In this document: piece by piece, positions 1 through 64,000 of the stretch
Numbering within the stretch: position 1 is the stretch's first letter
How the letters are laid out: each line of letters opens with the position of its first letter
Assembly (NCBI RefSeq): GCF_021209385.1
Contig: NZ_JAJOIL010000023.1
Location: 1-64,000 of the forward strand
DNA: 64,000 bases
Source of the DNA: Seleniivibrio sp.
GTDB lineage: Bacteria > Chrysiogenota > Deferribacteres > Deferribacterales > Geovibrionaceae
Direction: 5' to 3'
Made by a program: the position numbers and the translations under genes
The notes under the pieces: model-generated
What the model was told of the DNA's origin: nothing
Databases searched by the model: none
What the model saw: the letters and a program-made list of their open reading frames with translations, nothing else

Positions 1-47
1 CCTATTTACTACGAAATTTCCAACATAAACTAATCATACATTCTCGT

Positions 48-135
48 CTCCCCCTTTAACAAAGGGGGATTAAGGGGGATTTTCATTTGAAATTAATCAA
101 AATCCACCCCGACCCTCCCTTGTCAAAGGAGGGAG
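48..135. repeat. 88-nt intergenic repeat, copy 1
   Basis: The stretch holds two inverted repeats. The first is an 8-bp perfect stem (50-57 with 61-68, loop of 3). The second is an imperfect stem around 113-133. An A/T-rich spacer separates them. A copy of the same length, roughly 80% identical and in the same orientation, lies at 63374-63461. It sits just past the lpxK stop codon, so it may also act as a transcript end. It looks like a REP/MITE-type non-coding repeat; no ORF is supported inside it. Confidence 0.8.
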
Positions 136-146
136 AGCAAAACAAC

Positions 147-1058
147 CTATCTCATATCGAGTATCTGGAAGAATCGTTCCCTGTTGCGCAGATTGATATC
201 TATCTTAGTGTAAATAGTGTCCTGTTTCATGTCGTCCGTCAGCTTAACATAATCCTTTTCTGTGGTGACAAGACAGTCAAGCTCAAGGTCTTTCGCCTTC
301 TTCATCATGCTGTAGCCCTCGCGGTCGAGGTATATGTGATGGTCTCCGAATATCTTTTTACTGGCGACATTTACGCCAATCTTTTTGAGAAACGAAAAAA
401 ACTTATAGGGTGACGCTATTCCAGCGAAAGCAAGGACGTTCTTCCCTTTCATATCCTCTTCGATCTTTCCGTCTTCGTTGTAAAACCCTGCAAACTCTAT
501 ATCGCTGAAGAAAACGGGCTTGTCCTTAATATACTTAGCTGTCTTCTCCGGTATAGTGTCGTTCTCTGCTCGTGTGAAAACGACTATGTCCGCACGGGAA
601 ATGGCTGATGCAGGTTCGCGCAGATATCCGAACGGGAACATCCATCCCGTAGACACCGGACGTTTATGGTCGAGCAGACATATATCTATATCCCTCTTCA
701 TCCTCTTGTGCTGAAATCCGTCGTCCAATATATATATGTCAGGTGCAAACTCGCGCTCCGCATATTCGTATGACTTAATGCGTTCCTTTCCGGTTATGAC
801 TATGGCTCCCGGGCAGTTCACCGCTATCATATAGGGCTCGTCCGCCGCAAGCTCCGCGCCGATAAGCACCTCTTCGCCGTTGCTTATCACATGGGTATCG
901 TAACCGATCTTTCCTCTGTAGCCGCGTGAAAGCACGCAGACCTTCTTTCCCTGTTCCAGAAAATGTTTCGCTATCATTATGGTAAAAGGTGTTTTTCCTG
1001 TACCGCCCAGGGAGATGTTGCCTACGGATATTATCTTAGCCATTTTTATTTTTTCCAT
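147..1058 (-). CDS. lpxK: Tetraacyldisaccharide 4'-kinase LpxK
   Basis: Adds the 4'-phosphate to the lipid A disaccharide precursor at the inner membrane (Raetz pathway). The Walker A loop GGTGKTPF spans residues 18-25, followed by SRGYRGK at 44-50 and the LpxK signature DDGFQH at 112-117. The protein has 303 residues, against about 320-340 for many LpxKs. The shortfall is at the N-terminus: the usual membrane segment before the P-loop is missing. The start overlaps the end of the upstream glycosyltransferase by 23 bases; a second Met at residue 6 (1043) is an alternative start and neither has a strong Shine-Dalgarno. Co-transcription with the LPS glycosyltransferase fits its role. Confidence 0.92.
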   Translation of the reverse strand: MEKIKMAKIISVGNISLGGTGKTPFTIMIAKHFLEQGKKVCVLSRGYRGKIGYDTHVISNGEEVLIGAELAADEPYMIAVNCPGAIVITGKERIKSYEYAEREFAPDIYILDDGFQHKRMKRDIDICLLDHKRPVSTGWMFPFGYLREPASAISRADIVVFTRAENDTIPEKTAKYIKDKPVFFSDIEFAGFYNEDGKIEEDMKGKNVLAFAGIASPYKFFSFLKKIGVNVASKKIFGDHHIYLDREGYSMMKKAKDLELDCLVTTEKDYVKLTDDMKQDTIYTKIDINLRNRERFFQILDMR

Positions 1059-1812
1059 CCTGAATTTCTTTTAAGAACAGATACTTGAGATAAACATATA
1101 TGGACGAGCTGACAGCAACCGCAAATCCGGCAAAACCGTCCCGAAAGCCCGCCTTGATAAAATATTTCTTTACGAATGCGAACAGTGGCTTCGTGAACAG
1201 ATCTAAGTAGCTGAACCTTTTGCCGTTTTTATTATATGATTCTGCGGCGATCTTTGAATATTTCACCAGCCGCTGATAGTGGTCGAACGTATCCTTATAT
1301 GAATAGTGCAGGAGGTACCCGTTTTTAAGTCTGCCTGTTCTGCCCTTTATGGTCAGAACGTCGTGGGGGTCGTACCCTGCCCAGACGGGTTCCGCCGAGC
1401 GTTTTACCAGCCGAAGTTTCCAGTCCGGCTGCCACGAATGTTTCAGAAATCTGCCCATATAATGGGTCATACGGTTAACAGAGTAGCCGTCCAAGGCACC
1501 GCTGCGCACCGCGTTCTCTATCTCTTTACGCAGACTGCCGTCAACAACCTCGTCGCAGTCCAGACAAAGCACCCACGGCTTAGTGCATTTTTCAAGTGCC
1601 GAATTCTTCTGTGCTATGTGACCTTTCCAGTCTTCATCGTAAACCTGTGCGCCAAGCCCGCGGGCAATCTCCGCCGTGCGGTCGGTTGAGTGTGAATCCA
1701 CTATTATGACTTCCGAAACAAACGGAAGCACAGCGTTCAGTGTTCTCTCTATGTTCTTCTCCTCGTTAAAGGAGATAAGCGCCGCCGAAACGGGCAGTTT
1801 TTCCTCTTTCAT
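1036..1812 (-). CDS. Family 2 glycosyltransferase, WaaE/KdtX-like (LPS core)
   Basis: Probable transferase of a hexose to the LPS inner core. It has a GT-A fold: SFNEEKN near the N-terminus, then DSHSTDRT (UDP-sugar binding) and the metal-binding DCDE motif about residue 85, with PDWKLRLVKR further on, as in WaaE/KdtX proteins. The chosen ATG at 1812 has AGAGG four bases upstream. An in-frame ATG four codons earlier (1824) lacks usable spacing. The 3' end overlaps lpxK. Family assignment is firm; the sugar donor and exact acceptor are not visible. Confidence 0.85.
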   Translation of the reverse strand: MKEEKLPVSAALISFNEEKNIERTLNAVLPFVSEVIIVDSHSTDRTAEIARGLGAQVYDEDWKGHIAQKNSALEKCTKPWVLCLDCDEVVDGSLRKEIENAVRSGALDGYSVNRMTHYMGRFLKHSWQPDWKLRLVKRSAEPVWAGYDPHDVLTIKGRTGRLKNGYLLHYSYKDTFDHYQRLVKYSKIAAESYNKNGKRFSYLDLFTKPLFAFVKKYFIKAGFRDGFAGFAVAVSSSIYVYLKYLFLKEIQDGKNKNG

Positions 1813-1937
1813 ATGTCCTCTCATCCTGCGGATTATATCAACAGAGGTGCGGATTATACAAGAAATTGTTTGAATATGTAATTTTCACCATTTTTTTTAA
1901 ATTTCACTTTCTTAATTTACAAAACTGTGGTTTACTC

Positions 1938-1966
1938 TTGCTAAAGACACAGCCAAATATTATAAC
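1938..1966 (+). promoter_or_regulatory. Sigma70-type promoter of the iclR-family gene
   Basis: TTGCTA (1938-1943), 17-base spacer and TATAAC (1961-1966). The predicted start near 1973 gives a leader of about 37 bases ending in an AAAGGAG ribosome site. Confidence 0.6.
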
Positions 1967-2009
1967 GATTTTCTAATTTATTCGCTAACTAGGATAAAAG
2001 GAGCGTTCT

Positions 2010-2798
2010 ATGGGATATAAGCCGGATGTAAAACCTGTCCAGTCAGTTTATCACGCATTACAGCTGTTCGAGGTTTTCCGCAATGCTGAGAATAAAGACG
2101 AATTCGGAGTCACTGAACTCAGCAAATCGCTCGGTCTGCACAAAAACAATGTGTTCAGACTTCTGGCGACACTCGCATCAAGAGGATATATTGAACAAAA
2201 TCTCAACACAGAGAACTACCGTCTTGGTATAGGCATTTTCAATCTCGGACAGAAGTTCGTGAACAAACTCGGAATTTTAAAACTTGCACGCCCGTTTATG
2301 GAAAAAATAGTTTCTGATGTAAATGAATCTGTTTACATCGGTATCCTGCGTGAAGGCAACGTGATCTATCTTGATATAGCAGAAACAAGTCTTCCTGTTC
2401 GCGTGGTTTCCCGCGTGGGCAAGGACGTTCCGGCGTACTGCACTGCAATAGGCAAGGTACAGCTCGCGTTCTCTTCCGAAGAGGAAATTAATAAAATATA
2501 CATGGGTGCAAGACTCAAAAGATATACTGACAACACAGTCACCTCACTTCCGGTTCTGAAAAAAGAGCTGAAAAAAGTGGCTGTTGACAACTATGCGTTC
2601 GACAACGAGGAGTTCGAGCCGCGTGTGCGCTGTATTGCTGTTCCCGTTAAGGACTATCTTGGCGTTCCCGTTGCGGCGCTGTCCGTTACAGGTCCGGCTT
2701 GCCGTATGTCCGAACAGAGAATGGAAAAAGAGATTCTCCCCATCGCACGCAAATATGCGAGGGAGATTTCAAAACGCCTCGGCTACCACGAAATCTAA
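2010..2798 (+). CDS. IclR family transcriptional regulator
   Basis: DNA-binding regulator of 262 residues, normal for the family. An N-terminal winged helix-turn-helix (about residues 10-75, with LSKSLGLHKNNVFRLLATL) is followed by a GAF-like IclR effector domain (about 90-260) that contains the typical RVVSRVGK and AYCTAIGK segments and a cysteine in RVRCIAVPV. AAAGGAG lies 7 bases before the ATG. It is transcribed alone: a promoter lies upstream and a strong terminator follows. IclR proteins usually control catabolic genes next to them, but neither neighbour (glycosyltransferase, dnaX) is an obvious target. The ligand cannot be predicted. Confidence 0.9.
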   Translation: MGYKPDVKPVQSVYHALQLFEVFRNAENKDEFGVTELSKSLGLHKNNVFRLLATLASRGYIEQNLNTENYRLGIGIFNLGQKFVNKLGILKLARPFMEKIVSDVNESVYIGILREGNVIYLDIAETSLPVRVVSRVGKDVPAYCTAIGKVQLAFSSEEEINKIYMGARLKRYTDNTVTSLPVLKKELKKVAVDNYAFDNEEFEPRVRCIAVPVKDYLGVPVAALSVTGPACRMSEQRMEKEILPIARKYAREISKRLGYHEI

Positions 2799-2820
2799 GC
2801 TGTAAGGAATAACTTACTGC

Positions 2821-2848
2821 AAAGCCCTGCTGAAGCAGGGCTTTTTTT
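2821..2848 (+). terminator. Rho-independent terminator after the iclR-family gene
   Basis: A 10-bp stem (AAAGCCCTGC / GCAGGGCTTT) with a short loop, followed by a T-run. Confidence 0.9.
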
Positions 2849-2863
2849 GCTCTGATATTACAC

Positions 2864-2892
2864 TTGACCAAACGGACAACATACTTTAACTT
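2864..2892 (+). promoter_or_regulatory. Promoter of dnaX, predicted leaderless
   Basis: TTGACC (2864-2869), 17-base spacer, TAACTT (2887-2892). Standard geometry puts +1 at 2899, the A of the dnaX ATG. No Shine-Dalgarno is present in this stretch, in keeping with a leaderless message. Confidence 0.55.
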
Positions 2893-2898
2893 CTACAT

Positions 2899-4566
2899 AT
2901 GTCATATGTCGCGCTTGCCCGCAAATTAAGACCTCAAAATTTTGACGAGCTTTCAGGACAGGGATTCGTTGTCACAACCCTGAAAAACTCCATTGAGATG
3001 GGACGCATCGTCCACGCATACCTTTTCACAGGTCCCCGCGGCGTGGGCAAAACCAGTGCGGCGCGTATTCTGGCAAAGGCAGTCAACTGCCTTGACCCCG
3101 ACGGATGCAACCCCTGCAACAAATGTGAAAACTGCCTTGAGATAACAAGCGGGACATCAATGGACGTTGCGGAGATAGACGGCGCATCAAACCGCGGTAT
3201 CGACGAGATAAGGGATTTGCGTGAAGCAGTCCGTTTCCTCCCCATGAAGTGCCGATATAAAGTATATATAATAGATGAAGTGCATATGCTCACAGAACAC
3301 GCGTTCAATGCACTTCTGAAAACCCTTGAAGAACCGCCGGAATACGTCATCTTCATTCTGGCGACAACCGACCCCCACCGTATTCCTGCGACAATAATTT
3401 CCCGCTGCCAGAAATACGATTTCAATAAAATACCTTACGACATAATGTACAAGAGCCTCGCAAACGCTCTGGACAAGGAAGCAATAACATACGAACCCGA
3501 TGCTCTCAGCCTTGTAGTGCGCAATTCCGACGGATGTATGCGCGATTCGCTCTCTCTTCTTGACCAGATAATAGCCTTCACAGGCGGCTCTCTGGACGAG
3601 CAGAACACGTCTTTCCTGCTGGGCTATTCAGATAAAAACATACTGAACAGACTGTTCGATGCGGTTATTAAAGAGAATACGCAGGATCTCCCGCAGATAT
3701 GCACGGAACTTACCGCGAAGGGCATCAACTACACTTTTGCGGCGGAAACTCTCATTGAGCATACCCGCAACCTGATGATGCGCATAATCACAAAAAAAGA
3801 AAATCCGGAACTCACATCAAAAGAGAACGAGTTTTACGGCTCTCTGGCACAGACCACAAGCGAACAGCGCCTCTTCGCACTGTTTCAGGTCTTCCAGAAG
3901 CTTTTGAACGATATAAAGTTTTTCAGTTTCAGCCAGTACGTTTTCGAGTTCGGAATGTACAAGGCGGCGAGCATTTCGGCACTTATACCAACAACAGGTA
4001 TGGCTCCGACCGTGCCGCTGGGCAATGCGACGGCACCTGTGAACAACCAAGGAACGTCTGCTCCGCAGCCTATTATACAGAAACCGCAGGCGGACACATC
4101 CACACAGCCTGTTCTGTCGTCCACCGACATCCAGCTGCAAAACATAATGAACGCTCTGGACGACAACAAACAGCCGCTTATAGCATCCAACCTGAGCCAC
4201 GGATACATCATTCAGCAGACGAACGGCGTTCTCTCCATAGGCTTCAGCACCGACAAAAAGTTCCATTACGACTACATAGCCCGCAAGCAGAATCTGGACG
4301 TTCTGAATCAGGTGGTGCCAAAGGCGTTCCCGACCATTTCCGAAGTTTCGGTGATCCTCGAACAGGATTCCAAAAAAAAAAGCATAATTGAAAAAAAAGA
4401 GCATATCGAGACCATCCATGACATCCGTATAAAAAAAGAGGCGGAACAGGACAGCATAGTGAAGCTCCTTCTCAACGAGTTTGACGGTAAACTGCTGGAT
4501 ATTGACGTGTTACAGCGCCCCAGTTTCGACGCGGAAGAGGACGAAGAACACGAAAACGAAGACTGA
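2899..4566 (+). CDS. dnaX: DNA polymerase III subunits tau/gamma DnaX
   Basis: ATPase of the replicative clamp loader. Walker A GPRGVGKT lies at about residues 45-52, followed by the zinc site (CLDPDGCNPCNKCENC, about 64-79), Walker B DEVHML, the sensor SRC segment, clamp-loader domains II-III to about residue 370, a Pro/Gln/Thr-rich linker, and a tau-specific C-terminal domain ending in an acidic tail. At 555 residues it is within the usual range. Ten consecutive A bases at codons 492-495 are followed at once by stop codons in both shifted frames (TGA at 4389, TAA at 4385). Slippage there would yield a gamma-like form of about 495-497 residues. The ATG lacks a Shine-Dalgarno and may be leaderless. 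Confidence 0.95.
   Translation: MSYVALARKLRPQNFDELSGQGFVVTTLKNSIEMGRIVHAYLFTGPRGVGKTSAARILAKAVNCLDPDGCNPCNKCENCLEITSGTSMDVAEIDGASNRGIDEIRDLREAVRFLPMKCRYKVYIIDEVHMLTEHAFNALLKTLEEPPEYVIFILATTDPHRIPATIISRCQKYDFNKIPYDIMYKSLANALDKEAITYEPDALSLVVRNSDGCMRDSLSLLDQIIAFTGGSLDEQNTSFLLGYSDKNILNRLFDAVIKENTQDLPQICTELTAKGINYTFAAETLIEHTRNLMMRIITKKENPELTSKENEFYGSLAQTTSEQRLFALFQVFQKLLNDIKFFSFSQYVFEFGMYKAASISALIPTTGMAPTVPLGNATAPVNNQGTSAPQPIIQKPQADTSTQPVLSSTDIQLQNIMNALDDNKQPLIASNLSHGYIIQQTNGVLSIGFSTDKKFHYDYIARKQNLDVLNQVVPKAFPTISEVSVILEQDSKKKSIIEKKEHIETIHDIRIKKEAEQDSIVKLLLNEFDGKLLDIDVLQRPSFDAEEDEEHENED
4372..4381 (+). other. A10 slippery tract in dnaX
   Basis: In the zero frame this reads Ser-Lys-Lys-Lys-Ser. Gaining one A, or a -1 ribosomal shift, gives Lys-His-Asn-stop. 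Losing one A, or a +1 shift, gives Ala-stop. A second run of eight A follows at 4391-4398. The arrangement parallels the A9 slippage site of Thermus thermophilus dnaX, which is known to make gamma by transcriptional slippage. Confidence 0.75.
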
Positions 4567-4654
4567 CAGCCCATTTCTGACAACTATCTGAACACATCTT
4601 TCCTTTTTTTCATGTATCATCGCCTTAATACAATTTTTTTTAAGGCTGTGCTTA

Positions 4655-6757
4655 ATGCCCAAATATCGGTTGCTTCTGGTTTTTCTTTTTCTGATGCCTA
4701 TTTTTTCTGCCAATGCCGCTATAGAAAATATAAATTTCTCGGTTTCTCCTGAACTATTGCGAAACAGCTCTGTCTATCTAACAATGGCAGACGCCGGAAC
4801 GCTTTTGAAACAATGCTTTCCTCATACAACAGTTTCAGTTAACAAAGCATCCGGCAGTGTGAATATTCGGCTCAGAGAGCGAGCCGATAGAAATAAATTG
4901 CTTCATAAACCTCCTTTTAAAGTTCTTACCAAGCTACATGGCTACCGAATAACATCCGCTCCCACAGCCGAAGGAGCGGGTGTTACGGTGACCGTGGAAG
5001 CAGACACCCCGCAGGGCATCGTAAACGGCATCTACGGACTTCTTCAGCACAAGCTTGGTTTCCGGTTTTTCCATCCCAAAGAAACATACGTCCCCATATA
5101 CGAAAACTGGCCGCTTGCGCCTAAATTCGAGTTTGAGGGCGAGCCGCTGTTTGCAAACATGGGCTTTCACATGCACACAATGCATCCGGTTGAACTCACC
5201 GAACCCCTTTTCAATCCGGACATTCCGTTCGGTAAGGACGATGTGAAGCAGTACATCGACTGGCTGGTGCGCAACGGACAGAACACTTTCCAGTTCTGGA
5301 TACTGCGCACCGCAGACAGACGCATCTGGCCTGCGTATGCTTCGGATTACATAAAATATGCAAAACGGCGCGGACTGCGGACAGGCGCGGTGATAAGCCT
5401 TTCGACACTGCAGCAGAAAGCTTTTCAGGCTATGGAACTTCTGCGCCCCGAGAGCTACGAACAGCAAATCGACCGCAATATCAGCTGGCTTATGCAGGTT
5501 CCGTTCGACTATGTCTGCATTGACTTCACTATGGGCGAGTTTCTGCCCGATCTGGCACAGCTTCTACCCGACAAAAAAAGATACATCCTCGACCTCATCG
5601 CACACAAATATAAGCGCAGGGTCTATGAGAATACCCATGTGATAAAGCGGAAACATTCTGACACACCGTCCTATGCCGGTCTTCTCATCCACTCCGTCAT
5701 GTTCTACAGTCTGGCGGAAAAGAACGCTCCGGTTTACGGAAACACCAATCTGCACTTCATGTATGAAATGCTGAAAGAAAACAAAGACAAACGCGAAACG
5801 TGGTACTGGCCGGAATCATCCTACTGGGTGACGTTCGACACTTCAGTTCCGCTTTTTCTTCTGCCGTATCTGAAAAGCAGATACGACGATATACAGCTTT
5901 TGAAGGACGACGGCATTTCAGGACACGTCACTTTCACAAGCGGGTGGGAATGGGGTTACTGGCTGATAGATTACAGCATAACCCGTTTCTCGTGGCGGCT
6001 TTACGACAACGGTAGAGAACGCAGAGTCACGGAGGATTCCGTACTTACGGAGCTTTTCGGTAAAGATTCTGAAAAACTCTGGCATGAAGCGTTTCTTTTA
6101 CAGGAAAAATATCTGAAAAATGACAACCTCATAAGCCTGATGGCGGCAAAAACGCCTTTCGAGGAACTGCCCTATCCTTTCAACCGGAGTTTTCAGCCTT
6201 CAGACAGCGCATCCGTGTTCAAAGCGGCGATCCCCTTTATGGGTGAAAGCCACCGCGAAAAGATGCAGAAACAGGCGGATATGCTGGACGAGTTCTACAG
6301 GCGTTTCTATGCTGTAACTCAGCAACTTGAGAAGCACCACGGTGACACGGTTTTCATGAAGGATACGCTCAGAACAGAAATAATCAATGCCATGTACATC
6401 ACCGCCCTACGCGCAAAGCACCGCCAGCTGACGCTTACGGCGGCGGCACACCGCAACACATACCTGAGCGATTCCTCAGATTATTACATCCAGACACTTC
6501 TGGAAGAAGCAAAACGCGTACGCGAAAAAGCCGAGGGAATAGTCCGCTGTCAGGAACTCATCTACCGCTACCCCATCTCGCTCATTGCGCGCCGAACCAG
6601 CACACATACTTCGTATAGTTTTGGGTATCTTTACCCTGTAAGCGGGCTGTATTTCTGGGAAAGAGAGGAGGAACAGGTCACGAAATCCCGATTTGACGCC
6701 TTCTTCATGAATATTTGGGACTTTACAAAAACACTTGGACTTGATGGACTTTTTTAA
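4655..6757 (+). CDS. Secreted glycoside hydrolase-like protein (GH67/GH20-type architecture)
   Basis: A 700-residue protein with a Sec signal peptide (residues 1-22, cleavage after ANA). The next 140 residues resemble the small alpha/beta domain that precedes the barrel in alpha-glucuronidases and beta-hexosaminidases, including the segment TPQGIVNGIYGLLQ. A large region follows that looks like a TIM barrel (IDWLVRNGQNTFQFW; FDYVCIDFTMGEF; HVTFTSGWEWGYW), then a helical C-terminal part. Acidic residues in the DYVCIDFTMGEF strand could be catalytic, but this is not proven. No sugar-use genes lie nearby and it appears to be monocistronic. The substrate is unknown; the family assignment rests on overall pattern. 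Confidence 0.6.
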   Translation: MPKYRLLLVFLFLMPIFSANAAIENINFSVSPELLRNSSVYLTMADAGTLLKQCFPHTTVSVNKASGSVNIRLRERADRNKLLHKPPFKVLTKLHGYRITSAPTAEGAGVTVTVEADTPQGIVNGIYGLLQHKLGFRFFHPKETYVPIYENWPLAPKFEFEGEPLFANMGFHMHTMHPVELTEPLFNPDIPFGKDDVKQYIDWLVRNGQNTFQFWILRTADRRIWPAYASDYIKYAKRRGLRTGAVISLSTLQQKAFQAMELLRPESYEQQIDRNISWLMQVPFDYVCIDFTMGEFLPDLAQLLPDKKRYILDLIAHKYKRRVYENTHVIKRKHSDTPSYAGLLIHSVMFYSLAEKNAPVYGNTNLHFMYEMLKENKDKRETWYWPESSYWVTFDTSVPLFLLPYLKSRYDDIQLLKDDGISGHVTFTSGWEWGYWLIDYSITRFSWRLYDNGRERRVTEDSVLTELFGKDSEKLWHEAFLLQEKYLKNDNLISLMAAKTPFEELPYPFNRSFQPSDSASVFKAAIPFMGESHREKMQKQADMLDEFYRRFYAVTQQLEKHHGDTVFMKDTLRTEIINAMYITALRAKHRQLTLTAAAHRNTYLSDSSDYYIQTLLEEAKRVREKAEGIVRCQELIYRYPISLIARRTSTHTSYSFGYLYPVSGLYFWEREEEQVTKSRFDAFFMNIWDFTKTLGLDGLF

Positions 6758-6778
6758 TCCATAATTACTCATTCTCTG

Positions 6779-6807
6779 TTGCAATCTGATTTTTCATACT
6801 TTAACAT
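6779..6807 (+). promoter_or_regulatory. Promoter of the PAS histidine kinase gene
   Basis: TTGCAA (6779-6784), 17-base spacer, TAACAT (6802-6807). The 10-mer ATACTTTAAC across the -10 also occurs at the dnaX promoter. Confidence 0.5.
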
Positions 6808-6834
6808 TAAATATTAAACTATATCAGGTTTCCC

Positions 6835-8088
6835 ATGACCGGCGAAAACAGCCATGCAGAAAATGACATTCTGAAAAGGGTACGGTCTGAGAACGCGGCT
6901 CTGCGCGAGCTTATCAAACGCTCTTCCCTGGGTTATCAGTCAATTGATATCAACGGCATGCTGCTGGACGTCAATCAGGTCTGGCTCGACACAATGGGCT
7001 ATTCCAGTGAAGAGGTTGTCGGGAAATGGTTCGGAAACTTCATCCACGAAACCTATCTTGAAAAATTCAAAAAAGGATTCGCGCATCTCAGAGAAAAAGG
7101 AATAATTGAGGATTTCACTTTTATCCTTAAACACAAAGCAGGGCATGCCATTGAGCTTGTTTTCAACGGTACAATAGAACGCGCGCCAGACGGCACATTC
7201 CTCCGCAGCCATTCCGCTTTCCGGCGCAGCGAAGCAGATATTATAAAGGATGAAAACAGAGTATATCTCGGCATTGAGGAACGTATCTTCAACAAAACCC
7301 GTCTGGAACTTATGGGCGAGATGCTGGGAGCCATTGCCCACCAGTGGAGACAGCCGCTCAACGCGCTTGCGCTCATCGTGCAGGACACTCAGGAAGCTGC
7401 GGAAATTTCCGGTCTGCAGTCGGATGAGATAAAGTCCAACACAGCCATGGCAATGGAACTGATAATGAAGATGTCCTCCACTATAGACAGCTTCCGCAGT
7501 TTTTTCAGCGACAGGCATGAAGAGGATCTGATATCGGTAACCTCCGTGCTGACAGAGTGTATTTCACTTGTTTTCAGCCAACTCCAGCAGTGCGGGATAG
7601 ATTTCACTTTTATCTGCGAATCAAGCAACGACTATTTCATCTGCACTAACGAAGTTAAACTGCCCCCCTGCCAGTCTCAGGAAAACCTTATAAAATGCAG
7701 CGGAATAGAGATGAAGCATATTTTCCTGAACATCATTTCAAATGCGAGATATGCCATAGTAAAAGCTATTATGAGCGGACACCGCTCCCGTGGGAAAATT
7801 GAATTTCATGTCAGGTTTTCCGCAGAATGTGTAGTAATAACCGTGACAAACAATGGCGAAAACATACCGGAAAAGGCTCTCTCACGAATTTTTGAACCTT
7901 ATTTCACAACCAAGGACGAGGGCGAAGGAATAGGCTTGGGGCTTTTCATCAGCAAAACCGTCATAGAAAAATACATGCGCGGCACTATTGACATCTTCAA
8001 CTGTGAAGGCGGAGTAACGGTGCGCATAGTGCTCCCGCTTGCCGCTTGTACGGGTTCAACCAGCAAAACACATCTAAAGACTTTATAA
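6835..8088 (+). CDS. Soluble PAS-domain sensor histidine kinase
   Basis: 417 residues with no membrane segment, so a cytoplasmic sensor. Order: short coiled N-terminus, PAS domain (about 20-140, with GYQSIDINGMLLDVNQVW and TMGYSSEEVVGKWF), H-box GAIAHQWRQPLNALA with the phosphorylated His near residue 168, N-box LNIISNARYA (about 301), then G-box regions FEPYFTTKDEGEGIGLGLF. The HQWRQPLN box is the type common in delta/epsilon-proteobacteria and Deferribacterota kinases. No response regulator lies beside it, so it is an orphan kinase. A weak AGG precedes the ATG. Partner and signal are not evident. Confidence 0.9.
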   Translation: MTGENSHAENDILKRVRSENAALRELIKRSSLGYQSIDINGMLLDVNQVWLDTMGYSSEEVVGKWFGNFIHETYLEKFKKGFAHLREKGIIEDFTFILKHKAGHAIELVFNGTIERAPDGTFLRSHSAFRRSEADIIKDENRVYLGIEERIFNKTRLELMGEMLGAIAHQWRQPLNALALIVQDTQEAAEISGLQSDEIKSNTAMAMELIMKMSSTIDSFRSFFSDRHEEDLISVTSVLTECISLVFSQLQQCGIDFTFICESSNDYFICTNEVKLPPCQSQENLIKCSGIEMKHIFLNIISNARYAIVKAIMSGHRSRGKIEFHVRFSAECVVITVTNNGENIPEKALSRIFEPYFTTKDEGEGIGLGLFISKTVIEKYMRGTIDIFNCEGGVTVRIVLPLAACTGSTSKTHLKTL

Positions 8089-8182
8089 AATTCATAAAAC
8101 TTACAATCTTAACATCCGTTTTCAATAGACTTATCCCAACAGGACAGTTATTATCTCATTATTAACCTGTGGGGGATTAAAC

Positions 8183-10156
8183 ATGAGTATCAGAAAGAAA
8201 GTAACGCTGGCGCTTATTTTTCCGGCGATTGCGTTATTATTTTATTCATTTTCATCGTCTTATCGGTATTATACCGTCCATTCAGGTATGAAGCAGGTCA
8301 AAACCATGGTTCATGCCAGCGCGGCAATAAGCCGACTTGTCCATGAGATTCAGAAAGAGCGAGGCATGACCTCCGGATTTATCGGGAGCGACGGAACGAA
8401 ATTCGCAAACGAACTCCCCTCCCAGAGACAGAACGTGGACAGTGAGGTCGCGTCTCTCAAAAGATTCGTGTCTGACAACGAAATAGACGCAGAAATCAAA
8501 AACAGACTCAACGCGGCGCTCAACACATTTGAAGAGCGCGCAGGTATCAGATCCAAAATAGATTCCGGGTCTGTTTCCGCAGCGGAAACCACCGCTTTTT
8601 ATTCCGGTATGAACTCAAAACTTCTGTCCGAGGTGTTCAGTGCATCAGGACTTACCAACGACGCTTCCGTTTCCCGCTCGCTGGCAGCATATGCCAACTT
8701 TCTGAGTGCGAAGGAGAAAGCGGGTATAGAGCGGGCGCTGCTGACAAACGTTTTCGCCAACGGAAAGTTCAGAAACGGAGACTTCGGGCGTTACAGTGCC
8801 ATTAAAGCGGAACAGAACACATATATTTCAATGTTTCTTCGCACTGCGCCGCCGGAGCTCATCGGCATCTTTGACGATATTTCATCAACCCCCTCATTTG
8901 CCGCAACCGCTGCAATAGAGAAAAAGGCGGAGGATCTTTCTGCGGCGGGTGATTTCGGCATTAGTGCGGAGGTCTGGTTTAAAACGGCTACAGACCGTAT
9001 AAACGCCCTTAAAACGGCGGAAGACAGGATGTCTGAAACAATCGATGCTCAGGCTGCCTCACTGCTGGATTCGTCGTTTTACGCGCTTCTGTTCAACGGC
9101 GCGGCGGCGGTTGGTTCACTGGCAGCGCTACTGATTCTGCTTTACATAATTCACACCAGAATTGTTGGGAACATAACGCGACTGACAGCTATAACAGCGG
9201 AGCTGAACAGCTCTGACGCGGATCTTACCCGAAGGCTTAACATAAAGACCGGAGACGAGCTTCAGGAGCTTGCTGAAAACGTAAACACGTTCATTGCCGG
9301 TATCGGCGTCATTGTCTCCGAGGTGAAACAGACCGCGGAGGCGCTGGCTTCCAGCAGCTGCGAACTTGCGGCAACCGCCGACCAGCTCTCCGGCACCCTT
9401 TCCGAGCAGTCGGGTCAGGTCAACGATATCGCTTCCGCCATGGAGGAGATGAACGTGACCTCGCGCTCCATCAACAACCACATAGAAGACGCACAGAAAC
9501 TCACCGCTGAGGCATATGTTTCCACGAACAGGGGCAGTGTTCAGCTCAGGACAGCAGTTGAAATGGTGGACGGAATACGGCGCAGCGCTGACAAGCTGTC
9601 CGGCACTATAAGCAGACTTAACGAATCATCCGGCAGGATAGGCGACATCGTAACAGCAATATCGGATATCGCCGACCAGACAAACCTGCTGGCGCTCAAT
9701 GCAGCCATTGAAGCGGCACGCGCAGGAGATGCCGGAAGAGGTTTCGCTGTGGTTGCGGACGAAGTGAGGAAGCTCGCAGAAAAGACCCAGACGGCAACAC
9801 AGGAGATCGTTTCCATCATAAAACAGCTAGCAGATGATGCAAAATCCGCTGATGCGGATATGGAAAATGCTCAGAAGAACGTTGAGAACGGCGTTAAGGC
9901 GATTAAAGATACCGATGAAATTTTCGGACAGATACAGGGAGCGGTGGCAACCGTTAAGGAATCCAACGATTTTGTCGGTGTATCCGTCGGTGAACAGTCA
10001 GATGCCATAGAAAATTCAACAGACAATACCGCCCATTTTTCAAAAGGCATACAGGAGAGCGCAGCGGCAGTGGCACAGATAAGCGCGACTGTTGCGGATC
10101 TTGAACAGCGTGCGGTGGGGCTAAACTCACTTATGGAGAGGTTCAAAACAATCTGA
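8183..10156 (+). CDS. Methyl-accepting chemotaxis protein with NIT sensor domain
   Basis: A 657-residue transmembrane chemoreceptor. TM1 is at about 8-26. The periplasmic part begins with the nitrate/nitrite-sensing (NIT, PF08376) pattern, including [19 protein letters not shown]2 is at about 297-322, then HAMP, then the MA signalling domain with hairpin tip [18 protein letters not shown] (about 494) and [24 protein letters not shown] lies about 8 bases before the ATG. NIT domains bind nitrate/nitrite in characterised proteins, so a role in taxis to nitrogen oxides is likely but inferred. No C-terminal CheR-tethering pentapeptide is seen. Confidence 0.93.
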
Positions 10157-10227
10157 TATATATTTTTAAAGGTTATTTTTCACTGATATACATATTGCTA
10201 TATTTTCTAAACGTGATTTAATTCAGC

Positions 10228-10593
10228 ATGAGGTATATAGTTGCCGTTCTGATAATCTTACTGCCGCTTCCGGTGTTCTGCACAACCTACGGGGACGCAC
10301 AGTGCACACTACTGGAAATTATTGACGGAGATACGATTAAATGTGATATCGCCGGGTATCCTGATATAATAGGGCGCGGAATATCCGTGCGTTTCCGCGG
10401 GATAAACACTCCGGAAATACGTGGTAAACAGCGGGCGTTGGGGCTTATCTCAAAAAGCAAATTGGAGGCGCTCATAGGCGCAAACAGAACTGTCACGCTG
10501 AAAGATATCTCGCGGGACAAGTATTTCAGAATAGATGCGGATATTTATGTCGGCGACTGGCAGATAAACAGAAACGAACTTTTGCAGCCGTAA
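10228..10593 (+). CDS. Small secreted thermonuclease-like (SNase) protein
   Basis: 121 residues: a signal peptide (1-18, cleavage about FC-TT) followed by a staphylococcal-nuclease fold. The pattern IDGDTIKC, then RFRGINTPEIRG, matches the start of the SNase core, where the Arg and Glu in these segments correspond to active-site residues. A later Arg (KYFRIDADIYVG) fits the third position. The protein is shorter than most SNases and stops soon after the last core strand, so stability or activity may be reduced. It shares a bidirectional terminator with the convergent hisD. Predicted location is periplasm or outside the cell. Confidence 0.75.
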   Translation: MRYIVAVLIILLPLPVFCTTYGDAQCTLLEIIDGDTIKCDIAGYPDIIGRGISVRFRGINTPEIRGKQRALGLISKSKLEALIGANRTVTLKDISRDKYFRIDADIYVGDWQINRNELLQP

Positions 10594-10625
10594 AAAAAGC
10601 CGCCCTCTCAGGCGGCTTCGTTTTT
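10592..10625. terminator. Bidirectional terminator between the SNase gene and hisD
   Basis: An AAGCCGCC/GGCGGCTT stem (597-604 with 611-618 of the 10.5 kb block), with an A-run on the left and a T-run on the right. It serves both convergent genes. Confidence 0.85.
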
Positions 10626-11899
10626 CAGTCTTCCTGTCTGATTATCACCGAATTTCGGTGGGCGATAAGCTCTTCGGATTCCGCAAGCACCCTTATGTCG
10701 TCCATATCCGCCATAAGCTGTTCTTTGGAATAATATATTATGCTGGTTTTCTTCTGAAAATCATACGTTCCCAGAGGGCTGAAAAATTTTGCAGTGCCCC
10801 CTGTGGGCAGAACGTGGTTGGGACCTGCGAAATAGTCTCCGACAGGTTCGGGAGTGTTCTGTCCGAGGAAAATTGCACCCGCGTTGCGTATTTTCAGCAT
10901 GAACTCCATAGGGTGCGCCACGCAAAGTTCAAGGTGCTCAACAGCTATCTCGTTTACGATATCCGCCGCCTCGTCAAGATCATCAGTAACTATAATTGCG
11001 CCGAAGCGCTCAAGGGATTTAGCGGCTATCTCCTTTTTCGGCAGTTCCGCAAGCTGGGCATACACGCTGTTCTCTATCTCCTTGGCAAGCTCCATGCTGT
11101 CAGTTACAACTATTGCGCTGGCAAGCTCGTCGTGCTCCGCCTGTGAAAGCATATCCGCCGCCACATAATCCGGATCGGCTGAGCTGTCCGCAACGATAAG
11201 CACTTCGCTTGGACCTGCTATCATGTCAATATCCACCCTGCCGAATACCATCTTTTTGGCGAGGGCAACGTATATGTTTCCGGGACCTGTTATCTTGCAG
11301 ACCCTCGGTATGCTCTCTGTTCCGTATGCGAGCGCCGCAACAGCCTGCGCACCGCCCACTTTGAATCCTCTGTCCACTCCGGCAAGGTATGCCGCAGCCA
11401 GAACAACCGGGTTCACCTGTCCGCCTGTTGCCGGTGTTACCATGATTATCTCGTCAACACCCGCCACCTTCGCAGGCAGTACGTTCATAAGCACGCTGGA
11501 AGGGTAAACCGCCTTTCCGCCCGGCACATAAACGCCGACGCTTTCAAGTGCCGTCACCTTCTGTCCGAGGAAGGTTCCTTTGGATTTCTCGTACATCCAT
11601 GTGGATTCGAGCTGTTTTTCGTGGAACTCCACAACGTTCTTTTTCGCGTTTTCAAGGGCGGTTTTCAGCCTTTCGGGGAGCGCATCCCACGCTGCCTTCA
11701 TCTCGTCCCTTGAAATCTCTATTCCATGTTTCTTAATGTCGTATCTGTCGAATTTCAGCGAATATTCCGCAAGCGCCTCATCGCCGTTTTTGCGGACATT
11801 ATCGATTATATCAAGTACGGTGCGGAGGTATTCACCCTCCATTATGCCGCCCCTGTCAAGAATCTCCTGTAATTTTTTACTGTCTTTTCTGATAATCAT
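10625..11899 (-). CDS. hisD: Histidinol dehydrogenase HisD
   Basis: Zinc enzyme that oxidises L-histidinol to L-histidine in two NAD-dependent steps. 424 residues, normal length. Visible landmarks: [60 protein letters not shown] (zinc/catalytic region) and [10 protein letters not shown]. The ATG directly abuts the stop of the diguanylate cyclase gene and is preceded by AGGTG at good spacing. It is therefore the last gene of the gpsA-polA-GGDEF-hisD run. The only other his gene in the window is hisI at 63 kb, so the pathway genes are scattered. Confidence 0.97.
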
Positions 11900-12949
11900 C
11901 TATACACCTGTGAAAAATCCTTTTCCGTTCTTTTTGCTGTAATACAGCCTTCCGTCGGCAATGCGCACAACATCCTCCGGCGTGTCGTCCGTGTTTATAT
12001 CTCCGGGCACTGCAACCACTCCGCCTGAAAGGCTTGCAAAGTCGAACCCGTATGCGTTGAAAACTTTTTTACCTATATCCTGAAGCCGCTCAACGAGAGT
12101 GAACATATCGGAGCTGGCATGGTTTGGCAAAATGAGGAAAAACTCGTCGCCCCCGAACCTGCCGAGCACGTCGCTGGTGCGCAGCCCCGCTTTTATCTCG
12201 TCCGCAATCTCCCTTATGACGTTGTCACCCGTAAGGTGCCCGCAGGTATCGTTTATCTGCTTGAAGTTGTCGATATCCAGCAGCACGAAGTAAAAGCCCG
12301 TGCCGTACCGTCTGTACTCCGCCATGAGCTTTTCCAGAAACTCAGCCATGGCTAGCTTGTTATAGGTGCCCGTCATAAAGTCTGTGCGTGTCTGACGGAA
12401 TATCAGTTCAGTGTTATACATCTTCTGCAGGGAAACGGAAGCTACTGCGGAAAGATCTTTCATAAAATCCGTGGATATTTCGCCGCCGTATTTCTCTTTT
12501 TCCCTGCTGTAAAGGTTGATGCTCCCGATAATATTGTCCCCGTGGAACAAAGGCGCAATAAGATATGAATCCATATCCTCATAAACATCGAACTCACTGA
12601 TAAGATTAAGTTTCGAATCACCCGTATATGGACGGCGCTCAAGAAAGAACGCCTTAAACACACCTGAGGGCATGAAATATATCCTGTGGTCAAGGTTGTT
12701 GCTCTCGCGGTCAAAATCCATAACATCTGCATTAATGAACATCACTGCGCGGTCAACGTCAAATATATCCTCGATATAATGAAGCGGCTTGTCAATCATC
12801 TCCCTGAGGCTCTCCGCCAGCAAAAACGAAAATTCTACAGTCCGAAACCCTTCATGTTTCACCTGATTTCGCTTCACCAGCTCAACCAGTCTGTTCATCT
12901 CCTCTTTCAGCTCAGCATTCTCACGGATAATATTATTCAGCTTATTCAT
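11900..12949 (-). CDS. Diguanylate cyclase with GAF sensor domain
   Basis: Makes cyclic di-GMP. 349 residues: a short N-terminal coiled coil (1-35), a GAF-like domain (about 40-180) and a GGDEF domain (about 185-345). The active-site motif is intact (FGGDEF, about residue 264). The product-inhibition I-site RTSD sits five residues before it, as in classic inhibited cyclases. There is no transmembrane segment. The ATG overlaps the polA stop by one base, so translation is probably coupled to polA. It is preceded by no other c-di-GMP gene. The GAF ligand is unknown. Confidence 0.93.
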   Translation of the reverse strand: MNKLNNIIRENAELKEEMNRLVELVKRNQVKHEGFRTVEFSFLLAESLREMIDKPLHYIEDIFDVDRAVMFINADVMDFDRESNNLDHRIYFMPSGVFKAFFLERRPYTGDSKLNLISEFDVYEDMDSYLIAPLFHGDNIIGSINLYSREKEKYGGEISTDFMKDLSAVASVSLQKMYNTELIFRQTRTDFMTGTYNKLAMAEFLEKLMAEYRRYGTGFYFVLLDIDNFKQINDTCGHLTGDNVIREIADEIKAGLRTSDVLGRFGGDEFFLILPNHASSDMFTLVERLQDIGKKVFNAYGFDFASLSGGVVAVPGDINTDDTPEDVVRIADGRLYYSKKNGKGFFTGV

Positions 12950-15351
12950 TATTTTAACTCTCCAAGGTTATTTCCCACAGCGCCGTTGACAACCAGAGGC
13001 ACGTCCAGCGTTACGACACTCTCCATAATTTTCTGCATAACTGGCGCAAACTCCTCTGCAATATCAGCCTTCACCTCGAATACAAGTTCGTCGTGCACCT
13101 GAAGCACCATGCGGGCATCGTACTTATTATCGTCCATAACCCGCCCGCACTCAACCATCGCCAGCTTAATAATATCCGCCGCAGAACCCTGCATGGGCAC
13201 GTTTACGGCTATGCGCTCACCCCGCATGGCTATGGTCTTGTTCCGGCTGTTTATCTCTTTAATGTATCTTCTGCGCCCCAGAATAGTCTCGGCATAACCC
13301 TTTGTGCGCGTCTCCTGCACGGTTTTGTCTATGAAGGTACGAACCGAAGGATAGGCGGCAAAGTACCTTTCGATGAAAGTTTTCGCCTCTTTCTGAGCAA
13401 TTCCGGTGTCTCTGGACAGCCCGAAAGCGGACAGTCCGTAAAGTATTCCGAAGTTAACGGCTTTCGCCATTCTCCGCATATGGCTTGTGACCTGATCCGG
13501 CGCAACGTGGAATATGCCGGCTGCGGTTTTGGTGTGGATGTCCTCGTTATTTCTGTATGCCTCACGAAGGTTAACGTCGCCAGTCAGATGCGCAAGGATG
13601 CGCAATTCTATCTGAGAATAGTCGAAAGATACGAATTTATAACCCTCCGCAGGCACAAACGCACTGCGCAGAAGGACTCCGTAATCCCCTTTCATAGGAA
13701 TGTTCTGCATGTTCGGGTTGACGGACGAGAGCCTGCCTGTGGCTGTTCCCGTCTGTTTAAATGAAGTGTGTATTCTGCCGTCGGCACCTGCATAGTCGCA
13801 AAGGGGCAGTGCATAGGTTGTCAGCAGTTTAGTAAGCTCGCGATATTTAAGTATGTTTTCCAGTTCTGACGCGTATATGGGGTTGAGGGATATAAGCGCC
13901 TTTATCGCCTCTTCATCTGTGGAGTTCCCTGTTTTCGTCTTTTTCGGCGGCATAAGGGAAAGCTCTTCGAAAAGGAACGATTGCAACTGTTTGGGAGAAT
14001 TCAGATTTATATCGTGCCCCACAAAATTCTTTATAGCGTCGCTGACAGCGCCCACTTCGTCGCGCAGTCTGTCTGCTACCTTTTCCATAACGCTCTTGTC
14101 CAGAGCGATACCCGCCGTTTCCATGTCCGCAAGGACGTATGCGCAGGGAAGCTCCATGTCGAAATATATCTTTTCGAGTTTGTTGTCCCCAAGCGCCTGA
14201 ACCTCCGCCTCCGCAGATGCAAGCAGCCGCGCTATGAAAGCCGGAAGCTCCTCGGTCTTCGCCCGTTCCAGACCGCCTGTGTCTGCATCGTTCAGCCAGC
14301 TCACAAGCATCAGGTCGTAAATATTTTCAGACCTGAAGCCTGTCAGCTTATATATATGCTTTATATCATAGAAATATTTTACGTTTTCAAGAGGTTGTCC
14401 GGCGTATTCGTAAAAACAGCCGCCGCCAGCCGCATACATCTTTCCGCCTTCGAAAAGCACCAGTTCAATGTTCGCAGGGGAACACTCTTTAAGCTCTATC
14501 ACCTGAACCTGAGGCTCTTCGTCCGTTTCCGGCTTCTGCGCATTCAGTTTGTCGATGACGCTTTTAAGCTCGTACTCCTGAAGTTTTTCCATCAGAAGCG
14601 CCCTGTCTTCGCGGTTTTCCGGTTCTGGGTCTTTTTCGAGGATATCAAGTTCAACAAGTTTTCGGCTCAGATATGCCTGCTCCTTATTGTTCTCAAGGTT
14701 TTCCTTCACCTTGCCCTTTATCTTGTCCAGATTGGCATATATTCCGTCCAGACTGCCGAACTCATCCAGCAGCTTTGCCGCAGTGACAACGCCCACCTTG
14801 GGCACACCTGGGATATTATCAGAAGTGTCTCCGGTAAGCGCCAGAAGGTCGCCCATCTTCTCCGGCAGCACTTTAAATTTTTCAAGCACAAGCTCTCTGC
14901 CTGCAAACTCGTTTGTCTGTGAATCGTATATTTTAACCCTGTCGTCAACTATCTGAAAGATATCCTTATCTCGGGTGAGCATCCCCACCTCGCCCTCTGC
15001 GTGCGCCGCGAGGGTCGCCATGATGTCGTCGCCCTCGTAACCCTCAATGCGGTAATAGGCTATCCCTGTCAGCGGGATAAGCTCATCCAGTATCTGAAAC
15101 TGAACGTTCAGGTCTTCCGGCGTGGCATCCCGTGTCGCCTTATATTCAGGGTGCTGTTCGTGTCTGCGGTTCTTGCTCTTATGGTCAAAAACTATGGAAA
15201 CGTTATCTTTGCCGAACCTGTTCGAAAGGGTCAGAAGTACGTTCATAACACCGTGAACCACACCCGTGGGAATCCCTTTGGAGTTTGTAAGCGGCGGGGA
15301 TTTGTGAAAAGTGCGAAACGCTATATAGCTGCCGTCTATGATTATTTTCAT
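12949..15351 (-). CDS. polA: DNA polymerase I
   Basis: Repair and Okazaki-fragment processing polymerase of 800 residues, shorter than the 928 of E. coli. N-terminal 5'-nuclease domain (1-280) keeps its acidic residues (IEGYEGDDIMAT, TRDKDIFQ, LTGDTSDNIPGVP). The central domain (about 290-420) lacks the DxE exonuclease motif expected of an active 3'-5' proofreader, as in Taq polymerase. The polymerase domain has FVSFDYSQIELRILA, RRMAKAVNFGILYG and QVHDELVFEV. Its ATG overlaps the gpsA stop (ATGA), and its own stop overlaps the cyclase start. Confidence 0.97.
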   Translation of the reverse strand: MKIIIDGSYIAFRTFHKSPPLTNSKGIPTGVVHGVMNVLLTLSNRFGKDNVSIVFDHKSKNRRHEQHPEYKATRDATPEDLNVQFQILDELIPLTGIAYYRIEGYEGDDIMATLAAHAEGEVGMLTRDKDIFQIVDDRVKIYDSQTNEFAGRELVLEKFKVLPEKMGDLLALTGDTSDNIPGVPKVGVVTAAKLLDEFGSLDGIYANLDKIKGKVKENLENNKEQAYLSRKLVELDILEKDPEPENREDRALLMEKLQEYELKSVIDKLNAQKPETDEEPQVQVIELKECSPANIELVLFEGGKMYAAGGGCFYEYAGQPLENVKYFYDIKHIYKLTGFRSENIYDLMLVSWLNDADTGGLERAKTEELPAFIARLLASAEAEVQALGDNKLEKIYFDMELPCAYVLADMETAGIALDKSVMEKVADRLRDEVGAVSDAIKNFVGHDINLNSPKQLQSFLFEELSLMPPKKTKTGNSTDEEAIKALISLNPIYASELENILKYRELTKLLTTYALPLCDYAGADGRIHTSFKQTGTATGRLSSVNPNMQNIPMKGDYGVLLRSAFVPAEGYKFVSFDYSQIELRILAHLTGDVNLREAYRNNEDIHTKTAAGIFHVAPDQVTSHMRRMAKAVNFGILYGLSAFGLSRDTGIAQKEAKTFIERYFAAYPSVRTFIDKTVQETRTKGYAETILGRRRYIKEINSRNKTIAMRGERIAVNVPMQGSAADIIKLAMVECGRVMDDNKYDARMVLQVHDELVFEVKADIAEEFAPVMQKIMESVVTLDVPLVVNGAVGNNLGELK

Positions 15352-16340
15352 ATGCTTTCACTCTTGAGGGGTCTCCTCATCAGATCAGTCACCGAATCCA
15401 GCGGTTTTTTATTATTATAAAGTATCTCGTACACTTCGTTTATTATGGGTGTCTCCACGCCAAGACGTTTCGCGAGAAGATACGCCGCTTTTGTGGTATA
15501 CACCCCTTCGGCAACGTTATTTGTAGACGCAGTAACTTCGTCCAGTGTCATTCCTGAGGCTATTTTAAGCCCTGCCTGCCTGTTCCTGGAAAGATCTCCC
15601 GTACAGGTGAGCACAAGGTCGCCCATTCCGGAAAGCCCCATGAAAGTTTCAGATTTGCCGCCTAGTGACATGCCCAGCCGAGCCATCTCCGTCAGTCCCC
15701 GGGTGATAAGTCCGGCTCTGGCATTGTGCCCGAACCCCAGCCCGTCGGATATGCCGGTTGCGATAGCCATTACGTTCTTTATAGCTCCGCCAACCTCAAC
15801 ACCTATCATGTCGCTTGAGTAGTAACAGCGGAAATAGCTTGTGGACAGCAGGCTCTGCCACCATTTCGCATCCTCTTCGTCCTTCGCGGCGATGCTCACT
15901 GCGGTGGGCATCTTCTGCGCCACCTCTTTAGCAAAAGAAGGTCCGGAAATCACGGCGAATCCGCCTTCGAACTCGCGCTCCAGAACATGTATCATAAGGT
16001 CGCCCGTATCTATCTCTATTCCCTTGGTGGCAATAAGTATCTTTTTGCCTTTAAGAGCTTTCGCATACTGCTTCGCTGTTCTGCCTGAAAACTGTGTTGG
16101 AACCGTCCATATTACCCTTTCAGCCTCAATATTTTCGATTTCAGAGAAGGGTTTTGCAACTATGTTCTCAGGAAGCTGTATCCCTTTCATGAAAACAGCG
16201 TTCTCATGGCTATTGTTTATGCTTTTCACGACCTCATCTTCAAGTGCGTAAACTACTACCTCTTTTGAAGAATGTGCGGCAAGCGCAGCCAGAGCCGAGC
16301 CCCAGTTACCTCCGCCGATTACAGCCGTTTTTCCTTGCAT
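15348..16340 (-). CDS. gpsA: Glycerol-3-phosphate dehydrogenase [NAD(P)+] GpsA
   Basis: Makes sn-glycerol 3-phosphate for phospholipid synthesis. 330 residues from the ATG at 16340, which has a GGGGGG tract 4 bases upstream. The open frame continues further upstream but shows no conserved sequence there. Rossmann motif IGGGNWGSALAALAA is at the N-terminus. KGIEIDTG, GPSFAKEV, the catalytic Lys region GAIKNVMAIATG and DGLGFGHNARAGLITRG follow. First gene of the gpsA-polA-cyclase-hisD run, each junction overlapping or abutting. Confidence 0.96.
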   Translation of the reverse strand: MQGKTAVIGGGNWGSALAALAAHSSKEVVVYALEDEVVKSINNSHENAVFMKGIQLPENIVAKPFSEIENIEAERVIWTVPTQFSGRTAKQYAKALKGKKILIATKGIEIDTGDLMIHVLEREFEGGFAVISGPSFAKEVAQKMPTAVSIAAKDEEDAKWWQSLLSTSYFRCYYSSDMIGVEVGGAIKNVMAIATGISDGLGFGHNARAGLITRGLTEMARLGMSLGGKSETFMGLSGMGDLVLTCTGDLSRNRQAGLKIASGMTLDEVTASTNNVAEGVYTTKAAYLLAKRLGVETPIINEVYEILYNNKKPLDSVTDLMRRPLKSESI

Positions 16341-16397
16341 AGAACCCCCCGCGGTGATATATTCCATTGTATTCCAGTAAAAATTGTAGGTGCTTTT

Positions 16398-16682
16398 ATG
16401 CTTAAAATCAATCAATATGACATAGAATTGCTCAAAAACGTAAACGAACAGAGAGCATGGGAGATTTTCCCAATCTTTCTTGAGCATAACCCCGACCTCT
16501 GCACCTGCTCAAGCTGTATTCTTGACACAATGGCTATAACTCTGAACACTCTGCCCCCCTGCTATCAGACAAACGAGCACAATGTGAATGCCGCGCGCAA
16601 CAAGGTTTCAGACGAAGAGATTTACAGAAAGATGAAGGAAGCGTCGCTCGTTGTTAAGAAACGTCCCAGACACAACAGGTAG
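16398..16682 (+). CDS. ComFB family protein
   Basis: 94-residue protein matching the late-competence ComFB family (PF10719). A helix-rich N-terminus is followed by the conserved segment CTCSSCILDTMAITLNTLPP, whose cysteines (residues about 37-42) probably bind zinc, then a short basic tail. ComFB proteins occur in B. subtilis comF and widely in motile or piliated bacteria, and some cyanobacterial members bind c-di-GMP. A link with the GGDEF gene nearby is possible but inferred. AGGTG precedes the ATG. The upstream extension of the open frame overlaps gpsA and is not used. It ends one base before the convergent neighbour. Confidence 0.8.
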   Translation: MLKINQYDIELLKNVNEQRAWEIFPIFLEHNPDLCTCSSCILDTMAITLNTLPPCYQTNEHNVNAARNKVSDEEIYRKMKEASLVVKKRPRHNR

Positions 16683-16683
16683 G

Positions 16684-18090
16684 TTACTGTTTCTCGAAAT
16701 AGTAATAGATGTCCTGACCGATTATCCTTTTCAGCATAACAGCCTTAACAGAGCGGTTGACTGGTTTCGCGAACTCATAGATGACCTTTCCGCCTGCTGC
16801 CTTTACAGCGCCCTCTTTCAGCGTGAACACATAATCGCATGATTCCGGATTTGCAGAAGGAACCGATTCCACACCGTCAGCCGTAAAATATTTTATTTTC
16901 AGATCAAGGTCGAGAAAATAGCCTCTGCCATCTTTGACACATACCTGGTTCTGCGCTGGCGAGCCAATCAGAACCGACTGTCTGTAAACCTTTTCAGAAT
17001 CAACAAATGACAGGACACCCTCTTTTTTCAGAAACAGCATTCCCTCTGAATAAAGTCCGGAATCGCCTGACGAAGCCGCTTTCTCAGCAGTGTTTATATC
17101 CGTTATGTATCCGTCGCAATATATTTTCCCGCTGCGTTTCAGGAAAAAGCACCCGTCTTTACCCTGTGCCTCTCCGGCCTGCTTTATTGTCCCGTTTGCT
17201 AAATCCGCCTGCAGCATGAGCAGTTTGTTCTCTTTTGTATAGATGTAAATATCGTTACCGACATATTTGATATCCTTGATATTATAGTTTCCGGGTGAAA
17301 GCGCGTTGAACCTTCCGTCGTGCATATTCATCAGTGCCAGCTTGCCTGTGTCAGTTGCAAAAAGCATATGCGTGGTGCCAAGCGCACCATATATCACAGT
17401 GCCAACAAAATCGCCCTCGTTGTAAGTTTTCGTCTGCAGCCTGTCGGAAAAGATATAATGCTTTGGAGTAAACTCAAGCAGTCCTGACTGATTTAGAAAG
17501 TAGCCCTTGTTCTCTCCGGTGAACTCACGCACAATGCCGCACTGCCGGATGTCGGCTATTGCAGCCTCTTTTTCCCCTGATAAAAGAGCAAGCTCCCCAC
17601 TGAGCTGCACTGAATTGAACTTTCCGCTGAAATTGATCTGTACGCATTTTGCAAAATTGGTTTCAAGCCTGTCTTTTTTCAGTATGACCAGAATACCGTT
17701 TTCGTAATCGAAATCCACTGCATCCTGAGCTATGGTGAGCACTGTGGGTTCTTTTGAATATTTATACACTGACGCCAGCGCAATGTCCGATTCCGGCATG
17801 GCAAGCTCGAAGGCGGCAGGTTCGTCCGGCTTCGTTATGCCGTTGCGGATTGACATTGAGACCAGATTCTGCTGCTGTGTTTCTCCGGCGGGTGCCGCCG
17901 CAGTCTGCTGAACGGGTGTGTCCACTGTCGCACATGCCGAGCACAGAACAAGCATCACAGCCGACGCTGAAAACCTGAGCAGCCGGAAAATGGGATGTTT
18001 TTTCGGATTTTTGAGCGCAGGATATACCTTGTTCGCAAGTTCAAGTTTCTCCTGCTGTGTAAGTTCCGCGTTCTTAATCTTCAAAGCCAA
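16684..18090 (-). CDS. Membrane-anchored protein of unknown function, probably beta-rich
   Basis: About 468 residues. A charged cytoplasmic N-terminus (with LTQQEKLELANKVYPALKNP) is followed by one hydrophobic segment ending LVLCSAC. That could be a membrane anchor or a non-standard lipobox with Cys at -3. The remainder is periplasmic and rich in repeated short beta-strand units (GYFLNQSG, GKLALMNMHDGRF, GKIYCDGYITD), which suggests a propeller-like fold. No ATG fits well. A TTG at 18090 or 18084, behind AGG, is the likely start, inside the 3' end of murB. Last gene of lolD-mtnP-murB. Function not recognised. Confidence 0.65.
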   Translation of the reverse strand: MALKIKNAELTQQEKLELANKVYPALKNPKKHPIFRLLRFSASAVMLVLCSACATVDTPVQQTAAAPAGETQQQNLVSMSIRNGITKPDEPAAFELAMPESDIALASVYKYSKEPTVLTIAQDAVDFDYENGILVILKKDRLETNFAKCVQINFSGKFNSVQLSGELALLSGEKEAAIADIRQCGIVREFTGENKGYFLNQSGLLEFTPKHYIFSDRLQTKTYNEGDFVGTVIYGALGTTHMLFATDTGKLALMNMHDGRFNALSPGNYNIKDIKYVGNDIYIYTKENKLLMLQADLANGTIKQAGEAQGKDGCFFLKRSGKIYCDGYITDINTAEKAASSGDSGLYSEGMLFLKKEGVLSFVDSEKVYRQSVLIGSPAQNQVCVKDGRGYFLDLDLKIKYFTADGVESVPSANPESCDYVFTLKEGAVKAAGGKVIYEFAKPVNRSVKAVMLKRIIGQDIYYYFEKQ

Positions 18091-18937
18091 TGAACCTGAC
18101 CTCTTTTTCAAGCCTGACTCCTGTCTGTTTCTCAACAGTGTCCTGCACATGCTTTATAAGCCTGTATATGTCGTCTGCGGTTGCTTCGCCTGTGTTCAGT
18201 ATGAAGTTTGCGTGTTTCTCCGCAACCTGCGCACCGCCAATTCTGTATCCTTTCAGCCCGCACTTTTCTATGAGGGTTCCGGCATAATTGCCCTCAGGTC
18301 TCTTAAAGACCGATCCGCATGAAGGAAGATGCAGAGGCTGTTTCTCAGTTCTCTTTACCAGTATTTCAGCACGTTTGTTTTTCAGTTCTTCTGCATCGGC
18401 TTTTTTCAGCCCGAACATGGCGCCGAGAACTATACCATGAAGCCCGTCAGCCTTTCTGTATCCGAATCCGGCTTCCGCGTTTGAAACCCTGTATACTCTG
18501 CCGTCAAAGTCCATCATGTCAACGTAAACGGCAATGTCTTTTATCTCTGTGGAAAATGCTCCGGCGTTCATCTTAACTGCACCGCCGACACATCCGGGAA
18601 TCCCCGACATGTCCTCCATGCCGCCCAGCCCTCTTTTGCAGACTTCCGCCGCAAGTTCATCAATACTGACTCCGGCACCGGCATATACTTCAACACCGTT
18701 TATCACCATGTGACAGTTAAGTCCCGTGGTGTCTATCACCAGTCCCTTAACGCCTTTGTCGCTTATCAGCACGTTGTATCCGCCGCCAAGAACCGTTATC
18801 TCAAGTTTTTTCTTTGCGGCAAAGTCAAGCGCCATGGCAAGGTCGCCGTTTGTCTGCACCGCAGCATAAAATTCAGCCGCACCGCCTGTTCTGTAACTGC
18901 AATGATCTTTTAAAACAACACCGGTCTGTATCGTCAT
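18074..18937 (-). CDS. murB: UDP-N-acetylenolpyruvoylglucosamine reductase MurB
   Basis: FAD- and NADPH-dependent second committed step of peptidoglycan synthesis. 287 residues, the short type II form. FAD-binding motif GGGYNVLIS (about 51-59), GIPGCVGGAVKMNAGAF (about 112-128), the catalytic Ser in SCGSVFKRPEG (about 207-216), and a C-terminal Glu in LEKEVRFIG. Overlaps mtnP by ATGA at its start. The absence of neighbouring mur/ddl/fts genes shows the dcw cluster is elsewhere. Confidence 0.96.
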   Translation of the reverse strand: MTIQTGVVLKDHCSYRTGGAAEFYAAVQTNGDLAMALDFAAKKKLEITVLGGGYNVLISDKGVKGLVIDTTGLNCHMVINGVEVYAGAGVSIDELAAEVCKRGLGGMEDMSGIPGCVGGAVKMNAGAFSTEIKDIAVYVDMMDFDGRVYRVSNAEAGFGYRKADGLHGIVLGAMFGLKKADAEELKNKRAEILVKRTEKQPLHLPSCGSVFKRPEGNYAGTLIEKCGLKGYRIGGAQVAEKHANFILNTGEATADDIYRLIKHVQDTVEKQTGVRLEKEVRFIGFED

Positions 18938-19725
18938 TTGCTTATCTTTGTACCTTCAAGTGCGTTAATGCATCCGCAGGTGCGATTGTCTGTGTAGCTT
19001 GCAGGCAGATTTCTCATCAGTCTTTTGAGCTTTTCGCCTGCTTTTCCCATTTCTGCCACCACTTCGTCAGATGTCAGCTTTTGCGAGGTAGTGCCTGCCG
19101 CAAAATTTGTTATTACACTGATATTCGTATAGCAGATCTCTTTCTCTCTGGCGAGTGAGCATTCCGGAAATAGTGTCATCCCCACAAGGTCAGCACCCAA
19201 CCTGTCAAAAGCGCGTATCTCAGCCGCTGTTTCAAGTCTGGGTCCGTTGGTGCAGATGTATGTACCTGTTCTGCACACAGGAACGTTTGCACGCTCCGCC
19301 GCATCGAACATTATCCTGCGGAGGTCTATGCAGAAAGGTTCCGTGAAATCTATGTGGTGTACGTTATTCTCTTCAAAATATGTGTGCCCACGACCGTTAG
19401 TCAGGTCTATTGCGTTGTCAGGGATTATTATATCCCCCGGTCTGTAATCTTTGTTTATACCGCCCGTCGCCGTAAAGCTGAAAATAGCTTTAACGCCGAT
19501 CTGCGCGAATCCGTCGATATTCGCTCTGTAATTTACCAGATGTGGCGGGTATGAATGATTTCTGCCATGCCTGTTCAGAAAATAAAGTTCGAGGTCACCG
19601 TATTTGAAAAATCTGTAGTTGTCCGAGGGGTCACCGTATTCAGTAGACACTTTAACTTCTTCAATAAATTCAAAACCTTCGATCTCATAAAGTCCGCTTC
19701 CGCCGATTATGCCGATCTTTGTCAT
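18934..19725 (-). CDS. mtnP: S-methyl-5'-thioadenosine phosphorylase MtnP
   Basis: Phosphorolysis of methylthioadenosine to adenine and methylthioribose-1-phosphate. 263 residues from the ATG at 19725, which follows GGAGAAGG. It carries GIIGGSGLYEIEGF, the phosphate site NRHGRNHSYPPH, SFTATGGIN, GPRLETAAEIRAF and a C-terminal region containing NFAAGTTSQKLT. Its ATG overlaps the lolD stop (ATGA) and its stop overlaps the murB start, so the three are translationally linked. A related purine nucleoside phosphorylase activity cannot be excluded from sequence alone. Confidence 0.9.
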   Translation of the reverse strand: MTKIGIIGGSGLYEIEGFEFIEEVKVSTEYGDPSDNYRFFKYGDLELYFLNRHGRNHSYPPHLVNYRANIDGFAQIGVKAIFSFTATGGINKDYRPGDIIIPDNAIDLTNGRGHTYFEENNVHHIDFTEPFCIDLRRIMFDAAERANVPVCRTGTYICTNGPRLETAAEIRAFDRLGADLVGMTLFPECSLAREKEICYTNISVITNFAAGTTSQKLTSDEVVAEMGKAGEKLKRLMRNLPASYTDNRTCGCINALEGTKISK

Positions 19726-20372
19726 GCCTTCTCCATTTTCACAATACGGTCGCACGATTTTGCAATTTCGTCATCGTGAGTGACTATTAATACAGTAATA
19801 CCATCATTTTTCAGAGAATCAAACATTGATAACACTTCTTCGCTGTTTTTTTTATCCAGACTGCCCGTCGGTTCGTCCGCCAGTATCATCGAAGGTCTGT
19901 TCATCAACGCTCTTGCCAGTGCAGTTCTCTGCTGTTCGCCGCCTGAAAGCTGTGAAGGGAAATGTATTTCTCGGTCAGAAAGCCCGAAACGGGCGAGAAG
20001 AGATTTCGCATATTCTCTGTTTTCCGCTGTATCTTCACCAGCTATCATAGCCGGCATCATAACGTTTTCAAGTGCCGTAAAATCATCCAGAAGATAATGA
20101 AACTGGAACACGAAACCTACCTCACGGTTGCGATATCTGTCCAGTTCTTTACCCTTTTTATCGAATATATTTTCATTCTTAAAGTTGATTATTCCGCTGT
20201 CAGCAGAATCAAGTCCGCCGATTATCTGCAATAGGGTGGATTTTCCGGCACCGGACTGCCCGACGATAGCAACACGCTCACCTTGTTCTACTGTCATGTT
20301 AAAGTCAGTCAGAACATGAATAGAGGATTCACCCATACCAAATGTTTTGTTAAGATTGATTATTTCAAGCAT
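19722..20372 (-). CDS. lolD: ABC transporter ATPase, LolD-like
   Basis: 216-residue ATPase of the LolD/MacB type, which powers extraction of lipoproteins from the inner membrane. Walker A VGQSGAGKST (about 38-47), Q-loop VFQFHYLLDDFTALENVM, signature LSGGEQQRTALARAL and Walker B MILADEPTGSLD. First gene of the lolD-mtnP-murB run. The LolC/E permease that normally precedes lolD is not adjacent: upstream is a 325-base gap and then the porin. The permease may lie elsewhere, or this ATPase may serve another MacB-like permease. Confidence 0.82.
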   Translation of the reverse strand: MLEIINLNKTFGMGESSIHVLTDFNMTVEQGERVAIVGQSGAGKSTLLQIIGGLDSADSGIINFKNENIFDKKGKELDRYRNREVGFVFQFHYLLDDFTALENVMMPAMIAGEDTAENREYAKSLLARFGLSDREIHFPSQLSGGEQQRTALARALMNRPSMILADEPTGSLDKKNSEEVLSMFDSLKNDGITVLIVTHDDEIAKSCDRIVKMEKA

Positions 20373-20643
20373 GGCTCAAGATAGCATAACGATTGAGATA
20401 CGTCACTTTGTTTCATTGTCACAACTACTACTTTTTGGCGTTTCAGTCATGGTTTGAACATGTTTCTTACACATAAATTCCACATATTCAAGAAATATTG
20501 AACAGTATCTCAAAACATAACCGGCAGTAGCAAAGTAAGATGTTCTCAAAAAAGGTACTAATCTGAATAAGGATTGCGTTGCAATTTTATATTGCACAAT
20601 TCAGTGCGCTTCTAAAAATTTTGCTGTACAGGTGCAAGTTGGT
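20373..20643. other. Gene-free spacer upstream of lolD
   Basis: Low-GC spacer between lolD and the porin terminator. It must carry the lolD operon promoter, but no convincing -35/-10 pair was found. A 64-codon open frame on the minus strand (20403-20597) has only a GTG start, no ribosome site and no recognisable product, so it is not called. Confidence 0.5.
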
Positions 20644-20674
20644 CAAAAAAAAGGCTCACCGCATTGGTGAGCCT
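20644..20674 (-). terminator. Rho-independent terminator of the porin gene
   Basis: Stem 20653-20660 / 20666-20673 (GGCTCACC and its complement), with a run of eight A on the plus strand giving the U-tail for the minus-strand transcript. Confidence 0.88.
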
Positions 20675-20697
20675 TTCTATCTAAATCACGTAGGTGA

Positions 20698-22020
20698 TTA
20701 GAAGTTGATTGCAAGACCGTTTTTAACGAGGATGATTCCATCGGGATCATCAACGCCATCAACGTCAAGGTCTACTTTAGCGTAGCCAGCAAGTACATAG
20801 TAGCTAAGGTCTTTAGTTATAGCGTAAGTTGCCATTCCATCAAGTTCCCATGCTGTAGCATCTTCAAGGTATTTGTTTGCGCCAGAATCGCTTTTCCAGT
20901 TAGATTTAGCATATGCGTATTTAGCCATAACGTTAAGTTTGTCGTTAACGTCATAAGTTGCGTACAGAGCAGTTGTCCAGAAACCAGTCATACCGATACC
21001 GTTTTTGTCGCCGAGTGCAAGTTCATCGTCAAGGATGAAAGTAACGTCAAAGTCGTCTCCGAAAGAGTAACCTTGAGTTTCGTCATCGCTTGAAACTGAT
21101 GCGTAAGCAGTCAGAGCACCAACAGTTGCAGAGCCAAGGTTGTAGTTAGCGTTCAGATAGAAGCCGTATACATCATAGTCTTTGTTGTTGCCAGTACCTT
21201 CGTCAGCAAGAGAAGTAGATTTAAGTTGGTATTCAGCTTCTACAGTGAGGGCTCCGAATTTACCGCCGGCAGCAAGGTCGAAATCGATAGTTTTGCTGTC
21301 GCCAGAACCTTCATAGTCGCCGTTCTTGGTGCCTGATGATTTGATATCATAGTCAAGTTTAGGAGCAACCATGATACCGCCGAAAGTACCTTTGTAACCG
21401 ATAGAGTACTTGTCTGCATCGTCATCTTCGCTATCTTTTTTGTTGATGTCGCTGGATTCAGCAGATTTCTGTGTATAAACAGAAAGTTTACCATAAGGAA
21501 CATCAAAAGTAGCTTTGATACGCATGTTACCTTCAGCGTTGTCACCGAAAGCATATCCCCATGTACCTGAGTTCATAAGACCTGCTTCAAGAAGAATACC
21601 GCCGAAGTTGTGACCAAGCCATGCTCTCTGCAGTTCAAAGTTGTCGCCACCAAGACCGTTCTTTGCATAATCTCCGTCTTGAGAGTTAGGACTTCCGTTA
21701 GCATATTTGTCATCGACAAATTCGATCATTGATTTGAAGAATGTGTCTTTGTCAGTTTGAACGTTCATCCAAAGATCGAAAGTTTGTTTGTACCAGCTTG
21801 CACTTACAGCATCGTCAGAAGCAACAGGAGCACCGTTTTGGTATTCTTGAGTAGGAGTACCAGTGCCGTAGCCAGTGTAAACATGTTCTGAAAGTCCGTT
21901 AAGGTTGTAGTTATCGGTATATCTACCGTTAACTTCATAAGAACCGCTGAATTTAATATCAGCTGCGAAAGCTGTAGCTGCGAAAGCTACCATCATGAGA
22001 GCCACTAAAAGTTTCCTCAT
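20698..22020 (-). CDS. Outer-membrane beta-barrel porin
   Basis: 440 residues with a textbook signal peptide (1-19, cleavage FA-AD). The mature part is acidic and Gly/Tyr/Asp-rich, with alternating amphipathic strands throughout (for example FDLWMNVQTDKDTFFKSMIE and LTVEAEYQLKS). It ends in a short strand terminating NGLAINF, a C-terminal aromatic typical of Bam substrates. It is monocistronic, with a strong promoter, AGGAGG ribosome site and strong terminator, all signs of high expression. It is probably a major general porin; substrate preference cannot be read from sequence. Confidence 0.85.
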   Translation of the reverse strand: MRKLLVALMMVAFAATAFAADIKFSGSYEVNGRYTDNYNLNGLSEHVYTGYGTGTPTQEYQNGAPVASDDAVSASWYKQTFDLWMNVQTDKDTFFKSMIEFVDDKYANGSPNSQDGDYAKNGLGGDNFELQRAWLGHNFGGILLEAGLMNSGTWGYAFGDNAEGNMRIKATFDVPYGKLSVYTQKSAESSDINKKDSEDDDADKYSIGYKGTFGGIMVAPKLDYDIKSSGTKNGDYEGSGDSKTIDFDLAAGGKFGALTVEAEYQLKSTSLADEGTGNNKDYDVYGFYLNANYNLGSATVGALTAYASVSSDDETQGYSFGDDFDVTFILDDELALGDKNGIGMTGFWTTALYATYDVNDKLNVMAKYAYAKSNWKSDSGANKYLEDATAWELDGMATYAITKDLSYYVLAGYAKVDLDVDGVDDPDGIILVKNGLAINF

Positions 22021-22112
22021 ATCATTTCCTCCTGTAGGTTTTACTTTAAAGGTCTTTGGTAACCTTTTGTTCTCTTAGCCTGCGGGATTACCGCTACTAT
22101 ATAATCGTTTTT

Positions 22113-22141
22113 ATGTTACCATGCATATTTCAGCCTGTCAA
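22113..22141 (-). promoter_or_regulatory. Strong sigma70-type promoter of the porin gene
   Basis: On the minus strand: a perfect TTGACA (22141-22136), 17-base spacer and TAACAT (22118-22113). Predicted start near 22106 gives a leader of about 86 bases ending in AGGAGG. Confidence 0.7.
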
Positions 22142-22261
22142 CATCAAAACAACTTTTTTTATACTTTAACCAGCACATAGTTAACCGGAAATGCGTGCTC
22201 TGTCAACTGTCGAAACATCCGCGAAAGCTCTTTTTAAACCCAAATCGATTTAAACGCAAGT

Positions 22262-22301
22262 CAAAAAAATGTGCGTTTTTTGTCAATAACTTCCGCACAT
22301 T
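22262..22301 (-). terminator. Possible terminator of the FG-GAP protein gene
   Basis: On the minus strand, AATGTGCG and CGCACATT (8 bp) flank an 18-base loop and are followed by a T-run. The long loop makes this less certain. The rest of 22142-22420 is low-GC DNA with no gene seen. Confidence 0.45.
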
Positions 22302-22420
22302 AGATACATATTGCATTAACTATTGGCGTAAACGGGAAATAAGCCGTTAAACTGTCAAACATCCGAACTGTTTTTACACAATCGCCTATATCTATATAAA
22401 CTTTAGAAAAATGCTTTTTC

Positions 22421-24025
22421 CTATTTTGTTTCTATATATATCAGTTCCGACTTGTCTCCGCTGAACAAACCGTCCGAAAAATTCCTGAGCATAAACAGGT
22501 AGGTTCTGCCGAACTCCTCGTACATGAAATAGTCCACTATGACAGGCTGGAAGACATCTGAGGTCCATACCTGACGAAGTCTTTTACCGTCCCATCCGAA
22601 TACTGTAAAGTATGATGAACCGTATGCTTTCATCCTGTTCAGCATCTTATATTTTTCGGAGTTTTTCACAACGTATATATTACCGTCGGAGTTAACAAAG
22701 ACCCTTCCTTTGATATATTTTTTATTTTTCTCCGTTGTGAAGGGGTCGTCTTCTTCCGTTGTCTTGAACTGCTCCAGTTTCTCAAGTTCCATGGTGAAAG
22801 AATAAGGGGTCTGTCCGAATTCCTCCACAGAAGTGTATTTTTTTACGGTACCGTTATAAACATCTATTTTGTAATCTTCATTGATATTGAAGACCTCGTC
22901 TGTTCCGTCACCGTCGATGTCAGCATATCCGAAGCCGTATACATTGACACCTCTGGCTGGTGAAACAACCTGACCACGTTCATATTTTCCGTCGCGCCAT
23001 ACAAGTTCCTGAACGTTGCCGAGATAGGTTCCGTCCTGACCGATGCGTTGTGCAACTATCTTTTTGATACCTTTCACATATACAGTACGCAGGATATAGG
23101 GGATGTTGTCCTCAACCTCTTTGAATTTCTTACCGTCAAACTCAAAAGCTTTTGTTTTGACATACTGGTCGTCGACAACTGTAACGACGAAAATCTCCTC
23201 AACACCATTACCGTTCAGATCTGCAACCTCAACGTGCTGGATATCTTTAAGCTTGGCATCTATTGAGCCCGCGGGTTTGAAACCTTTGCCGTCGAATGTA
23301 TAAAAATCAACAGCCTTCTCCGTTGCAGTCACTATATATATTTTGTCGTCATTTTTAATGTGTCCGACAGCCATACTTTTGTATGCTTTGTCAATAGGGG
23401 CTCCTGTGACTATATCCTTTGCGGCATTCATACTCTGACCTTCCTGAGTATCAACATCTGAAAAGTATTTTGAGTAGATGACCGCTTTGTTCACTGAATC
23501 CGTTATCTTATACTCGATACCGCCCTCTTCTCTCTGGGTGAAGGTGATGCCAAGCCTTGCTTTGTCTTTTACAACAATGTTGTTAGCCTTGCTTAAGTCC
23601 TCACGAAGGAGCACATCCAGACGTTTGGGCATGTCCTCTATATTAACAGTAACGTCAACGGGAGGCGTCACTATTGCAAGATCACCTTTCTGGGGTGCTC
23701 TCTGCTGAACGGTCATAACACCTGTTGAGAATTTATCCTGAACGTCGGTGATCTTAAGGTCGCCGACATACAGTTTTTTGTTGCCGAGCACTTCACCGGT
23801 TATGGGGTGAATAATGGGTTCGTTCTCTCTGTATACTTTGAGGGTCATGCCGTTATAAACACCCTTGTCTCTGCCGAGGTCGGTGTAAATGGTGCCCTCT
23901 TCGGAGTTGACAACGTATCCGGTCATTTTTGCAAACATCACATCTATGTCGCTGACCAGTTTTTCAAATCTGGCAAAAGCCGCCAGAGGAACCATCAGAA
24001 CCAGAATAAATATCAGTTTCTTCAT
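22421..24025 (-). CDS. Secreted FG-GAP/VCBS-repeat protein with FlgT-like N-terminal region
   Basis: 534 residues with a Sec signal peptide (1-18, cleavage AFA-RF). Residues about 40-130 (EGTIYTDLGRDKGVYNGM and the segment HPITGEVLGNKK) resemble the small beta domain at the C-terminus of the flagellar protein FlgT and related secreted proteins. The remainder has integrin-like FG-GAP units with calcium-loop sequences DLNGNGVEEIF (about 270) and DIDGDGTDEVF (about 370). Role unknown; a cell-envelope or extracellular protein is likely. It stands upstream of nothing obvious and 22 bases after hslU, so it may be part of the hslVU transcript. Confidence 0.65.
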   Translation of the reverse strand: MKKLIFILVLMVPLAAFARFEKLVSDIDVMFAKMTGYVVNSEEGTIYTDLGRDKGVYNGMTLKVYRENEPIIHPITGEVLGNKKLYVGDLKITDVQDKFSTGVMTVQQRAPQKGDLAIVTPPVDVTVNIEDMPKRLDVLLREDLSKANNIVVKDKARLGITFTQREEGGIEYKITDSVNKAVIYSKYFSDVDTQEGQSMNAAKDIVTGAPIDKAYKSMAVGHIKNDDKIYIVTATEKAVDFYTFDGKGFKPAGSIDAKLKDIQHVEVADLNGNGVEEIFVVTVVDDQYVKTKAFEFDGKKFKEVEDNIPYILRTVYVKGIKKIVAQRIGQDGTYLGNVQELVWRDGKYERGQVVSPARGVNVYGFGYADIDGDGTDEVFNINEDYKIDVYNGTVKKYTSVEEFGQTPYSFTMELEKLEQFKTTEEDDPFTTEKNKKYIKGRVFVNSDGNIYVVKNSEKYKMLNRMKAYGSSYFTVFGWDGKRLRQVWTSDVFQPVIVDYFMYEEFGRTYLFMLRNFSDGLFSGDKSELIYIETK

Positions 24026-24047
24026 TAATCTATACCTCGGTTATTCT

Positions 24048-25367
24048 TTACAGCACATATCTGCTGAGGTCTCTGTCTTTAACGATCTCCGCAAGATGTC
24101 CGTCAACGTATGCCGCATCCACGGTAACGTCCTTATTATCTATCTCCGGAGCTTCGTATGAAACTTCCTCAAGCAGTTTTTCAACTATTGTATGCAGTCT
24201 TCTTGCGCCGATATTCTCCAGCGAGCGGTTAAGCTCGTCTGCCATCTGCGCGATGCGTTCGATGCCGTCGTCGGTGAACCTGACCTCAACACCGTCAGCG
24301 CCGAGAAGCGAGCTGTACTGTTTTGTGAGGCTGTTCTGGGGTTCTTTCAGTATGCGGATGAAATCTTCAGTTGTCAGAGGCTCAAGCTCAACCCTGATGG
24401 GGAAACGTCCCTGAAGTTCGGGGATAAGGTCTGTGGGTTTCGCGGTGTGGAAAGCACCAGCCGCGATGAAAAGAATATGGTCTGTGCGCACCATGCCGTA
24501 TTTAGTGTTCACATTTGAACCTTCGACAATGGGCAGAAGGTCGCGCTGCACTCCTTCGCGGGAGATGTCGCCGCCCTTTGCGCCTGCTGATGCGGATGCG
24601 CATATCTTGTCTATCTCATCCAGAAAGATTATGCCGCTCTGCTGCACTCTCTGTCTGGCAACGTCTTTAACGTCGTCCATATCTATAAGGCGTGCCGATT
24701 CCTGCATTTCAAGTATGCCGCGCGCCTCGCTTATCTTCATTTTTCTTTTGCGTTTTTTTGCGGGGAAGATGTTTTTCATCATATCGGATATGCCGGAGGT
24801 CATGTCCTCCATGCCGATGTTAGTGAACACCTCAACGTTGGGAGCCGCGTCTTCTACGTCCACTTCAACCGTGCGGTCTTCAAGTTCGCCGTCGCGCAGT
24901 TTAGTGCGGAATTTTTCGCGAGTTCCGGTTTCCTGCTCTGCGAATCCGGTTGTTGGCGGAATGAGCAGATCGAGAAGTCTCTCCTCTGCATTCAGCTTTG
25001 CCTTGTCCATAACGGAAGTTTTTTTCTCATCGCGCACCATGCCGACAGCTATTTCCATCAGGTCGCGAACCATGCTTTCAACATCGCGTCCGACGTATCC
25101 CACCTCGGTGTATTTACTCGCTTCAACTTTTATAAAAGGTGATTTTGCCAGCTTTGCCAGCCTGCGCGCCACTTCCGTCTTTCCGACGCCCGTGGGTCCG
25201 ATTAGAATTATGTTTTTCGGTGCTATTTCTTCCTGAATTGCTTTGGGAAGCTGCATCCTTCTGTATCTGTTTCTGAGAGCGATGGCGACTGCTTTTTTTG
25301 CATTATGCTGTCCCACCACATATTTATCGAGTTCTTCAACTATCTTTTTGGGGGTATAGTCTTCCAC
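24048..25367 (-). CDS. hslU: ATP-dependent protease ATPase subunit HslU
   Basis: AAA+ unfoldase of the HslUV (ClpYQ) protease. 439 residues. N-terminal pattern [16 protein letters not shown], Walker A GPTGVGKT (57-64), the GYVGRD pore motif (about 91-96), an I-domain (about 110-240), Walker [11 protein letters not shown], and sensor region [10 protein letters not shown]. The C-terminus ends in SRYVL, the tail that activates HslV. Start is GTG (25367), overlapping the hslV TAG by one base. Standard hslV-hslU order. Confidence 0.97.
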
Positions 25368-25897
25368 TAGATCTCCTCAATGGTCAGGTTGTCGTTCGTA
25401 TATATGCAGATATCCGCAGCTATACGCAGTGCCTTTTCGACAATCTGCAATGCGGAAAGTTCGGTATTTTCAGTGAGTGCTGTCGCTGCCGCCTGTGCAT
25501 AGGGTCCGCCGGAACCTATAGCCGCAACTCCTTTCTGCGGTTCGACAACATCGCCGTTGCCTGTGATTATGTATAGTTCCTTTCCGTCGGCGACCACCAT
25601 CATTGCTTCCAGCCTGCGCAGATATCTGTCGGTGCGCCAGTCTTTTGCAAGCTCAACAGCCGCGCGCAAAAGCTGTCCTCCGTGCTGTTCAAGTTTCGCC
25701 TCGAACCGCTCCATAAGGGTGAATGCGTCCGCAGTTGACCCTGCAAAACCGCAGAGAACCTTATTGTTATAAACTTTTCTGACCTTCTTTGCATTGTGCT
25801 TAAGCACAGTGTTTCCGAATGTCACCTGTCCATCCGCGCCAATGGCGGTTTTTCCGTCTTTTTTTACCGCTACAACGGTTGTGCCTCTGATTTCCAT
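25367..25897 (-). CDS. hslV: ATP-dependent protease peptidase subunit HslV
   Basis: Proteasome-like threonine peptidase, partner of HslU. From the Met at 25897 the protein is 176 residues, the usual size. It begins [11 protein letters not shown], so removal of the first five residues exposes the nucleophilic Thr. The [20 protein letters not shown] and [14 protein letters not shown] segments are typical. The open frame extends 23 codons further upstream without conserved sequence, so the internal Met was chosen, although its ribosome site is weak. Divergent from the LPS acyltransferase gene. Confidence 0.95.
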
Positions 25898-25983
25898 AAC
25901 AGGGTTTTTACCATTTCCCACTGAACGGGCGCAACAGAAAAATTGTGTTTGCATCGCCGTCTGCATTAATATATTGTGCGGGT

Positions 25984-26613
25984 ATGATAAAAGTATTCAT
26001 TGTCAAAACACTTGTTAAAATATATCTCTCCACTTTCCGCTATCGACTCAAAGGTTTTGAAGACTTTGAAAAACTGGCTGAAACAAAGCGGATAGTCTTC
26101 CTGTTATGGCACAACCAGCTTATGGGTATTGTGGGTTTCCGCAATAAAAAGCATCCGTTTGTCACCATGATATCCAAAAGCAAGGACGGCGATCTCTTCG
26201 CCCCTGTTGTGGAAGCGATGGGCAAAAACAAGGTAGTGCGCGCATCATCTTCAAAAGGTGCGGCTTCCGGTACTCTGGAAATGCTCGACCTTATGAACAA
26301 AGGCTGGCACGGGGCAATGGCGGCGGACGGCCCGAAAGGCCCCAAATATCAGGTGAAAACGGGCGGTCTGTATCTTGCCAAAAAGGCAGACTGTATCCTT
26401 GTCCCCCTGCTGATGGACTGCAAAAGGTTCTGGCGCACGCGGAGCTGGGATAATTTCCTGATACCCAAACCGTTTTCCCGCATAACGCTTATATTTTCTG
26501 AACCCATATACGTTTCTGACTCTCTGAACAAAGAGACCACTGCCGCGGAACTTTCCGACGTGCAGAAAAAAATGATGGAAGCAACGAGTGCTGATTGTAA
26601 AAATATTTTATAA
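25984..26613 (+). CDS. DUF374-type lysophospholipid/lipid A acyltransferase family protein
   Basis: 209 residues from the ATG at 25984. A hydrophobic N-terminal helix ([14 protein letters not shown]) is followed by an acyltransferase-like core with LLWHNQLMG (the catalytic His region), [28 protein letters not shown] and [16 protein letters not shown], which together mark the DUF374 family. These proteins often sit with waaA and lpxL and are thought to act on lipid A or phospholipids at the inner membrane; the acyl acceptor is not established. Its 3' end overlaps waaA by 26 bases. Confidence 0.85.
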
Positions 26614-27811
26614 CATAATACTTTTCGTCCTTATTCCTTTTCTGATGCCGATAGGCTATCTTATGGCTTTGAAAAAAAAGGAGGACGGAGACTTCTTCGA
26701 GCGTCTGGGGTTTGTCACCTTCCCCGAACCGCCTTCAAAAAGCATCTGGTTCCACTGCGCAAGCGTGGGCGAGGTGCGCAGCCTAAAACTCATCACAGAT
26801 ATGATAAAGTCGGATTTCCCTGACCTTAATATTATAGTAAGCACCACCACAGCCACAGGAAAACAGGAGGCACAGCGTCTCATAACGCCTTATCACGCTT
26901 TTCTGCTTCCTATTGAGAACTCGCTGGCAGTGGCGCACATAATTCATTACATGAACGTCAGAGCGCTTATAATCATAGACACGGAACTCTGGTTCAACCT
27001 GATAAACTCCGCGGCAAAACACACAAAACTGTTCATGCTGAACGCCAGAATGTCCGACCGCAGCTCAAAGAGCTACGTCCGCTTCCGATTCGTATTCGCA
27101 CCGCTCCTCAGTAAATTTCAGACAATCTATACGAAAAGCGCAGATGACACCGAAAGGTTCGCCGCCGTGACAGGCAATAAGAAAAACATAGAGACACTGG
27201 GCAATATAAAATTTCAGACGCGCAAGCCGAAGCCCGAACCGAAGGAATATGCGTACCTCAACGGACATAAGATATTCTCCGCAGCAAGCACACACAAAGG
27301 CGAAGAGGAAATCATTATCGAAGCCTTTAAAAAGAGCGGATACGGCGGTAAACTCGTTATAGCACCCAGACACATGAACCGTGTCGGCGATGTTGTACTC
27401 CTAGCAGAAAAGGCGGGACTGACCGTCAGCAGACTGACAGAACAAAATCACGACACGCAGGTCATAGTTTCAGACAAATTCGGAACGCTGGACGAGCTTT
27501 ACGCTATGTCCGACAGAATATTCGTCGGCGGCTCACTGGACAATACAGGCGGACACAATATTTACGAGGCAGTGATGTTTGAAAAACAGGTCTGCGTGGG
27601 TTCCAATATGGCAAATTTCAGAGAAATTTTTATAACGGCATCAAAATATAATGCTGCCGTAACAGTCAGCAGCGCGGACGATATCGCCAGATACATAACG
27701 GCACCGCTGACAGAAGCCGACTTCAATGGCTTTTTCAGTGAAATGGACGCACAGCAGGAAGGCATAATGACAAAGATAAAAGAGGCGGTGGCAGATGTAT
27801 CCGCTGGCTAG
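26588..27811 (+). CDS. waaA: 3-deoxy-D-manno-octulosonic acid (Kdo) transferase WaaA
   Basis: GT30 enzyme that adds Kdo to lipid IVA at the inner membrane. 407 residues beginning at a GTG (26588) inside the preceding gene. N-terminal hydrophobic anchor, then IWFHCASVGEVRS with the catalytic Glu (about residue 62), a central linker NIKFQTRK, and C-terminal donor-site motifs APRHMNR, FVGGSLDNTGGHNIYEA and VGSNMANFREI. A mono- versus bifunctional mode of Kdo addition cannot be told from sequence. Overlaps the next gene by 17 bases. Confidence 0.95.
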   Translation: MLIVKIFYNIILFVLIPFLMPIGYLMALKKKEDGDFFERLGFVTFPEPPSKSIWFHCASVGEVRSLKLITDMIKSDFPDLNIIVSTTTATGKQEAQRLITPYHAFLLPIENSLAVAHIIHYMNVRALIIIDTELWFNLINSAAKHTKLFMLNARMSDRSSKSYVRFRFVFAPLLSKFQTIYTKSADDTERFAAVTGNKKNIETLGNIKFQTRKPKPEPKEYAYLNGHKIFSAASTHKGEEEIIIEAFKKSGYGGKLVIAPRHMNRVGDVVLLAEKAGLTVSRLTEQNHDTQVIVSDKFGTLDELYAMSDRIFVGGSLDNTGGHNIYEAVMFEKQVCVGSNMANFREIFITASKYNAAVTVSSADDIARYITAPLTEADFNGFFSEMDAQQEGIMTKIKEAVADVSAG

Positions 27812-28670
27812 ACTTCTCTTCGCACTGTCGTCTCTGCTGTCATTCAAAGCACTGCGCCGCACAGGAATGGCACTAGGCACGTTTTATTATCATGTCAGCC
27901 CGTCCCGCAGAAAGGTCGCAGAAAAAAACGCGGAAATTATCGGCGTGAAAGATCCGAAGACGGTTGCGAAAAGCTCGTTCAGACACAGCTTCGCAACATT
28001 CGCCGAATCAATGTACAACCACAGGATAAAACCGGATATGGCTGACGAAATAGATGTCGAATATGTCGGCGGCGCATCTATCAACACAACCAAGAGCTAT
28101 TTTCTCATCAGTGCCCACATAGGGTGCTGGGAGCTTTCCGCTATTTTCTTCACAATCCTGTTCGATACAAAATGCGGAGTGATCGGACGGAAGATGAAAG
28201 ACAGCAGAATAAACGATTTCCTTGTAAGACAAAGAGAAAACGACCGTCTCATCCACATCGGTCACAGATACGTTGCGGAGATGGTGCCTGAACTGCTTGA
28301 AAAGGGTATTAACGTCGGCTCCCTGCTGGATCATTCCGCTGTGCAGAAAGACAGTATCTTCGTCCCCTTTTTCGGACTTAACACAACCTTCATTAAAGGA
28401 ATTCCCATGCTCTCCGTACGCAGAAACACGGACATTCAGCCCGTTTTCCTGATACGCACTAAAAAGTCATACAAGATGGTGATATATCCGAGAATATCCC
28501 CGGACATGAGCCTTAAACCGAAGGAGCGCATTTACGACGTTGCGCGCAGGGTAAACGGTGTCTACGAGGATATCATCAGAAAATATCCCGACCAGTGGTA
28601 TCTGCTCCATAAAAGATTTAAAAAGATAATGGACGAAAACGGAAACGTTACGGACACTTTTTACAAATAA
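27795..28670 (+). CDS. LpxL/HtrB-family lipid A late acyltransferase
   Basis: 291-residue inner-membrane acyltransferase that adds a secondary acyl chain to lipid A. It has a hydrophobic N-terminus, the catalytic HX4E motif in SAHIGCWELS (about residues 106-111), a second block in GSLLDHSAVQKDSIFVPFFG, and the terminal pattern DQWYLLHKRFK (QW..HKR), typical of LpxL/LpxM. GAGGCGGTGG precedes the ATG, which lies inside waaA. Third gene of DUF374-waaA-lpxL. Acyl specificity and the L/M/P subclass are not assigned. Confidence 0.9.
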   Translation: MYPLARLLFALSSLLSFKALRRTGMALGTFYYHVSPSRRKVAEKNAEIIGVKDPKTVAKSSFRHSFATFAESMYNHRIKPDMADEIDVEYVGGASINTTKSYFLISAHIGCWELSAIFFTILFDTKCGVIGRKMKDSRINDFLVRQRENDRLIHIGHRYVAEMVPELLEKGINVGSLLDHSAVQKDSIFVPFFGLNTTFIKGIPMLSVRRNTDIQPVFLIRTKKSYKMVIYPRISPDMSLKPKERIYDVARRVNGVYEDIIRKYPDQWYLLHKRFKKIMDENGNVTDTFYK

Positions 28671-28691
28671 AAGCCGCCCCTTAGGGCGGCT
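28668..28691 (-). terminator. Hairpin terminator facing the minus strand
   Basis: An AGCCGCCC/GGGCGGCT stem right after the lpxL stop. On the minus strand it is followed by TTTTATTT; on the plus strand it is followed by A rather than T. It fits better as the terminator of the small minus-strand ORF (28747-28845), though it may also slow plus-strand transcription. Confidence 0.6.
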
Positions 28692-28746
28692 AAAAAAACA
28701 ATTATTACTGAATTAAAACACTTCCGTATCTGCACAACACTTTACG

Positions 28747-28845
28747 TTATCTCTTCTTTCCGAAAGTCAGATATACCGCAAGACACACACCTGCAGAAAT
28801 GCAGGCAAACAAAAGCACCATTAAAGGCGACATAGTGGATATCAT
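28747..28845 (-). CDS. 32-residue single-pass membrane protein
   Basis: A short ORF starting ATG (28845) with GAGGAG six bases upstream and ending TAA (28747). Residues about 7-28 form one hydrophobic helix (PLMVLLFACISAGVCLAVYL) and the tail is GKKR, so the C-terminus should face the cytoplasm. A terminator with a U-tail in the same direction lies about 55 bases downstream. Size and layout resemble small subunits or regulators of membrane complexes, but it matches none that I recognise. Expressed status is inferred from the ribosome site, the topology and the terminator. Confidence 0.6.
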   Translation of the reverse strand: MISTMSPLMVLLFACISAGVCLAVYLTFGKKR

Positions 28846-28849
28846 GCAT

Positions 28850-29026
28850 AGCTCCTCGCCGCCGGAAAATACCGGACGGCTTCAAAAGAAATAATTGAGA
28901 CACAAGTTTTTATATTTAATTATATCACTAAAATTTAAAATATTGTTATTTTTATACAGACACACTTGACAAACGGGAAAAATCCTTGAATTACCATTGC
29001 AAATGTGCTTTTAATAGAGTTTTCCC
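28850..29026. other. Low-GC regulatory spacer upstream of the arg operon
   Basis: No gene seen. It must hold promoters for the small minus-strand ORF and for argD. A perfect -35 TTGACA occurs at 28966-28971 (plus), but the -10 at 17-18 bases (AATTAC/ATTACC) is poor. No clear arginine operator was recognised. Confidence 0.4.
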
Positions 29027-29172
29027 GAACAGCGTTCGGCTAAGTGATCTTCAGCCTCATAATTAATGAGACTGCTTCGGGACAAGCCCTCGCAGAGACA
29101 CATTTTCGTCTTCGCGAGGAGCACTAGCAACGCGGCGATCTCACTATTGCGCTGATACGCCGGACAATGTTC
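29027..29172. repeat. Long imperfect inverted repeat (REP-like element) before argD
   Basis: Nested inverted repeats. An outer pair (29027-29040 with 29159-29172) is partly complementary. An inner pair has GAGACTGCTTCG against CGCGGCGATCTC and CCTCGCAGAGAC against GTCTTCGCGAGG (10 of 12). The core resembles the widespread bacterial repeat of the form GAGATTGC...CTCCTCGC. Only one copy is in this window. In the argD leader it would fold into a long RNA hairpin. Confidence 0.65.
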
Positions 29173-29197
29173 AGAACTCATCTTTTAGGAGTAAAAA

Positions 29198-30367
29198 ATG
29201 TCCGCAATTTTTCAGAACTACGCACGGTATCCTCTGACATTCGTCAAAGGCGAAGGAGCAAGGCTTACCGAGGCAGACGGCAGATCATTTCTGGATTTCG
29301 GGTGCGGAATTTCCGTGGTGAACCTCGGACACTGCCACCCGCATGTAACAAAAGCCATTCAAAAACAGGCAGAGACGCTGATACACACGTCGAACCTGTA
29401 TCACAACCCTATTCAGGAACAGCTCGCGGACAGGCTGAACCGATGTGGTTTCGGTGGCGATGTTTTCTTCTGCAACTCAGGCGCCGAGGCAAACGAAGCG
29501 GCGCTTAAAATAGCAAGGATATACGGCAATAAAAAGTACGAAGGAAAGAGAAACAGAGTAATAACCCTGCAAAACTCGTTCCACGGCAGAACCTACATGA
29601 CCCTTTCCGCCACAGGACAGGAAAAGGTTAAAAAAGGCTTCGAGCCTACAATGGACTGCTTTGTCCACATCAAACAAAACGACTTCGGCGAGTTTCTCAG
29701 CGAGGTCAAAAAGGGCGACGTGGCGGCTGTCATGCTTGAGCTTATACAGGGCGAAGGCGGTCTGGAACTAATTTCCAGAGACTTCCTTGTGGAGGTTTCA
29801 GAGTACTGCGCGAAATACGACATCCTGCTCATTCTCGACGAGATACAGACAGGGTTCGGACGCACAGGCGATATCTTCGCGTATAAGCATTTCGGCATCA
29901 CGCCGGACATCATAACAATGGCGAAGGGCATCGCAAACGGTATCCCTATGGGCGCTGTTATGGCGAAACATGAAATTGCGGAATACCTTTCCGCAGGCAC
30001 ACACGGAAGCACCTTCGGCGGCGGCTACCTTGCATGTGCCGCGGCGATGGCTGTTCTTGATGTTATGACGGAAAAAGGCTTCATGCAGGACGTACGCGAA
30101 AAAGGCGACTATTTTCTCGGCAAACTGAACGAAATATTCTACCAGACCGAGGTGACCGTTCACGGACTCGCCCTTATGTCAGGCATAAAGGTTCCCGGCA
30201 GACAGAAGGAATTCATTGAAAAATGCATGAACAACGGACTTATCGTCATTCCGGCAGGAAACGACGTAATAAGGATATATCCGCCCCTTACGATAACATA
30301 CGAAGAGCTTGACGAAGGTCTTGCCCTCATTAAGAAATCTGCGTCCGAAATGGGTATAGGTGAATGA
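29198..30367 (+). CDS. argD: Acetylornithine aminotransferase ArgD
   Basis: PLP enzyme interconverting N-acetylglutamate semialdehyde and N-acetylornithine; it may also act in lysine synthesis. 389 residues. Landmarks: NCSAEANEAALKIAR-like NSGAEANEAALKIAR (about residue 93), FHGRTYMTLSATGQ, LDEIQTGFGRTGDIFAY, and MAKGIANGIPMGAVMA holding the PLP lysine. AGGAG lies 6 bases before the ATG. First gene of argD-argF-argG-glyQ, behind a leader that contains the long hairpin repeat. Confidence 0.95.
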   Translation: MSAIFQNYARYPLTFVKGEGARLTEADGRSFLDFGCGISVVNLGHCHPHVTKAIQKQAETLIHTSNLYHNPIQEQLADRLNRCGFGGDVFFCNSGAEANEAALKIARIYGNKKYEGKRNRVITLQNSFHGRTYMTLSATGQEKVKKGFEPTMDCFVHIKQNDFGEFLSEVKKGDVAAVMLELIQGEGGLELISRDFLVEVSEYCAKYDILLILDEIQTGFGRTGDIFAYKHFGITPDIITMAKGIANGIPMGAVMAKHEIAEYLSAGTHGSTFGGGYLACAAAMAVLDVMTEKGFMQDVREKGDYFLGKLNEIFYQTEVTVHGLALMSGIKVPGRQKEFIEKCMNNGLIVIPAGNDVIRIYPPLTITYEELDEGLALIKKSASEMGIGE

Positions 30368-30368
30368 T

Positions 30369-31292
30369 ATGAAAAGAGATTTTTTAACACTGAGAGACTG
30401 GAGCGCAGAAGACCTTAAAGAGATGATACAGACCGCGATCAGACTGAAAGCGGAAAACAGAAACAACGTACGCCATCACCATCTGGAAGGCAAAAAACTG
30501 GCGATGATCTTTGAAAAACCCTCAACAAGGACAAGGGTCTCCTTTGAAACCGGCATGTACGAGCTGGGCGGCTATCCGCTTTACCTCAGCTCAAACGATA
30601 TACAGCTCGGCAGAGGAGAAACCATCAAAGATACCGCACGCACTCTTTCCAGATACGTCGACGGCATCATGATAAGAACCAAGGGACACGAGATAATCGA
30701 AGAACTGGCAGAATATGCATCAGTTCCCGTTATCAACGGTCTCACGGACGACTTCCACCCCTGTCAGGTGATGGCAGACCTCCAGACCATCTATGAATAC
30801 AAACATTCATACGATGTCAAAGTAGCGTTTATCGGTGACGGGAACAACATGGCTCAGTCATGGCTTTACGGTGCGGCAAAATTCGGCATAGATATCAGCG
30901 TGGCATCTCCCGAAGGCTACGAATGTAAAAAGCACGTTTATGACGAAGCGAGGAAGACAGCGGAAACCACCGGTGCTAAAATAGAACTGGTGCGCGATCC
31001 CTACGACGCCGTTAAAGGTGCGGACTTCATCTACACCGACGTGTGGGCAAGCATGGGACAGGAAGCCGAAAAAGAAGCGCGCAAAAAGATATTCAAAGAC
31101 TATCAGGTCAACGCGGCTCTTATGGCTGCGACAGGAAAAGAGACTCTGTTCATGCACTGTCTGCCCGCGTACAGAGGGCTTGAGGTGACAGAGGACGTTC
31201 TTGAAGGGAAAAGCTCTATAATCTGGGATGAGGCGGAGAACAGACTCCATGCCCAGAAAGCCGTCATGCTCAAGGTGATGGGAGACAAGTAA
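30369..31292 (+). CDS. argF: Ornithine carbamoyltransferase ArgF
   Basis: Forms citrulline from ornithine and carbamoyl phosphate. 307 residues from the ATG at 30369, one base after the argD stop, with AGGTGA upstream. A GTG three codons earlier is possible but less likely. The carbamoyl phosphate loop FEKPSTRTRVSFE (about 50-62), HPCQVMADLQT, the ornithine-binding DVWASMGQE and the catalytic HCLPAYRG are intact. Second gene of the arginine operon. Confidence 0.97.
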   Translation: MKRDFLTLRDWSAEDLKEMIQTAIRLKAENRNNVRHHHLEGKKLAMIFEKPSTRTRVSFETGMYELGGYPLYLSSNDIQLGRGETIKDTARTLSRYVDGIMIRTKGHEIIEELAEYASVPVINGLTDDFHPCQVMADLQTIYEYKHSYDVKVAFIGDGNNMAQSWLYGAAKFGIDISVASPEGYECKKHVYDEARKTAETTGAKIELVRDPYDAVKGADFIYTDVWASMGQEAEKEARKKIFKDYQVNAALMAATGKETLFMHCLPAYRGLEVTEDVLEGKSSIIWDEAENRLHAQKAVMLKVMGDK

Positions 31293-31300
31293 ATACAGAC

Positions 31301-31316
31301 TGCCGCACCTGCGGCA
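31301..31316 (+). other. Small hairpin between argF and argG
   Basis: TGCCGC-ACCT-GCGGCA, a 6-bp perfect stem in the 59-base gap. It lacks a T-run, so it is not a standard terminator; it may influence mRNA processing or stability. Confidence 0.45.
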
Positions 31317-31351
31317 ATCTAAGGACATATACAAATTTTCGGAGGGACAAA

Positions 31352-32563
31352 ATGGCAAAAGATAAAGTTGTTCTCGCCTATTCCGGCGGTCTGGACACAT
31401 CCGTTATCCTGAAATGGCTCCAGCTTAAGGGTTATGACGTTGTAGCATACGTTGCAGACCTCGGTCAGCTTCCCGATGTTGAAGCCATCAAAGAAAAAGC
31501 TATGAAATCCGGCGCAGTGGATTTCTATGCACTCGACCTTAAAGAAGAATTCGTAAAAGACTTCGTTTTTGAAGCGGTAAAATTCAACGCAGTTTACGAA
31601 GGCAGATACCTGCTCGGCACTTCTCTTGCACGTCCCATCATCGCAAAGGGAATGGTTGAAGTGGCAGAGAAAACAGGCGCGAAATTCCTTGCGCACGGCG
31701 CAACAGGCAAAGGAAACGACCAGGTTCGTTTCGAGCTTACAGCCGCTGCCCTGAACCCCGAACTGAAAACCATAGTTCCGTGGAGAATGCCTGAATTCTT
31801 TAACGTTATTAAAGGACGTAAAGAAGCCATGGACTTCGCACAGGAACACGGAATCCCCGTTAAGGCGACTTCTGACAAGCCATGGAGCTCCGACGACAAC
31901 CTGCTCCACATAAGCTTTGAAGCGGGTATCCTCGAAGACCCGTCAAAACGCCCGCCGGCAGACATGTTTGAATACACTGTCGATCCGAAAAACGCCCCCG
32001 ACGAAGCGGAAATCATCGAGCTTAAATTTGAGAAGGGCGTGGCTGTCAAACTGAACGGCAAAAAATACTCTCCGGCAGAAATGCTGAAAGAGCTTAACAA
32101 AATAGGCGGAAAACACGGCATCGGACGTATAGATATGGTTGAAAGCAGATATGTGGGAATGAAATCCCGCGGTGTGTATGAAACACCCGGCGGCACCATC
32201 CTTTACGCTGCACACCGCGACCTTGAGGCGCTTACGCTGGACGGCGCAACCATCAACCTTAAAGAAACCCTTATGCCGAGATTCGCAACTCTGGTATACA
32301 ACGGTTACTGGTACAGCCCAGAAATGGACTGCCTGCGCGCTCTGCTTGACGAAAGCCAGAAGTTTGTAACAGGCAAAGTCCGTCTCGAACTGTACAAAGG
32401 CAACATTACTTGCATCGGACGCGAATCCAAATACTCGCTGTACAACCAGCTTGTGGTTTCCATGGAAGACGACGCGGGCGCATACAACCAGACAGACGCA
32501 GTGGGCTTCATCAAGCTCCACGCGCTTCCTCTGAAAGCCCACGCCGCCAGAGCAAAGAAATAA
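31352..32563 (+). CDS. argG: Argininosuccinate synthase ArgG
   Basis: ATP-dependent condensation of citrulline and aspartate. 403 residues, the usual length. The ATP pyrophosphatase loop AYSGGLDTS is at the N-terminus (about 9-17), then [16 protein letters not shown], the citrulline/aspartate pocket [11 protein letters not shown] and [20 protein letters not shown] (quoted in part of the family signature). CGGAGGG precedes the ATG. argH is not next; the downstream gene is glyQ. Confidence 0.97.
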
Positions 32564-32576
32564 CGGAGAAAAGCTA

Positions 32577-33446
32577 ATGTATTTTCAGGACGTCATACTG
32601 AAACTTCAAAGATTTTGGGCTGATCAGGGCTGTATAGTGTATCAGCCATACGACATAGAGGTGGGTGCGGGTACATTCAACCCCGCAACATTCCTGCGCT
32701 GTCTGGGACCTGAACCATGGAACGTTTGTTATGTGGAACCCAGCCGCAGACCCACAGACGGCAGATACGGGGAAAACCCCAACAGACTCCAGCACTACTA
32801 TCAGTTTCAGGTGATCCTGAAACCTTCACCCGATAATATTCAGGAACTCTATCTTGAGTCTCTGAAACAGCTCGGCATAGACAAGACAGAACACGACATC
32901 CGCTTCGTTGAGGACGACTGGGAATCCCCCACCCTCGGCGCGTGGGGTCTTGGCTGGGAGGTCTGGCTGGACGGTATGGAGATCACCCAGTTCACCTATT
33001 TCCAGCAGGCGGGCGGTATCGACCTGAAACCAGTTTCAGGCGAGATAACCTACGGTCTTGAACGTATCACCATGTACCTTCAGGGCGTTGAGTCCGTCTA
33101 TGACCTTAAGTGGAACGAAAAGATAACCTACAGAGACGTTTACCACGCCAATGAGGTTCAGTATTCCGCCCACAACTTTGAACATGCCGACACGGACATG
33201 CTTTTCAAGCTTTTCGACATGTACGAAAACGAATGCAAGAGGCTGAACGGAGTGAACCTGCCCCTTCCGGCATACGACTACTGCCTGAAATGCAGCCACA
33301 CTTTCAACCTTCTGGATGCCAGAAGCGCAATATCCGTCACCGAACGCACAGGCTATATTGCCCGCGTGCGTTATCTGGCAAAGATATGCGCTGAAAACTA
33401 TCTGAAACACAGAGAGGAACTCGGTTTTCCTCTTCTGGGAAGATAA
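32577..33446 (+). CDS. glyQ: Glycine-tRNA ligase alpha subunit GlyQ
   Basis: Catalytic alpha subunit of the bacterial alpha2beta2 glycyl-tRNA synthetase. 289 residues. Conserved [17 protein letters not shown], the class II motif region [37 protein letters not shown] and [10 protein letters not shown]. Starts 13 bases after argG with GGAG upstream. The beta subunit gene glyS, which normally follows, is absent: a terminator and a beta-lactamase gene come next. glyS must therefore lie elsewhere in the genome. Confidence 0.97.
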
Positions 33447-33457
33447 CAGTCACACAC

Positions 33458-33486
33458 GGGACTGCCGGAAACGGCGGTCCCTTTTT
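33458..33486 (+). terminator. Rho-independent terminator after glyQ
   Basis: GGGAC-T-GCCG-GAAA-CGGC-G-GTCCC stem followed by TTTTT, only six bases before the beta-lactamase ATG. Confidence 0.85.
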
Positions 33487-33492
33487 AAGATT

Positions 33493-34251
33493 ATGAAATA
33501 TTTAATAATTCTGCTCCTCTGTTTCTCAACAGCACACGCATACGAAATTCAGCAATCGGACGTCCTTAAAAAGATTGCCGCTCCCTATAACGCAGCGATA
33601 GCTTTCTATCCGGCATCAAAAAACATTCTATACGTTTCAGATATTGCAAAAGCCGCAACCGAAACACTCCCCGCCAGCACGTTTAAAGTTCCCCACGCTC
33701 TCGCGGCACTGGATTCAGGTATTATCAAGCCTGACGAAGTATTCAAATGGGACGGTAAAAATCGCGGCAGAGATGAATTGGATCGGGATATGACCCTGAA
33801 CGAAGCCATAAAAGTCAGTGCCGTGTGGGTGTTTGAAGAGGTCGGAAAAAGGCTCGGACAGGATGTGCTGAACGTATACGTTTCGGCTTTCAACTACGGC
33901 AATAAAGATATATCGGGCGATTATCCTTTCTGGCTCATCGGTAATTTGAGAATAAGCCCCGTTGAGGAGATAGATTTCCTGCAGAAATTCAACACGAATT
34001 ATTTCCGTCTGAATCAGACGGCGGTCAGATACGTTCAGGATGCGATGCTTTCCGGCAGTTTTAAAGGCTGTACGCAATACGCAAAAACAGGCTGGGCAAC
34101 AAAAGACGGTTCCGGCTGGTATGTGGGATATTACGAATGTCCGGATGAAACCTATTACTTCGCTGTGCGCGTCGCAATAGATTCACCCGAACAATTGAAA
34201 TTACGTCAGCAGCTTGCCGAACAGGCAGCGGATGTTTTTATAGATCAGTGA
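33493..34251 (+). CDS. Class D (OXA-type) beta-lactamase family protein
   Basis: 252 residues with a Sec signal peptide (1-16, cleavage HA-YE), hence periplasmic. All class D motifs are present: active-site STFK in PASTFKVPHALAALD (about 58-72), SAV in SAVWVFEEVG (about 113), YGN in NYGNKDISG (about 135), the WL..LRIS segment and KTG in YAKTGWATKDG. The DDY/FW variant regions differ from clinical OXA enzymes, so this is likely an intrinsic chromosomal enzyme. There is no clear Shine-Dalgarno, and the glyQ terminator ends six bases upstream. Its 3' end overlaps convergent nikR by 7 bases. The spectrum of substrates is unknown. Confidence 0.9.
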   Translation: MKYLIILLLCFSTAHAYEIQQSDVLKKIAAPYNAAIAFYPASKNILYVSDIAKAATETLPASTFKVPHALAALDSGIIKPDEVFKWDGKNRGRDELDRDMTLNEAIKVSAVWVFEEVGKRLGQDVLNVYVSAFNYGNKDISGDYPFWLIGNLRISPVEEIDFLQKFNTNYFRLNQTAVRYVQDAMLSGSFKGCTQYAKTGWATKDGSGWYVGYYECPDETYYFAVRVAIDSPEQLKLRQQLAEQAADVFIDQ

Positions 34252-34664
34252 ATATCCTCGCCTGTTGTGGCGGCGGAAAGTGTACAGTGTTTCAGTCCCT
34301 TAACCGATTTAAGCGCGTTATGGAAAGCCTGTATCCTTGAGGCAAGTCCTTTCAGGATAAGAACCTCCATGCAGTTGTGATGGTCAAGGTGGACGTGCTG
34401 CGTGCAGACCACAAGCTCACCGAAATCATGCTGGATATCCGTAAGTTTCTGCATAACGCCCGCTTTGTGGTGGTCGTAAACCATGCTTATGGTAGCGGCA
34501 ACGTCAGTGTTCTCCGTCAGCCATTCATTTTCTATGAGCGCCTTGCGCATTATACTTTTGACACCCTCCGAACGGGTGGGATAGCCGTTATCCGCAAGGA
34601 ATTTCTCAAACTGCTCCAGAAGCGGTTCATCTATGGATACCGTAATTCTTGTAACATTAGGCAT
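34245..34664 (-). CDS. nikR: Nickel-responsive regulator NikR
   Basis: 139 residues: ribbon-helix-helix DNA-binding domain (1-45) and ACT-like nickel domain. The high-affinity nickel ligands line up with E. coli NikR: His79, His90, His92 and Cys98 in QHVHLDHHNCMEVLILKG. It normally represses nickel uptake when nickel is plentiful. No nickel transporter lies beside it and no operator palindrome was found in the short upstream region. The presence of hypE in the same window fits nickel use for a hydrogenase. Confidence 0.95.
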   Translation of the reverse strand: MPNVTRITVSIDEPLLEQFEKFLADNGYPTRSEGVKSIMRKALIENEWLTENTDVAATISMVYDHHKAGVMQKLTDIQHDFGELVVCTQHVHLDHHNCMEVLILKGLASRIQAFHNALKSVKGLKHCTLSAATTGEDIH

Positions 34665-34729
34665 AAAACACCTCAGATTAAAACATAAGCCAGCATATCA
34701 TATTTCGTTCAGTTTTGAAACTGCCTATA

Positions 34730-35686
34730 TCAGTGACGGGTTCCGCCCAGTTTTTTGATCTGTTTCACAGTCTTTGACAACTTTTTATCCCTGACTTTCC
34801 GCTCTGATTCGTTCTTCGCCGCCGACTCTTTTTTCAGCTTATGCATACCGGCAAGTCTTTCAGCACTCAGCGCACCGGACGCCACAGCCGCAAGAACTGC
34901 ACAATCCGGCTCGCCAGTGTGCGTGCAGTCGGAAAAACGGCACATTTTCGCATATTTTGCTATGTCGTCGAACACCTCTTCAACGGCACCAGCATCACCG
35001 CCAATCCCAACCTCACGAATCCCAGGCGTGTCTATGAAAGAATATCCTTTTCCGGTCTCTATGAAGTGTCTGGCAGTTGTCGTATGTTTGCCTTTTCCGT
35101 CGCTCTCGCGCACGGCGGACGTTTCAAAGTCTGTATTGCAAAATGCATTGAGCAGACTTGATTTTCCGGCGCCGGAAAGTCCTGCAAGACAGATTATATC
35201 CCCTTCCGAAAAATAAGCGGAAAGCTCACCGATACCCTCGCCGGTGACGGTACTGGTACAAAACACGGGAATATCCGCCGCTTCTTTGACCTCGCTCTCT
35301 GCAACGGCAGCGTCCACAGGATTCACAAGGTCGCACTTGGTCAGCGCCACAACAGGCTGTATCCCTGCCGACGCGGCAAGCACCAGAAAGCGCTCCAGTC
35401 TGCGGATGCTGAATCCGGCTCCCATCGCCATCACTATGAGCAGATGTGTTGCGTTCGCCGCCAGAACCTGCATCCCAGCGCCGCCAGAAGGACTGCTTCT
35501 TTTCAGCTCCGTTTTACGAGGCTCTATGCTCTCTATAACGTATCCGTCGGAACAGACGACCATATCACCAACAACAGGGAGGCTTTCTGCGGTATTTCTT
35601 AATTTGCCGGAAAGCACCGCACGGTATCCGCCCTTAAGTTCATAAATTTCTCTGGATGCAAAGATAACTCTGAATCTATCGTTCAT
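34730..35686 (-). CDS. rsgA: Small ribosomal subunit biogenesis GTPase RsgA
   Basis: Circularly permuted GTPase for late 30S maturation. About 318 residues from the ATG at 35686 (GGAG seven bases upstream); another ATG two codons earlier is possible, and the open frame further upstream is not conserved. OB-fold N-terminus, G4 TKCD, then G1 GLSGAGKSSLLN, G3 DTPG, and the zinc finger CRFSDCTHTGEPDC. A basic C-terminal tail follows. Divergent from tpx. Confidence 0.95.
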   Translation of the reverse strand: MNDRFRVIFASREIYELKGGYRAVLSGKLRNTAESLPVVGDMVVCSDGYVIESIEPRKTELKRSSPSGGAGMQVLAANATHLLIVMAMGAGFSIRRLERFLVLAASAGIQPVVALTKCDLVNPVDAAVAESEVKEAADIPVFCTSTVTGEGIGELSAYFSEGDIICLAGLSGAGKSSLLNAFCNTDFETSAVRESDGKGKHTTTARHFIETGKGYSFIDTPGIREVGIGGDAGAVEEVFDDIAKYAKMCRFSDCTHTGEPDCAVLAAVASGALSAERLAGMHKLKKESAAKNESERKVRDKKLSKTVKQIKKLGGTRH

Positions 35687-35837
35687 TTCCATTCTCCGTA
35701 TTTTTAAGTCAGTGGTATTGTTAAGGTTTTGAGAAACGGACGAAAAGGCACAAAAGACCCTCTGATCTTTTAAACCTATGTCCGCATTAAGCAATCGGAT
35801 TTTTGGAAATGTTTGTAAACAAAAAACACCTTTTTTC

Positions 35838-35867
35838 TGTCAATACAGGATAGAATAAGTGTATAAT
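35838..35867 (+). promoter_or_regulatory. Promoter of tpx
   Basis: Perfect -10 TATAAT at 35862-35867; the -35 (TGTCAA at 35838, spacing 18) is weak. Start near 35874 leaves a short leader with AAGGAG. Confidence 0.55.
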
Positions 35868-35896
35868 CGCATACATTCAAAATCAAGGAGATTTTT

Positions 35897-36403
35897 ATGG
35901 AAAAAACCGGCATCGTAACCATGAAAGGCAATCCCATGACACTCGTCGGCGGCGAAGTGAAGGTCGGCGATAAAGCGCCCGATTTTACAGTAGTCTCCCA
36001 GACACTCGCTCCCGTATCACTTAAAGACTATGCGGGCAAAACGAAAGTTATCAGCGTTACCCCTTCTCTGGACACTCCCGTCTGTGATTTCCAACTCCGC
36101 AGACTTAACACAGAAGTAGCGTCAATGGGCGACGACATTGTTATGCTGAACATCAGCATGGATCTTCCGTTCGCAATCAAAAGATTCTGCACAGTCGCCG
36201 AAATTGACAAGGCTGTGGCTCTCAGCGACCACAAAGAAGCTTCCTTCGGAACAGCTTTCGGCGTTCTGATAAAAGAACTGCGTCTGCTCGCACGCGCCGT
36301 TTTCGTCGTGGACAAAAACGATGTTGTGACCTATGCGGAAATTGTTCCCGAAGCTACAAACGCTCCCGATTACGAAAAACTGACCGCTTTTATAAAGAAA
36401 TAA
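35897..36403 (+). CDS. tpx: Thiol peroxidase Tpx
   Basis: Atypical 2-Cys peroxiredoxin of 168 residues that reduces peroxides using thioredoxin. Peroxidatic Cys63 in PSLDTPVCDFQ and resolving Cys98 in DLPFAIKRFC match E. coli Cys61/Cys95; LKELRLLARAVFVVD-like IKELRLLARAVFVVD follows. Single gene with its own promoter and terminator. Role: oxidative-stress defence, probably periplasm-independent (no signal peptide). Confidence 0.97.
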   Translation: MEKTGIVTMKGNPMTLVGGEVKVGDKAPDFTVVSQTLAPVSLKDYAGKTKVISVTPSLDTPVCDFQLRRLNTEVASMGDDIVMLNISMDLPFAIKRFCTVAEIDKAVALSDHKEASFGTAFGVLIKELRLLARAVFVVDKNDVVTYAEIVPEATNAPDYEKLTAFIKK

Positions 36404-36407
36404 AGAG

Positions 36408-36428
36408 AAGGGGCGCGAGCCCCTTTTT
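36408..36428. terminator. Terminator after tpx, possibly used from both sides
   Basis: GGGGC-GCGA-GCCCC stem with TTTTT. The stop codon of the convergent gene starts at 36428. Confidence 0.85.
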
Positions 36429-37024
36429 CATGCTGTAAACGTAGTTTCTATATCCATTTTGCCGCTGTCAAAGGCAAAGGTGGAGTCATAATGCTCCTTG
36501 CCGTCGAACAGGTCGGCGTATTCTTTCAGCAGGGCGTCTATCTCTTTCTTGCTGTCGGCATTCTCATACTTAATCTGGAACTCTATGGCTCTTTCAAACT
36601 TCGGCATTTCAGATGCCAGCCCGATAAAAGTCTTCATCTTGTCTGAAAGATCCGTATTATTCTCAAAAAGCTCCTGAATCTCGCCGATATCGTCCCTGTC
36701 ACCCGTAACTTTCAGACTGCCATCCGAACCAACGGTGAAAGTGACCGCCTCATCAGTGCTGATGCCCGCCCTCTTGAAAGCATCGTTGATCTGATCTTCC
36801 ATATAGGCGGAAATTTCCTCCACATTCTGACGCGTGGGCAGAAGGGGCTGATCAACGGAAAGGGTACTTCCTTCCGCCGCCGCATTGAACAGATCCACAG
36901 CAGATGTGTCGGACATGTTCATCATCATTAACGTAAAATCCACTTGTTCAGAAACAGTTGACGGTTTTTTGAACTGAACGTTCCCGTCGTTTTCAGTTTC
37001 TTTAACACTCCATATACTGTTCAT
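36428..37024 (-). CDS. Acidic soluble protein of unknown function
   Basis: 198 residues from the ATG at 37024, which has GAGGTG at good spacing; an earlier ATG ten codons upstream has none. No signal peptide or membrane segment. The N-terminal region begins MNSIWSVKETE and the middle is rich in Asp/Glu with predicted helices (NVEEISAYMEDQINDAFKRA; IGEIQELFENNTDLSDKM). No domain is recognised. It lies 42 bases after the DJ-1-like gene and may share its transcript. Composition suggests a small cytoplasmic helical protein. Confidence 0.7.
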   Translation of the reverse strand: MNSIWSVKETENDGNVQFKKPSTVSEQVDFTLMMMNMSDTSAVDLFNAAAEGSTLSVDQPLLPTRQNVEEISAYMEDQINDAFKRAGISTDEAVTFTVGSDGSLKVTGDRDDIGEIQELFENNTDLSDKMKTFIGLASEMPKFERAIEFQIKYENADSKKEIDALLKEYADLFDGKEHYDSTFAFDSGKMDIETTFTA

Positions 37025-37066
37025 AATTGCACCTCGTATACAGAATGTCAGCAAATTATGTGCTAA

Positions 37067-37621
37067 TTACTTCAGATCGTAGAGCATTGCCTCGCGCAGT
37101 TCCTGTGCCGCCTCATCGCTTTTCAGAAGTTCCACCAGAGTAAAGGCAAATTCCGGCGCTGTTGCAGGTCCGCGGCTGGTTATAATGTGTTCGTCAACCA
37201 CAACCTCTGCCACCTGATAGTCGCATACCTGTTCAACAATGCCTTTGTATGCCGGATAACAGGTCATCATGCAGTCTTTTATCAGCCCGCTCTTTGCAAG
37301 TATATAGGGCGCCGCACATATGGCAGCTATAAATTTTTCCTCGCGGTTATATTTTTCAACGATATTTCTGACCTGCTCATTCCCGTCTATGTTCTTAGCA
37401 CCGAGAGACCCGCCCGGCAAAACTATCATGTCATAATCATCTGAATCTATTTTGGAAATCTCAGTATCCGCCTGAACACACATCCCTCTGGCACTCTCAA
37501 CAAGTCCCGCTTTCAGTGAACATGTAACAGTATCTATCTCCGCTCGGCGAAGTATATCAATGACCGTCACCGCTTCTATCTCTTCAAATCCGTCTGCAAG
37601 AATAACAAGTACTTTTTTCAT
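37067..37621 (-). CDS. DJ-1/PfpI family protein
   Basis: 184 residues of the DJ-1/ThiJ/YajL branch. The nucleophile-elbow Cys is in AAICAAPYILAKSG (about residue 101), with the partner acidic residue near the N-terminus in GFEEIEAVTVIDILRRA. YPAYKG and SRGPATAPEFAFTL complete the usual core. Family members act as chaperones, glyoxalases or protein/nucleotide deglycases; which applies here is unclear. It probably starts a short operon with the acidic protein downstream. Confidence 0.9.
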   Translation of the reverse strand: MKKVLVILADGFEEIEAVTVIDILRRAEIDTVTCSLKAGLVESARGMCVQADTEISKIDSDDYDMIVLPGGSLGAKNIDGNEQVRNIVEKYNREEKFIAAICAAPYILAKSGLIKDCMMTCYPAYKGIVEQVCDYQVAEVVVDEHIITSRGPATAPEFAFTLVELLKSDEAAQELREAMLYDLK

Positions 37622-37723
37622 ATCTCACCTCACAGCATAAAATAACATGAAAACGACCTCGAACTCTATTGAATTAAACCAGGAAATCAATTAAAATCGC
37701 TGAAAGTTTCTACGGAGATCAGT

Positions 37724-37795
37724 GTGAAAAAAATCTGTCTCAACCCCGCCGATATGCCCAAAAAATTGAAGAATCCGTCTGAAGTGAGCATGTGA
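37724..37795 (+). CDS. 23-residue ORF translationally coupled to queH
   Basis: Starts GTG with GGAG six bases upstream and ends TGA, which overlaps the queH ATG in a TGATG junction. The peptide is basic and hydrophilic (KKICLNPADMPKKLKNPSE). It may be a leader peptide, a small protein or the remnant of a longer gene. It matches nothing I recognise. Confidence 0.4.
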   Translation: MKKICLNPADMPKKLKNPSEVSM

Positions 37796-38361
37796 TGAAT
37801 ATACTCCTGCATCAGTGCTGCGGCCCCTGTTCCGTTTACCCTGTGGAAATATTAAAGGGCATGGGACACAGCATCGCGGGTTACTGGTTCAACCCGAACA
37901 TCCACCCCGTGACCGAATATTTCAAGAGATTTGAGACTCTCGCACAGTTTAACAGAGAGGAGAATATCCCTCTGTTCGCCGACAATGTATACGGTGTTCA
38001 GGAGTTCACAAAGAACGTTGCCCAGGACATAGCGAATCGTTGCGCATATTGCTACGCCATTCGGCTGGAAGCTGCTGCAAAAAAAGCAAAAGAGGAAGGT
38101 TTCCACGCGTTCACCAGCACCCTGTTCTACAGCAGGTACCAGAACCACGAACTCATGAAAAAAATCGCTCAGGAAATATCCATGCGTTTTGCCATAGATT
38201 TTTTCTATCATGACTTCCGCGAAGGGTGGCAGAAAGGCATAGACTGCTCAAAGGAACGCAACATGTACCGACAGCCCTACTGCGGGTGCATATACAGTGA
38301 AGAGGACCGATATATCAGACAGATAAATAAAAAGATAAACTCAATAACGTCACACTCTTAG
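37795..38361 (+). CDS. queH: Epoxyqueuosine reductase QueH (DUF208)
   Basis: Non-cobalamin enzyme that reduces epoxyqueuosine to queuosine in tRNA. 188 residues from the ATG at 37795. Conserved cysteines: HQCCGPCSVYP (N-terminal pair plus one), NRCAYCYAIRL (about 83-88) and PYCGCIYSEEDRY (about 162-165), as expected for a [4Fe-4S] plus iron site. STLFYSRYQNHELMK is also typical. Start coupled to the tiny upstream ORF. Confidence 0.92.
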   Translation: MNILLHQCCGPCSVYPVEILKGMGHSIAGYWFNPNIHPVTEYFKRFETLAQFNREENIPLFADNVYGVQEFTKNVAQDIANRCAYCYAIRLEAAAKKAKEEGFHAFTSTLFYSRYQNHELMKKIAQEISMRFAIDFFYHDFREGWQKGIDCSKERNMYRQPYCGCIYSEEDRYIRQINKKINSITSHS

Positions 38362-38558
38362 TTAACTAATTAATATCCATTGTTCGTTCAAATATTTTCC
38401 GTTTGACAATATAATTGTATATATGACATTATTATTAAACATAGTTCGGCAATTTATTTTTCACCATTGCTGAATATTCATACACAACCTACGCCTCTTT
38501 TTTTATTGATAAACGTTTTTAAGACGTTCGCACCGGATATTTTGATTTGGAGGCAAAA

Positions 38559-40328
38559 ATGAGCAGTTTCACACGCAGGATAAGCGTGTCCGCGCAGCTT
38601 CTGCTGCCTATCACGTTTATCTCTATTCTTATCTTTGCGGTCATAATAATGATGACGCGCTACTACAACAATATTAATGCCGAAGGTATAGCCCAGATGC
38701 GTTCGGCAGAAATGAACCGCATTCTCAAGTATTACGTCGCAGAAGTGCTTGCCAGCGATGTTACAGAAAGTGCAAAATATTCGCAGATAAGTAAATTTGT
38801 GGATTCAAACAAACTGGGTGAAAACGGATATTTCTTCATTATGGACGAAACCGGCAACGTTTTATTTCATGTTAATCACCAGCTTATCGGCACCAGTATA
38901 ACCAATTATGATTTCATAAAAACCATGCTGGAAAACAAAAACGGCTCCATAACATATGATTTCAACGGCAAAACAAAGGTTGTGGACTATTCCAACCTGC
39001 CGGACAATAAGTGGATACTCGCCGCAGGATATGAGGTCAATGAACTCTTTGCATCATTCCGCATGGTTGAGAGGAACATCGCCCTAATCAGCATCGGCGG
39101 ACTTATGGTTCTTCTCCTTTCGACTGCTCTTACAGTCAGGCTGTTCAAAGGAAACATTGAAAAAATGCTGAGTTCTTTCGTAAGCGTTGCCAAAGGCGAC
39201 CTGAAATACACCGGAACACACGGATTCAGCTCCTGCTGTTCCGACCACATGCACTGCAACGACAAGAACTGCTCCGCATACGGAATTCAGGGTGAACCGT
39301 GTTATCTGACCGTCGGAAGCGAGGCACCGAACTTCGGCATGGAAATTCAATGTGAAAAGCTGAAAAACGGGGAATTAAAATCATGCGACGACTGCAGTTA
39401 CTATGCGAAAGAACTCAAATCCGGTAATGAATTTTCAAAACTCACTCAATATAATTCGGCAATGCTCATTAAACTAGCCCGCTCTCTGAAAAGCATCAGA
39501 GAGACAGCGGATAAACTGAATCTCGGTTCCACAACGCTTTCATCTTCCACAGAAGAGCTTGGCGCAAACATAACCCAGCAGAATCAGGAAGTTTCCCAGA
39601 TATCAACAGCCATGCACCAGATCAACGCAGGCGTTGAGGACGTTGCGGCGAAAGTGACCGAAACTGAAAATCTGGCAAAACAGAGCCGTGAATATGCCGA
39701 AAACTCCGAACATAAGACACAGGAGGGCGAAAAACTGGCAGGGGAAATGGTCATATCAAGTAAATCGCTCATAGATAATATAAATACCCTGAAAAGCAAC
39801 TCGGAATCCATGTACGATATACTGGGACTGATAAACGATATCGCCGACCAGACCAACCTGCTTTCCCTTAACGCCGCAATAGAAGCGGCAAGAGCGGGCG
39901 AAGCCGGCAGAGGTTTCGCAGTTGTCGCGGACGAAGTGCGTAAGCTGGCGGAAAGAACGGTATCGTCCGTAAAAGAAATATCAGACATAATCAACCAGAA
40001 CAACAAACAGGTCGAAAGCGCAGTTAAAAACGTTGAAAAGAACATCAACATGATAAGCGGCATCTCGGATTTCATGGGCAACCTGAAAGAGATGGCTCAG
40101 CTTACGAAAAATAACTCAATCCTGACATCTGACAACATATCGCAGGTTGTTTCCGCTGTACAGGAACAGGCGGCGGCAATTTCCCAGATGGAACAGGCGA
40201 TACAGAACGTTTCCGTGGGCATAGACGAAATAACTCAGGCAACGTCGGTTCTGGCGGAGATGAGTACGGAACTCAGCACCGACGGGCATGTGCTTGAGGA
40301 AGAAACAGGTCGCTACAAATATTCCTGA
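38559..40328 (+). CDS. Cache-domain chemoreceptor with cysteine-rich cytoplasmic insert
   Basis: 589 residues from the ATG at 38559, which follows GGAGG. TM1 about 10-32; single Cache-type periplasmic sensor with [18 protein letters not shown] and [12 protein letters not shown]-like [14 protein letters not shown]2 about 172-192. Instead of a plain HAMP region there is a segment of about 55 residues (225-279) with ten or so cysteines ([36 protein letters not shown]), then the MA signalling domain with [18 protein letters not shown] (about 427). The cysteine cluster suggests metal or redox sensing in the cytoplasm. Terminator follows; transcribed alone. Confidence 0.92.
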
Positions 40329-40349
40329 TAAAAATATCAACGACTATGG

Positions 40350-40381
40350 AGGGTTGGTGTTTTTCACCAGCCCTTTTTTTT
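40350..40381 (+). terminator. Rho-independent terminator after the Cache chemoreceptor
   Basis: AGGGTTGGTG / CACCAGCCCT stem (one G-T pair) with a five-base loop and a run of eight T. Confidence 0.88.
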
Positions 40382-40446
40382 CGCCTCTTTTTTATCTCTG
40401 CTGTTTATGCTAAGATATTTTTTTATACTTTAATACGGAAGGGTAC

Positions 40447-41400
40447 ATGAAAAGAATACTTGTCACCGGCGGCTCCGGTTTCCTTGGCAGCCATCTTTGC
40501 GACAGACTCCTTAAAGACGGACACGAGGTTCTGTGTGTAGACAACTTCTTCACCGGAAGAAGGGATAACGTAAAACATCTTCTAGATAATAAAAACTTTG
40601 AAATTCTCCGCCACGACATCACTTTCCCGCTCTATGTGGAAGTGGACGAGATATACAACCTTGCCTGCCCTGCAAGCCCTGTGCATTACCAGTTTGACCC
40701 GGTACAGACAACCAAAACGTCTGTAATGGGTGCCATAAACATGCTGGGTCTTGCCAAAAGACTCAAGGTAAGGATATTTCAGGCTTCAACTTCAGAAGTA
40801 TACGGCGATCCGGAAATTCACCCCCAGCCTGAAACGTATCGCGGCGCTGTAAACCCCATAGGCATCAGAGCGTGCTACGACGAAGGAAAACGCTGTGCGG
40901 AAACTCTCTTTTTCGATTATAACCGCCAGCACAAAGTTGACATAAAAGTTGTGCGCATCTTCAACACCTATGGTCCCAGAATGCACCCCAACGACGGACG
41001 AGTGGTGAGCAATTTCATCGTTCAGGCACTCAAAAATGAGGACATAACAATATACGGAACCGGAAGCCAGACAAGAAGCTTCTGCTTTTGCGACGACCTC
41101 ATCGAAGGTTTCATCCGTATGATGAACTCAAGAGAGGGCTTGACCGGACCCGTTAACCTCGGTAACCCAGGCGAGTTTACAATTTTACAACTTGCGCAGA
41201 AGGTCATAGATATGGTAGGCAGCAAGAGCAAGCTCGTATTCCAGCCTCTGCCGCAGGATGACCCCATGCAGAGAAAGCCAGATATCACCCTTGCGAAAAC
41301 GGAGCTGAATTGGGAACCGAAGGTACAGCTTGAGGAAGGACTTAAACACACAATAAAGTATTTTGAAGAACTCTTGAGAAAACAAGGAGACATTAAATGA
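40447..41400 (+). CDS. UDP-glucuronate decarboxylase (UDP-xylose synthase), Uxs type
   Basis: 317-residue short-chain dehydrogenase/epimerase that makes UDP-xylose from UDP-glucuronate. Rossmann [14 protein letters not shown] (8-21), active-site Ser in [12 protein letters not shown], Tyr/Lys in [14 protein letters not shown] (about 142-146), and [11 protein letters not shown]-like [21 protein letters not shown] and the [13 protein letters not shown] segment favour UXS over other epimerases. The downstream UDP-glucose dehydrogenase gene (ATGA overlap) would supply its substrate, but that gene is interrupted. Weak -10 TATACT upstream. Confidence 0.88.
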
Positions 41401-42719
41401 ATATTTCTGTTATAGGGACAGGATATGTCGGACTGGTCACAGGGGCATGTTTTGCGGAAATGGGCAACAGAGTCATCTGTGTCGATATTGACGAAAAAAA
41501 AGATTAAAACCTCAAAAACGGGATAATCCCGATATATGAACCGGGACTTGACACCATCGTTCTGAACAATGTGAAATCAGGCGACCTCTCTTTCACCACA
41601 AAGATTGAAGAGGCACTTGTAAAATCGAACATCTGCTTCATCGCCGTGGGAACACCCATGGGGGAAGACGGAAGCGCCGATCTTCAATACGTCCTGCGCG
41701 TTGCGGACAGCATCGGTCAGTACATGGATAAACACATGTACATCATAGACAAATCAACCGTTCCAGTCGGCACGGCGGACAAAGTGCGCGAAACCGTTTC
41801 CGCTGCGCTGAAAAAACGCGGAAGCAGCCTGACTTTCGATGTTATATCAAACCCCGAATTCCTTAAAGAGGGCGCGGCGGTATCGGACTTTATGAAACCC
41901 GACAGAGTTGTTGTCGGTGCAGACAGCAACGAAGCGCTTGATGTTATGCGCGAACTCTACGCACCCTTCACAGTCAACCACGAAAGATTCATCGACATGG
42001 ACATCCGTTCCGCGGAAATGACAAAATATGCGGCAAACGCAATGCTCGCAACAAAGATATCCTTCATCAACGAGATATCAAACATATGCGAAAAAGTGGG
42101 CGCAGACGTTAACAAAGTGCGACGCGGCATAGGCAGCGATTCCAGAATCGGCTACAGCTTCATCTATCCCGGATGCGGATACGGCGGCAGCTGTTTCCCC
42201 AAAGACGTACAGGCGCTCATACGCACTGCGAAGAACAACGGGTATGAACCCAAGATACTCAATGCTGTCGAAGACGTGAACTACGCTCAGAAAAAGGTCA
42301 TAGTTCAGAAGGTCATCAAACGTTTCGGAAGCGACCTTAAAGGTAAAACATTCGCCGTTTGGGGTCTCTCTTTCAAACCGGAAACAGACGACATGCGTGA
42401 GGCAGCTTCAATCACCATTATCAACGAACTGACCGCTCTGGGTGCAAAGATAAAAGCATACGATCCCAAAGCTATTCATGAGGCTAAGGTATGCTATCTG
42501 AAAGGCAACGACGCGGTTGAATATGTTGACAGCAAATATACAGCTCTTCAGGGTGCCGACGCCATGATACTCATAACCGAGTGGAAAGAGTTCAGAAGCC
42601 CCGATTTTGAAGAAATAAAAAAATCACTCATAAACCCCGTTATCTTCGACGGACGCAACCAGTACAAAAAAGAGAAACTGGCGGAGAATGGGTTTGAGTA
42701 TTACCAGATAGGCGTATAA
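41397..42719 (+). pseudogene. UDP-glucose 6-dehydrogenase, interrupted by in-frame TAA
   Basis: Reading from the ATG at 41397 (AAGGAG upstream, ATGA overlap with the previous stop) gives the N-terminus of a [22 protein letters not shown]. At codon 37 (41505-41507) a TAA replaces a sense codon, and the same frame continues with [15 protein letters not shown] and a full UGD body: [36 protein letters not shown], catalytic Cys in [12 protein letters not shown]. The stop cuts off the NAD-binding strand, so re-initiation at the next ATG (41571) would not give an active enzyme. Nonsense mutation, or two compensating base-count errors in the flanking A-runs (8 and 4 A; 7 and 5 would restore the expected Lys-Ile-Lys-Asn). 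Confidence 0.88.
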
Positions 42720-42723
42720 AACC

Positions 42724-42951
42724 TTGCAGACAAACGATATTGCAAGATTTCTAATAATTACGGGTATAGTAATCGCGGCGGCAGGAGCAGTGGTGCTCCT
42801 GCTGTCAAAATTTGGCGGTATAAATCTGGGCAGGCTCCCCGGAGATATCAACATCCGCAGGGAGAATTTCTCCTTCCATTTCCCCATAGTTACTTCGATA
42901 GTCGTGAGCGTGATCATTACCATCATACTGAACCTGTTTTTCAGAAAATAA
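42724..42951 (+). CDS. DUF2905 small membrane protein
   Basis: 75 residues with two transmembrane helices (about 8-28 and 53-72) flanking the family hallmark KFGGINLGRLPGDINIRREN. The start is TTG at 42724, five bases after the UGD stop; the frame has no ATG further upstream. DUF2905 is a widespread inner-membrane family of unknown function. Likely co-transcribed with uxs and ugd. Confidence 0.85.
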   Translation: MQTNDIARFLIITGIVIAAAGAVVLLLSKFGGINLGRLPGDINIRRENFSFHFPIVTSIVVSVIITIILNLFFRK

Positions 42952-42988
42952 CCTTTCAATAATAAAAGATTCCTGTTAGTTTATAACT

Positions 42989-43408
42989 ATGAAGTCATAT
43001 AGAAAGGAATTATGGTTCAACACGTCCGCAAGGATGGAATTTGTGAACATAACCCGCGATGTGGAGGAATGCCTCCGCGAAAGCGGTATTAAAGAGGGGC
43101 TGTGTCTGGTGAACGCCATGCACATCACCGCATCGGTCTTTATAAACGATAATGAGTCAGGACTCCATCAGGACTATAAGGACTGGTTGGAAAAACTGGC
43201 TCCCCACGAACCCTTAAGCCTTTACAGACACAACCGCACCGGCGAAGACAACGGGGACGCACACCACAAACGCCAGATAATGGGACGCGAGGTCGTAGTC
43301 GCTGTTACTGAGGGAAAGCTTGATTTCGGACCGTGGGAGAGCATCTTCTACGGCGAGTTTGACGGCAGAAGAAAGAAAAGAGTTCTTGTTAAGATAATCG
43401 GGGAATAG
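42989..43408 (+). CDS. YjbQ/UPF0047 family protein
   Basis: 139 residues. Typical pattern: [53 protein letters not shown] and [16 protein letters not shown]. Family members bind a metal through the histidines and some show thiamin-phosphate-synthase-like activity; the physiological role is unsettled. The stop directly abuts the next ATG. Confidence 0.88.
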
Positions 43409-44263
43409 ATGCTATTACACATTTCACACAACGATTTGGACGGCGTTACATGCGGCGTTCTCACAAAAAAATTTCTGCGGGAAGTTGACAACATTTTTTG
43501 TAATTATAACGAGATAGACCAGATACTCGCGGAGGTTAATACCTCCGAGTACGAAAGAATACTCATAACCGATATGTCACCCGGCAAGCGGGCTTTTGAA
43601 AGACTTCTGGGCGAAATAGAGATGATAATCATCGACCACCACGAATCCTCCGTATGGCTCACAGAAATGACCGAGTGTGTCCATAACATTAAAAAATCCG
43701 CAACTCTGCTTACTTTTGAATGGCTGAAAGACATGGGAAAGGATGTTGAACCATACAGAGAACTTGCGGAGTGCGTAAACGATTTTGATATGTGGCACCT
43801 GAAACGCAAGGACAGTCTACAGATGAATATGCTGTTCATGAAACTGGGCGTTGAGCGTTATATGGAAAGATTCTCCCGCAGACCGTACAACGGGTTCAAC
43901 AGCGACGAACAGATTATAGTTGAACTTGAGACTGAACGCAGAGATAAATATATCCACTCCGCATCAAAATCCGGATTTTCCATGAAAGATATACAAGGGC
44001 TGGATTTCTTCGTTGTTTTTGCGGAAGAATACAGCTCGGAACTCGGCAACCATATAATAAAAGACCTTGAAATGGATTACGTCATTATCATAAATATGCA
44101 GAGGCGCAAGGTGTCTCTCCGTTCCCGCCCCGCTGTGGACGTGCGGAAACTGGCGGAACAGAACGGCGGAGGCGGACATAAGAACGCAGCCGGATTTTCG
44201 TTCGATTTCGATTTCGGCACAATGGATTTCCTCCACGAAATAGGAGTAATACATGAAGGCTGA
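43409..44263 (+). CDS. DHH-family phosphoesterase (NrnA/oligoribonuclease-like)
   Basis: 284 residues. N-terminal SHNDLDGVTCG (DHH motif I variant), ITDMSPGK, IIDHHESSVW (the DHH motif, about residue 73) and the C-terminal DHHA1 signature NGGGGHKNAAGF. Such enzymes hydrolyse short RNA, pAp or cyclic dinucleotide products; the substrate here is not defined. Motif I reads HNDLDG, as in the archaeal-type branch. Abuts the YjbQ gene and overlaps engB by 11 bases. Confidence 0.87.
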   Translation: MLLHISHNDLDGVTCGVLTKKFLREVDNIFCNYNEIDQILAEVNTSEYERILITDMSPGKRAFERLLGEIEMIIIDHHESSVWLTEMTECVHNIKKSATLLTFEWLKDMGKDVEPYRELAECVNDFDMWHLKRKDSLQMNMLFMKLGVERYMERFSRRPYNGFNSDEQIIVELETERRDKYIHSASKSGFSMKDIQGLDFFVVFAEEYSSELGNHIIKDLEMDYVIIINMQRRKVSLRSRPAVDVRKLAEQNGGGGHKNAAGFSFDFDFGTMDFLHEIGVIHEG

Positions 44264-44825
44264 ATTTATAACTTCTGCGAAAGAACCTAAAGGTTACCCT
44301 CTGACGGAATTTCCTGAAGTCGCATTCTGCGGGCGAAGCAACGTAGGCAAATCCAGCATGATAAACACACTGCTAGGAACCCGCAAACTGGTAAAGGTCG
44401 GCAAAACACCCGGTAAAACCCGTCTGGTTAACTTTTTTCTTGTGCAGGACAGCATTATGCTGGTTGACCTGCCCGGCTACGGTTATGCGAAGGTTTCCAA
44501 AGAAGAAAAAAAGCAATGGGCGGAAACTATTGAAAACTACCTCACAGAACGCCGTCAGCTTACCACCTGCGTACTCATTCTTGATATACGCCGCGACCCC
44601 AACGAGGACGACCTTGGAATGCTGTTCTGGTTCAGCCACTACAATATCAGAACAATAATCGCACTGACAAAGTGCGACAAACTGTCAAACAACCAGAACG
44701 CAAGCAGACTCGCAGCCATCAGCAAACAGCTTAATCTGCCACGTGAATCCTTTGTGCTTTTCAGCTCACTCACAGGAAAAGGAAAAGATGATGTTTGGAA
44801 GAAAATACAGGAAGTTATGGCTTAA
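44253..44825 (+). CDS. engB: Ribosome biogenesis GTP-binding protein YsxC/EngB
   Basis: 190-residue GTPase of 50S assembly. G1 CGRSNVGKSSMIN (about 26-38), G2 GKTPGKTR, G3 DLPGYGYAKV, G4 TKCDKL. Start ATG lies within the DHH gene. Its 3' end overlaps the start region of the next gene. Confidence 0.96.
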   Translation: MKAEFITSAKEPKGYPLTEFPEVAFCGRSNVGKSSMINTLLGTRKLVKVGKTPGKTRLVNFFLVQDSIMLVDLPGYGYAKVSKEEKKQWAETIENYLTERRQLTTCVLILDIRRDPNEDDLGMLFWFSHYNIRTIIALTKCDKLSNNQNASRLAAISKQLNLPRESFVLFSSLTGKGKDDVWKKIQEVMA

Positions 44826-45369
44826 ACTATTTTCAATACTCGCCATATTTGTCTCCCTGTTCGTATATACAAACCTGAAGGCGGACATAAAGGAATATGA
44901 ATCCACAGTGTCTATCCTGACCAATGAAGAACTGCTCCCAGTGTTCGTACACGACATATCGAACGCTAAACAGTCCATCTATATGGCTATATACATGTTC
45001 AAAACGTCGGATTTCAAACCCGGCGACACCGAGATAATCAAGCAGGCACTCATAAAAGCGGCGAAAAGCGGTGTGAAAGTTTACGTCGTAATGGATGATT
45101 CCAACAGCAAAGACATCACGGGAAAAATAAACCGCGAAACGGGAGACGAGCTGAAACAAGCGGGAATAAAAGTGGTCTACGACTCGAAAAAGAAACGTCT
45201 TCATGCCAAAACCACCGTAATTGATGGTAAAATAACCTATATAGGCAGTCACAACTACACTGTGAGTGCCATGAAATATAACGACGAGATAACCGCCAGA
45301 ATCGTATCCGACGGTGCATCTGCCGAAACAACAGAGTATATCAAATCCATCAAAAGAGGAGAAAAATGA
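44788..45369 (+). CDS. Phospholipase D-like (HKD) protein, membrane anchored
   Basis: 193 residues from ATG 44788 (AGGAAAAG upstream; a second ATG follows directly). N-terminal TM helix about 10-30, then one PLD domain with a single HKD motif, HAKTTVIDGKITYIGSHNY (about 146-164), the Nuc/endonuclease-type arrangement in which the active site forms in a dimer. The catalytic domain is predicted to face the periplasm. Possible roles: envelope nuclease or phospholipid hydrolysis. Overlaps engB (38 bases) and the next cytochrome (ATGA). Confidence 0.85.
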   Translation: MMFGRKYRKLWLKLFSILAIFVSLFVYTNLKADIKEYESTVSILTNEELLPVFVHDISNAKQSIYMAIYMFKTSDFKPGDTEIIKQALIKAAKSGVKVYVVMDDSNSKDITGKINRETGDELKQAGIKVVYDSKKKRLHAKTTVIDGKITYIGSHNYTVSAMKYNDEITARIVSDGASAETTEYIKSIKRGEK

Positions 45370-45620
45370 AAGTTTTTTTGCTTGCGATGTTTTCAGCCGT
45401 ACTTTGCGTATCCTGCGGTTCCGAACCGAAAACTCCTGCCGATGAACTGTTTCTTTCCAAATGTTCAAGATGTCACGGCTCACAGCTTGCACTGGAAAAG
45501 AAAAAGACTTATGAACAGTGGCTTGACACCATCAAAAGGATGGAAAATTTCGGATTGGAAATAAGCGGCGGCGAAAGAAAATCCATCGCAAAATATCTGG
45601 TGGAAAAGAAAAAGAACTAA
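45366..45620 (+). CDS. Small monoheme c-type cytochrome, lipoprotein-like
   Basis: 84 residues. Hydrophobic export signal ending LCVSCGSE, a plausible lipoprotein cleavage site although Cys at -3 is unusual. One CXXCH haem site, KCSRCHG (about residues 33-37), and a later Met (RMENFG) as possible sixth ligand. Small electron carrier of the cytochrome c class I size range on the outer face of the inner membrane. Translationally coupled to the PLD gene (ATGA). Its end overlaps the convergent MFS gene by 4 bases. Confidence 0.85.
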   Translation: MKVFLLAMFSAVLCVSCGSEPKTPADELFLSKCSRCHGSQLALEKKKTYEQWLDTIKRMENFGLEISGGERKSIAKYLVEKKKN

Positions 45621-46777
45621 GCCTCCATCGAACGTATTTTTCTTCCGTTACCGACAAAAGTGCCGCATGTGAAAAGAGTTCCCGCTATGCCTGCCAGTCC
45701 GAAAATGATAAAAACCGACTCTACTCCAAACCATTTGTGTCCGAGCAATATGCCACCGATAAATGACGAAACGGCGAAACTGATATTGATGCATGTATTA
45801 TACATCCCCAGCACATAAGCTTCGTTGCCCTTTGATATCCCTACTGTAAGCGCTATTGACGATGTCTTTGAAAGTGAAGAGAAAAAACCGACCCCTGCCA
45901 TAAGCGTCCAGAACAGGACATCAGATGCGGAAAAGACCAGCACAACAATCAGAAGCGACACCGCAAGCGAAGAAACCGTCATGATAAGCAGTTTGTCGTA
46001 TCTGTCGGTCAGATACCCGCACAAAGGCATACATAGAGCTGAAATCGCGCACATGACCGCCATGGCTAGTCCGATTCTGTCAGCTGTCATATTAAACGAC
46101 GCAGACAGGAATACTGGAAGAAAAACAGAAACGGCTGAAATACCGAAAGTGCGTGTAAAAATGTATATCATCATACTTTTGTGTGCCGAAGAAAGTTCAC
46201 ACGGAACAGGTCTTCTTTCCTGTACGCTGTCATCCGTAAATAATGAAGCAACAATTGCGGCTGTGTTCACCGCCGCAACAAAGGCAAAAAGAGCGCTCGC
46301 ACCGTATCTTTCAGCTATAAACCCGCCTATCGCAGGTCCCGTTGCCAGAGCGAAGTAGAAGACGGTTTCAAATCCGCCGAAAAACCTTCCCATCTTATTT
46401 TCGGGACACTTTTCCCCTATTCCCGCCATTGCCATCGGACGAACCAGCCCCGCTCCCGCTCCATACAGCAGCTGGCAAAGTAACATCCAGCCGACAGAGA
46501 CTGGTGCAACCAGATAACCGATTGATGCCGCCAGACAGAAATAACACCCGAGGCGAATAAATTGACCGCTTCCGAACCTCCCTGCATATCGCCCTCCGAG
46601 ATAACCTGAAACTATTTTCGCAGCGGCATAACCTGCCATGACCCATGCCAGCCCCACCGAACCGCTTATATTCGCTGCCCAGTAGACAGGCAGAAACGGT
46701 CCGGCGGCAGCAGTTCCGGCGGAAACAAAGAGCATTACCGCAAAAAGAGGTTTAAATCTTTTTTCGGTTGGTCTCAT
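45617..46777 (-). CDS. MFS transporter
   Basis: 386 residues with about 12 hydrophobic helices in two halves. First-half loop GGRYAGRFGSGQFIRLG and second-half loop GYLTDRYDKLLIM are the MFS motif A regions; PxxxGPAIGGFIAERYG fits TM5-6. It belongs to the drug/metabolite-H+ antiporter-like group. It starts one base after the tetraheme cytochrome gene and could carry the substrate or product of the flavoprotein. Substrate unknown. Confidence 0.87.
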   Translation of the reverse strand: MRPTEKRFKPLFAVMLFVSAGTAAAGPFLPVYWAANISGSVGLAWVMAGYAAAKIVSGYLGGRYAGRFGSGQFIRLGCYFCLAASIGYLVAPVSVGWMLLCQLLYGAGAGLVRPMAMAGIGEKCPENKMGRFFGGFETVFYFALATGPAIGGFIAERYGASALFAFVAAVNTAAIVASLFTDDSVQERRPVPCELSSAHKSMMIYIFTRTFGISAVSVFLPVFLSASFNMTADRIGLAMAVMCAISALCMPLCGYLTDRYDKLLIMTVSSLAVSLLIVVLVFSASDVLFWTLMAGVGFFSSLSKTSSIALTVGISKGNEAYVLGMYNTCINISFAVSSFIGGILLGHKWFGVESVFIIFGLAGIAGTLFTCGTFVGNGRKIRSMEA

Positions 46778-46778
46778 G

Positions 46779-47144
46779 TCATTTCACGTTCATGTTATTT
46801 TCAAATGCGTGACAGCCATCCTGATTGCAATACAGCTTTGAAGGCTCATGGATGCTGTGGCAAAGGGTGCATCTAAGTTCACCCTGATGCGAATCATGAG
46901 GATTGACCTTAACTTCGTGTCCGTTGTTCTTATATGTTTTTATCTCCCCTCTATGGTCGGCATGGCAGGTTTTACACACGGACGCAGGAGCTTTCTTTTC
47001 GGGAGTTTTTGTCCCATGGCAGTCTTCGCAGGCAATCCCTCTGTCTTTGTGCGCGCCTCTTAGGTCACCCGACCCAGCTATGGCAATTGAACAGATAAAA
47101 GAAAAGACCATGATACAAATAACAGTAAAAAATGCTTTTTTCAT
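46779..47144 (-). CDS. Periplasmic tetraheme cytochrome c
   Basis: 121 residues with a signal peptide (1-23, cleavage AIA-GS). Four haem sites: CEDCH (39-43), CKTCH (57-61), CTLCH (92-96) and CNQDGCH (106-112, a CX4CH site). Additional histidines (H32, H64, H76, H83, H86, H99) can give bis-His ligation. Size and haem number match the haem domain of flavocytochrome c fumarate reductase or a small c3-like donor. It lies 60 bases after the flavoprotein gene, so the two should form an electron-transfer pair. Confidence 0.93.
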   Translation of the reverse strand: MKKAFFTVICIMVFSFICSIAIAGSGDLRGAHKDRGIACEDCHGTKTPEKKAPASVCKTCHADHRGEIKTYKNNGHEVKVNPHDSHQGELRCTLCHSIHEPSKLYCNQDGCHAFENNMNVK

Positions 47145-47204
47145 TTTTTTCTCCTATAAACAGAGGGAGCGGAACTCTCCGCTCCCAATGGTCCCCCCAA
47201 CCAG

Positions 47205-48701
47205 CTATTTAACGGTTGAAATATATTTGCCAGCGTGTTCCCCTGCGATTCTGCCTGAGTTCACAGCAAAGCCTATCGTACTGCCAGCCATAAGCAGGTC
47301 ATAGCTGTCTCCGTACATACCGCCGGCATCATTTCCCACCGCATAAAGACCGTCTATGACTTTTCCGTTTGTTCCGACAACCTGAAGATTTTCGGTAACT
47401 TTCGCACCGCCAAGTGTTCCAAGTGCCGTAGGCATGGATTTGACCGCATAGAAGGGACCTTTTGCAACTGCCTGAATGTATTTGGGATCTTTTGCAAAGT
47501 CGTCATCGTGTTTCTTCTCTGCAAAAGTGTTGTATCTCTCAATCGTTGCTCTCAACACTTTGGGATCAGCACCCATTTTCTGAGCAAGTTCTTCGATTGT
47601 CTTTCCTGAATAAGCGATTCCCTGTTTGATACCTCTGTCAAGCTCGGCATCCAGTTTGGTCAGCTTTGTTTTAACGGGAACCATAACACCGACACCTACA
47701 TCAAGCCCCTGCTGCATCATATAATTTTTGGTGTTTGTATCGAAAACCGCATACATAAGACCGCCGATGCGCTCAAGTGCGTTTCCTGCGAAAGGCCATT
47801 GGAAAATAATCATCTCATCACAAAATCTCTCGCCGTGTGGATCAACCCAAAGATAAGGCTGGCGTGCTGTGGCGATAAGCTGAGAATCTGTCGCCTCCCC
47901 GGGCATACCTGGTCTGTATGACTGAACAACTTCCGTACCTTCCAGTGCGGCACCTGCATCTATCATCATCTGTATGCCGTCGCCTGTCTTCCCGACGTTT
48001 CCGACCGGAACGATATCGGGAAATCTGGTATATTTTTTCAGCATTTCCTTGTTGTTAAGGAATCCGCCTGTGGCTATTACAACAGCTTTTGCGTTGATAA
48101 TGACCTTTTCGCCTTCAACGTCTTCGGCAATAACGCCTGCCGCTTTTCCATCTTTCATGATAATGCTTTTGCCTGCTGTTTCGCTGAGCAGTGTGATATT
48201 AAGCTGCGGAAATTTCGCACGCAGAGTTTCGAGCATGGTTTTGCCTCTGCCTTTAAAAATGTGCCATGACTGAAGACCGCCGGGATAGTTGGCAGTAAGC
48301 TCCTGAAATTCCACACCCTGAGCCTCAAGCCAGTCTATGGTTTCCGGTGATTTGTTTACGAACGCCCTGACAAGTTTGGCATTTGCGCGCCAGTGGCTGT
48401 AGTTCATGATCATTTTGAATGCGTCGTCTTTCAAAAGAACGATATTGCGTTCCTGCTGCATCTTACTTTCAGCGCCGAAAATACCTTCCGAAAATTTTCC
48501 GGTACCGCCGGGAGACGGTTGTTTTTCAAGAACTATTACGCTTTTCGCGCCTGACTGTGCCGCTGAATATGCCGCGGCAGTGCCGGATCCTCCACCTCCG
48601 ACAACTACAACATCGGCAGACATTGTTTTGTCTGCAAATGCGGTGGAAACACAAAACATAAGTGAGAACAATGTGAGAAAGAATTTACGAAATCCACTCA
48701 T
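47205..48701 (-). CDS. Periplasmic FAD-dependent reductase, flavocytochrome c flavin subunit type
   Basis: 498 residues with a Sec signal (1-23, cleavage AFA-DK). FAD Rossmann VVVGGGGSGTAAAYSAA (about 32-48), EKQPSPGGTGKFSEG, and C-terminal GLYAVGNDAGGMYGDSYDL with GSTIGFAVNSGRIAGE. The fold is that of fumarate reductase flavoproteins. By eye, the fumarate enzyme's proton-donor Arg (TTRDK) aligns with IFQWP, its substrate His (HHTMGG) with LGTLGG, and the Arg of NRLGG is missing. The substrate is therefore probably not fumarate. AGGAGG precedes the ATG. Upstream Crp/Fnr gene suggests regulated anaerobic respiration. Confidence 0.88.
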   Translation of the reverse strand: MSGFRKFFLTLFSLMFCVSTAFADKTMSADVVVVGGGGSGTAAAYSAAQSGAKSVIVLEKQPSPGGTGKFSEGIFGAESKMQQERNIVLLKDDAFKMIMNYSHWRANAKLVRAFVNKSPETIDWLEAQGVEFQELTANYPGGLQSWHIFKGRGKTMLETLRAKFPQLNITLLSETAGKSIIMKDGKAAGVIAEDVEGEKVIINAKAVVIATGGFLNNKEMLKKYTRFPDIVPVGNVGKTGDGIQMMIDAGAALEGTEVVQSYRPGMPGEATDSQLIATARQPYLWVDPHGERFCDEMIIFQWPFAGNALERIGGLMYAVFDTNTKNYMMQQGLDVGVGVMVPVKTKLTKLDAELDRGIKQGIAYSGKTIEELAQKMGADPKVLRATIERYNTFAEKKHDDDFAKDPKYIQAVAKGPFYAVKSMPTALGTLGGAKVTENLQVVGTNGKVIDGLYAVGNDAGGMYGDSYDLLMAGSTIGFAVNSGRIAGEHAGKYISTVK

Positions 48702-48718
48702 CTGTAACCTCCTAAATG

Positions 48719-48738
48719 GCAGGGAAAATTTGCCCTGC
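48719..48738 (-). promoter_or_regulatory. Hairpin beside the flavoprotein ribosome site
   Basis: GCAGGG and CCCTGC (6 bp) flank eight bases immediately before the AGGAGG of the flavoprotein gene on the minus strand. It has no U-tail. It could influence translation. Confidence 0.4.
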
Positions 48739-48770
48739 TCTTATCAATAGGCTAACAGATGAAAAAAACG

Positions 48771-48798
48771 GAAAATGTATACGGTGTTACGAATTTTC
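48771..48798. promoter_or_regulatory. Imperfect palindrome upstream of the flavoprotein gene
   Basis: GAAAAT(g)TA and TA(cg)ATTTTC flank eight bases, 28 bases in all. Located between the Crp/Fnr gene and the flavoprotein gene, so a possible operator for that regulator. It is not a consensus FNR or CRP box. Confidence 0.35.
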
Positions 48799-48824
48799 AG
48801 AAAAATGTGTGATAGTTGTTATTA

Positions 48825-49508
48825 CTATTTATTATGCCAATCATAAAGTCCTGTGAACAAAACACAATTTATGACAAAACTTCGGCCGTCTTTTTTTATT
48901 AAATCAGCCTCTATCCATTTTGATATGATTCTGCTCACTGTCACTCTGGTTGTGCTCACCACCATTCCAAGTTCTTCATGGCTCAGTTTAAGAGGCAGTC
49001 TAACCATTCCTTCCGGTTCAATACCGCTTGAGCATATCATTGATTTAAAAAGAGTTTTGAGCCTGTCTTCGGGGGTGAGCGTAAAGTTTGCTATCATCCC
49101 CTCAATATGACTTTCCTGCTTTGCGATGGTGGTTTTAAGAACTGCGTCCATAAGTTCAACGCTGCTTCGCATGTGTGTTTTCAGGATATCGGGCGGAAGA
49201 ACAAGTATTTCCGATTCGCGTTTAGCGACTGTAGTGACATTGACAATTTCACCGGAAAGGCAGGTCAGATCGCCCATAGCACGTCCGGGAGGGATCAGCG
49301 CGAGTACCCTTGGTTTTTCCCTGTCATAGTTGACCATGTACATGCAAAGTCCTTTTTTAAGATAAAAAAGTTTGTTGCACTCGCCGCCGCATTTAAGTAT
49401 CGCATTTTTTGAAAGTTTGCGCAGTCTGCCGTATCTGAAATACAGTTTCTGTACCAGTTCGTGTTCCTGCGGCAGTACCCATGGGAAAGCGTTGAAAACC
49501 TGTCTCAC
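48825..49508 (-). CDS. Crp/Fnr family transcriptional regulator
   Basis: 227 residues. N-terminal cyclic-nucleotide-binding fold (about 25-140), long dimer helix, and C-terminal winged HTH LSHEELGMVVSTTRVTVSRI (about 178-197). No FNR-type N-terminal cysteine set; the cysteines present (CGGEC, about 40-44, and GLC) do not match the known iron-sulfur spacing. The cAMP-site arginine is not evident either, so the ligand is open. Start is GTG with AGGT upstream. It precedes the flavoprotein, cytochrome and MFS genes on the same strand, and is probably their regulator. Confidence 0.9.
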   Translation of the reverse strand: MRQVFNAFPWVLPQEHELVQKLYFRYGRLRKLSKNAILKCGGECNKLFYLKKGLCMYMVNYDREKPRVLALIPPGRAMGDLTCLSGEIVNVTTVAKRESEILVLPPDILKTHMRSSVELMDAVLKTTIAKQESHIEGMIANFTLTPEDRLKTLFKSMICSSGIEPEGMVRLPLKLSHEELGMVVSTTRVTVSRIISKWIEADLIKKDGRSFVINCVLFTGLYDWHNK

Positions 49509-49521
49509 GTTGTACCTAAAA

Positions 49522-50847
49522 CTACCTTATCATCAAGCCTTTAAGAACAGGTGCATGGCGCCCGCAGGAAGGACATGCAAAGTTCATTCCTTTAGCGGCA
49601 GCATCTTTGACCTTCTGCCTGACAGCAGTCATGCTGTCGTTCGGTGATATCCCCGCCTCTTCTATTCTATGCCCCATTACAGATCGGAGCATCTCTTTTC
49701 TGTTCAGCAAATTTCTGTATCCGTTGCTGTTTGCCGCCTCAACAGAAAAAGCCGCTGTTATTCTGTGTCCGCCGACGTATGCAGTCACAGGCGCTATCAC
49801 TACAAACGGATAATTTCTGTCTGGTCGGTTATAGATAACCGTTGACGTAACCGTCGTCACTCTGTCTTTTCGTTCCGGAGCTGTCACAGGCGGCTGATTT
49901 TTCAGTGAATCGTCTATCTCGCGCAGTCTTTTCAGGGCATTGTTCGCCTCTATTGAACCGGGGCTTCTGCGTATCACGGCAAGAAGCTGTTCCTTCTCTC
50001 CGTCCGACGCGGGAGCTGGAGCGGAAACTGTCTGCTGCGTTCTGCCTCTGAAAAACAGGAATTCGCCGTCGTTACCAGACAGCTTGCCGTAAACGGGGGT
50101 CTGTGTACCGGCGGAATAGTCCGACACCTCGTTCTGCACGAACTGTCCGAGTTCGCTTCCTGTCACAAGCCCGTCGCCGTTTGCATCGGCATAACCGCTG
50201 ATACCGTCTATGAAACGCTTACGGAACACACTGTCGTCGGGAACCTGCTGATTCTCAGTACCCGACGCAATGAACTCCCTTGCGGGTCTTGAAAGCATCT
50301 CTGTTTTGAAATCAGGAATTGATCGGAGCGCCTTGAATACCGTACCGGAAAAACAGCTGTCGAAAACGAAAAGCCCATGTCTGGAATCCATTGTTTTTGC
50401 TCTTGATGCAAAATAATCTATTGTAAGCGCGCCTTTTTTAAAACCGCTCAAATCCTTCGCAGGGTCTTTTGCATCCCGCCCGACAACATATCCTGTGCCG
50501 TCAATGGTGTGTCCGTGTCCTGCGAAATATATGAGTATTCTTGCTTTGGGATCATCAGCGTATCTTGATATAAAGTCATCAACGGAAATTCTGATATCCT
50601 GCGCAGTGGGATTTACGGAACGTCTGACATTAAATCCCTGCGCCGTGAGTGCAGCCGCAACAGCATCCGCATCCTGCTTGACGCCAGGCAGTTTAGGCCA
50701 GCCGCCGTTATAGTCTGAAACACCGATCACAAGCGCATGGCTGGAAGAATACATATCATCAGGCGTGTCCGGCATCCGCACCACAGCCCTTTCTGCGGCA
50801 TAAGCCCCGAAAGAAAACAGCAGGACGCAAAACAGAAGACGTTTCAT
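49522..50847 (-). CDS. Secreted caspase-fold (C14/metacaspase-like) protease
   Basis: 441 residues with a signal peptide (1-18, cleavage YAA). The peptidase C14 core spans about 35-270: SHALVIGVSDYN, catalytic His111 in IYFAGHGHTIDG and catalytic Cys165 in FVFDSCFSGTV. An EF-hand-like calcium loop ADANGDGLVTGSEL (about 220-233) is inserted late in the domain. The C-terminal 110 residues are an unrecognised domain ending with CPSCGRHAP. It starts one base after the fliQ stop and so appears to be the last gene of the motA-fliQ transcript; the Crp gene follows 13 bases on. Predicted periplasmic or extracellular. Target unknown. Confidence 0.88.
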   Translation of the reverse strand: MKRLLFCVLLFSFGAYAAERAVVRMPDTPDDMYSSSHALVIGVSDYNGGWPKLPGVKQDADAVAAALTAQGFNVRRSVNPTAQDIRISVDDFISRYADDPKARILIYFAGHGHTIDGTGYVVGRDAKDPAKDLSGFKKGALTIDYFASRAKTMDSRHGLFVFDSCFSGTVFKALRSIPDFKTEMLSRPAREFIASGTENQQVPDDSVFRKRFIDGISGYADANGDGLVTGSELGQFVQNEVSDYSAGTQTPVYGKLSGNDGEFLFFRGRTQQTVSAPAPASDGEKEQLLAVIRRSPGSIEANNALKRLREIDDSLKNQPPVTAPERKDRVTTVTSTVIYNRPDRNYPFVVIAPVTAYVGGHRITAAFSVEAANSNGYRNLLNRKEMLRSVMGHRIEEAGISPNDSMTAVRQKVKDAAAKGMNFACPSCGRHAPVLKGLMIR

Positions 50848-50848
50848 A

Positions 50849-51121
50849 TCACTTACCTATATAGTTATGAAGGTTGCCGAAAAGCTGGATGGTGTATGTC
50901 ATTATCTGATCAAGCATCCATGGAGCGAACAGCATAACAGCCACGATAACGCCGATTATTTTAGGAATGAAGGTAAGCGTCATCTCCTGAATCTGCGTAA
51001 CGGACTGGAAGATACTGATTATCAGACCGATCACAAGCCCGAAAAGGAGCATGGGCGACGCGATCAGCAGTGAAAGCTGCAAAGCTTTTGTAAGCATGTC
51101 GATTACTAAATCGGGTGTCAT
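50849..51121 (-). CDS. fliQ: Flagellar export apparatus protein FliQ
   Basis: 90-residue inner-membrane subunit of the flagellar type III export gate with two TM helices (about 14-40 and 50-75). Contains LQLSLLIASPMLLFGLVIGL and ISIFQSVTQIQEMTLTFIPK, the family core. Six bases after fliP. fliR, which usually follows, is absent; the caspase gene comes instead. Confidence 0.96.
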   Translation of the reverse strand: MTPDLVIDMLTKALQLSLLIASPMLLFGLVIGLIISIFQSVTQIQEMTLTFIPKIIGVIVAVMLFAPWMLDQIMTYTIQLFGNLHNYIGK

Positions 51122-51127
51122 AGGTTA

Positions 51128-51874
51128 TCACCAGAAGCTTTTGACGAGCGACGTAACAATGAGTCCCCACCCGTCAACAAGTATGAACAACATTATTTTA
51201 AAAGGCAGCGAAACCATCGCAGGCGGAAGCATCATCATACCCATGGCAAGCAGGACGCTCGCCACAACAAAGTCGATGATGAGAAACGGCAGAAATATCA
51301 GGAACCCCATCTGAAAGGCGGTGGTAAGCTCGCTCACCACAAACGACGCCACCAGAACTGTGTCGGGGATATCCGCCGCAGATTTCGGTCTGGGCTGGTT
51401 GCTTATTTCTATGAAGGTTCGCACGTCCTTCTTTCTGGTATTGTTAAGCATAAATTTTCTAAGGGGCTGTTTCGCCTGAGTAAGCATCTCTCCAAAAGTT
51501 AGCTGCCCCGCCATATACGGCTGGTACCCCTTGGTATATGCCTCGTTGAACACAGGCTGCATGATGTAAAAGGTCAGAATAAGTGCCAGCCCCACCAGAA
51601 CCTGACTGGGCGGCACAGTTGCGGTACCCATCGCAGTTCTGAGCAGAGAGAACACAATTATTATGCGCGTGAACGATGTCATTAGTATAAGTATCGACGG
51701 TGCAAGAGAAATTATCGTCAGAAAGAATACGAGCTGCAAAGTGACGGAAACATCCTGCGGGGTTGCCGCCTGTTCCATGCCGAAACGGAATGCTGGAAAC
51801 GGAACCGGATCCGCCGCCAGAACTCCTGTGAAGGGTATCAGAAGTAACGGTAGTAGTATCAGCGCTTTCTTAAT
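51128..51874 (-). CDS. fliP: Flagellar export gate protein FliP, ATT start codon
   Basis: 248 residues. The conserved part (SLAPSILILMTSFTRI, LVGLALILTFYIM, FVVSELTTAFQMGFLIFLP) is normal FliP. The first in-frame ATG (51778) would leave out the signal peptide that FliP needs. Reading upstream without interruption gives KKALILLPLLLIPFTGVLAA, a perfect signal peptide, beginning at an ATT codon (51874-51872). GGAGAGG lies eight bases before it, and no ATG, GTG or TTG is available nearby. So ATT is the likely start, as in E. coli infC and pcnB. Overlaps the fliO end by 16 bases. Confidence 0.93.
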   Translation of the reverse strand: MKKALILLPLLLIPFTGVLAADPVPFPAFRFGMEQAATPQDVSVTLQLVFFLTIISLAPSILILMTSFTRIIIVFSLLRTAMGTATVPPSQVLVGLALILTFYIMQPVFNEAYTKGYQPYMAGQLTFGEMLTQAKQPLRKFMLNNTRKKDVRTFIEISNQPRPKSAADIPDTVLVASFVVSELTTAFQMGFLIFLPFLIIDFVVASVLLAMGMMMLPPAMVSLPFKIMLFILVDGWGLIVTSLVKSFW

Positions 51875-52647
51875 GACTTCAACCTCTCCGAAATGGAGTT
51901 TCTGGAAATCTCCACCTCGTCTTTTACTCCCGGGTTTTTCTTGAAGAACTTCATATAGTTCACAAATTCGGTCTTCTTGGTAAATCCCGCCTTGATACGG
52001 GTCACTTCGTCCTCTTCCGTGACCTTTTCGATGAGTGTCATGGAAGTATCGGTGACTCCCAGAATGTATATTTTGTCGTCAATTTCGTAGAAATAAAGGC
52101 TTTTGCGCAGGTCTATATCCGCTTTTCCCAGAAGTCTTCCTGTGCCGGGTATGTCGGTGAACACCTGTCTCTTGAAATATTTTCTGAACGCCCAGAAGAT
52201 TGCAAGCATCACCGCAAGGATTATGAGCAGCCCCCATATCATTCTTGCATAGGCCTGCGTACCGACAACCGGATCGCCGGTTTTCTGCATCTTCGGAAAT
52301 GCGTAGGTTATCTTGAGCAGTTTCGGCTGAGAGACTATTTCCGGAACCACAAGTTCTCCGGCAAAATCAGTGATAAGCCTTTTTCTTGTGTCGTCAGATG
52401 TAACAAACAGCTTCTCCACTGGCATATCCCAAAACTCCTGCTGGAACACTATGGGTTCAGGAGTTTCAAAGCTGACCACGAAGCTCTTGTCAAGTTTAAG
52501 GGTATTCACGTTGGAATACCCCTGATCAAAATCTATCTGTATCCTGAGACCAGCGTCGTCTATCTCATACGTCAGATGCGCCGCGTTGGCGGTAAGACTG
52601 ACCAGAAACAGAACCGCTGTCAGGAGATATCTAACGGTACATGCCAT
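51859..52647 (-). CDS. fliO: Flagellar biosynthesis protein FliO (large form)
   Basis: About 262 residues from the ATG at 52647. Signal peptide (RYLLTAVLFLVSLTANA), a periplasmic beta domain of about 110 residues with an AMIN-like feel, one TM helix (MIWGLLIILAVMLAIFWAF, about 143-161) and the FliO cytoplasmic core (TGRLLGKADIDLRKSLYFYE, DDKIYILGVTDTSMTLI). Much larger than E. coli FliO (about 120), because of the extracytoplasmic part. Lies between fliN and fliP, overlapping both. Supports assembly of the FliP ring. Confidence 0.9.
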   Translation of the reverse strand: MACTVRYLLTAVLFLVSLTANAAHLTYEIDDAGLRIQIDFDQGYSNVNTLKLDKSFVVSFETPEPIVFQQEFWDMPVEKLFVTSDDTRKRLITDFAGELVVPEIVSQPKLLKITYAFPKMQKTGDPVVGTQAYARMIWGLLIILAVMLAIFWAFRKYFKRQVFTDIPGTGRLLGKADIDLRKSLYFYEIDDKIYILGVTDTSMTLIEKVTEEDEVTRIKAGFTKKTEFVNYMKFFKKNPGVKDEVEISRNSISERLKSLRKR

Positions 52648-52918
52648 TCTTGTACATCTCGGTAAGTTTCTGTTTGTCCAGTATCTCTGTGATACGGATG
52701 GCAAATTTGTCATCCAGAACCATTATTTCGCCAAGAGCCAGCGGTTTTCCGTTCACAAGGAAATCCACGGGTTCGCCCGACGTTTTGTTGAATTTCAGTA
52801 TGGTTCCCTTTTCCCAGCCCAGAAGCTCGCGGACTTTCACCATCTTGCGTCCGAGCTCGACCTTAATGTCGAAAAGAACCTCTCCGAATTCATGTTTGGC
52901 AATGTGAGTATCTTTCAT
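52631..52918 (-). CDS. fliN: Flagellar motor switch protein FliN
   Basis: 95 residues, essentially one SpoA/C-ring domain: VLFDIKVELGRKMVKVRELL, GTILKFNKTSGEPVDFLVNG and GEIMVLDDKFAIRITEI. Shorter than E. coli FliN (137), lacking an N-terminal extension. It immediately follows fliL; fliM, which normally lies between them, is absent from this window. Confidence 0.93.
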   Translation of the reverse strand: MKDTHIAKHEFGEVLFDIKVELGRKMVKVRELLGWEKGTILKFNKTSGEPVDFLVNGKPLALGEIMVLDDKFAIRITEILDKQKLTEMYKNGMYR

Positions 52919-52923
52919 ATTTC

Positions 52924-53436
52924 CTACTGTGCCACAAATTCTGTGAAATAGATATTTGTTATCTGTCCGAACGGAAGCAGAGAGTTCAGCCTCCGGAGTA
53001 TTTCCTGTTTAAGAATAAGCTTGCCCTGTGCGGAGCTTACCTCTTCATAAGTTTTTGCAGACAGAATGGTGAGTATCGCATCGCGAAGCTGCGGAACGCG
53101 CTTATCCAGTTCCTCTTTCAGTTTTTCGGTATTATCCAGCTCAAGCTGAACTGTAACTTTCAGATATCTTGAACCGTCGTTATCCGCCATGTTGACGATG
53201 AAGGTTTCGAGAGGATAAAGTACTCCCACTTCGTTTGTCGGAGCGGCTGTGACCTCTTTTTTCGGCATTTCTCCTTCAGCTGTGGCGTCTTTCGGCGCCA
53301 GAAACAGTTTATATCCGAGAAAAACGCCTCCCAACAGAATTATAAGCAGCACTACGACTATTATAATAAGCTTAAGCTTCCCGCCTTTCTTCTTTTTTCC
53401 GCCCTCTTCAGCGGTTTTTTCTTCTTCTGCGGCCAT
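52924..53436 (-). CDS. fliL: Flagellar basal body-associated protein FliL
   Basis: 170 residues: Lys-rich cytoplasmic start, TM helix (LIIIVVVLLIILLGGVFLGY, about 23-42) and the periplasmic FliL domain with YPLETFIVNMADNDGSRYLK and QEILRRLNSLLPFGQI, ending IYFTEFVAQ. Stabilises stator binding. One-base overlap with the motB stop (TAATG). Confidence 0.94.
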   Translation of the reverse strand: MAAEEEKTAEEGGKKKKGGKLKLIIIVVVLLIILLGGVFLGYKLFLAPKDATAEGEMPKKEVTAAPTNEVGVLYPLETFIVNMADNDGSRYLKVTVQLELDNTEKLKEELDKRVPQLRDAILTILSAKTYEEVSSAQGKLILKQEILRRLNSLLPFGQITNIYFTEFVAQ

Positions 53437-54200
53437 TACTTTCCTCCTTGTGTCGCCTGTGCCTCTTCCTCGGCATCAAACAGATTTTTGTTAGACTCTG
53501 CCAATTCCGGGCTGACAAAGTTGATCTCAACGCGCCTGTTCTTCGCACGGCTTTCGGGGCTAATGTTTGGTGTAACAGGATGGTACGACCCGTAGCCGGA
53601 TGCGGAAAGCTTTTGCGCATCAACACCTTTGTTTACAAAATACTTCACAACGTTGACAGCTCTCGCAGTTGAAAGTTCCCAGTTTGTGGGATACTGAGCA
53701 GTGGTGATGGGCAGATCGTCGGTATGCCCTTCCACAACAACGTTGAACGGCGATTCAGAAATAACTGCTGCAAATTTATCCAGAAGCGGGTAAGCCTCCG
53801 TTTTTATATCTGCGGTTCCGGGAGCGAATAATGCCGAATCCATGATGCGTACTGCGACGCCTTTTTTGGATTCGGAAACGGTAATGTTCTGCTGCAGGTT
53901 TGCCTGCTGCGCATATGTCTTTATGTTTTCACTTAATTTATTTTTCATGGACTGAACGTTTTTCACAAATGACAGACGCGACATGATGTCGTCTTTGGTA
54001 TATTCCGTCTGTGAGCCTTCTTTAAGAACGCCGAGAGAACCCTGCAAAGAACCGAGAGCAACTTTAATCTTCCTCTGGTCCATAGACGCCATGGAGAGCA
54101 GCAGGATGAAGAACGTCAGCAGAAGCTGGTTCATATCCGTGAAGGTTGACATCCAAAGAGGAGAGCCAGGTTTACATTCGGGACACTTCTTTTCGCCCAT
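53436..54200 (-). CDS. motB: Flagellar stator protein MotB
   Basis: 254 residues from ATG 54200, which follows CCGGAG; a GTG eight codons earlier overlaps motA and is less likely. N-terminal CPECKPG, TM helix with the proton-binding Asp in WMSTFTDMNQLLLTFFILLL (about 17-36), plug region, and the OmpA-like peptidoglycan domain VVVEGHTDDLPITTAQYPTN, ASGYGSYHPV, RRVEINF. Paired with MotA; ion specificity likely protons from the Asp context, but sodium use is not excluded. Confidence 0.95.
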   Translation of the reverse strand: MGEKKCPECKPGSPLWMSTFTDMNQLLLTFFILLLSMASMDQRKIKVALGSLQGSLGVLKEGSQTEYTKDDIMSRLSFVKNVQSMKNKLSENIKTYAQQANLQQNITVSESKKGVAVRIMDSALFAPGTADIKTEAYPLLDKFAAVISESPFNVVVEGHTDDLPITTAQYPTNWELSTARAVNVVKYFVNKGVDAQKLSASGYGSYHPVTPNISPESRAKNRRVEINFVSPELAESNKNLFDAEEEAQATQGGK

Positions 54201-54220
54201 TTGAAAAATCTCCGGAAATA

Positions 54221-54985
54221 TCACTCAAATTGAGATTTACGTTCCTTCGGAGCCAAGTAAGCGTTAAGCTTCTGCTCCACGATACGGGGGTTGTCACCCG
54301 CCTGTATCGCCATAATGCCTGCTATCATTATCTCTCTGATAAGGGTCTCCTGAGCGGAGCGTCCTTCCAGCTTTGCCTTAAGGGGTCCGGCGAAAAGGTT
54401 CGCCATCATCGCACCGTAAAAGGTGGTAAGCAGGGCAACTGCCATCGCGGGACCGATAGAGCTGGGGTCGTCCATGGTCTGGAGCATCGCAACAAGACCG
54501 ATCAGAGTACCGATCATACCCATCGCAGGACCGTAATCCACGATGAAACCGAGCAGGTTAGCTCCCGTTTTATGCCTTTCCGACATGTAGTTAAGTTCTG
54601 TTTCAAGGATGCCCTTTATAACTTCCGGCTCTGTGCCGTCCACCGCAAGCCTGATACCTTTTTTAAGGAACTCGTCCCCAACCTCGTCGCCTGCGGATTC
54701 GAGAGAGAGGATGCCGTCGCGTCTTGCTTTAACTGCGAACTCGACAAGCTGACCGATAAGTTTCGGGGCATCGTCCAAAGTATATTTGAACGTTTTCATC
54801 GTCACTTTGCCGAAAGAGAGGAAAGTCCCCAGAGGGACACACATCATAATAATGCCGGCGTTACCGCCGATAACTATAAGAACAGAAGGGATATCTATAT
54901 AGGGGGCGATACCCGCACCCATCAGAAGCGCAGCAATAACAAGAGAATATGCAAGCAGAATTCCGACAATGGTTGCTATGTCCAT
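54221..54985 (-). CDS. motA: Flagellar stator protein MotA
   Basis: 254 residues with four TM helices. Signature regions VIGGNAGIIMMCVPLG, GYTD-type helix DYGPAMGMIGTLIGLVAML (about 145-163) and GPAMAVALLTTFYGAMMAN. The large cytoplasmic loop carries the charged residues that meet FliG. CGGAGA precedes the ATG. First gene of motA-motB-fliL-fliN-fliO-fliP-fliQ-caspase. Confidence 0.96.
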   Translation of the reverse strand: MDIATIVGILLAYSLVIAALLMGAGIAPYIDIPSVLIVIGGNAGIIMMCVPLGTFLSFGKVTMKTFKYTLDDAPKLIGQLVEFAVKARRDGILSLESAGDEVGDEFLKKGIRLAVDGTEPEVIKGILETELNYMSERHKTGANLLGFIVDYGPAMGMIGTLIGLVAMLQTMDDPSSIGPAMAVALLTTFYGAMMANLFAGPLKAKLEGRSAQETLIREIMIAGIMAIQAGDNPRIVEQKLNAYLAPKERKSQFE

Positions 54986-55046
54986 AACTTCTCCGAAATG
55001 TAATTAACGTCTTCCGCTTTTTCAGGACAGTTTTATAATTATTATA

Positions 55047-55076
55047 AAGATACAGGATGTAAGCCATTGCAGTCAA
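55047..55076 (-). promoter_or_regulatory. Candidate promoter of the motA operon
   Basis: Minus strand: TTGACT (55076-55071), 18-base spacer, TATCTT (55052-55047). It lies between the flgE terminator and motA. Confidence 0.4.
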
Positions 55077-55102
55077 CAGAAATAATGGTGAAATGGTGAT
55101 TA

Positions 55103-55133
55103 AAAGGGGGCTGCGGGGTGAGTACCCGCAGCC
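55103..55133 (-). terminator. Terminator of the fliK-flgD-flgE operon
   Basis: Stem GGCTGCGGG / CCCGCAGCC (55109-55117 with 55125-55133), followed on the minus strand by CCCTTTT. Confidence 0.8.
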
Positions 55134-55147
55134 TTTATGTCAGTTGA

Positions 55148-57664
55148 TTAACGTTTCAGAGAAAGAAGCTCCTGAAGCATCTCATCCGAAGTGGTGATTA
55201 CCCTTGAGTTCGCCTGGAACCCTCTTTGCGTGGTGATCATGTTTACAAATTCGCTTGAAAGGTCAACGTTGGAGTTTTCAAGCGCACCTGACGCAATATC
55301 TCCCCTTGAGCCTGTCCCTGGTGTTCCGACAGATGCGTCACCGGAGCTGGTTGTTGACTTAAATGTTGTATCGCCGACTTTCAGCAGACCGTTGGGGTTT
55401 GTAAAAGTCGCAAGAGCGATCTGACCGAGTTTTACAACCTGGCTATTTGAATAATAACCGATTATCTCGCCCGCAGTGTTGAAGAGAACGTCCTCAAGTG
55501 AGCCGGTGGAGTAACCGTCCTGAGTTGTTTTCTCTATACCGCCGTCACCTGATGAAAGGTATACGCCGTCGAACATCGAGGGTGTTCCGAGGTCAATTGA
55601 GATATCCGAGATAACTCCTGCACCGTTATTAGGATCAAAGTTTGCAGTAAGGGACGCAATCCTTGTTCCCGCCTCTGTTGCCATATAGTTGAACGAACCG
55701 TTGTTGTTGAAGTGAAGGTATACACTTCCGCCGTTGGATTCGTTGAACTCAACTGTTGAATTTGTCTCCGGCGTGGTCACAGTGAGCTTCCAGAGGTTGT
55801 CAATGGCATCCACCATCTCGAAATTATACTGTAAAGTGTGTTCGTTACCCTGTGCATCATAGATGGTCTGTGAAGTTGTAACAACACCGCCAGTGGCGTT
55901 CTGGGTTGTCGAATAGTCATAGTAGTCGTAGAAGTTGCTGTAGTTTCCGGATCCGAGTATCTCAAACTTAAGAAAATCTATTTCGTTGGGGATACCAGAA
56001 TTGGATGTCAGCACAAGTTTTCCGGCGTTTTCGTCAAAACTGCCGATGTGCTGCGCAAGCTCGGATTCAGAAGAGGAGTTATAGCCGAGGTAATCGGCAA
56101 GCGCCACCCTGAGATCCTGCAGCGTGTAGTAAACGTCATCCGTCGTTCCCGCAAGACCGTCGGTTCCCACGGAATATACAGCCTGACTGCCTGTTCCTGT
56201 GAGGTTTTCGCCGCCTATTCCTGAGGTGAACTGCATTACCGCGTCGTTTGTAAGACCGAGAGAGGAACCGTTGCTTGTGTAAAGATTAAGAAGGGCGTCG
56301 GAGTCCTTTGCCTCTCTGAGGAAGGTCATACTTCTGCCTGTGGCTCCTTTCGCAACTGTCAGCGGGTCGCTTGCTACCATGTTAAGCTCAAAGTCGGTAC
56401 CGCTGTATGCCTTATCAAAAGAAAAACCTGTCAGATCGGGAGCTGTACCCGTTCCGGTGTTTGAATATACGAACTGACCTGTGGTGTTATCGTATGTAAC
56501 CGAGAAATCCGCACCGTTAAGGACGTTTCCGTCAATGGATGCCTCTATCTCTGCAGCAAGTTCAGAAAGTGTCGTGAAATCCCTGCCGGCATATACTGTG
56601 TTTTCAAAATAGAGCTGATCACTGGTTCTTACATCAGACGTATCGTCGTAAGTTCCCGCAAGGTTGGACAGTGCCACAGCAAGACGTGCGGAACCGCTGA
56701 AAGAGTTGATGGTGACGTTTGCGCCGCCTGCCGCAGTTTTGGCAACGCTAAGCTTTCCGTTTGCAACTGAAACTGTGAAGTCTGCCGCGCCTGCTATGGT
56801 GTTCAGCCTTGTTTCAAGTGCGTTCGCAAGATCGCCCATCGTTGTGAAATCTGTGCCGTATGTAAAGGTTTCAGCTGTGTTGTTGATATAAACAAGAAGA
56901 CTGTTATTTGCTGAAGATGTTATACCAAGGCTCACGTCCGTATCGTTGAAAACATTGCTCATATCCGTAATGTCTGTGGCATGAGCTTTTATTTTTATGG
57001 GTTCTTCGTCCGCAACGTCCATTTTCACGCCGTTTGCAGAGTAAACTGCAAATATGCTGTTGCCCGCTTCCGCGCTGTGCAGAAGAGTGGGAAACTCAAG
57101 AACGTTTGGATCCGCATCAGTGCTGAGAATACCTGCAACCGTGGTCGCAGTTGTCGCTTTTGCTTCAACAGCCTGATACTCAGTTCCGACAACGATATCT
57201 TCAGTGTTCGTGTCGGTGACTATCTCTCCTGTTTCAGGATCTGCCATCCAGCCCTGAACGCTGTAGCCGCTGGCTGAAACAAGATTGCCCAGAGAGTCGA
57301 AGTTGAAATCGCCCGCTCTGGTGTAAAGGAATTCGTTGTTCGATTTTCCTTCCAGAATGAAGAAACCGTCACCCTGAATTGCAAGGTCGGTGTCAACATC
57401 AGTGGTCTTGTTTGTACCGTCTGTAAAAATGTTTGAAACTGTGGCAAGAACGGAACCGAGACCTATCTGCGAGGGGTTTGTGCTTCCCACAGAACTGGTG
57501 GCTGCCGTACCGCCTGATATCGTCTGGCTCAGCATATCCTGAAATATGGTTCTGCCAGCTTTATAACCTATTGTGTTAACGTTTGAAATGTTGTTACCCA
57601 GAACGTCCATCGCCTGCTGGTTTACACCAAGACCGCTGATGGCCGAGTAAAGTGATCGCATCAT
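55148..57664 (-). CDS. flgE: Flagellar hook protein FlgE (very long)
   Basis: 838 residues, about twice the E. coli hook protein. The N-terminal D0/D1 part is conserved (SLYSAISGLGVNQQAMDVLG, NNISNVNTIGYKAGRTIFQD; DLAIQGDGFFIL) and so is the C-terminus (GALENSNVDLSSEFVNMITT, QRGFQANSRVITTSDEMLQ). The extra roughly 400 residues form Ser/Thr/Asn/Gly-rich repeated beta domains exposed on the hook. There are two successive ATG codons; GAGGTG lies upstream. Last gene of fliK-flgD-flgE. Confidence 0.95.
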   Translation of the reverse strand: MMRSLYSAISGLGVNQQAMDVLGNNISNVNTIGYKAGRTIFQDMLSQTISGGTAATSSVGSTNPSQIGLGSVLATVSNIFTDGTNKTTDVDTDLAIQGDGFFILEGKSNNEFLYTRAGDFNFDSLGNLVSASGYSVQGWMADPETGEIVTDTNTEDIVVGTEYQAVEAKATTATTVAGILSTDADPNVLEFPTLLHSAEAGNSIFAVYSANGVKMDVADEEPIKIKAHATDITDMSNVFNDTDVSLGITSSANNSLLVYINNTAETFTYGTDFTTMGDLANALETRLNTIAGAADFTVSVANGKLSVAKTAAGGANVTINSFSGSARLAVALSNLAGTYDDTSDVRTSDQLYFENTVYAGRDFTTLSELAAEIEASIDGNVLNGADFSVTYDNTTGQFVYSNTGTGTAPDLTGFSFDKAYSGTDFELNMVASDPLTVAKGATGRSMTFLREAKDSDALLNLYTSNGSSLGLTNDAVMQFTSGIGGENLTGTGSQAVYSVGTDGLAGTTDDVYYTLQDLRVALADYLGYNSSSESELAQHIGSFDENAGKLVLTSNSGIPNEIDFLKFEILGSGNYSNFYDYYDYSTTQNATGGVVTTSQTIYDAQGNEHTLQYNFEMVDAIDNLWKLTVTTPETNSTVEFNESNGGSVYLHFNNNGSFNYMATEAGTRIASLTANFDPNNGAGVISDISIDLGTPSMFDGVYLSSGDGGIEKTTQDGYSTGSLEDVLFNTAGEIIGYYSNSQVVKLGQIALATFTNPNGLLKVGDTTFKSTTSSGDASVGTPGTGSRGDIASGALENSNVDLSSEFVNMITTQRGFQANSRVITTSDEMLQELLSLKR

Positions 57665-57676
57665 AACCGCACCTCG

Positions 57677-58369
57677 TTAATTAGTGAGATCTCTGACGGA
57701 AACGACATCCTCGGCTGCCACCTCGTATGTCCCGTCGACCTCATAAATAAGTTTGCCAGAATCCGTTGCAACGCCGGTGACCTGTCCGTTTGAATAGGTC
57801 TTAACCTCTATCTCCTTGCCGTCGGCATCATATGCCTTAACGGAGAATGTATAGGAACCTGTATCCATTTTGTTGCCGGACGCATCCGTTCCGTCCCAGA
57901 CAAGGAATTTTTTGTCGGTGTCTGTAACGGAGGGGGTAAGAGTACGGATGTATTTACCGTCCTCATCGCGTATAGTTACGCTGGTCTTCGCCGGGATAGA
58001 TGAAGCTTCAAAGGAGATTGCCGCACCTGACGACGTCAGGGTAGTATCGTTGCCCTCATACTCCATAACTTTTCCGATAAAGTTTGAAGCGGAAGCCATC
58101 TGGTTCTGAACAGAGGAATTGGAAATAACATCAAGTATCTTCTCCATATTCTCGTTCATGGTAGCCATGCTCTCAACCTGCGAAAAGGTCGCCGTCTGCT
58201 GGAGCATCTGCGAACTGTCCATAGGCTCTGTGGGATCCTGATTCTGCATCTGTGTTACAAACAGGTTCAGGAAATCCGACTGATCCAGAGAACCATGGTC
58301 GTTGTCGATATCCATTTTTGAAGTATCGTATCTATCCGTGTTTACTGTACTGCCGCTTGAGACTATCAT
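57677..58369 (-). CDS. flgD: Flagellar hook assembly protein FlgD
   Basis: 230 residues, hook scaffold. N-terminal conserved segment SDFLNLFVTQMQNQDPTEPM and SSQMLQQTATFSQVESM (about 33-75), then Tudor/FnIII-like domains with VWDGTDASGNKMDTGSYTFS. Adjacent to flgE (12 bases) and fliK (19 bases). Confidence 0.95.
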   Translation of the reverse strand: MIVSSGSTVNTDRYDTSKMDIDNDHGSLDQSDFLNLFVTQMQNQDPTEPMDSSQMLQQTATFSQVESMATMNENMEKILDVISNSSVQNQMASASNFIGKVMEYEGNDTTLTSSGAAISFEASSIPAKTSVTIRDEDGKYIRTLTPSVTDTDKKFLVWDGTDASGNKMDTGSYTFSVKAYDADGKEIEVKTYSNGQVTGVATDSGKLIYEVDGTYEVAAEDVVSVRDLTN

Positions 58370-58388
58370 TTTATATCTCCCGCTGTTT

Positions 58389-59744
58389 TCAGGCGTATAT
58401 TACAGAACCGTTCTCTTCCTGAACGGCTTCTTCTTCTGTCAATGCACCGTCAGAAGAACCGGAGCCGGATGATGATCCGCCCTTCTTCTGTCCGTTTTCC
58501 CATCCTGCGAATTCATGGTGGTCAAAATCTTTAAAGAGAAACTCAAGGTTCTCTATGACCACTCCCTTATCCGCAAGCTGCTGCTTAAGCGCTTCCATAT
58601 TGTTTGAGAAATAGTTTCTCGCAGTTTCCGATTCAAAAGTCACTTTGCCTGTGACCTTGCCGGAATGTTCCGTAAGTTCGATGTTAACCTTTCCCAGTTC
58701 CTGCGGGTTGAGCTGAACATTGATTTTGCTTACGTTCTGGGATTTGGCTATCTCCACCAGTTCCGCGAACTTCATTATGTCCTGCGGTTTCTCTATTTTT
58801 ATTTCGCTGGTGATCACTTTTTCTGTCATGGGTGTCTTTGCGGAAAAATCACCTGTATTGTGCTGCTGGGCGTCTGCCTTTGCCTCAATGCGTTTTGCGG
58901 CAAGGTCGATAACGGCTTCCTCCGCTTCTGCGGTTTCTGCCTGTGCAGTGATAACTTTCACTCCGCTCTCAGGTTCTGCCTCCGCCTCCGCAGCCTCTGG
59001 TTCGGCGGACTGCTGAACCGCCCGCTCCGTGGCAGACTTACTGTTCTCCGCCTTTTCTCCTGACTGCTGAACAACGGCAGGTTTTTCCGAAGCATGCTCC
59101 TGCTGTTTTTCCACTGTCTGATCAACAACAAGCAGTTTCAAAGTTTCTGATTTTTCTGGGAGTACGAATTTGGCTGTGGGTTCCTGACCGGAATCCTGAA
59201 TTTTTACGATTGAATCCAGAACCGATTCAAGAATAACTGATGAAGCCTGCTGCTGTGTACCCGCAGAAGGAGATATGATGGATGATGCAAGGTCGGTCAT
59301 TACATCCTCAACCTGCTCAACTGTCATTCCCGTCTGCTGGAGCATTGTTAGAAGCTGCTGGACAAAAGCGTCCGCCTCTTCCTGTGTGTCCGCTTCTGCA
59401 AGCATATTCTTAAGTTCGGTTTTCGCTTCATCGCTTATATTAAGACTATCAATCACCTTTTCGGGCGTGTCTGCGTCCTGTACTGTCAGTTGTGCATTAT
59501 CGGCAAGCTCTGCCGCTGCTGTCTGCTGTGCATCAGCAACCGTTTCGGTCGTAACGACCTCCGTCTTTTTCGATGCAGAGGAGCCTGATTTATCCAGATA
59601 GGATTTGAAAACGTCTTCAAATCCGGCTTTATCGCTATCCGAGGCTGATGATGACGAGCCTGTGGAAGAGGATGAACCGGACGACTGAGTTGCCGCCGCC
59701 TTCACCGCCGAATTGAAAAGTTTTAACATTGACAGATTCTCCAT
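58389..59744 (-). CDS. fliK: Flagellar hook-length control protein FliK
   Basis: 451 residues. Long low-complexity N-terminus rich in Ser, Gln, Glu and Ala (about 1-320), as expected of a molecular ruler, then the globular Flg_hook C-terminal domain (about 330-430) with KINVQLNPQELGKVNIELTE and VTGKVTFESETARNYFSNNM. The tail is Ser/Gly-rich. GGAGG lies 6 bases before the ATG. First gene of fliK-flgD-flgE, behind a sigma54-like promoter. Confidence 0.92.
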   Translation of the reverse strand: MENLSMLKLFNSAVKAAATQSSGSSSSTGSSSSASDSDKAGFEDVFKSYLDKSGSSASKKTEVVTTETVADAQQTAAAELADNAQLTVQDADTPEKVIDSLNISDEAKTELKNMLAEADTQEEADAFVQQLLTMLQQTGMTVEQVEDVMTDLASSIISPSAGTQQQASSVILESVLDSIVKIQDSGQEPTAKFVLPEKSETLKLLVVDQTVEKQQEHASEKPAVVQQSGEKAENSKSATERAVQQSAEPEAAEAEAEPESGVKVITAQAETAEAEEAVIDLAAKRIEAKADAQQHNTGDFSAKTPMTEKVITSEIKIEKPQDIMKFAELVEIAKSQNVSKINVQLNPQELGKVNIELTEHSGKVTGKVTFESETARNYFSNNMEALKQQLADKGVVIENLEFLFKDFDHHEFAGWENGQKKGGSSSGSGSSDGALTEEEAVQEENGSVIYA

Positions 59745-59766
59745 TAGGCACCTCCGTCAATGTGTT

Positions 59767-59782
59767 AGAAAAAATCGTGCCA
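59767..59782 (-). promoter_or_regulatory. Sigma54-like promoter of the fliK operon
   Basis: On the minus strand TGGCACGATTTTTTCT matches the sigma54 consensus TGGCACG-N4-TTGCW except for T in place of the -12 G. The start would fall near 59756, just before the GGAGG of fliK. It overlaps the lpxB terminator. Hook genes are sigma54-dependent in several phyla. Confidence 0.5.
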
Positions 59783-59795
59783 AACAGGCACCGAT
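59768..59795 (-). terminator. Terminator of the lpxB operon
   Basis: Minus strand: TCGGTGCC-TGTTT-GGCACGA with one bulged G, then six T. Confidence 0.65.
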
Positions 59796-59828
59796 TGATA
59801 GTTAAGGATTTTTTAAAAGCAGAAGGAA

Positions 59829-60956
59829 TTAATTTCCTTTTTTCAGGTCTTTGAGAAAGGAATAAATTTCCGCGGCAGTGTCCGCAGAAGAGTCTGTATC
59901 GGGAAAATAACTGCCTACAGAGGCGAGGTCATTTCTTACAGTTTCGTAGTTTTCTTCTATCTTCTTTGTAAAATTCGCCAGCGCGCGGACGTTTGCGTCG
60001 CCCTGTATCAGTTCGGGGATCACCGCCCTCTTCATTATGATGTTCGGCATACCTATGAATTTCAGGCGGAACAGAAGCTGTCCGAGCATATAGGTGAGCG
60101 TTCCCGTCTTATAAAGCAGAACCATCGGAGTTCCGATTATCGCCGCCTCCAGAGTTGCAGTTCCGGAACATATCCAGAGCAGGTGCGAATATTTCATAAT
60201 ATCGTGAGTCAGTCCCGTGGCAAGCCGGATGTTCGTACCTTTGATCAGCTCTCTCACCCGCTTTTCATCAATGGTATCCGCAACTCCCACAACATAGTCA
60301 TACTGCGGAAGGAGTTTTGACGTCTGCACCATCAGGGGCAGAAGAGATTCCACCTCTCTGCGTCGGCTGCCCGGCAAAAGACCTATCACAGGTTTTTCAC
60401 CGTCAAAATGCCCTTTTTCGAGAAATTCCCCATTATCGGCGCATTTGATATTTATCTGTCCCTTAAGCGGATTTCCGACATAGGACGCGTTAACGCCCTC
60501 TTTTTTCAGAAGTTCCGGCTCAAAAGGATAGATGCAAAGCACAAGGTCGCAGAACTGCCTGAGTTTATGCACTCTTTTATAGTTCCATGCCCAGAATGTC
60601 GGTGAGATATAGAAAATGACCGGAATACCAAGCTCTTTCGCATATCTGGCGAAGCGCAGATTAAATCCGGGATAATCCACCAGAATAACCGCGTCCGGTC
60701 TGTCCGCCTTCATTTCTGCGATGAGCTTATCTTTCACTTTGAACAGAAACGGCAGTTTTCTGAGCGCCTCGTCAATGCCGATGGCGTTCATATCGTTTAT
60801 ATCGCAAAACTGTTTCTGCCCCAGCTCTTTAAGTCCTGCTCCGCCGGTTCCTGCGAACTCGACATCACATATCTTTTTCAGCTCCCGCACCATTGCGGAT
60901 GCATGGTTGTCGCCGGATTTCTCGCCGGCAATGATGAACAGTTTCAGTTTATCCAT
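59829..60956 (-). CDS. lpxB: Lipid-A-disaccharide synthase LpxB
   Basis: GT19 enzyme joining UDP-2,3-diacylglucosamine and lipid X. 375 residues. N-terminal IIAGEKSGDNHASAMV (about 8-23), GTGGAGLKELGQ, VDYPGFNLRFA, SPTFWAWNYKRVHKLRQF, VGNPLKG, LLPGSRRREVESLLP and CSGTATLEAAIIGTPMV are all family signatures. It follows an AMIN-like lipoprotein gene by three bases, in a run with pilM and hisI, and is not with other lpx genes. Confidence 0.97.
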   Translation of the reverse strand: MDKLKLFIIAGEKSGDNHASAMVRELKKICDVEFAGTGGAGLKELGQKQFCDINDMNAIGIDEALRKLPFLFKVKDKLIAEMKADRPDAVILVDYPGFNLRFARYAKELGIPVIFYISPTFWAWNYKRVHKLRQFCDLVLCIYPFEPELLKKEGVNASYVGNPLKGQINIKCADNGEFLEKGHFDGEKPVIGLLPGSRRREVESLLPLMVQTSKLLPQYDYVVGVADTIDEKRVRELIKGTNIRLATGLTHDIMKYSHLLWICSGTATLEAAIIGTPMVLLYKTGTLTYMLGQLLFRLKFIGMPNIIMKRAVIPELIQGDANVRALANFTKKIEENYETVRNDLASVGSYFPDTDSSADTAAEIYSFLKDLKKGN

Positions 60957-60959
60957 TTA

Positions 60960-61997
60960 TCAGCCCTTATAAAATACGACGTTCAGCACGTCGCCGGATG
61001 AATAGAATCTGCGGAACTTATACGCAGGATCATGCACAAACACTATCCATGTAAGCCCGCCGCTTCGGCGCACTTCCGTTTTAAATACAGCGTCGCCATC
61101 ATACCTGACCAGTCCTGTGCCGAACAGCCTGACATTCTTCATACCCAGTCCCGTTACGCCAGTTATGGTCTTAACGGTTATCTCCGGTCTGCCTGTCAGC
61201 CTGAACATGAATTTTTCATTTCCTTTATTATCCTTCCGCTTGGTCACGCCGAACAAAGAGATATAACCGCCGCCGCAGTTTTTACCCAGCGTCATATGCG
61301 TTCCGTCAATGCAGAAAGAGGCATTACCTTTAAAGATCAGTCTGGTCTTTCCGCCCGCAACGTCCGAGGAAACCACGCCGTCGTATTTGATATTTCCGGC
61401 GGGTATCCGCACTCCGTAGATGTCCATATAATCGGCATTGCCGTTATTGCCTGTCGAATAAACGGGTGTGCCGTCGAATGTCATTTCAGTTGATGACGCT
61501 TTATTTTTTATACCTGCAAGTCTGGTTGCGGCGGCATATGACTGCTGCCAGGTTCCGAAAGCCTGCATAGCGTCGTATTCTCTGTCCGGTTCAAGCAGTT
61601 TGAATATCAGACGGAATCCCTTGTCCGTATCCACGCGGGTCATACTGCATTTCAGATTCAGCCTCATCTTGACCATATAGTTGCTGTCTGCATCCAGCCA
61701 CGGCTGAACCTCCGCAAGAGGGCTGGCAAGTTCGTTTTTGATAATGTAAACGCTGATATCTTCCGTTCTGACAACAACGTTTTTACCTGATTCATCAATT
61801 GTTGATGTGAAATTTTTCATTTGACCGCTGACATTAAAGTCAACGGTGAGAGTGTCGCCTTTGCGTGCTGATCTTACGTCAATGTGCGTGGCGATTTTAA
61901 GTCTGGTGGCGGCTTCAGCCGCTTCGTCATTAAGGTTATTGAAAGAACATCCGTAAAGCGCAGAAAGCAGAATCGACAGCAGAAAGAGTTTCTTCAT
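60960..61997 (-). CDS. AMIN-like lipoprotein of unknown function
   Basis: 345 residues. Lipobox LYGC gives Cys17 as the lipidated residue. The mature protein is beta-rich, with AMIN-domain-like stretches (IDVRSARKGDTLTVDFNVSG; GFRLIFKLLEPD; the C-terminal FYSSGDVLNVVFYKG), as seen in PilQ/AmiC-type envelope proteins that bind peptidoglycan or secretin partners. It overlaps pilM by 4 bases (ATGA-type junction). A role in pilus or envelope assembly is an inference from this neighbour. Confidence 0.7.
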   Translation of the reverse strand: MKKLFLLSILLSALYGCSFNNLNDEAAEAATRLKIATHIDVRSARKGDTLTVDFNVSGQMKNFTSTIDESGKNVVVRTEDISVYIIKNELASPLAEVQPWLDADSNYMVKMRLNLKCSMTRVDTDKGFRLIFKLLEPDREYDAMQAFGTWQQSYAAATRLAGIKNKASSTEMTFDGTPVYSTGNNGNADYMDIYGVRIPAGNIKYDGVVSSDVAGGKTRLIFKGNASFCIDGTHMTLGKNCGGGYISLFGVTKRKDNKGNEKFMFRLTGRPEITVKTITGVTGLGMKNVRLFGTGLVRYDGDAVFKTEVRRSGGLTWIVFVHDPAYKFRRFYSSGDVLNVVFYKG

Positions 61998-63016
61998 GCC
62001 TTTCTCATGGCAAGTCCCGCCGCAACGGCAAAAGCATGCGCTCCCGCCTTATCCACGATGGGTTTAAGCTGTTCAGGCACCTCTATACGGGCGAACGGAT
62101 TGAGCTGGGGAAGCGACATCCGCATGGCTATCTCCATCTGATCCACAAGCACCTGAACGTTCGCTCCGGCACCGCAGATATGTATATCCACAGGTTCTTT
62201 GCGTCTGTCCGCTATGTATGTTTCAACGGCGGTTTCAACCTCCGCGCCAAGGTTGCTCCCGAACGACATGGCAGCCGCCTGTGCATCGACGTCGTTTGTC
62301 ATGACCTCTTTATCGCGGATTATCTCGCCCGCCTTGTCAATATCCACATCCATATCCTGCGCTATCTCCTCCAGAAGAGACTTGCATCCTTTTGGAATGG
62401 ATTTCACCATGTCCACAAAGCCGTTATCGTAAAATATTATATTCGTGCAGTCGTGTCCGAGGTCTATTATGGCGTTGGGGTGGGCTTTGCGCCCGAAAAC
62501 ATTTGAAGCGAGATTGACCAGCGCCAGCGCTTCTATGTCAACGACGACCGGTTTCAGCCCGGCAAGTTCCGCCATGGCTATACAGTCGGCGACCTTGTCC
62601 CTGTTCGCGGCGGCAACAACAGCGTCCGCCATCCCTTTTTCGGCATCATATGAAAGAAGCTGAGCGTCAAAAGTCGCCTTAGAAGACGCAATTCCTATAT
62701 ATTGATCAGCATTCCAGACGAACGATTCCTGAAAATTCCCTTTACCGTTCCACGCTATCTCCATATGCTTCACAACAGTGTCGCGTCCGCGCATGCCAAG
62801 CGCGGCATCCTTCGCAAAGCCTTTAGCGTGGGCAAGGCTATCTTTTATAACATGTGCGGCGGCGCCGTGATCCAGAACCGTGCCGTCGACAATCACCCCT
62901 GCGGGCATCTGCCGCAGAAATATATTCTTAAGGCTGTATTCGCCTTTTTTCTCTTTCAGTTCAACTATTTTAAGGTTTGCCGCTCCGGCATCCACACCTA
63001 AAAGAAGACCTGCCAT
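61994..63016 (-). CDS. pilM: Type IV pilus assembly ATPase-like protein PilM
   Basis: 340-residue actin-fold protein. GVDAGAANLKIVELKEK (phosphate-1), DIEALALVNLASNVFG, AIIDLGHDCTNIIFYDNG (phosphate-2) and ICGAGANVQVLVDQMEIAM (adenosine region) are the PilM/FtsA-like pattern. In most genomes pilM leads pilN-pilO-pilP-pilQ; here those are absent and an AMIN-like lipoprotein gene follows instead. Cytoplasmic ring component by family. Abuts hisI. Confidence 0.85.
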   Translation of the reverse strand: MAGLLLGVDAGAANLKIVELKEKKGEYSLKNIFLRQMPAGVIVDGTVLDHGAAAHVIKDSLAHAKGFAKDAALGMRGRDTVVKHMEIAWNGKGNFQESFVWNADQYIGIASSKATFDAQLLSYDAEKGMADAVVAAANRDKVADCIAMAELAGLKPVVVDIEALALVNLASNVFGRKAHPNAIIDLGHDCTNIIFYDNGFVDMVKSIPKGCKSLLEEIAQDMDVDIDKAGEIIRDKEVMTNDVDAQAAAMSFGSNLGAEVETAVETYIADRRKEPVDIHICGAGANVQVLVDQMEIAMRMSLPQLNPFARIEVPEQLKPIVDKAGAHAFAVAAGLAMRKA

Positions 63017-63348
63017 TATAAGTTGTCTCCGGCTTTGTCAAGCACTGTGAAAAAACAGCTCTTAGCGCCTGTGTGGCAGGCGGGTCCCGTCTGGTGGACT
63101 ATATAAAGCAGCGTATCGCCGTCGCAGTCCAGCCGCACCTGTTCAACCTTCTGCACATGTCCGGAGGTGCCTCCCTTTTTCCAGAGTTCGTTGCGGCTTC
63201 TGGAATAATAGTGAGCATAGCCTGTCTCAAAAGTGAGCCTGAGCGCCTCTTCGTTCACATACGCAAGCATCAGCACGGTTTTGGTCTCCGCATCCTGCAC
63301 AACAGCGGGTATAAGTCCGCTCTGTTTTTCCCAGTCTATCTTTATCAT
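63016..63348 (-). CDS. hisI: Phosphoribosyl-AMP cyclohydrolase HisI
   Basis: 110 residues, the monofunctional HisI form without the HisE domain. [38 protein letters not shown], and the zinc site in [20 protein letters not shown] and KSCFF (three Cys) are intact. Third step of histidine synthesis. One-base overlap with pilM; hisD is 52 kb away. Confidence 0.97.
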
Positions 63349-63373
63349 AACATGTCCTTATTGCATTTCTTAT

Positions 63374-63461
63374 CTCCCCCTTTAAAAAAGGGGGATTAAG
63401 GGGGATTTACATTCAATATCAATCAAATCCACCCCTCCCCTCCTTTTGCTAAAGGAGGGAG
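63374..63461. repeat. 88-nt intergenic repeat, copy 2
   Basis: Same length, orientation and double-hairpin plan as 48-135: CCCCCTTT against AAAGGGGG, then a CCCTCCTTTT/AAAGGAGGG stem. Located between hisI and hypE. Sequence identity to copy 1 is roughly 80% by eye. Confidence 0.8.
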
Positions 63462-63469
63462 AATAAACA

Positions 63470-63651
63470 TGAACCTTCAGCATATCCGAGGTAAAAGCTC
63501 TCCTCTAGGCATACTGATGAAATTACATATTTTCTCCTTCCATGGAGAAAATATGCTAACGCTCATTTCGGCAAAGCCTCACTCGCTCACGCAAGCGGGT
63601 TTCATCCTGAAACCGTCAGCATATCCGAGGTAAAAGCTCTCCTCTGGGCAT
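63470..63651. repeat. Direct repeats duplicating the hypE 3' end
   Basis: 63477-63512 repeats 63616-63651 with one mismatch in 36 bases. Each copy encodes, on the minus strand, MPRGELLPRIC and a stop, the last codons of hypE; similarity continues a few bases past the stop. The copies lie 139 bases apart and flank the element at 63516-63606. Confidence 0.85.
63516..63606. mobile_element. Short MITE/REP-like element inserted at the hypE 3' end
   Basis: About 91 bases bounded by a 7-bp inverted repeat (GATGAAA at 63516 and TTTCATC at 63600). It contains a perfect 12-bp hairpin (63526-63537 with 63544-63555) and a second small stem near 63583-63597. Flanked by the hypE-tail direct repeats. No coding capacity; origin by insertion or duplication is inferred. 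Confidence 0.55.
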
Positions 63652-64000
63652 TTCTATAAATCTGCGTCCGCCGATGGAGGTTTTAAGTACAACCTTGCCG
63701 TCGGCAGTAACAGTTCCGGCTATTGCCGCACCCGCTCCGTTTTCGGTTTTTTTCAGCGCTTCCAGAGCCTTTTCCGCGTCCTTCTCTCTGATTATTATAA
63801 CAGCTAAACCCTCGTTGGCAACCGACAATGGGTCAAAGCCCAGCATGTCGCAGAGGTAGCGAACATTCTCACGCACGTTTATGTTGTCGTCGTCCATAAC
63901 AAAACCGGCACCGCACATGGCGGCTATCTCATTAAGCACTGCCGCAATGCCTCCGCGGGTGGCATCCCTTGCAAACGACACGTCGAACGGACGCACCGCC
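63616..64000 (-). CDS. hypE: Hydrogenase maturation protein HypE, C-terminal part
   Basis: The gene runs off the window edge; about 128 C-terminal residues are visible. ARDATRGGIAAVLNEIA, DMLGFDPLSVANEGLAVIII and the terminal PRIC are HypE hallmarks. The final Cys is the residue that carries the carbamoyl/cyanide group passed on for the NiFe hydrogenase active site. Together with nikR this indicates NiFe hydrogenase in the organism. Downstream, the last 12 codons are present a second time. Confidence 0.93.
   Translation of the reverse strand, partial: AVRPFDVSFARDATRGGIAAVLNEIAAMCGAGFVMDDDNINVRENVRYLCDMLGFDPLSVANEGLAVIIIREKDAEKALEALKKTENGAGAAIAGTVTADGKVVLKTSIGGRRFIEMPRGELLPRIC

Follow-up and report, generated by a model that had tools for sequence, protein, structure and literature searches.

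A conserved A10 tract in dnaX of a Seleniivibrio genome as a probable site of programmed slippage in Deferribacterales

The dnaX gene in the window (the whole 64,000-nucleotide stretch of DNA that was analysed, from a host close to Seleniivibrio woodruffii, order Deferribacterales) contained a run of ten A about seven-eighths along its length. We interpreted this run as a programmed slippage site, at which RNA polymerase would make mixed mRNAs for tau and for a gamma-like form, and put the probability of this interpretation at about 75%. Comparison with relatives, through the conservation of the tract and the reversal of its frames, supported the slippage that the preliminary description had proposed, and suggested that in Deferribacterales a single dnaX gene very probably yields both a short and a long clamp-loader protein. 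The features of the gene were as follows.

2899..4566, + strand: dnaX, clamp-loader subunit tau, 555 aa (ATG start, TGA stop; Pfam PF13177, PF22608 and PF12169)
4120..4362, + strand: folded core of tau domain V, aa 408-488 (AlphaFold2, pLDDT about 83-95)
4372..4381, + strand: putative A10 slippage tract, codons 492-494 and base 1 of codon 495
4384..4563, + strand: tau-only tail, aa 496-555, absent from the short form (AlphaFold2, low to middling confidence)
4385..4387, + strand: TAA stop reached with one A fewer (495-aa product)
4389..4391, + strand: TGA stop reached with one A more (497-aa product)
4391..4398, + strand: A8 run, judged to lie outside the signal

The product carried the Pfam delta2/AAA, ATPase lid and gamma3 domains, and its nearest solved proteins were the E. 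coli tau/gamma structures (E 5e-80). Codons 492-495 read AAA AAA AAA AGC, and the ten A lay exactly where the preliminary description had placed them, at 0.885 of the gene length and after the domain V core. Tau was in the zero frame, and both non-zero frames stopped near the tract. Translation with one extra A gave KKKK-H-N-TGA, and with one A less KKKA-TAA. This confirmed the two stops described earlier (TGA after Lys-Lys-His-Asn and TAA after Ala), and the claim that both directions of slippage converge on 495-497 aa was correct (497 and 495 aa, respectively).

The A8 run, also noted before, was present nine bases past the A10. Its counterpart was A6 in L002 and A7 in L004. Because relatives did not keep it, the A8 run was rejected as a component of the dnaX signal.

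The tract was widely conserved. A run of A9-A10 was found in 39 of the 43 dnaX 3' ends of Deferribacterales and in 14 of 16 genera. The exceptions were L039, L040, L041 and the fragment L049, and the two genera without a tract were that of L039 and that of L040 and L041. Loss of the tract in close relatives had been named earlier as the observation that would speak against slippage. The result ran the opposite way: all four congeneric relatives and all 12 genomes of the family kept A9-A10, as did most of the order.

In nearly all of these genes the tract lay at 0.87-0.91 of dnaX, and its alignment column was equal within two. On the other hand, its context varied, with the codon phase reading KKK, EKK or LKKK and different residues following. 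The stops that the preliminary description had asked to be aligned were present at the same spacing in most genera. There translation stopped after one full codon when one A was removed and after three to five codons when one was added, and these stops were built from different nucleotides in different families.

Synonymous resampling was done with one genome per genus, and the per-genus probabilities were multiplied. Assuming independent genera, the tract had a joint probability of about 1e-8 and the stops one of 1e-10; genera of one order are only partly independent. A Fisher combination (0.12 for the tract and 0.009 for the stops) was set aside because it treats fixed event probabilities as uniform p-values. 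A9 runs in two other genes of the genome, cheR and a PAS-GGDEF gene, served as controls; in relatives within the genus these shrank to 4-6 A, and one of them recurred in a more distant CheR.

Some dnaX genes contained two or three A9 runs within 30-70 bases (L018 at codons 476, 492 and 499; L024-L029 at codons 495-513), which might reflect duplication or movement of the tract.

In six relatives the frames were reversed. The dnaX of L008 (Denitrovibrio BM704) had nine A, and its DNA frame ended KKKA-stop; that of L027 ended KKKALI-stop. Four g15 genomes (L034-L037) had an A10 in the linker near codon 400 with a stop directly after. The DNA frame in all six stops at the tract and the tau tail is read only with one added A. 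Full-length tau therefore seemed, from these sequences, to depend on slippage. The reversed frames argued for real slippage in the order, since they are otherwise hard to explain.

Sequencing error was rejected as the source of the reversed g15 genes, as four genomes share the arrangement, and it was unlikely for L027, which comes from a single-contig genome (G023). For L008 it is a possible cause, this gene being from a single MAG (G011, of which L055 is also a record).

Runs of this length were rare in the host. Whole-genome pattern counts gave only nine A/T runs of at least 10 in 2.9 Mb. Sense runs of at least 10 occurred in three convincing genes, namely the A10 of dnaX, an A12 in a cheW-cheZ fusion and a T10 in a signal peptide, and dnaX and the fusion held the only two sense-strand runs of A10 or longer well inside genes. 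The T10 (L111 1501-1510; G000:C20:7813-7822) occupied codons of the signal peptide (MKKSTFFFIALIL) in a gene at least 500 codons long, and possibly forms a phase-variable or slippage-prone start.

Shorter runs were counted in a 447-kb sample of the genome. A7 runs in genes were as frequent as expected (97 vs 98), A8 runs were depleted threefold (11 vs 34.6 expected) and A9 runs tenfold (1 vs 9.75 expected). Runs of A10 or longer numbered one, that of dnaX, vs 5.35 expected. The genome thus avoids runs of A8 and longer inside genes. Such avoidance marks runs as slippery in the species concerned, by the argument of PMC1088944, and would therefore mark them as slippery here. Taken by itself, this genome made a mild case: under its codon usage an A10 was expected for this dnaX peptide with P = 0.15, and the two close stops behind it had P = 0.13. 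With the former value so high, it is the conservation that carries the case.

To see what the short form would lose, residues 346-555 were modelled with AlphaFold2 from six own or related sequences, with confident results only in the core. The tract was placed in a loop between the domain V core, an alpha/beta fold, and a long helix (496-517), which was followed by a helix at 519-527 and a strand at 534-539. The top Foldseek matches included domain V of E. coli tau (5fkv, 5fku and 2aya); the best of them, to the C-terminal domain of E. coli tau, was weak (E 0.018) and served as supporting evidence only. PF20964 (DnaX_C) was found at aa 444-499, below the cut-off. Deletion of the last 25 residues of E. 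coli tau abolishes alpha binding, and a tau I618X strain could not be made (PMC11470591). From the model, the tail missing from the short form would correspond to this alpha-binding part. The 495-497 aa form should then load clamps and not hold polymerase, because the last helices, which bind alpha in E. coli tau, would be gone.

The other gene with a long sense-strand A run lay outside the window.

G000:C30:54212-56257 (L190 1501-3549): CheW-linker-CheZ fusion
C30:55148-55159: A12 run in the cheW-cheZ linker, with stops in both shifted frames and a further A9 in the linker

The CheW domain (PF01584) was found with E 7e-38. The CheZ-like domain (PF04344) was below the cut-off in the protein itself and just below it in a relative. 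This part contained FQDITEQ, which we take to resemble the CheZ active-site motif.

A run of at least nine A (A9-A14) separated the CheW and CheZ domains in 40 of the 41 Deferribacterales loci read, and stops usually followed within a few codons in both shifted frames. In nine loci (L196-L198, L219, L221 and L224-L227) the CheW frame itself stopped at the tract. The CheZ part was on the same contig in eight of these, six times in the frame with one A more and in L197 and L226 in that with one A fewer; L198 had a second frame break inside the CheZ part. In those eight genomes slippage would be the only route to the CheZ part. Joint resampling over 11 genera, treated as independent although they are only partly so, gave a probability of 4e-7 for the cheW-cheZ tract and one of 3e-8 for its stops.

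We interpreted the cheW-cheZ tract as a candidate for programmed slippage that would yield CheW alone and CheW-CheZ. Our literature search found no report of a slippage tract in cheW-cheZ, and this tract is the more novel lead of the two. We lean towards the view that slippage on A runs is a standing device of the Deferribacterales for obtaining two proteins from a single gene, with dnaX and cheW-cheZ as at least two unrelated instances.

For dnaX, the proposed mechanism is as follows. RNA polymerase would slip on the ten A and produce mRNAs with 10, 11, 9 or other numbers of A. Those with A10 or A10+3n would be translated into tau (555 aa), whereas translation of the remaining ones would end within a few codons in either of the other frames and yield the gamma-like form of 495-497 aa. 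This form would retain the ATPase and collar domains and the domain V core, and lack the last helices. One gene could in this way, like that of Thermus, supply clamp loaders carrying a smaller number of polymerase arms.

A short form might also arise from unchanged mRNA, by ribosomal -1 frameshifting or sliding on A_AAA_AAA. This heptamer is in frame within the dnaX tract and is slippery for ribosomes too. Ribosomes are reported to slide on lysine-coding A runs (PMC4363877), and in E. coli cassettes the frameshift yield climbs with the A run, from 10% for A7 to 40% for A9 and 63% for A11 (PMC3711429). However, no hairpin was detected downstream of the tract, where folding was no better than that of shuffles (z 0.19 and -0.10), and a frameshift of the E. 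coli type with a stem-loop was rejected on this ground. Inspection by eye found no conserved Shine-Dalgarno-like element either: AGGA was present upstream in some Seleniivibrio only and absent from other genera. Both lysine tRNAs were found in the host genome.

RNA-polymerase slippage appeared likelier from these sequence features, because the stem-loop and a conserved Shine-Dalgarno-like element are missing, the host has both lysine tRNAs, the A run keeps a length of nine or ten although seven would serve the ribosome, and stops are kept in both frames. In addition, the cheW-cheZ loci show both shift directions, which PMC3711429 gives as a mark of transcriptional slippage. We therefore regard the ribosomal route as unlikely.

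Replication slippage (phase variation) would make the DNA differ between cells, with the short form coming from a mutant fraction. A runs this long do mutate readily, and relatives vary between A9 and A10 and in frame. Against this, dnaX belongs to the core replication genes and E. coli requires its tau tail (the I618X result of PMC11470591), the reversed arrangement is fixed in four g15 genomes, and phase variation would not require paired stops at a fixed spacing. This explanation is considerably less probable than the ribosomal one. Least credible of all is a neutral origin, in which a lysine-rich loop fell into AAA codons with stops nearby by chance, as the single-genome values (P = 0.15 and 0.13) would allow; the tract is kept over the order while phase, residues and surrounding codons change, the genome avoids such runs, the control-gene A9 runs are lost, and frames are reversed.

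In T. thermophilus, transcriptional slippage in dnaX has been proven; what the short product is for was long a matter of debate in E. coli. If the slippage reading is right, the short clamp-loader protein is under selection, because a distant phylum has the site at the corresponding position in the structure and has retained it despite reversals of the frame, and in some species tau itself would depend on slippage. Between closely related species the tract can stand in opposite frames, in which case the two products would swap roles, and this makes the order a natural test bed for dnaX slippage. The cheW-cheZ tract, if true, would extend programmed slippage to chemotaxis signalling.

The E. 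coli dnaX -1 frameshift is similar in that one gene gives tau and gamma through a premature stop in the shifted frame. Unlike E. coli, the window gene has no A_AAA_AAG heptamer in the zero frame, and both stimulators, the stem-loop and the Shine-Dalgarno-like element, are missing. In E. coli, gamma stops short of domain V, at residue 431 (PMC11470591), whereas the cut in the window gene would fall inside this domain. In three loci of the same phylum and another class (L046, L047 and L048, of G050, G048 and G049), an A9 at 0.71-0.73 of dnaX preceded domain V, within the linker, and stops lay close by (in two of the three, in one frame within two codons). This A9 was placed as in E. coli rather than as in Thermus.

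Two-ORF dnaX genes, which need recoding for tau, are described by Antonov et al. 2013 (PMC3711429), whose dnaX set includes nine genes with A10. The arrangement in L008, L027 and L034-L037 is exactly of that type, whereas the window gene keeps tau in the zero frame. A survey found further A9-A10 tracts in dnaX of other phyla (L153, L154, L156, L159, L175 and L183). The zero frame of L156 (G057, GC 38%) ended just past its A9 at about 390 codons, and its long open frame was reached with one added A, as in the two-ORF type.

The closest likeness was to T. thermophilus, whose transcriptional slippage (Larsen et al. 2000) is described in PMC1088944, PMC5009743 and PMC4320859. Its stops lie two and about sixteen codons past the tract (PMC4320859), and two lysine tRNAs are noted for it (PMC5009743). 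The window gene shares the sense-strand A9/A10 about seven-eighths through dnaX, just past the final strand of the domain V core, a zero frame that encodes tau, stops in each of the shifted frames, and a host with two lysine tRNAs. It differs in phylum, in having A10 vs the A9 of Thermus, and in a host genome of 46% GC. Heterogeneous mRNA and a 1:1 product ratio are proven in Thermus only.

We compared the window gene with a genus (GC 69%, genomes of 2.1-2.4 Mb) that we infer, on the strength of its GC, genome size and dnaX, to be Thermus-like. All 15 of its dnaX loci read had A9/A10, mostly after the same domain V strand, and the window tract aligned beside theirs. One of them, L258, fitted the published stop positions of T. 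thermophilus. Two loci differed from their congeners in frame arrangement, with tau out of frame: L262 (G106) had A10 and reached the tail with one A fewer, and L271 (G114) had A9 and reached it with one A more. The dnaX frames of L265-L270 were 700-800 codons long vs 515 in L168, and their match to the query broke in the linker, which indicated long linker insertions.

The sequence comparison thus suggests that the window dnaX joins the Thermus kind of programmed slippage, and that what it adds is conservation across an order, together with reversals of the frame.

Follow-up and report, generated by a model that had tools for sequence, protein, structure and literature searches.

A VprA-like, predicted secreted ene-reductase-like flavoprotein and its cytochrome, transporter and regulator genes in Seleniivibrio sp.

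Genes of the locus and the predicted active site

The window analysed here is a stretch of 64,000 nucleotides of a Seleniivibrio sp. contig (NZ_JAJOIL010000023.1), and its minus strand carries four co-oriented genes in the order Crp/Fnr-type regulator (48825..49508), flavoprotein (47205..48701), tetraheme cytochrome c (46779..47144) and MFS transporter (45617..46777), with gaps of 123 bp between the first two, 60 bp between flavoprotein and cytochrome, and 1 bp between the cytochrome stop and the MFS start. The 498-residue flavoprotein matches Pfam FAD_binding_2 (PF00890, the fumarate reductase-like superfamily) over residues 30-464 with 206 bits and has no FMN_bind match in the Pfam scan; it is encoded separately from the heme protein, with no fused heme domain. 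The 121-residue cytochrome, predicted to be periplasmic and probably the dedicated electron carrier, matches Cytochrom_c3_2 (PF14537, 55.5 bits) and contains three CXXCH motifs (CEDCH, CKTCH, CTLCH) and one CX4CH motif (CNQDGCH), so that it is tetraheme provided that the last site binds heme. Direct reading of both sequences finds a hydrophobic N-terminal stretch (residues 1-23 in the flavoprotein) that closes in an Ala-X-Ala type site. The transporter matches MFS_1 (PF07690) with 130 bits; the regulator matches HTH_Crp_2 with 38.8 bits and, weakly, cNMP_binding with 28.6 bits against a Pfam cut-off of 27.5, and it appears to have no FNR-type cysteine cluster. Open reading frames and Pfam matches thus agree with the initial annotation, which had described separate tetraheme cytochrome and periplasmic flavoprotein genes accompanied by MFS and Crp/Fnr genes. 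A predicted operator, CGTAACACCGTATACA, of the form TGTAN-N6-NTACA, lies at 48776..48791 (minus strand), some 90 bp ahead of the position at which translation of the flavoprotein begins.

Two other features were observed nearby. In the stretch that separates the predicted operator from the flavoprotein gene, positions 48719-48738 form an inverted repeat, GCAGGG-N8-CCCTGC. Positions 49522-50847, upstream of the regulator gene, encode a secreted-looking caspase-domain protein (Peptidase_C14, 68.5 bits), the neighbours of which are presumably flagellar export and motor genes.

The proton-donor arginine, the substrate histidine and the C4-carboxylate arginine of Shewanella-type fumarate reductase had been judged by eye to be replaced in the flavoprotein, and this judgement holds in comparison with PDB chains of FccA (which, with UrdA, are its best sequence matches in the PDB) and in a joint MAFFT alignment of 75 proteins, comprising the window flavoprotein, 50 related loci, 19 paralogues, the vinylphenol reductase VprA of Lactiplantibacillus plantarum, an Mrd orthologue and three Shewanella rows. 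FccA R402, H365, H504 and R544 correspond to F300, Y262, L427 and Y467, respectively. Both arginines are present in seven of the 75 rows (four paralogues from the same genome, the Mrd orthologue and two Shewanella proteins, hereafter Arg-type), and because these relatives keep both in the joint alignment, the loss is not an alignment slip. An alignment of 11 sequences placed R402 opposite W302 rather than F300 because of a two-residue insertion; neither residue is arginine. Position 300 varies among the relatives (L, E, F, I or G), and position 467 is tyrosine in the other 68 rows, hereafter Tyr-type. Relative to the glycine in the G-N/G-E motif, FccA Arg544, Tyr487 of 3-ketosteroid dehydrogenase (KSTD) and Tyr467 are each at +11, and the corresponding tyrosine of VprA is at +12 owing to a one-residue insertion.

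Conserved candidates for the proton donor of Tyr-type enzymes are Y101, H103, Y463 and D465, with the qualification that the related loci were found by peptide patterns, among them GMYGDSYD and MIMNYSHW, which covered these residues, so that part of the invariance at 101-104 and 463-468 reflects how the loci were chosen; this does not apply to the paralogues, the Shewanella rows and VprA, which were selected independently of those patterns. Four of 54 loci were excluded, three for broken frames (L053, L082, L088) and one for a truncated contig end (L087). The possibility of a dead enzyme was rejected: the FAD-binding glycines and numerous polar residues are preserved among the relatives, and the missing arginines do not imply inactivity because VprA, which aligns over its full length, also lacks them.

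Tyr-type proteins in the genome and across phyla

Tyr-type and Arg-type rows fall on opposite sides of a single branch of the tree (split support 100/99). Tyrosine at 467 is found in 15 of the 19 same-genome paralogues, in VprA and in one of the three Shewanella rows, giving the Seleniivibrio genome 16 Tyr-type and four Arg-type copies; the Tyr-type paralogue L123:10732-12309 carries just one of the two arginines, that at 300. The order of paralogues inside the Tyr-type branch is unsure because many are on long branches, and VprA is itself on a long branch (1.97). Judged from the alignment and the tree, arginine loss characterises the Tyr-type branch as a whole and is not an oddity of one protein. 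The Denitrovibrio orthologue of Mrd groups with the Arg-type proteins and the window flavoprotein with the Tyr-type ones. A separate close relative of Mrd, also Arg-type, is encoded on another contig of the Seleniivibrio genome (L132:2133-3665, contig C22), with a cytochrome match at C22:4072-4335; this copy and the Denitrovibrio orthologue are joined at a common fork by branch lengths of 0.17 and 0.13. Assignment of the window flavoprotein as the methacrylate reductase was rejected, the Mrd-like copy of this genome being located elsewhere.

The genome (2.90 Mb in 42 contigs) was searched for counterparts of each gene, using 20 flavoprotein loci of the superfamily (window included) that with 5 kb flanks make up 6.4% of its length. 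All 19 other matches to the cytochrome lie within this fraction, beside or fused to flavoproteins (binomial p 2e-23, a value that is too small because some matches are gene pieces or fused domains). Similarly, 11 of 12 other matches to the MFS protein are within 5 kb of flavoprotein paralogues (p 9e-13), as are three of four other matches to the Crp/Fnr protein beside such paralogues (p 1e-3). Thirteen loci, the window among them, exceed 285 bits with the VprA model and none passes its cut-off; the paralogue nearest to the window flavoprotein has 51% identity. Among ten neighbour proteins scanned, OprD porins adjoin two paralogues of this genome (L122, L126) and one related locus (L064), and a Phenol_MetA_deg protein adjoins another paralogue (L123). 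By these sequence criteria the window locus is one of about 20 modular cassettes in the genome. The number of fumarate reductase-like flavoproteins, about 20 in 2.9 Mb, is approached among the relatives listed only by G006 and G016 (16 and 17 matches versus 26).

The closest relatives of the flavoprotein are from Denitrovibrio BM704 (74% identity), Desulfofustis (71%) and Propionivibrio (62%), followed by enterobacteria (among them Serratia, Edaphovirga and Symbiopectobacterium) and gut Sutterellaceae at 53-57%. Transfer between phyla is likely because the nearest paralogue has 51% identity and, among 11 genomes listed from the same family, only G011 has a match above 70%. Within approximately 5 kb of the 50 related loci with intact frames there is a homologue of the cytochrome in 19, of the MFS protein in 15 and of the Crp protein in 22. 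Many Sutterellaceae orthologues and the enterobacterial loci have no multiheme gene within 5 kb, which means that a neighbouring cytochrome is not obligatory. Identity between the window MFS protein and its counterparts at related loci is only 24-30%. The Edaphovirga orthologue precedes genes for an NrfC-like 4Fe-4S protein and NrfD, a quinol-oxidising module that would link the reductase to quinol without a cytochrome. In a phage collection 26 records match the flavoprotein, five of them, among the matches listed, at 27.8% identity.

The regulator and its predicted operator

The palindrome was spotted when promoters were read side by side; its best form is TGTAT-N6-ATACA, with the 5-6-5 layout of Crp sites. 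The strict motif was derived from sites seen by eye and a relaxed form, [CT]GTA-N8-TAC[AG], sought from -250 to +30 of the flavoprotein gene, was written later; because both forms were written after sites had been seen, the counts are not a blind test. Of 21 loci that have a close Crp homologue, the window locus among them, 18 carry the relaxed palindrome, versus 0 of 29 that lack such a homologue, a comparison that counts the weak Crp matches of L081 and L089 (22-23%) as unlinked and in which Crp linkage is confounded with clade; in the remainder of these loci the frequency of the palindrome is 0.004 per 280 bp. The comparison within the 25-row clade is fairer, with only five unlinked loci: 18 of 20 Crp-linked loci have the palindrome versus 0 of 5 unlinked loci (Fisher p 4e-4), or 16 of 18 linked loci once similar promoters are removed, and dinucleotide shuffles give a mean of 0.17 of 20 with a maximum of 2. 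Of the 15 linked loci that did not contribute to the strict motif, 12 have the relaxed form as well. In the whole genome the stricter form, GTAWNNCSGTATAC, has a single occurrence, which is at the window flavoprotein gene, compared with three occurrences of a reversed control. The linked clade loci that lack the palindrome are L046, which has the recognition helix but a site only at -358, and L049, in which the helix reads RQSVTE, compared with RV[TS][VI][SA][RK] in loci with the site. At the level of sequence, the conserved palindrome ties the regulator to the reductase gene as a predicted operator, and because of genome-wide co-location together with an operator conserved across phyla, the link of the regulator and the other partners to the flavoprotein is far stronger than neighbourhood alone would make it.

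These data bear on the alternative that the Crp/Fnr gene and its palindrome serve a general redox or cAMP response rather than a dedicated acceptor sensor. Crp/Fnr proteins frequently answer global signals, but the single genomic occurrence of the stricter site, the association of regulator and site with the window orthologue across phyla, and the three Crp-linked paralogues, which have other recognition helices (TTPLTINRI, TTIRTIERL and TTLKTIERI) and no palindrome of this form at their flavoprotein genes, make such a response unlikely.

Palindromes were also observed at two paralogues. Upstream of 5681 in L126, the locus of a Crp-linked paralogue on contig C9, there is a different perfect palindrome, TATAT-N6-ATATA, which is also found upstream of 4989 in L079, the Deferri_01 relative of that paralogue; the sequences of this pair make it seem that regulator and operator diverged together. 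On contig C25 (L127), a perfect TGTATCGTTACATACA site lies approximately 140 bp before a heptaheme-linked paralogue with no Crp homologue close by, and may represent either cross-control by the window regulator or chance.

Predicted function, alternatives and characterised relatives

With moderate confidence, the locus can be assigned a dedicated periplasmic ene-reductase in a modular respiration cassette, the acceptor of which would not be anchored by a carboxylate and is perhaps phenolic or carbonyl-conjugated. Electrons are predicted to pass from the menaquinol pool through a quinol dehydrogenase (a domain of the NapC/NirT family is found in the genome, 48.3 bits) to the tetraheme cytochrome and then to the FAD of the secreted flavoprotein, which would transfer hydride to a soluble acceptor at its C=C bond. 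The arginines of fumarate reductase would play no part in holding the acceptor. Because Tyr467 occupies the position of FccA Arg544 and KSTD Tyr487, the probable acceptor is an alkene of phenolic, vinyl-aromatic or enone-like type and not a simple enoate, with Tyr467 as the likely partner of its phenol or carbonyl oxygen. The Crp/Fnr-type regulator is predicted to bind TGTAN-N6-NTACA in the flavoprotein promoter and probably senses the acceptor; the MFS protein may admit the acceptor to the cell, and such a carrier may travel with the cassette because a cytosolic sensor needs its ligand inside. Of the initial proposal of a dedicated respiratory reductase, the split secreted system, a probably non-fumarate acceptor and the possession of its own MFS and Crp/Fnr genes (by co-location and operator) are retained; the urocanate, methacrylate and cinnamate reductases named as its relatives are not, because UrdA and the Denitrovibrio Mrd orthologue keep the arginines and the nearest family is vinylphenol reductase.

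The possibility that the active site still accepts a carboxylate must be weighed. In a reductase with a moved anchor, an enoate such as hydroxycinnamate would be bound by Arg263 of the motif SYRPG (Y262-R263-P264-G265), which adjoins the old His365 position and is present in 43 of 50 relatives and in all 24 of the nearest clade; enoates are the usual substrates of characterised superfamily members (PMC8238504), and Arg263 in this role could undo the prediction of a non-carboxylate acceptor. However, SYRPG is absent from VprA and from 14 of the 15 Tyr-type paralogues of the genome and is thus not the general solution of the branch, and position 467, the place of the carboxylate arginine in FccA, is tyrosine across the whole branch, so that a moved anchor is considered doubtful. 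An ordinary fumarate, urocanate or methacrylate reductase is highly improbable: superfamily and fold are held in common, but the match to the flavocytochrome c model TIGR01813 (212.8 bits) is below the cut-off of 285.45 that three Arg-type proteins scanned pass at 414-508 bits, both arginines are missing, and the genome already has four Arg-type copies.

The enzyme might instead work in the oxidative direction, as a periplasmic dehydrogenase akin to KSTD, cyclohexanone dehydrogenase or tricarballylate dehydrogenase, which would pass electrons taken from an organic substrate to the cytochrome and the quinone pool. An AlphaFold2 model from 51 sequences (mean pLDDT 90, pTM 0.84) has query-normalised Foldseek TM scores of 0.74 with FAD-bound UrdA, mostly 0.61 with FccA and 0.74-0.76 with KSTD, and by VIA-align its best fold matches include UrdA (Z 41.0, rmsd 3.9), FccA (Z 39-41, rmsd 4.4-6.9), KSTD (Z 37-38, rmsd 3.1-3.7) and cyclohexanone dehydrogenase (Z 38, rmsd 3.4-3.6); the modelled fold cannot choose between reductase and dehydrogenase, and the reaction could run in reverse because KSTD and cyclohexanone dehydrogenase, both dehydrogenases, are structurally as close. 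NCBIfam models of 3-ketosteroid dehydrogenase and TcuA also match, with 120-174 bits, each below its own cut-off. Tyr467 shares its spacing with KSTD Tyr487, although the profile alignment is gapped there; the sequence used as a KSTD-like bridge was the best of the matches to the KSTD model NF005882 in a Rhodococcus plasmid, all of them below the cut-off. In KSTD, Tyr487 and Gly491 drive keto-enol tautomerisation and Tyr119/Tyr318 accept the proton (PMC5348764). The fourth residue past a conserved glutamate is Tyr318 in 4c3x but the unconserved F300 in the window flavoprotein, which therefore lacks an acid of the Tyr318 type; the region of KSTD Tyr119 is too divergent to align. Moreover, the top family match, VprA, is a reductase, and a terminal reductase better suits the multiheme partners and the NrfCD pairing, making the oxidative direction quite improbable.

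If the ene-reductase reading of the window locus is extended to its relatives, it is conceivable, although this broader proposal is tentative, that the Tyr-type branch serves anaerobic respiration of neutral or phenolic alkenes in parallel with the Arg-type carboxylate reductases, by means of interchangeable cassettes found in several phyla and each tuned to a different acceptor, drawing on a reductase, a heme carrier, an MFS protein, a porin and a Crp/Fnr sensor with its own operator. The single-residue switch from arginine to tyrosine that divides the family offers a handle on acceptors outside the carboxylates, and the promoter palindrome, specific to one orthologue, offers a handle for an inducer screen by which the acceptor could be found without purifying the enzyme. 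We know of no activity for any member of the clade of the window flavoprotein, and a literature search linking vinylphenol to flavin, an electron acceptor and anaerobic respiration returned no papers. The acceptor may matter in the gut and in enterobacteria as well, because relatives are found in gut Sutterellaceae and in members of the enterobacteria that include Serratia, Edaphovirga and Symbiopectobacterium. Split clusters of a fumarate reductase-like protein and a cytochrome have been described, 147 of them in 108 genomes (PMC8238504).

Several characterised systems resemble the window cassette in part. Mrd/Mcc of Geobacter sulfurreducens AM-1 is likewise a split flavoprotein and multiheme cytochrome in one operon, with homologues also reported in Denitrovibrio (PMC4427408); in contrast to the window flavoprotein, the Denitrovibrio orthologue is Arg-type, with Arg/His/Arg present and the motifs HHTMGG and NRLGGN retained, and it has a Tat signal (RRGLLQ) and a 7-heme partner, matching the homologue described in PMC4427408. 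FccA and UrdA of Shewanella have the same fold and are periplasmic flavin reductases, and Tyr373 of UrdA is at the His365 position, like Y262 (PMC7921117), but the substrate arginines are intact in both, FccA carries its hemes in the same polypeptide and the N-terminal domain of UrdA binds FMN covalently (PMC7921117). The carboxylate contacts of UrdA are Arg411, His520 and Arg560 (PMC7921117), and the equivalent FccA columns are F300, L427 and Y467 in the window flavoprotein, UrdA itself being outside the 75 rows. Because both keep the arginines, neither UrdA (PMC7921117) nor Mrd models the active site. Cgr1/Cgr2, the cardiac glycoside reductase of Eggerthella lenta, also pairs a PF14537 cytochrome with a PF00890 flavoprotein, and Cgr2 reduces the digoxin butenolide, an alkene that is not a carboxylate (PMC5953540); it differs in that Cgr2 requires a [4Fe-4S] cluster and is predicted to be Tat-secreted and Cgr1 is membrane-anchored, and the window cytochrome scores 19.8 with the NCBIfam model of Cgr1 against a cut-off of 340.

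By sequence, the closest characterised model is VprA, rather than UrdA or Mrd. VprA is a C=C reductase with activity on vinylphenols and a LysR-type regulator, VprR (PMC10295242). Its NCBIfam model (NF053717) is the best for the window flavoprotein, with 386.4 bits, yet this is below the cut-off of 600, which a protein encoded next to a LysR gene on a plasmid of L. plantarum passes with 783.8 bits; the window protein thus resembles VprA in its active site without being a VprA. The identity between the two is approximately 32%, and VprA differs in having neither a signal-like N-terminus nor a cytochrome and in its adjacent LysR gene. Nevertheless, VprA and the window family align over their full length (hhalign E 6e-70), and VprA has tyrosine at 467, lacks FccA R402, H504 and R544, and shares Y101, H103, W146, H147, Q281, N307 and D465 with the window flavoprotein.
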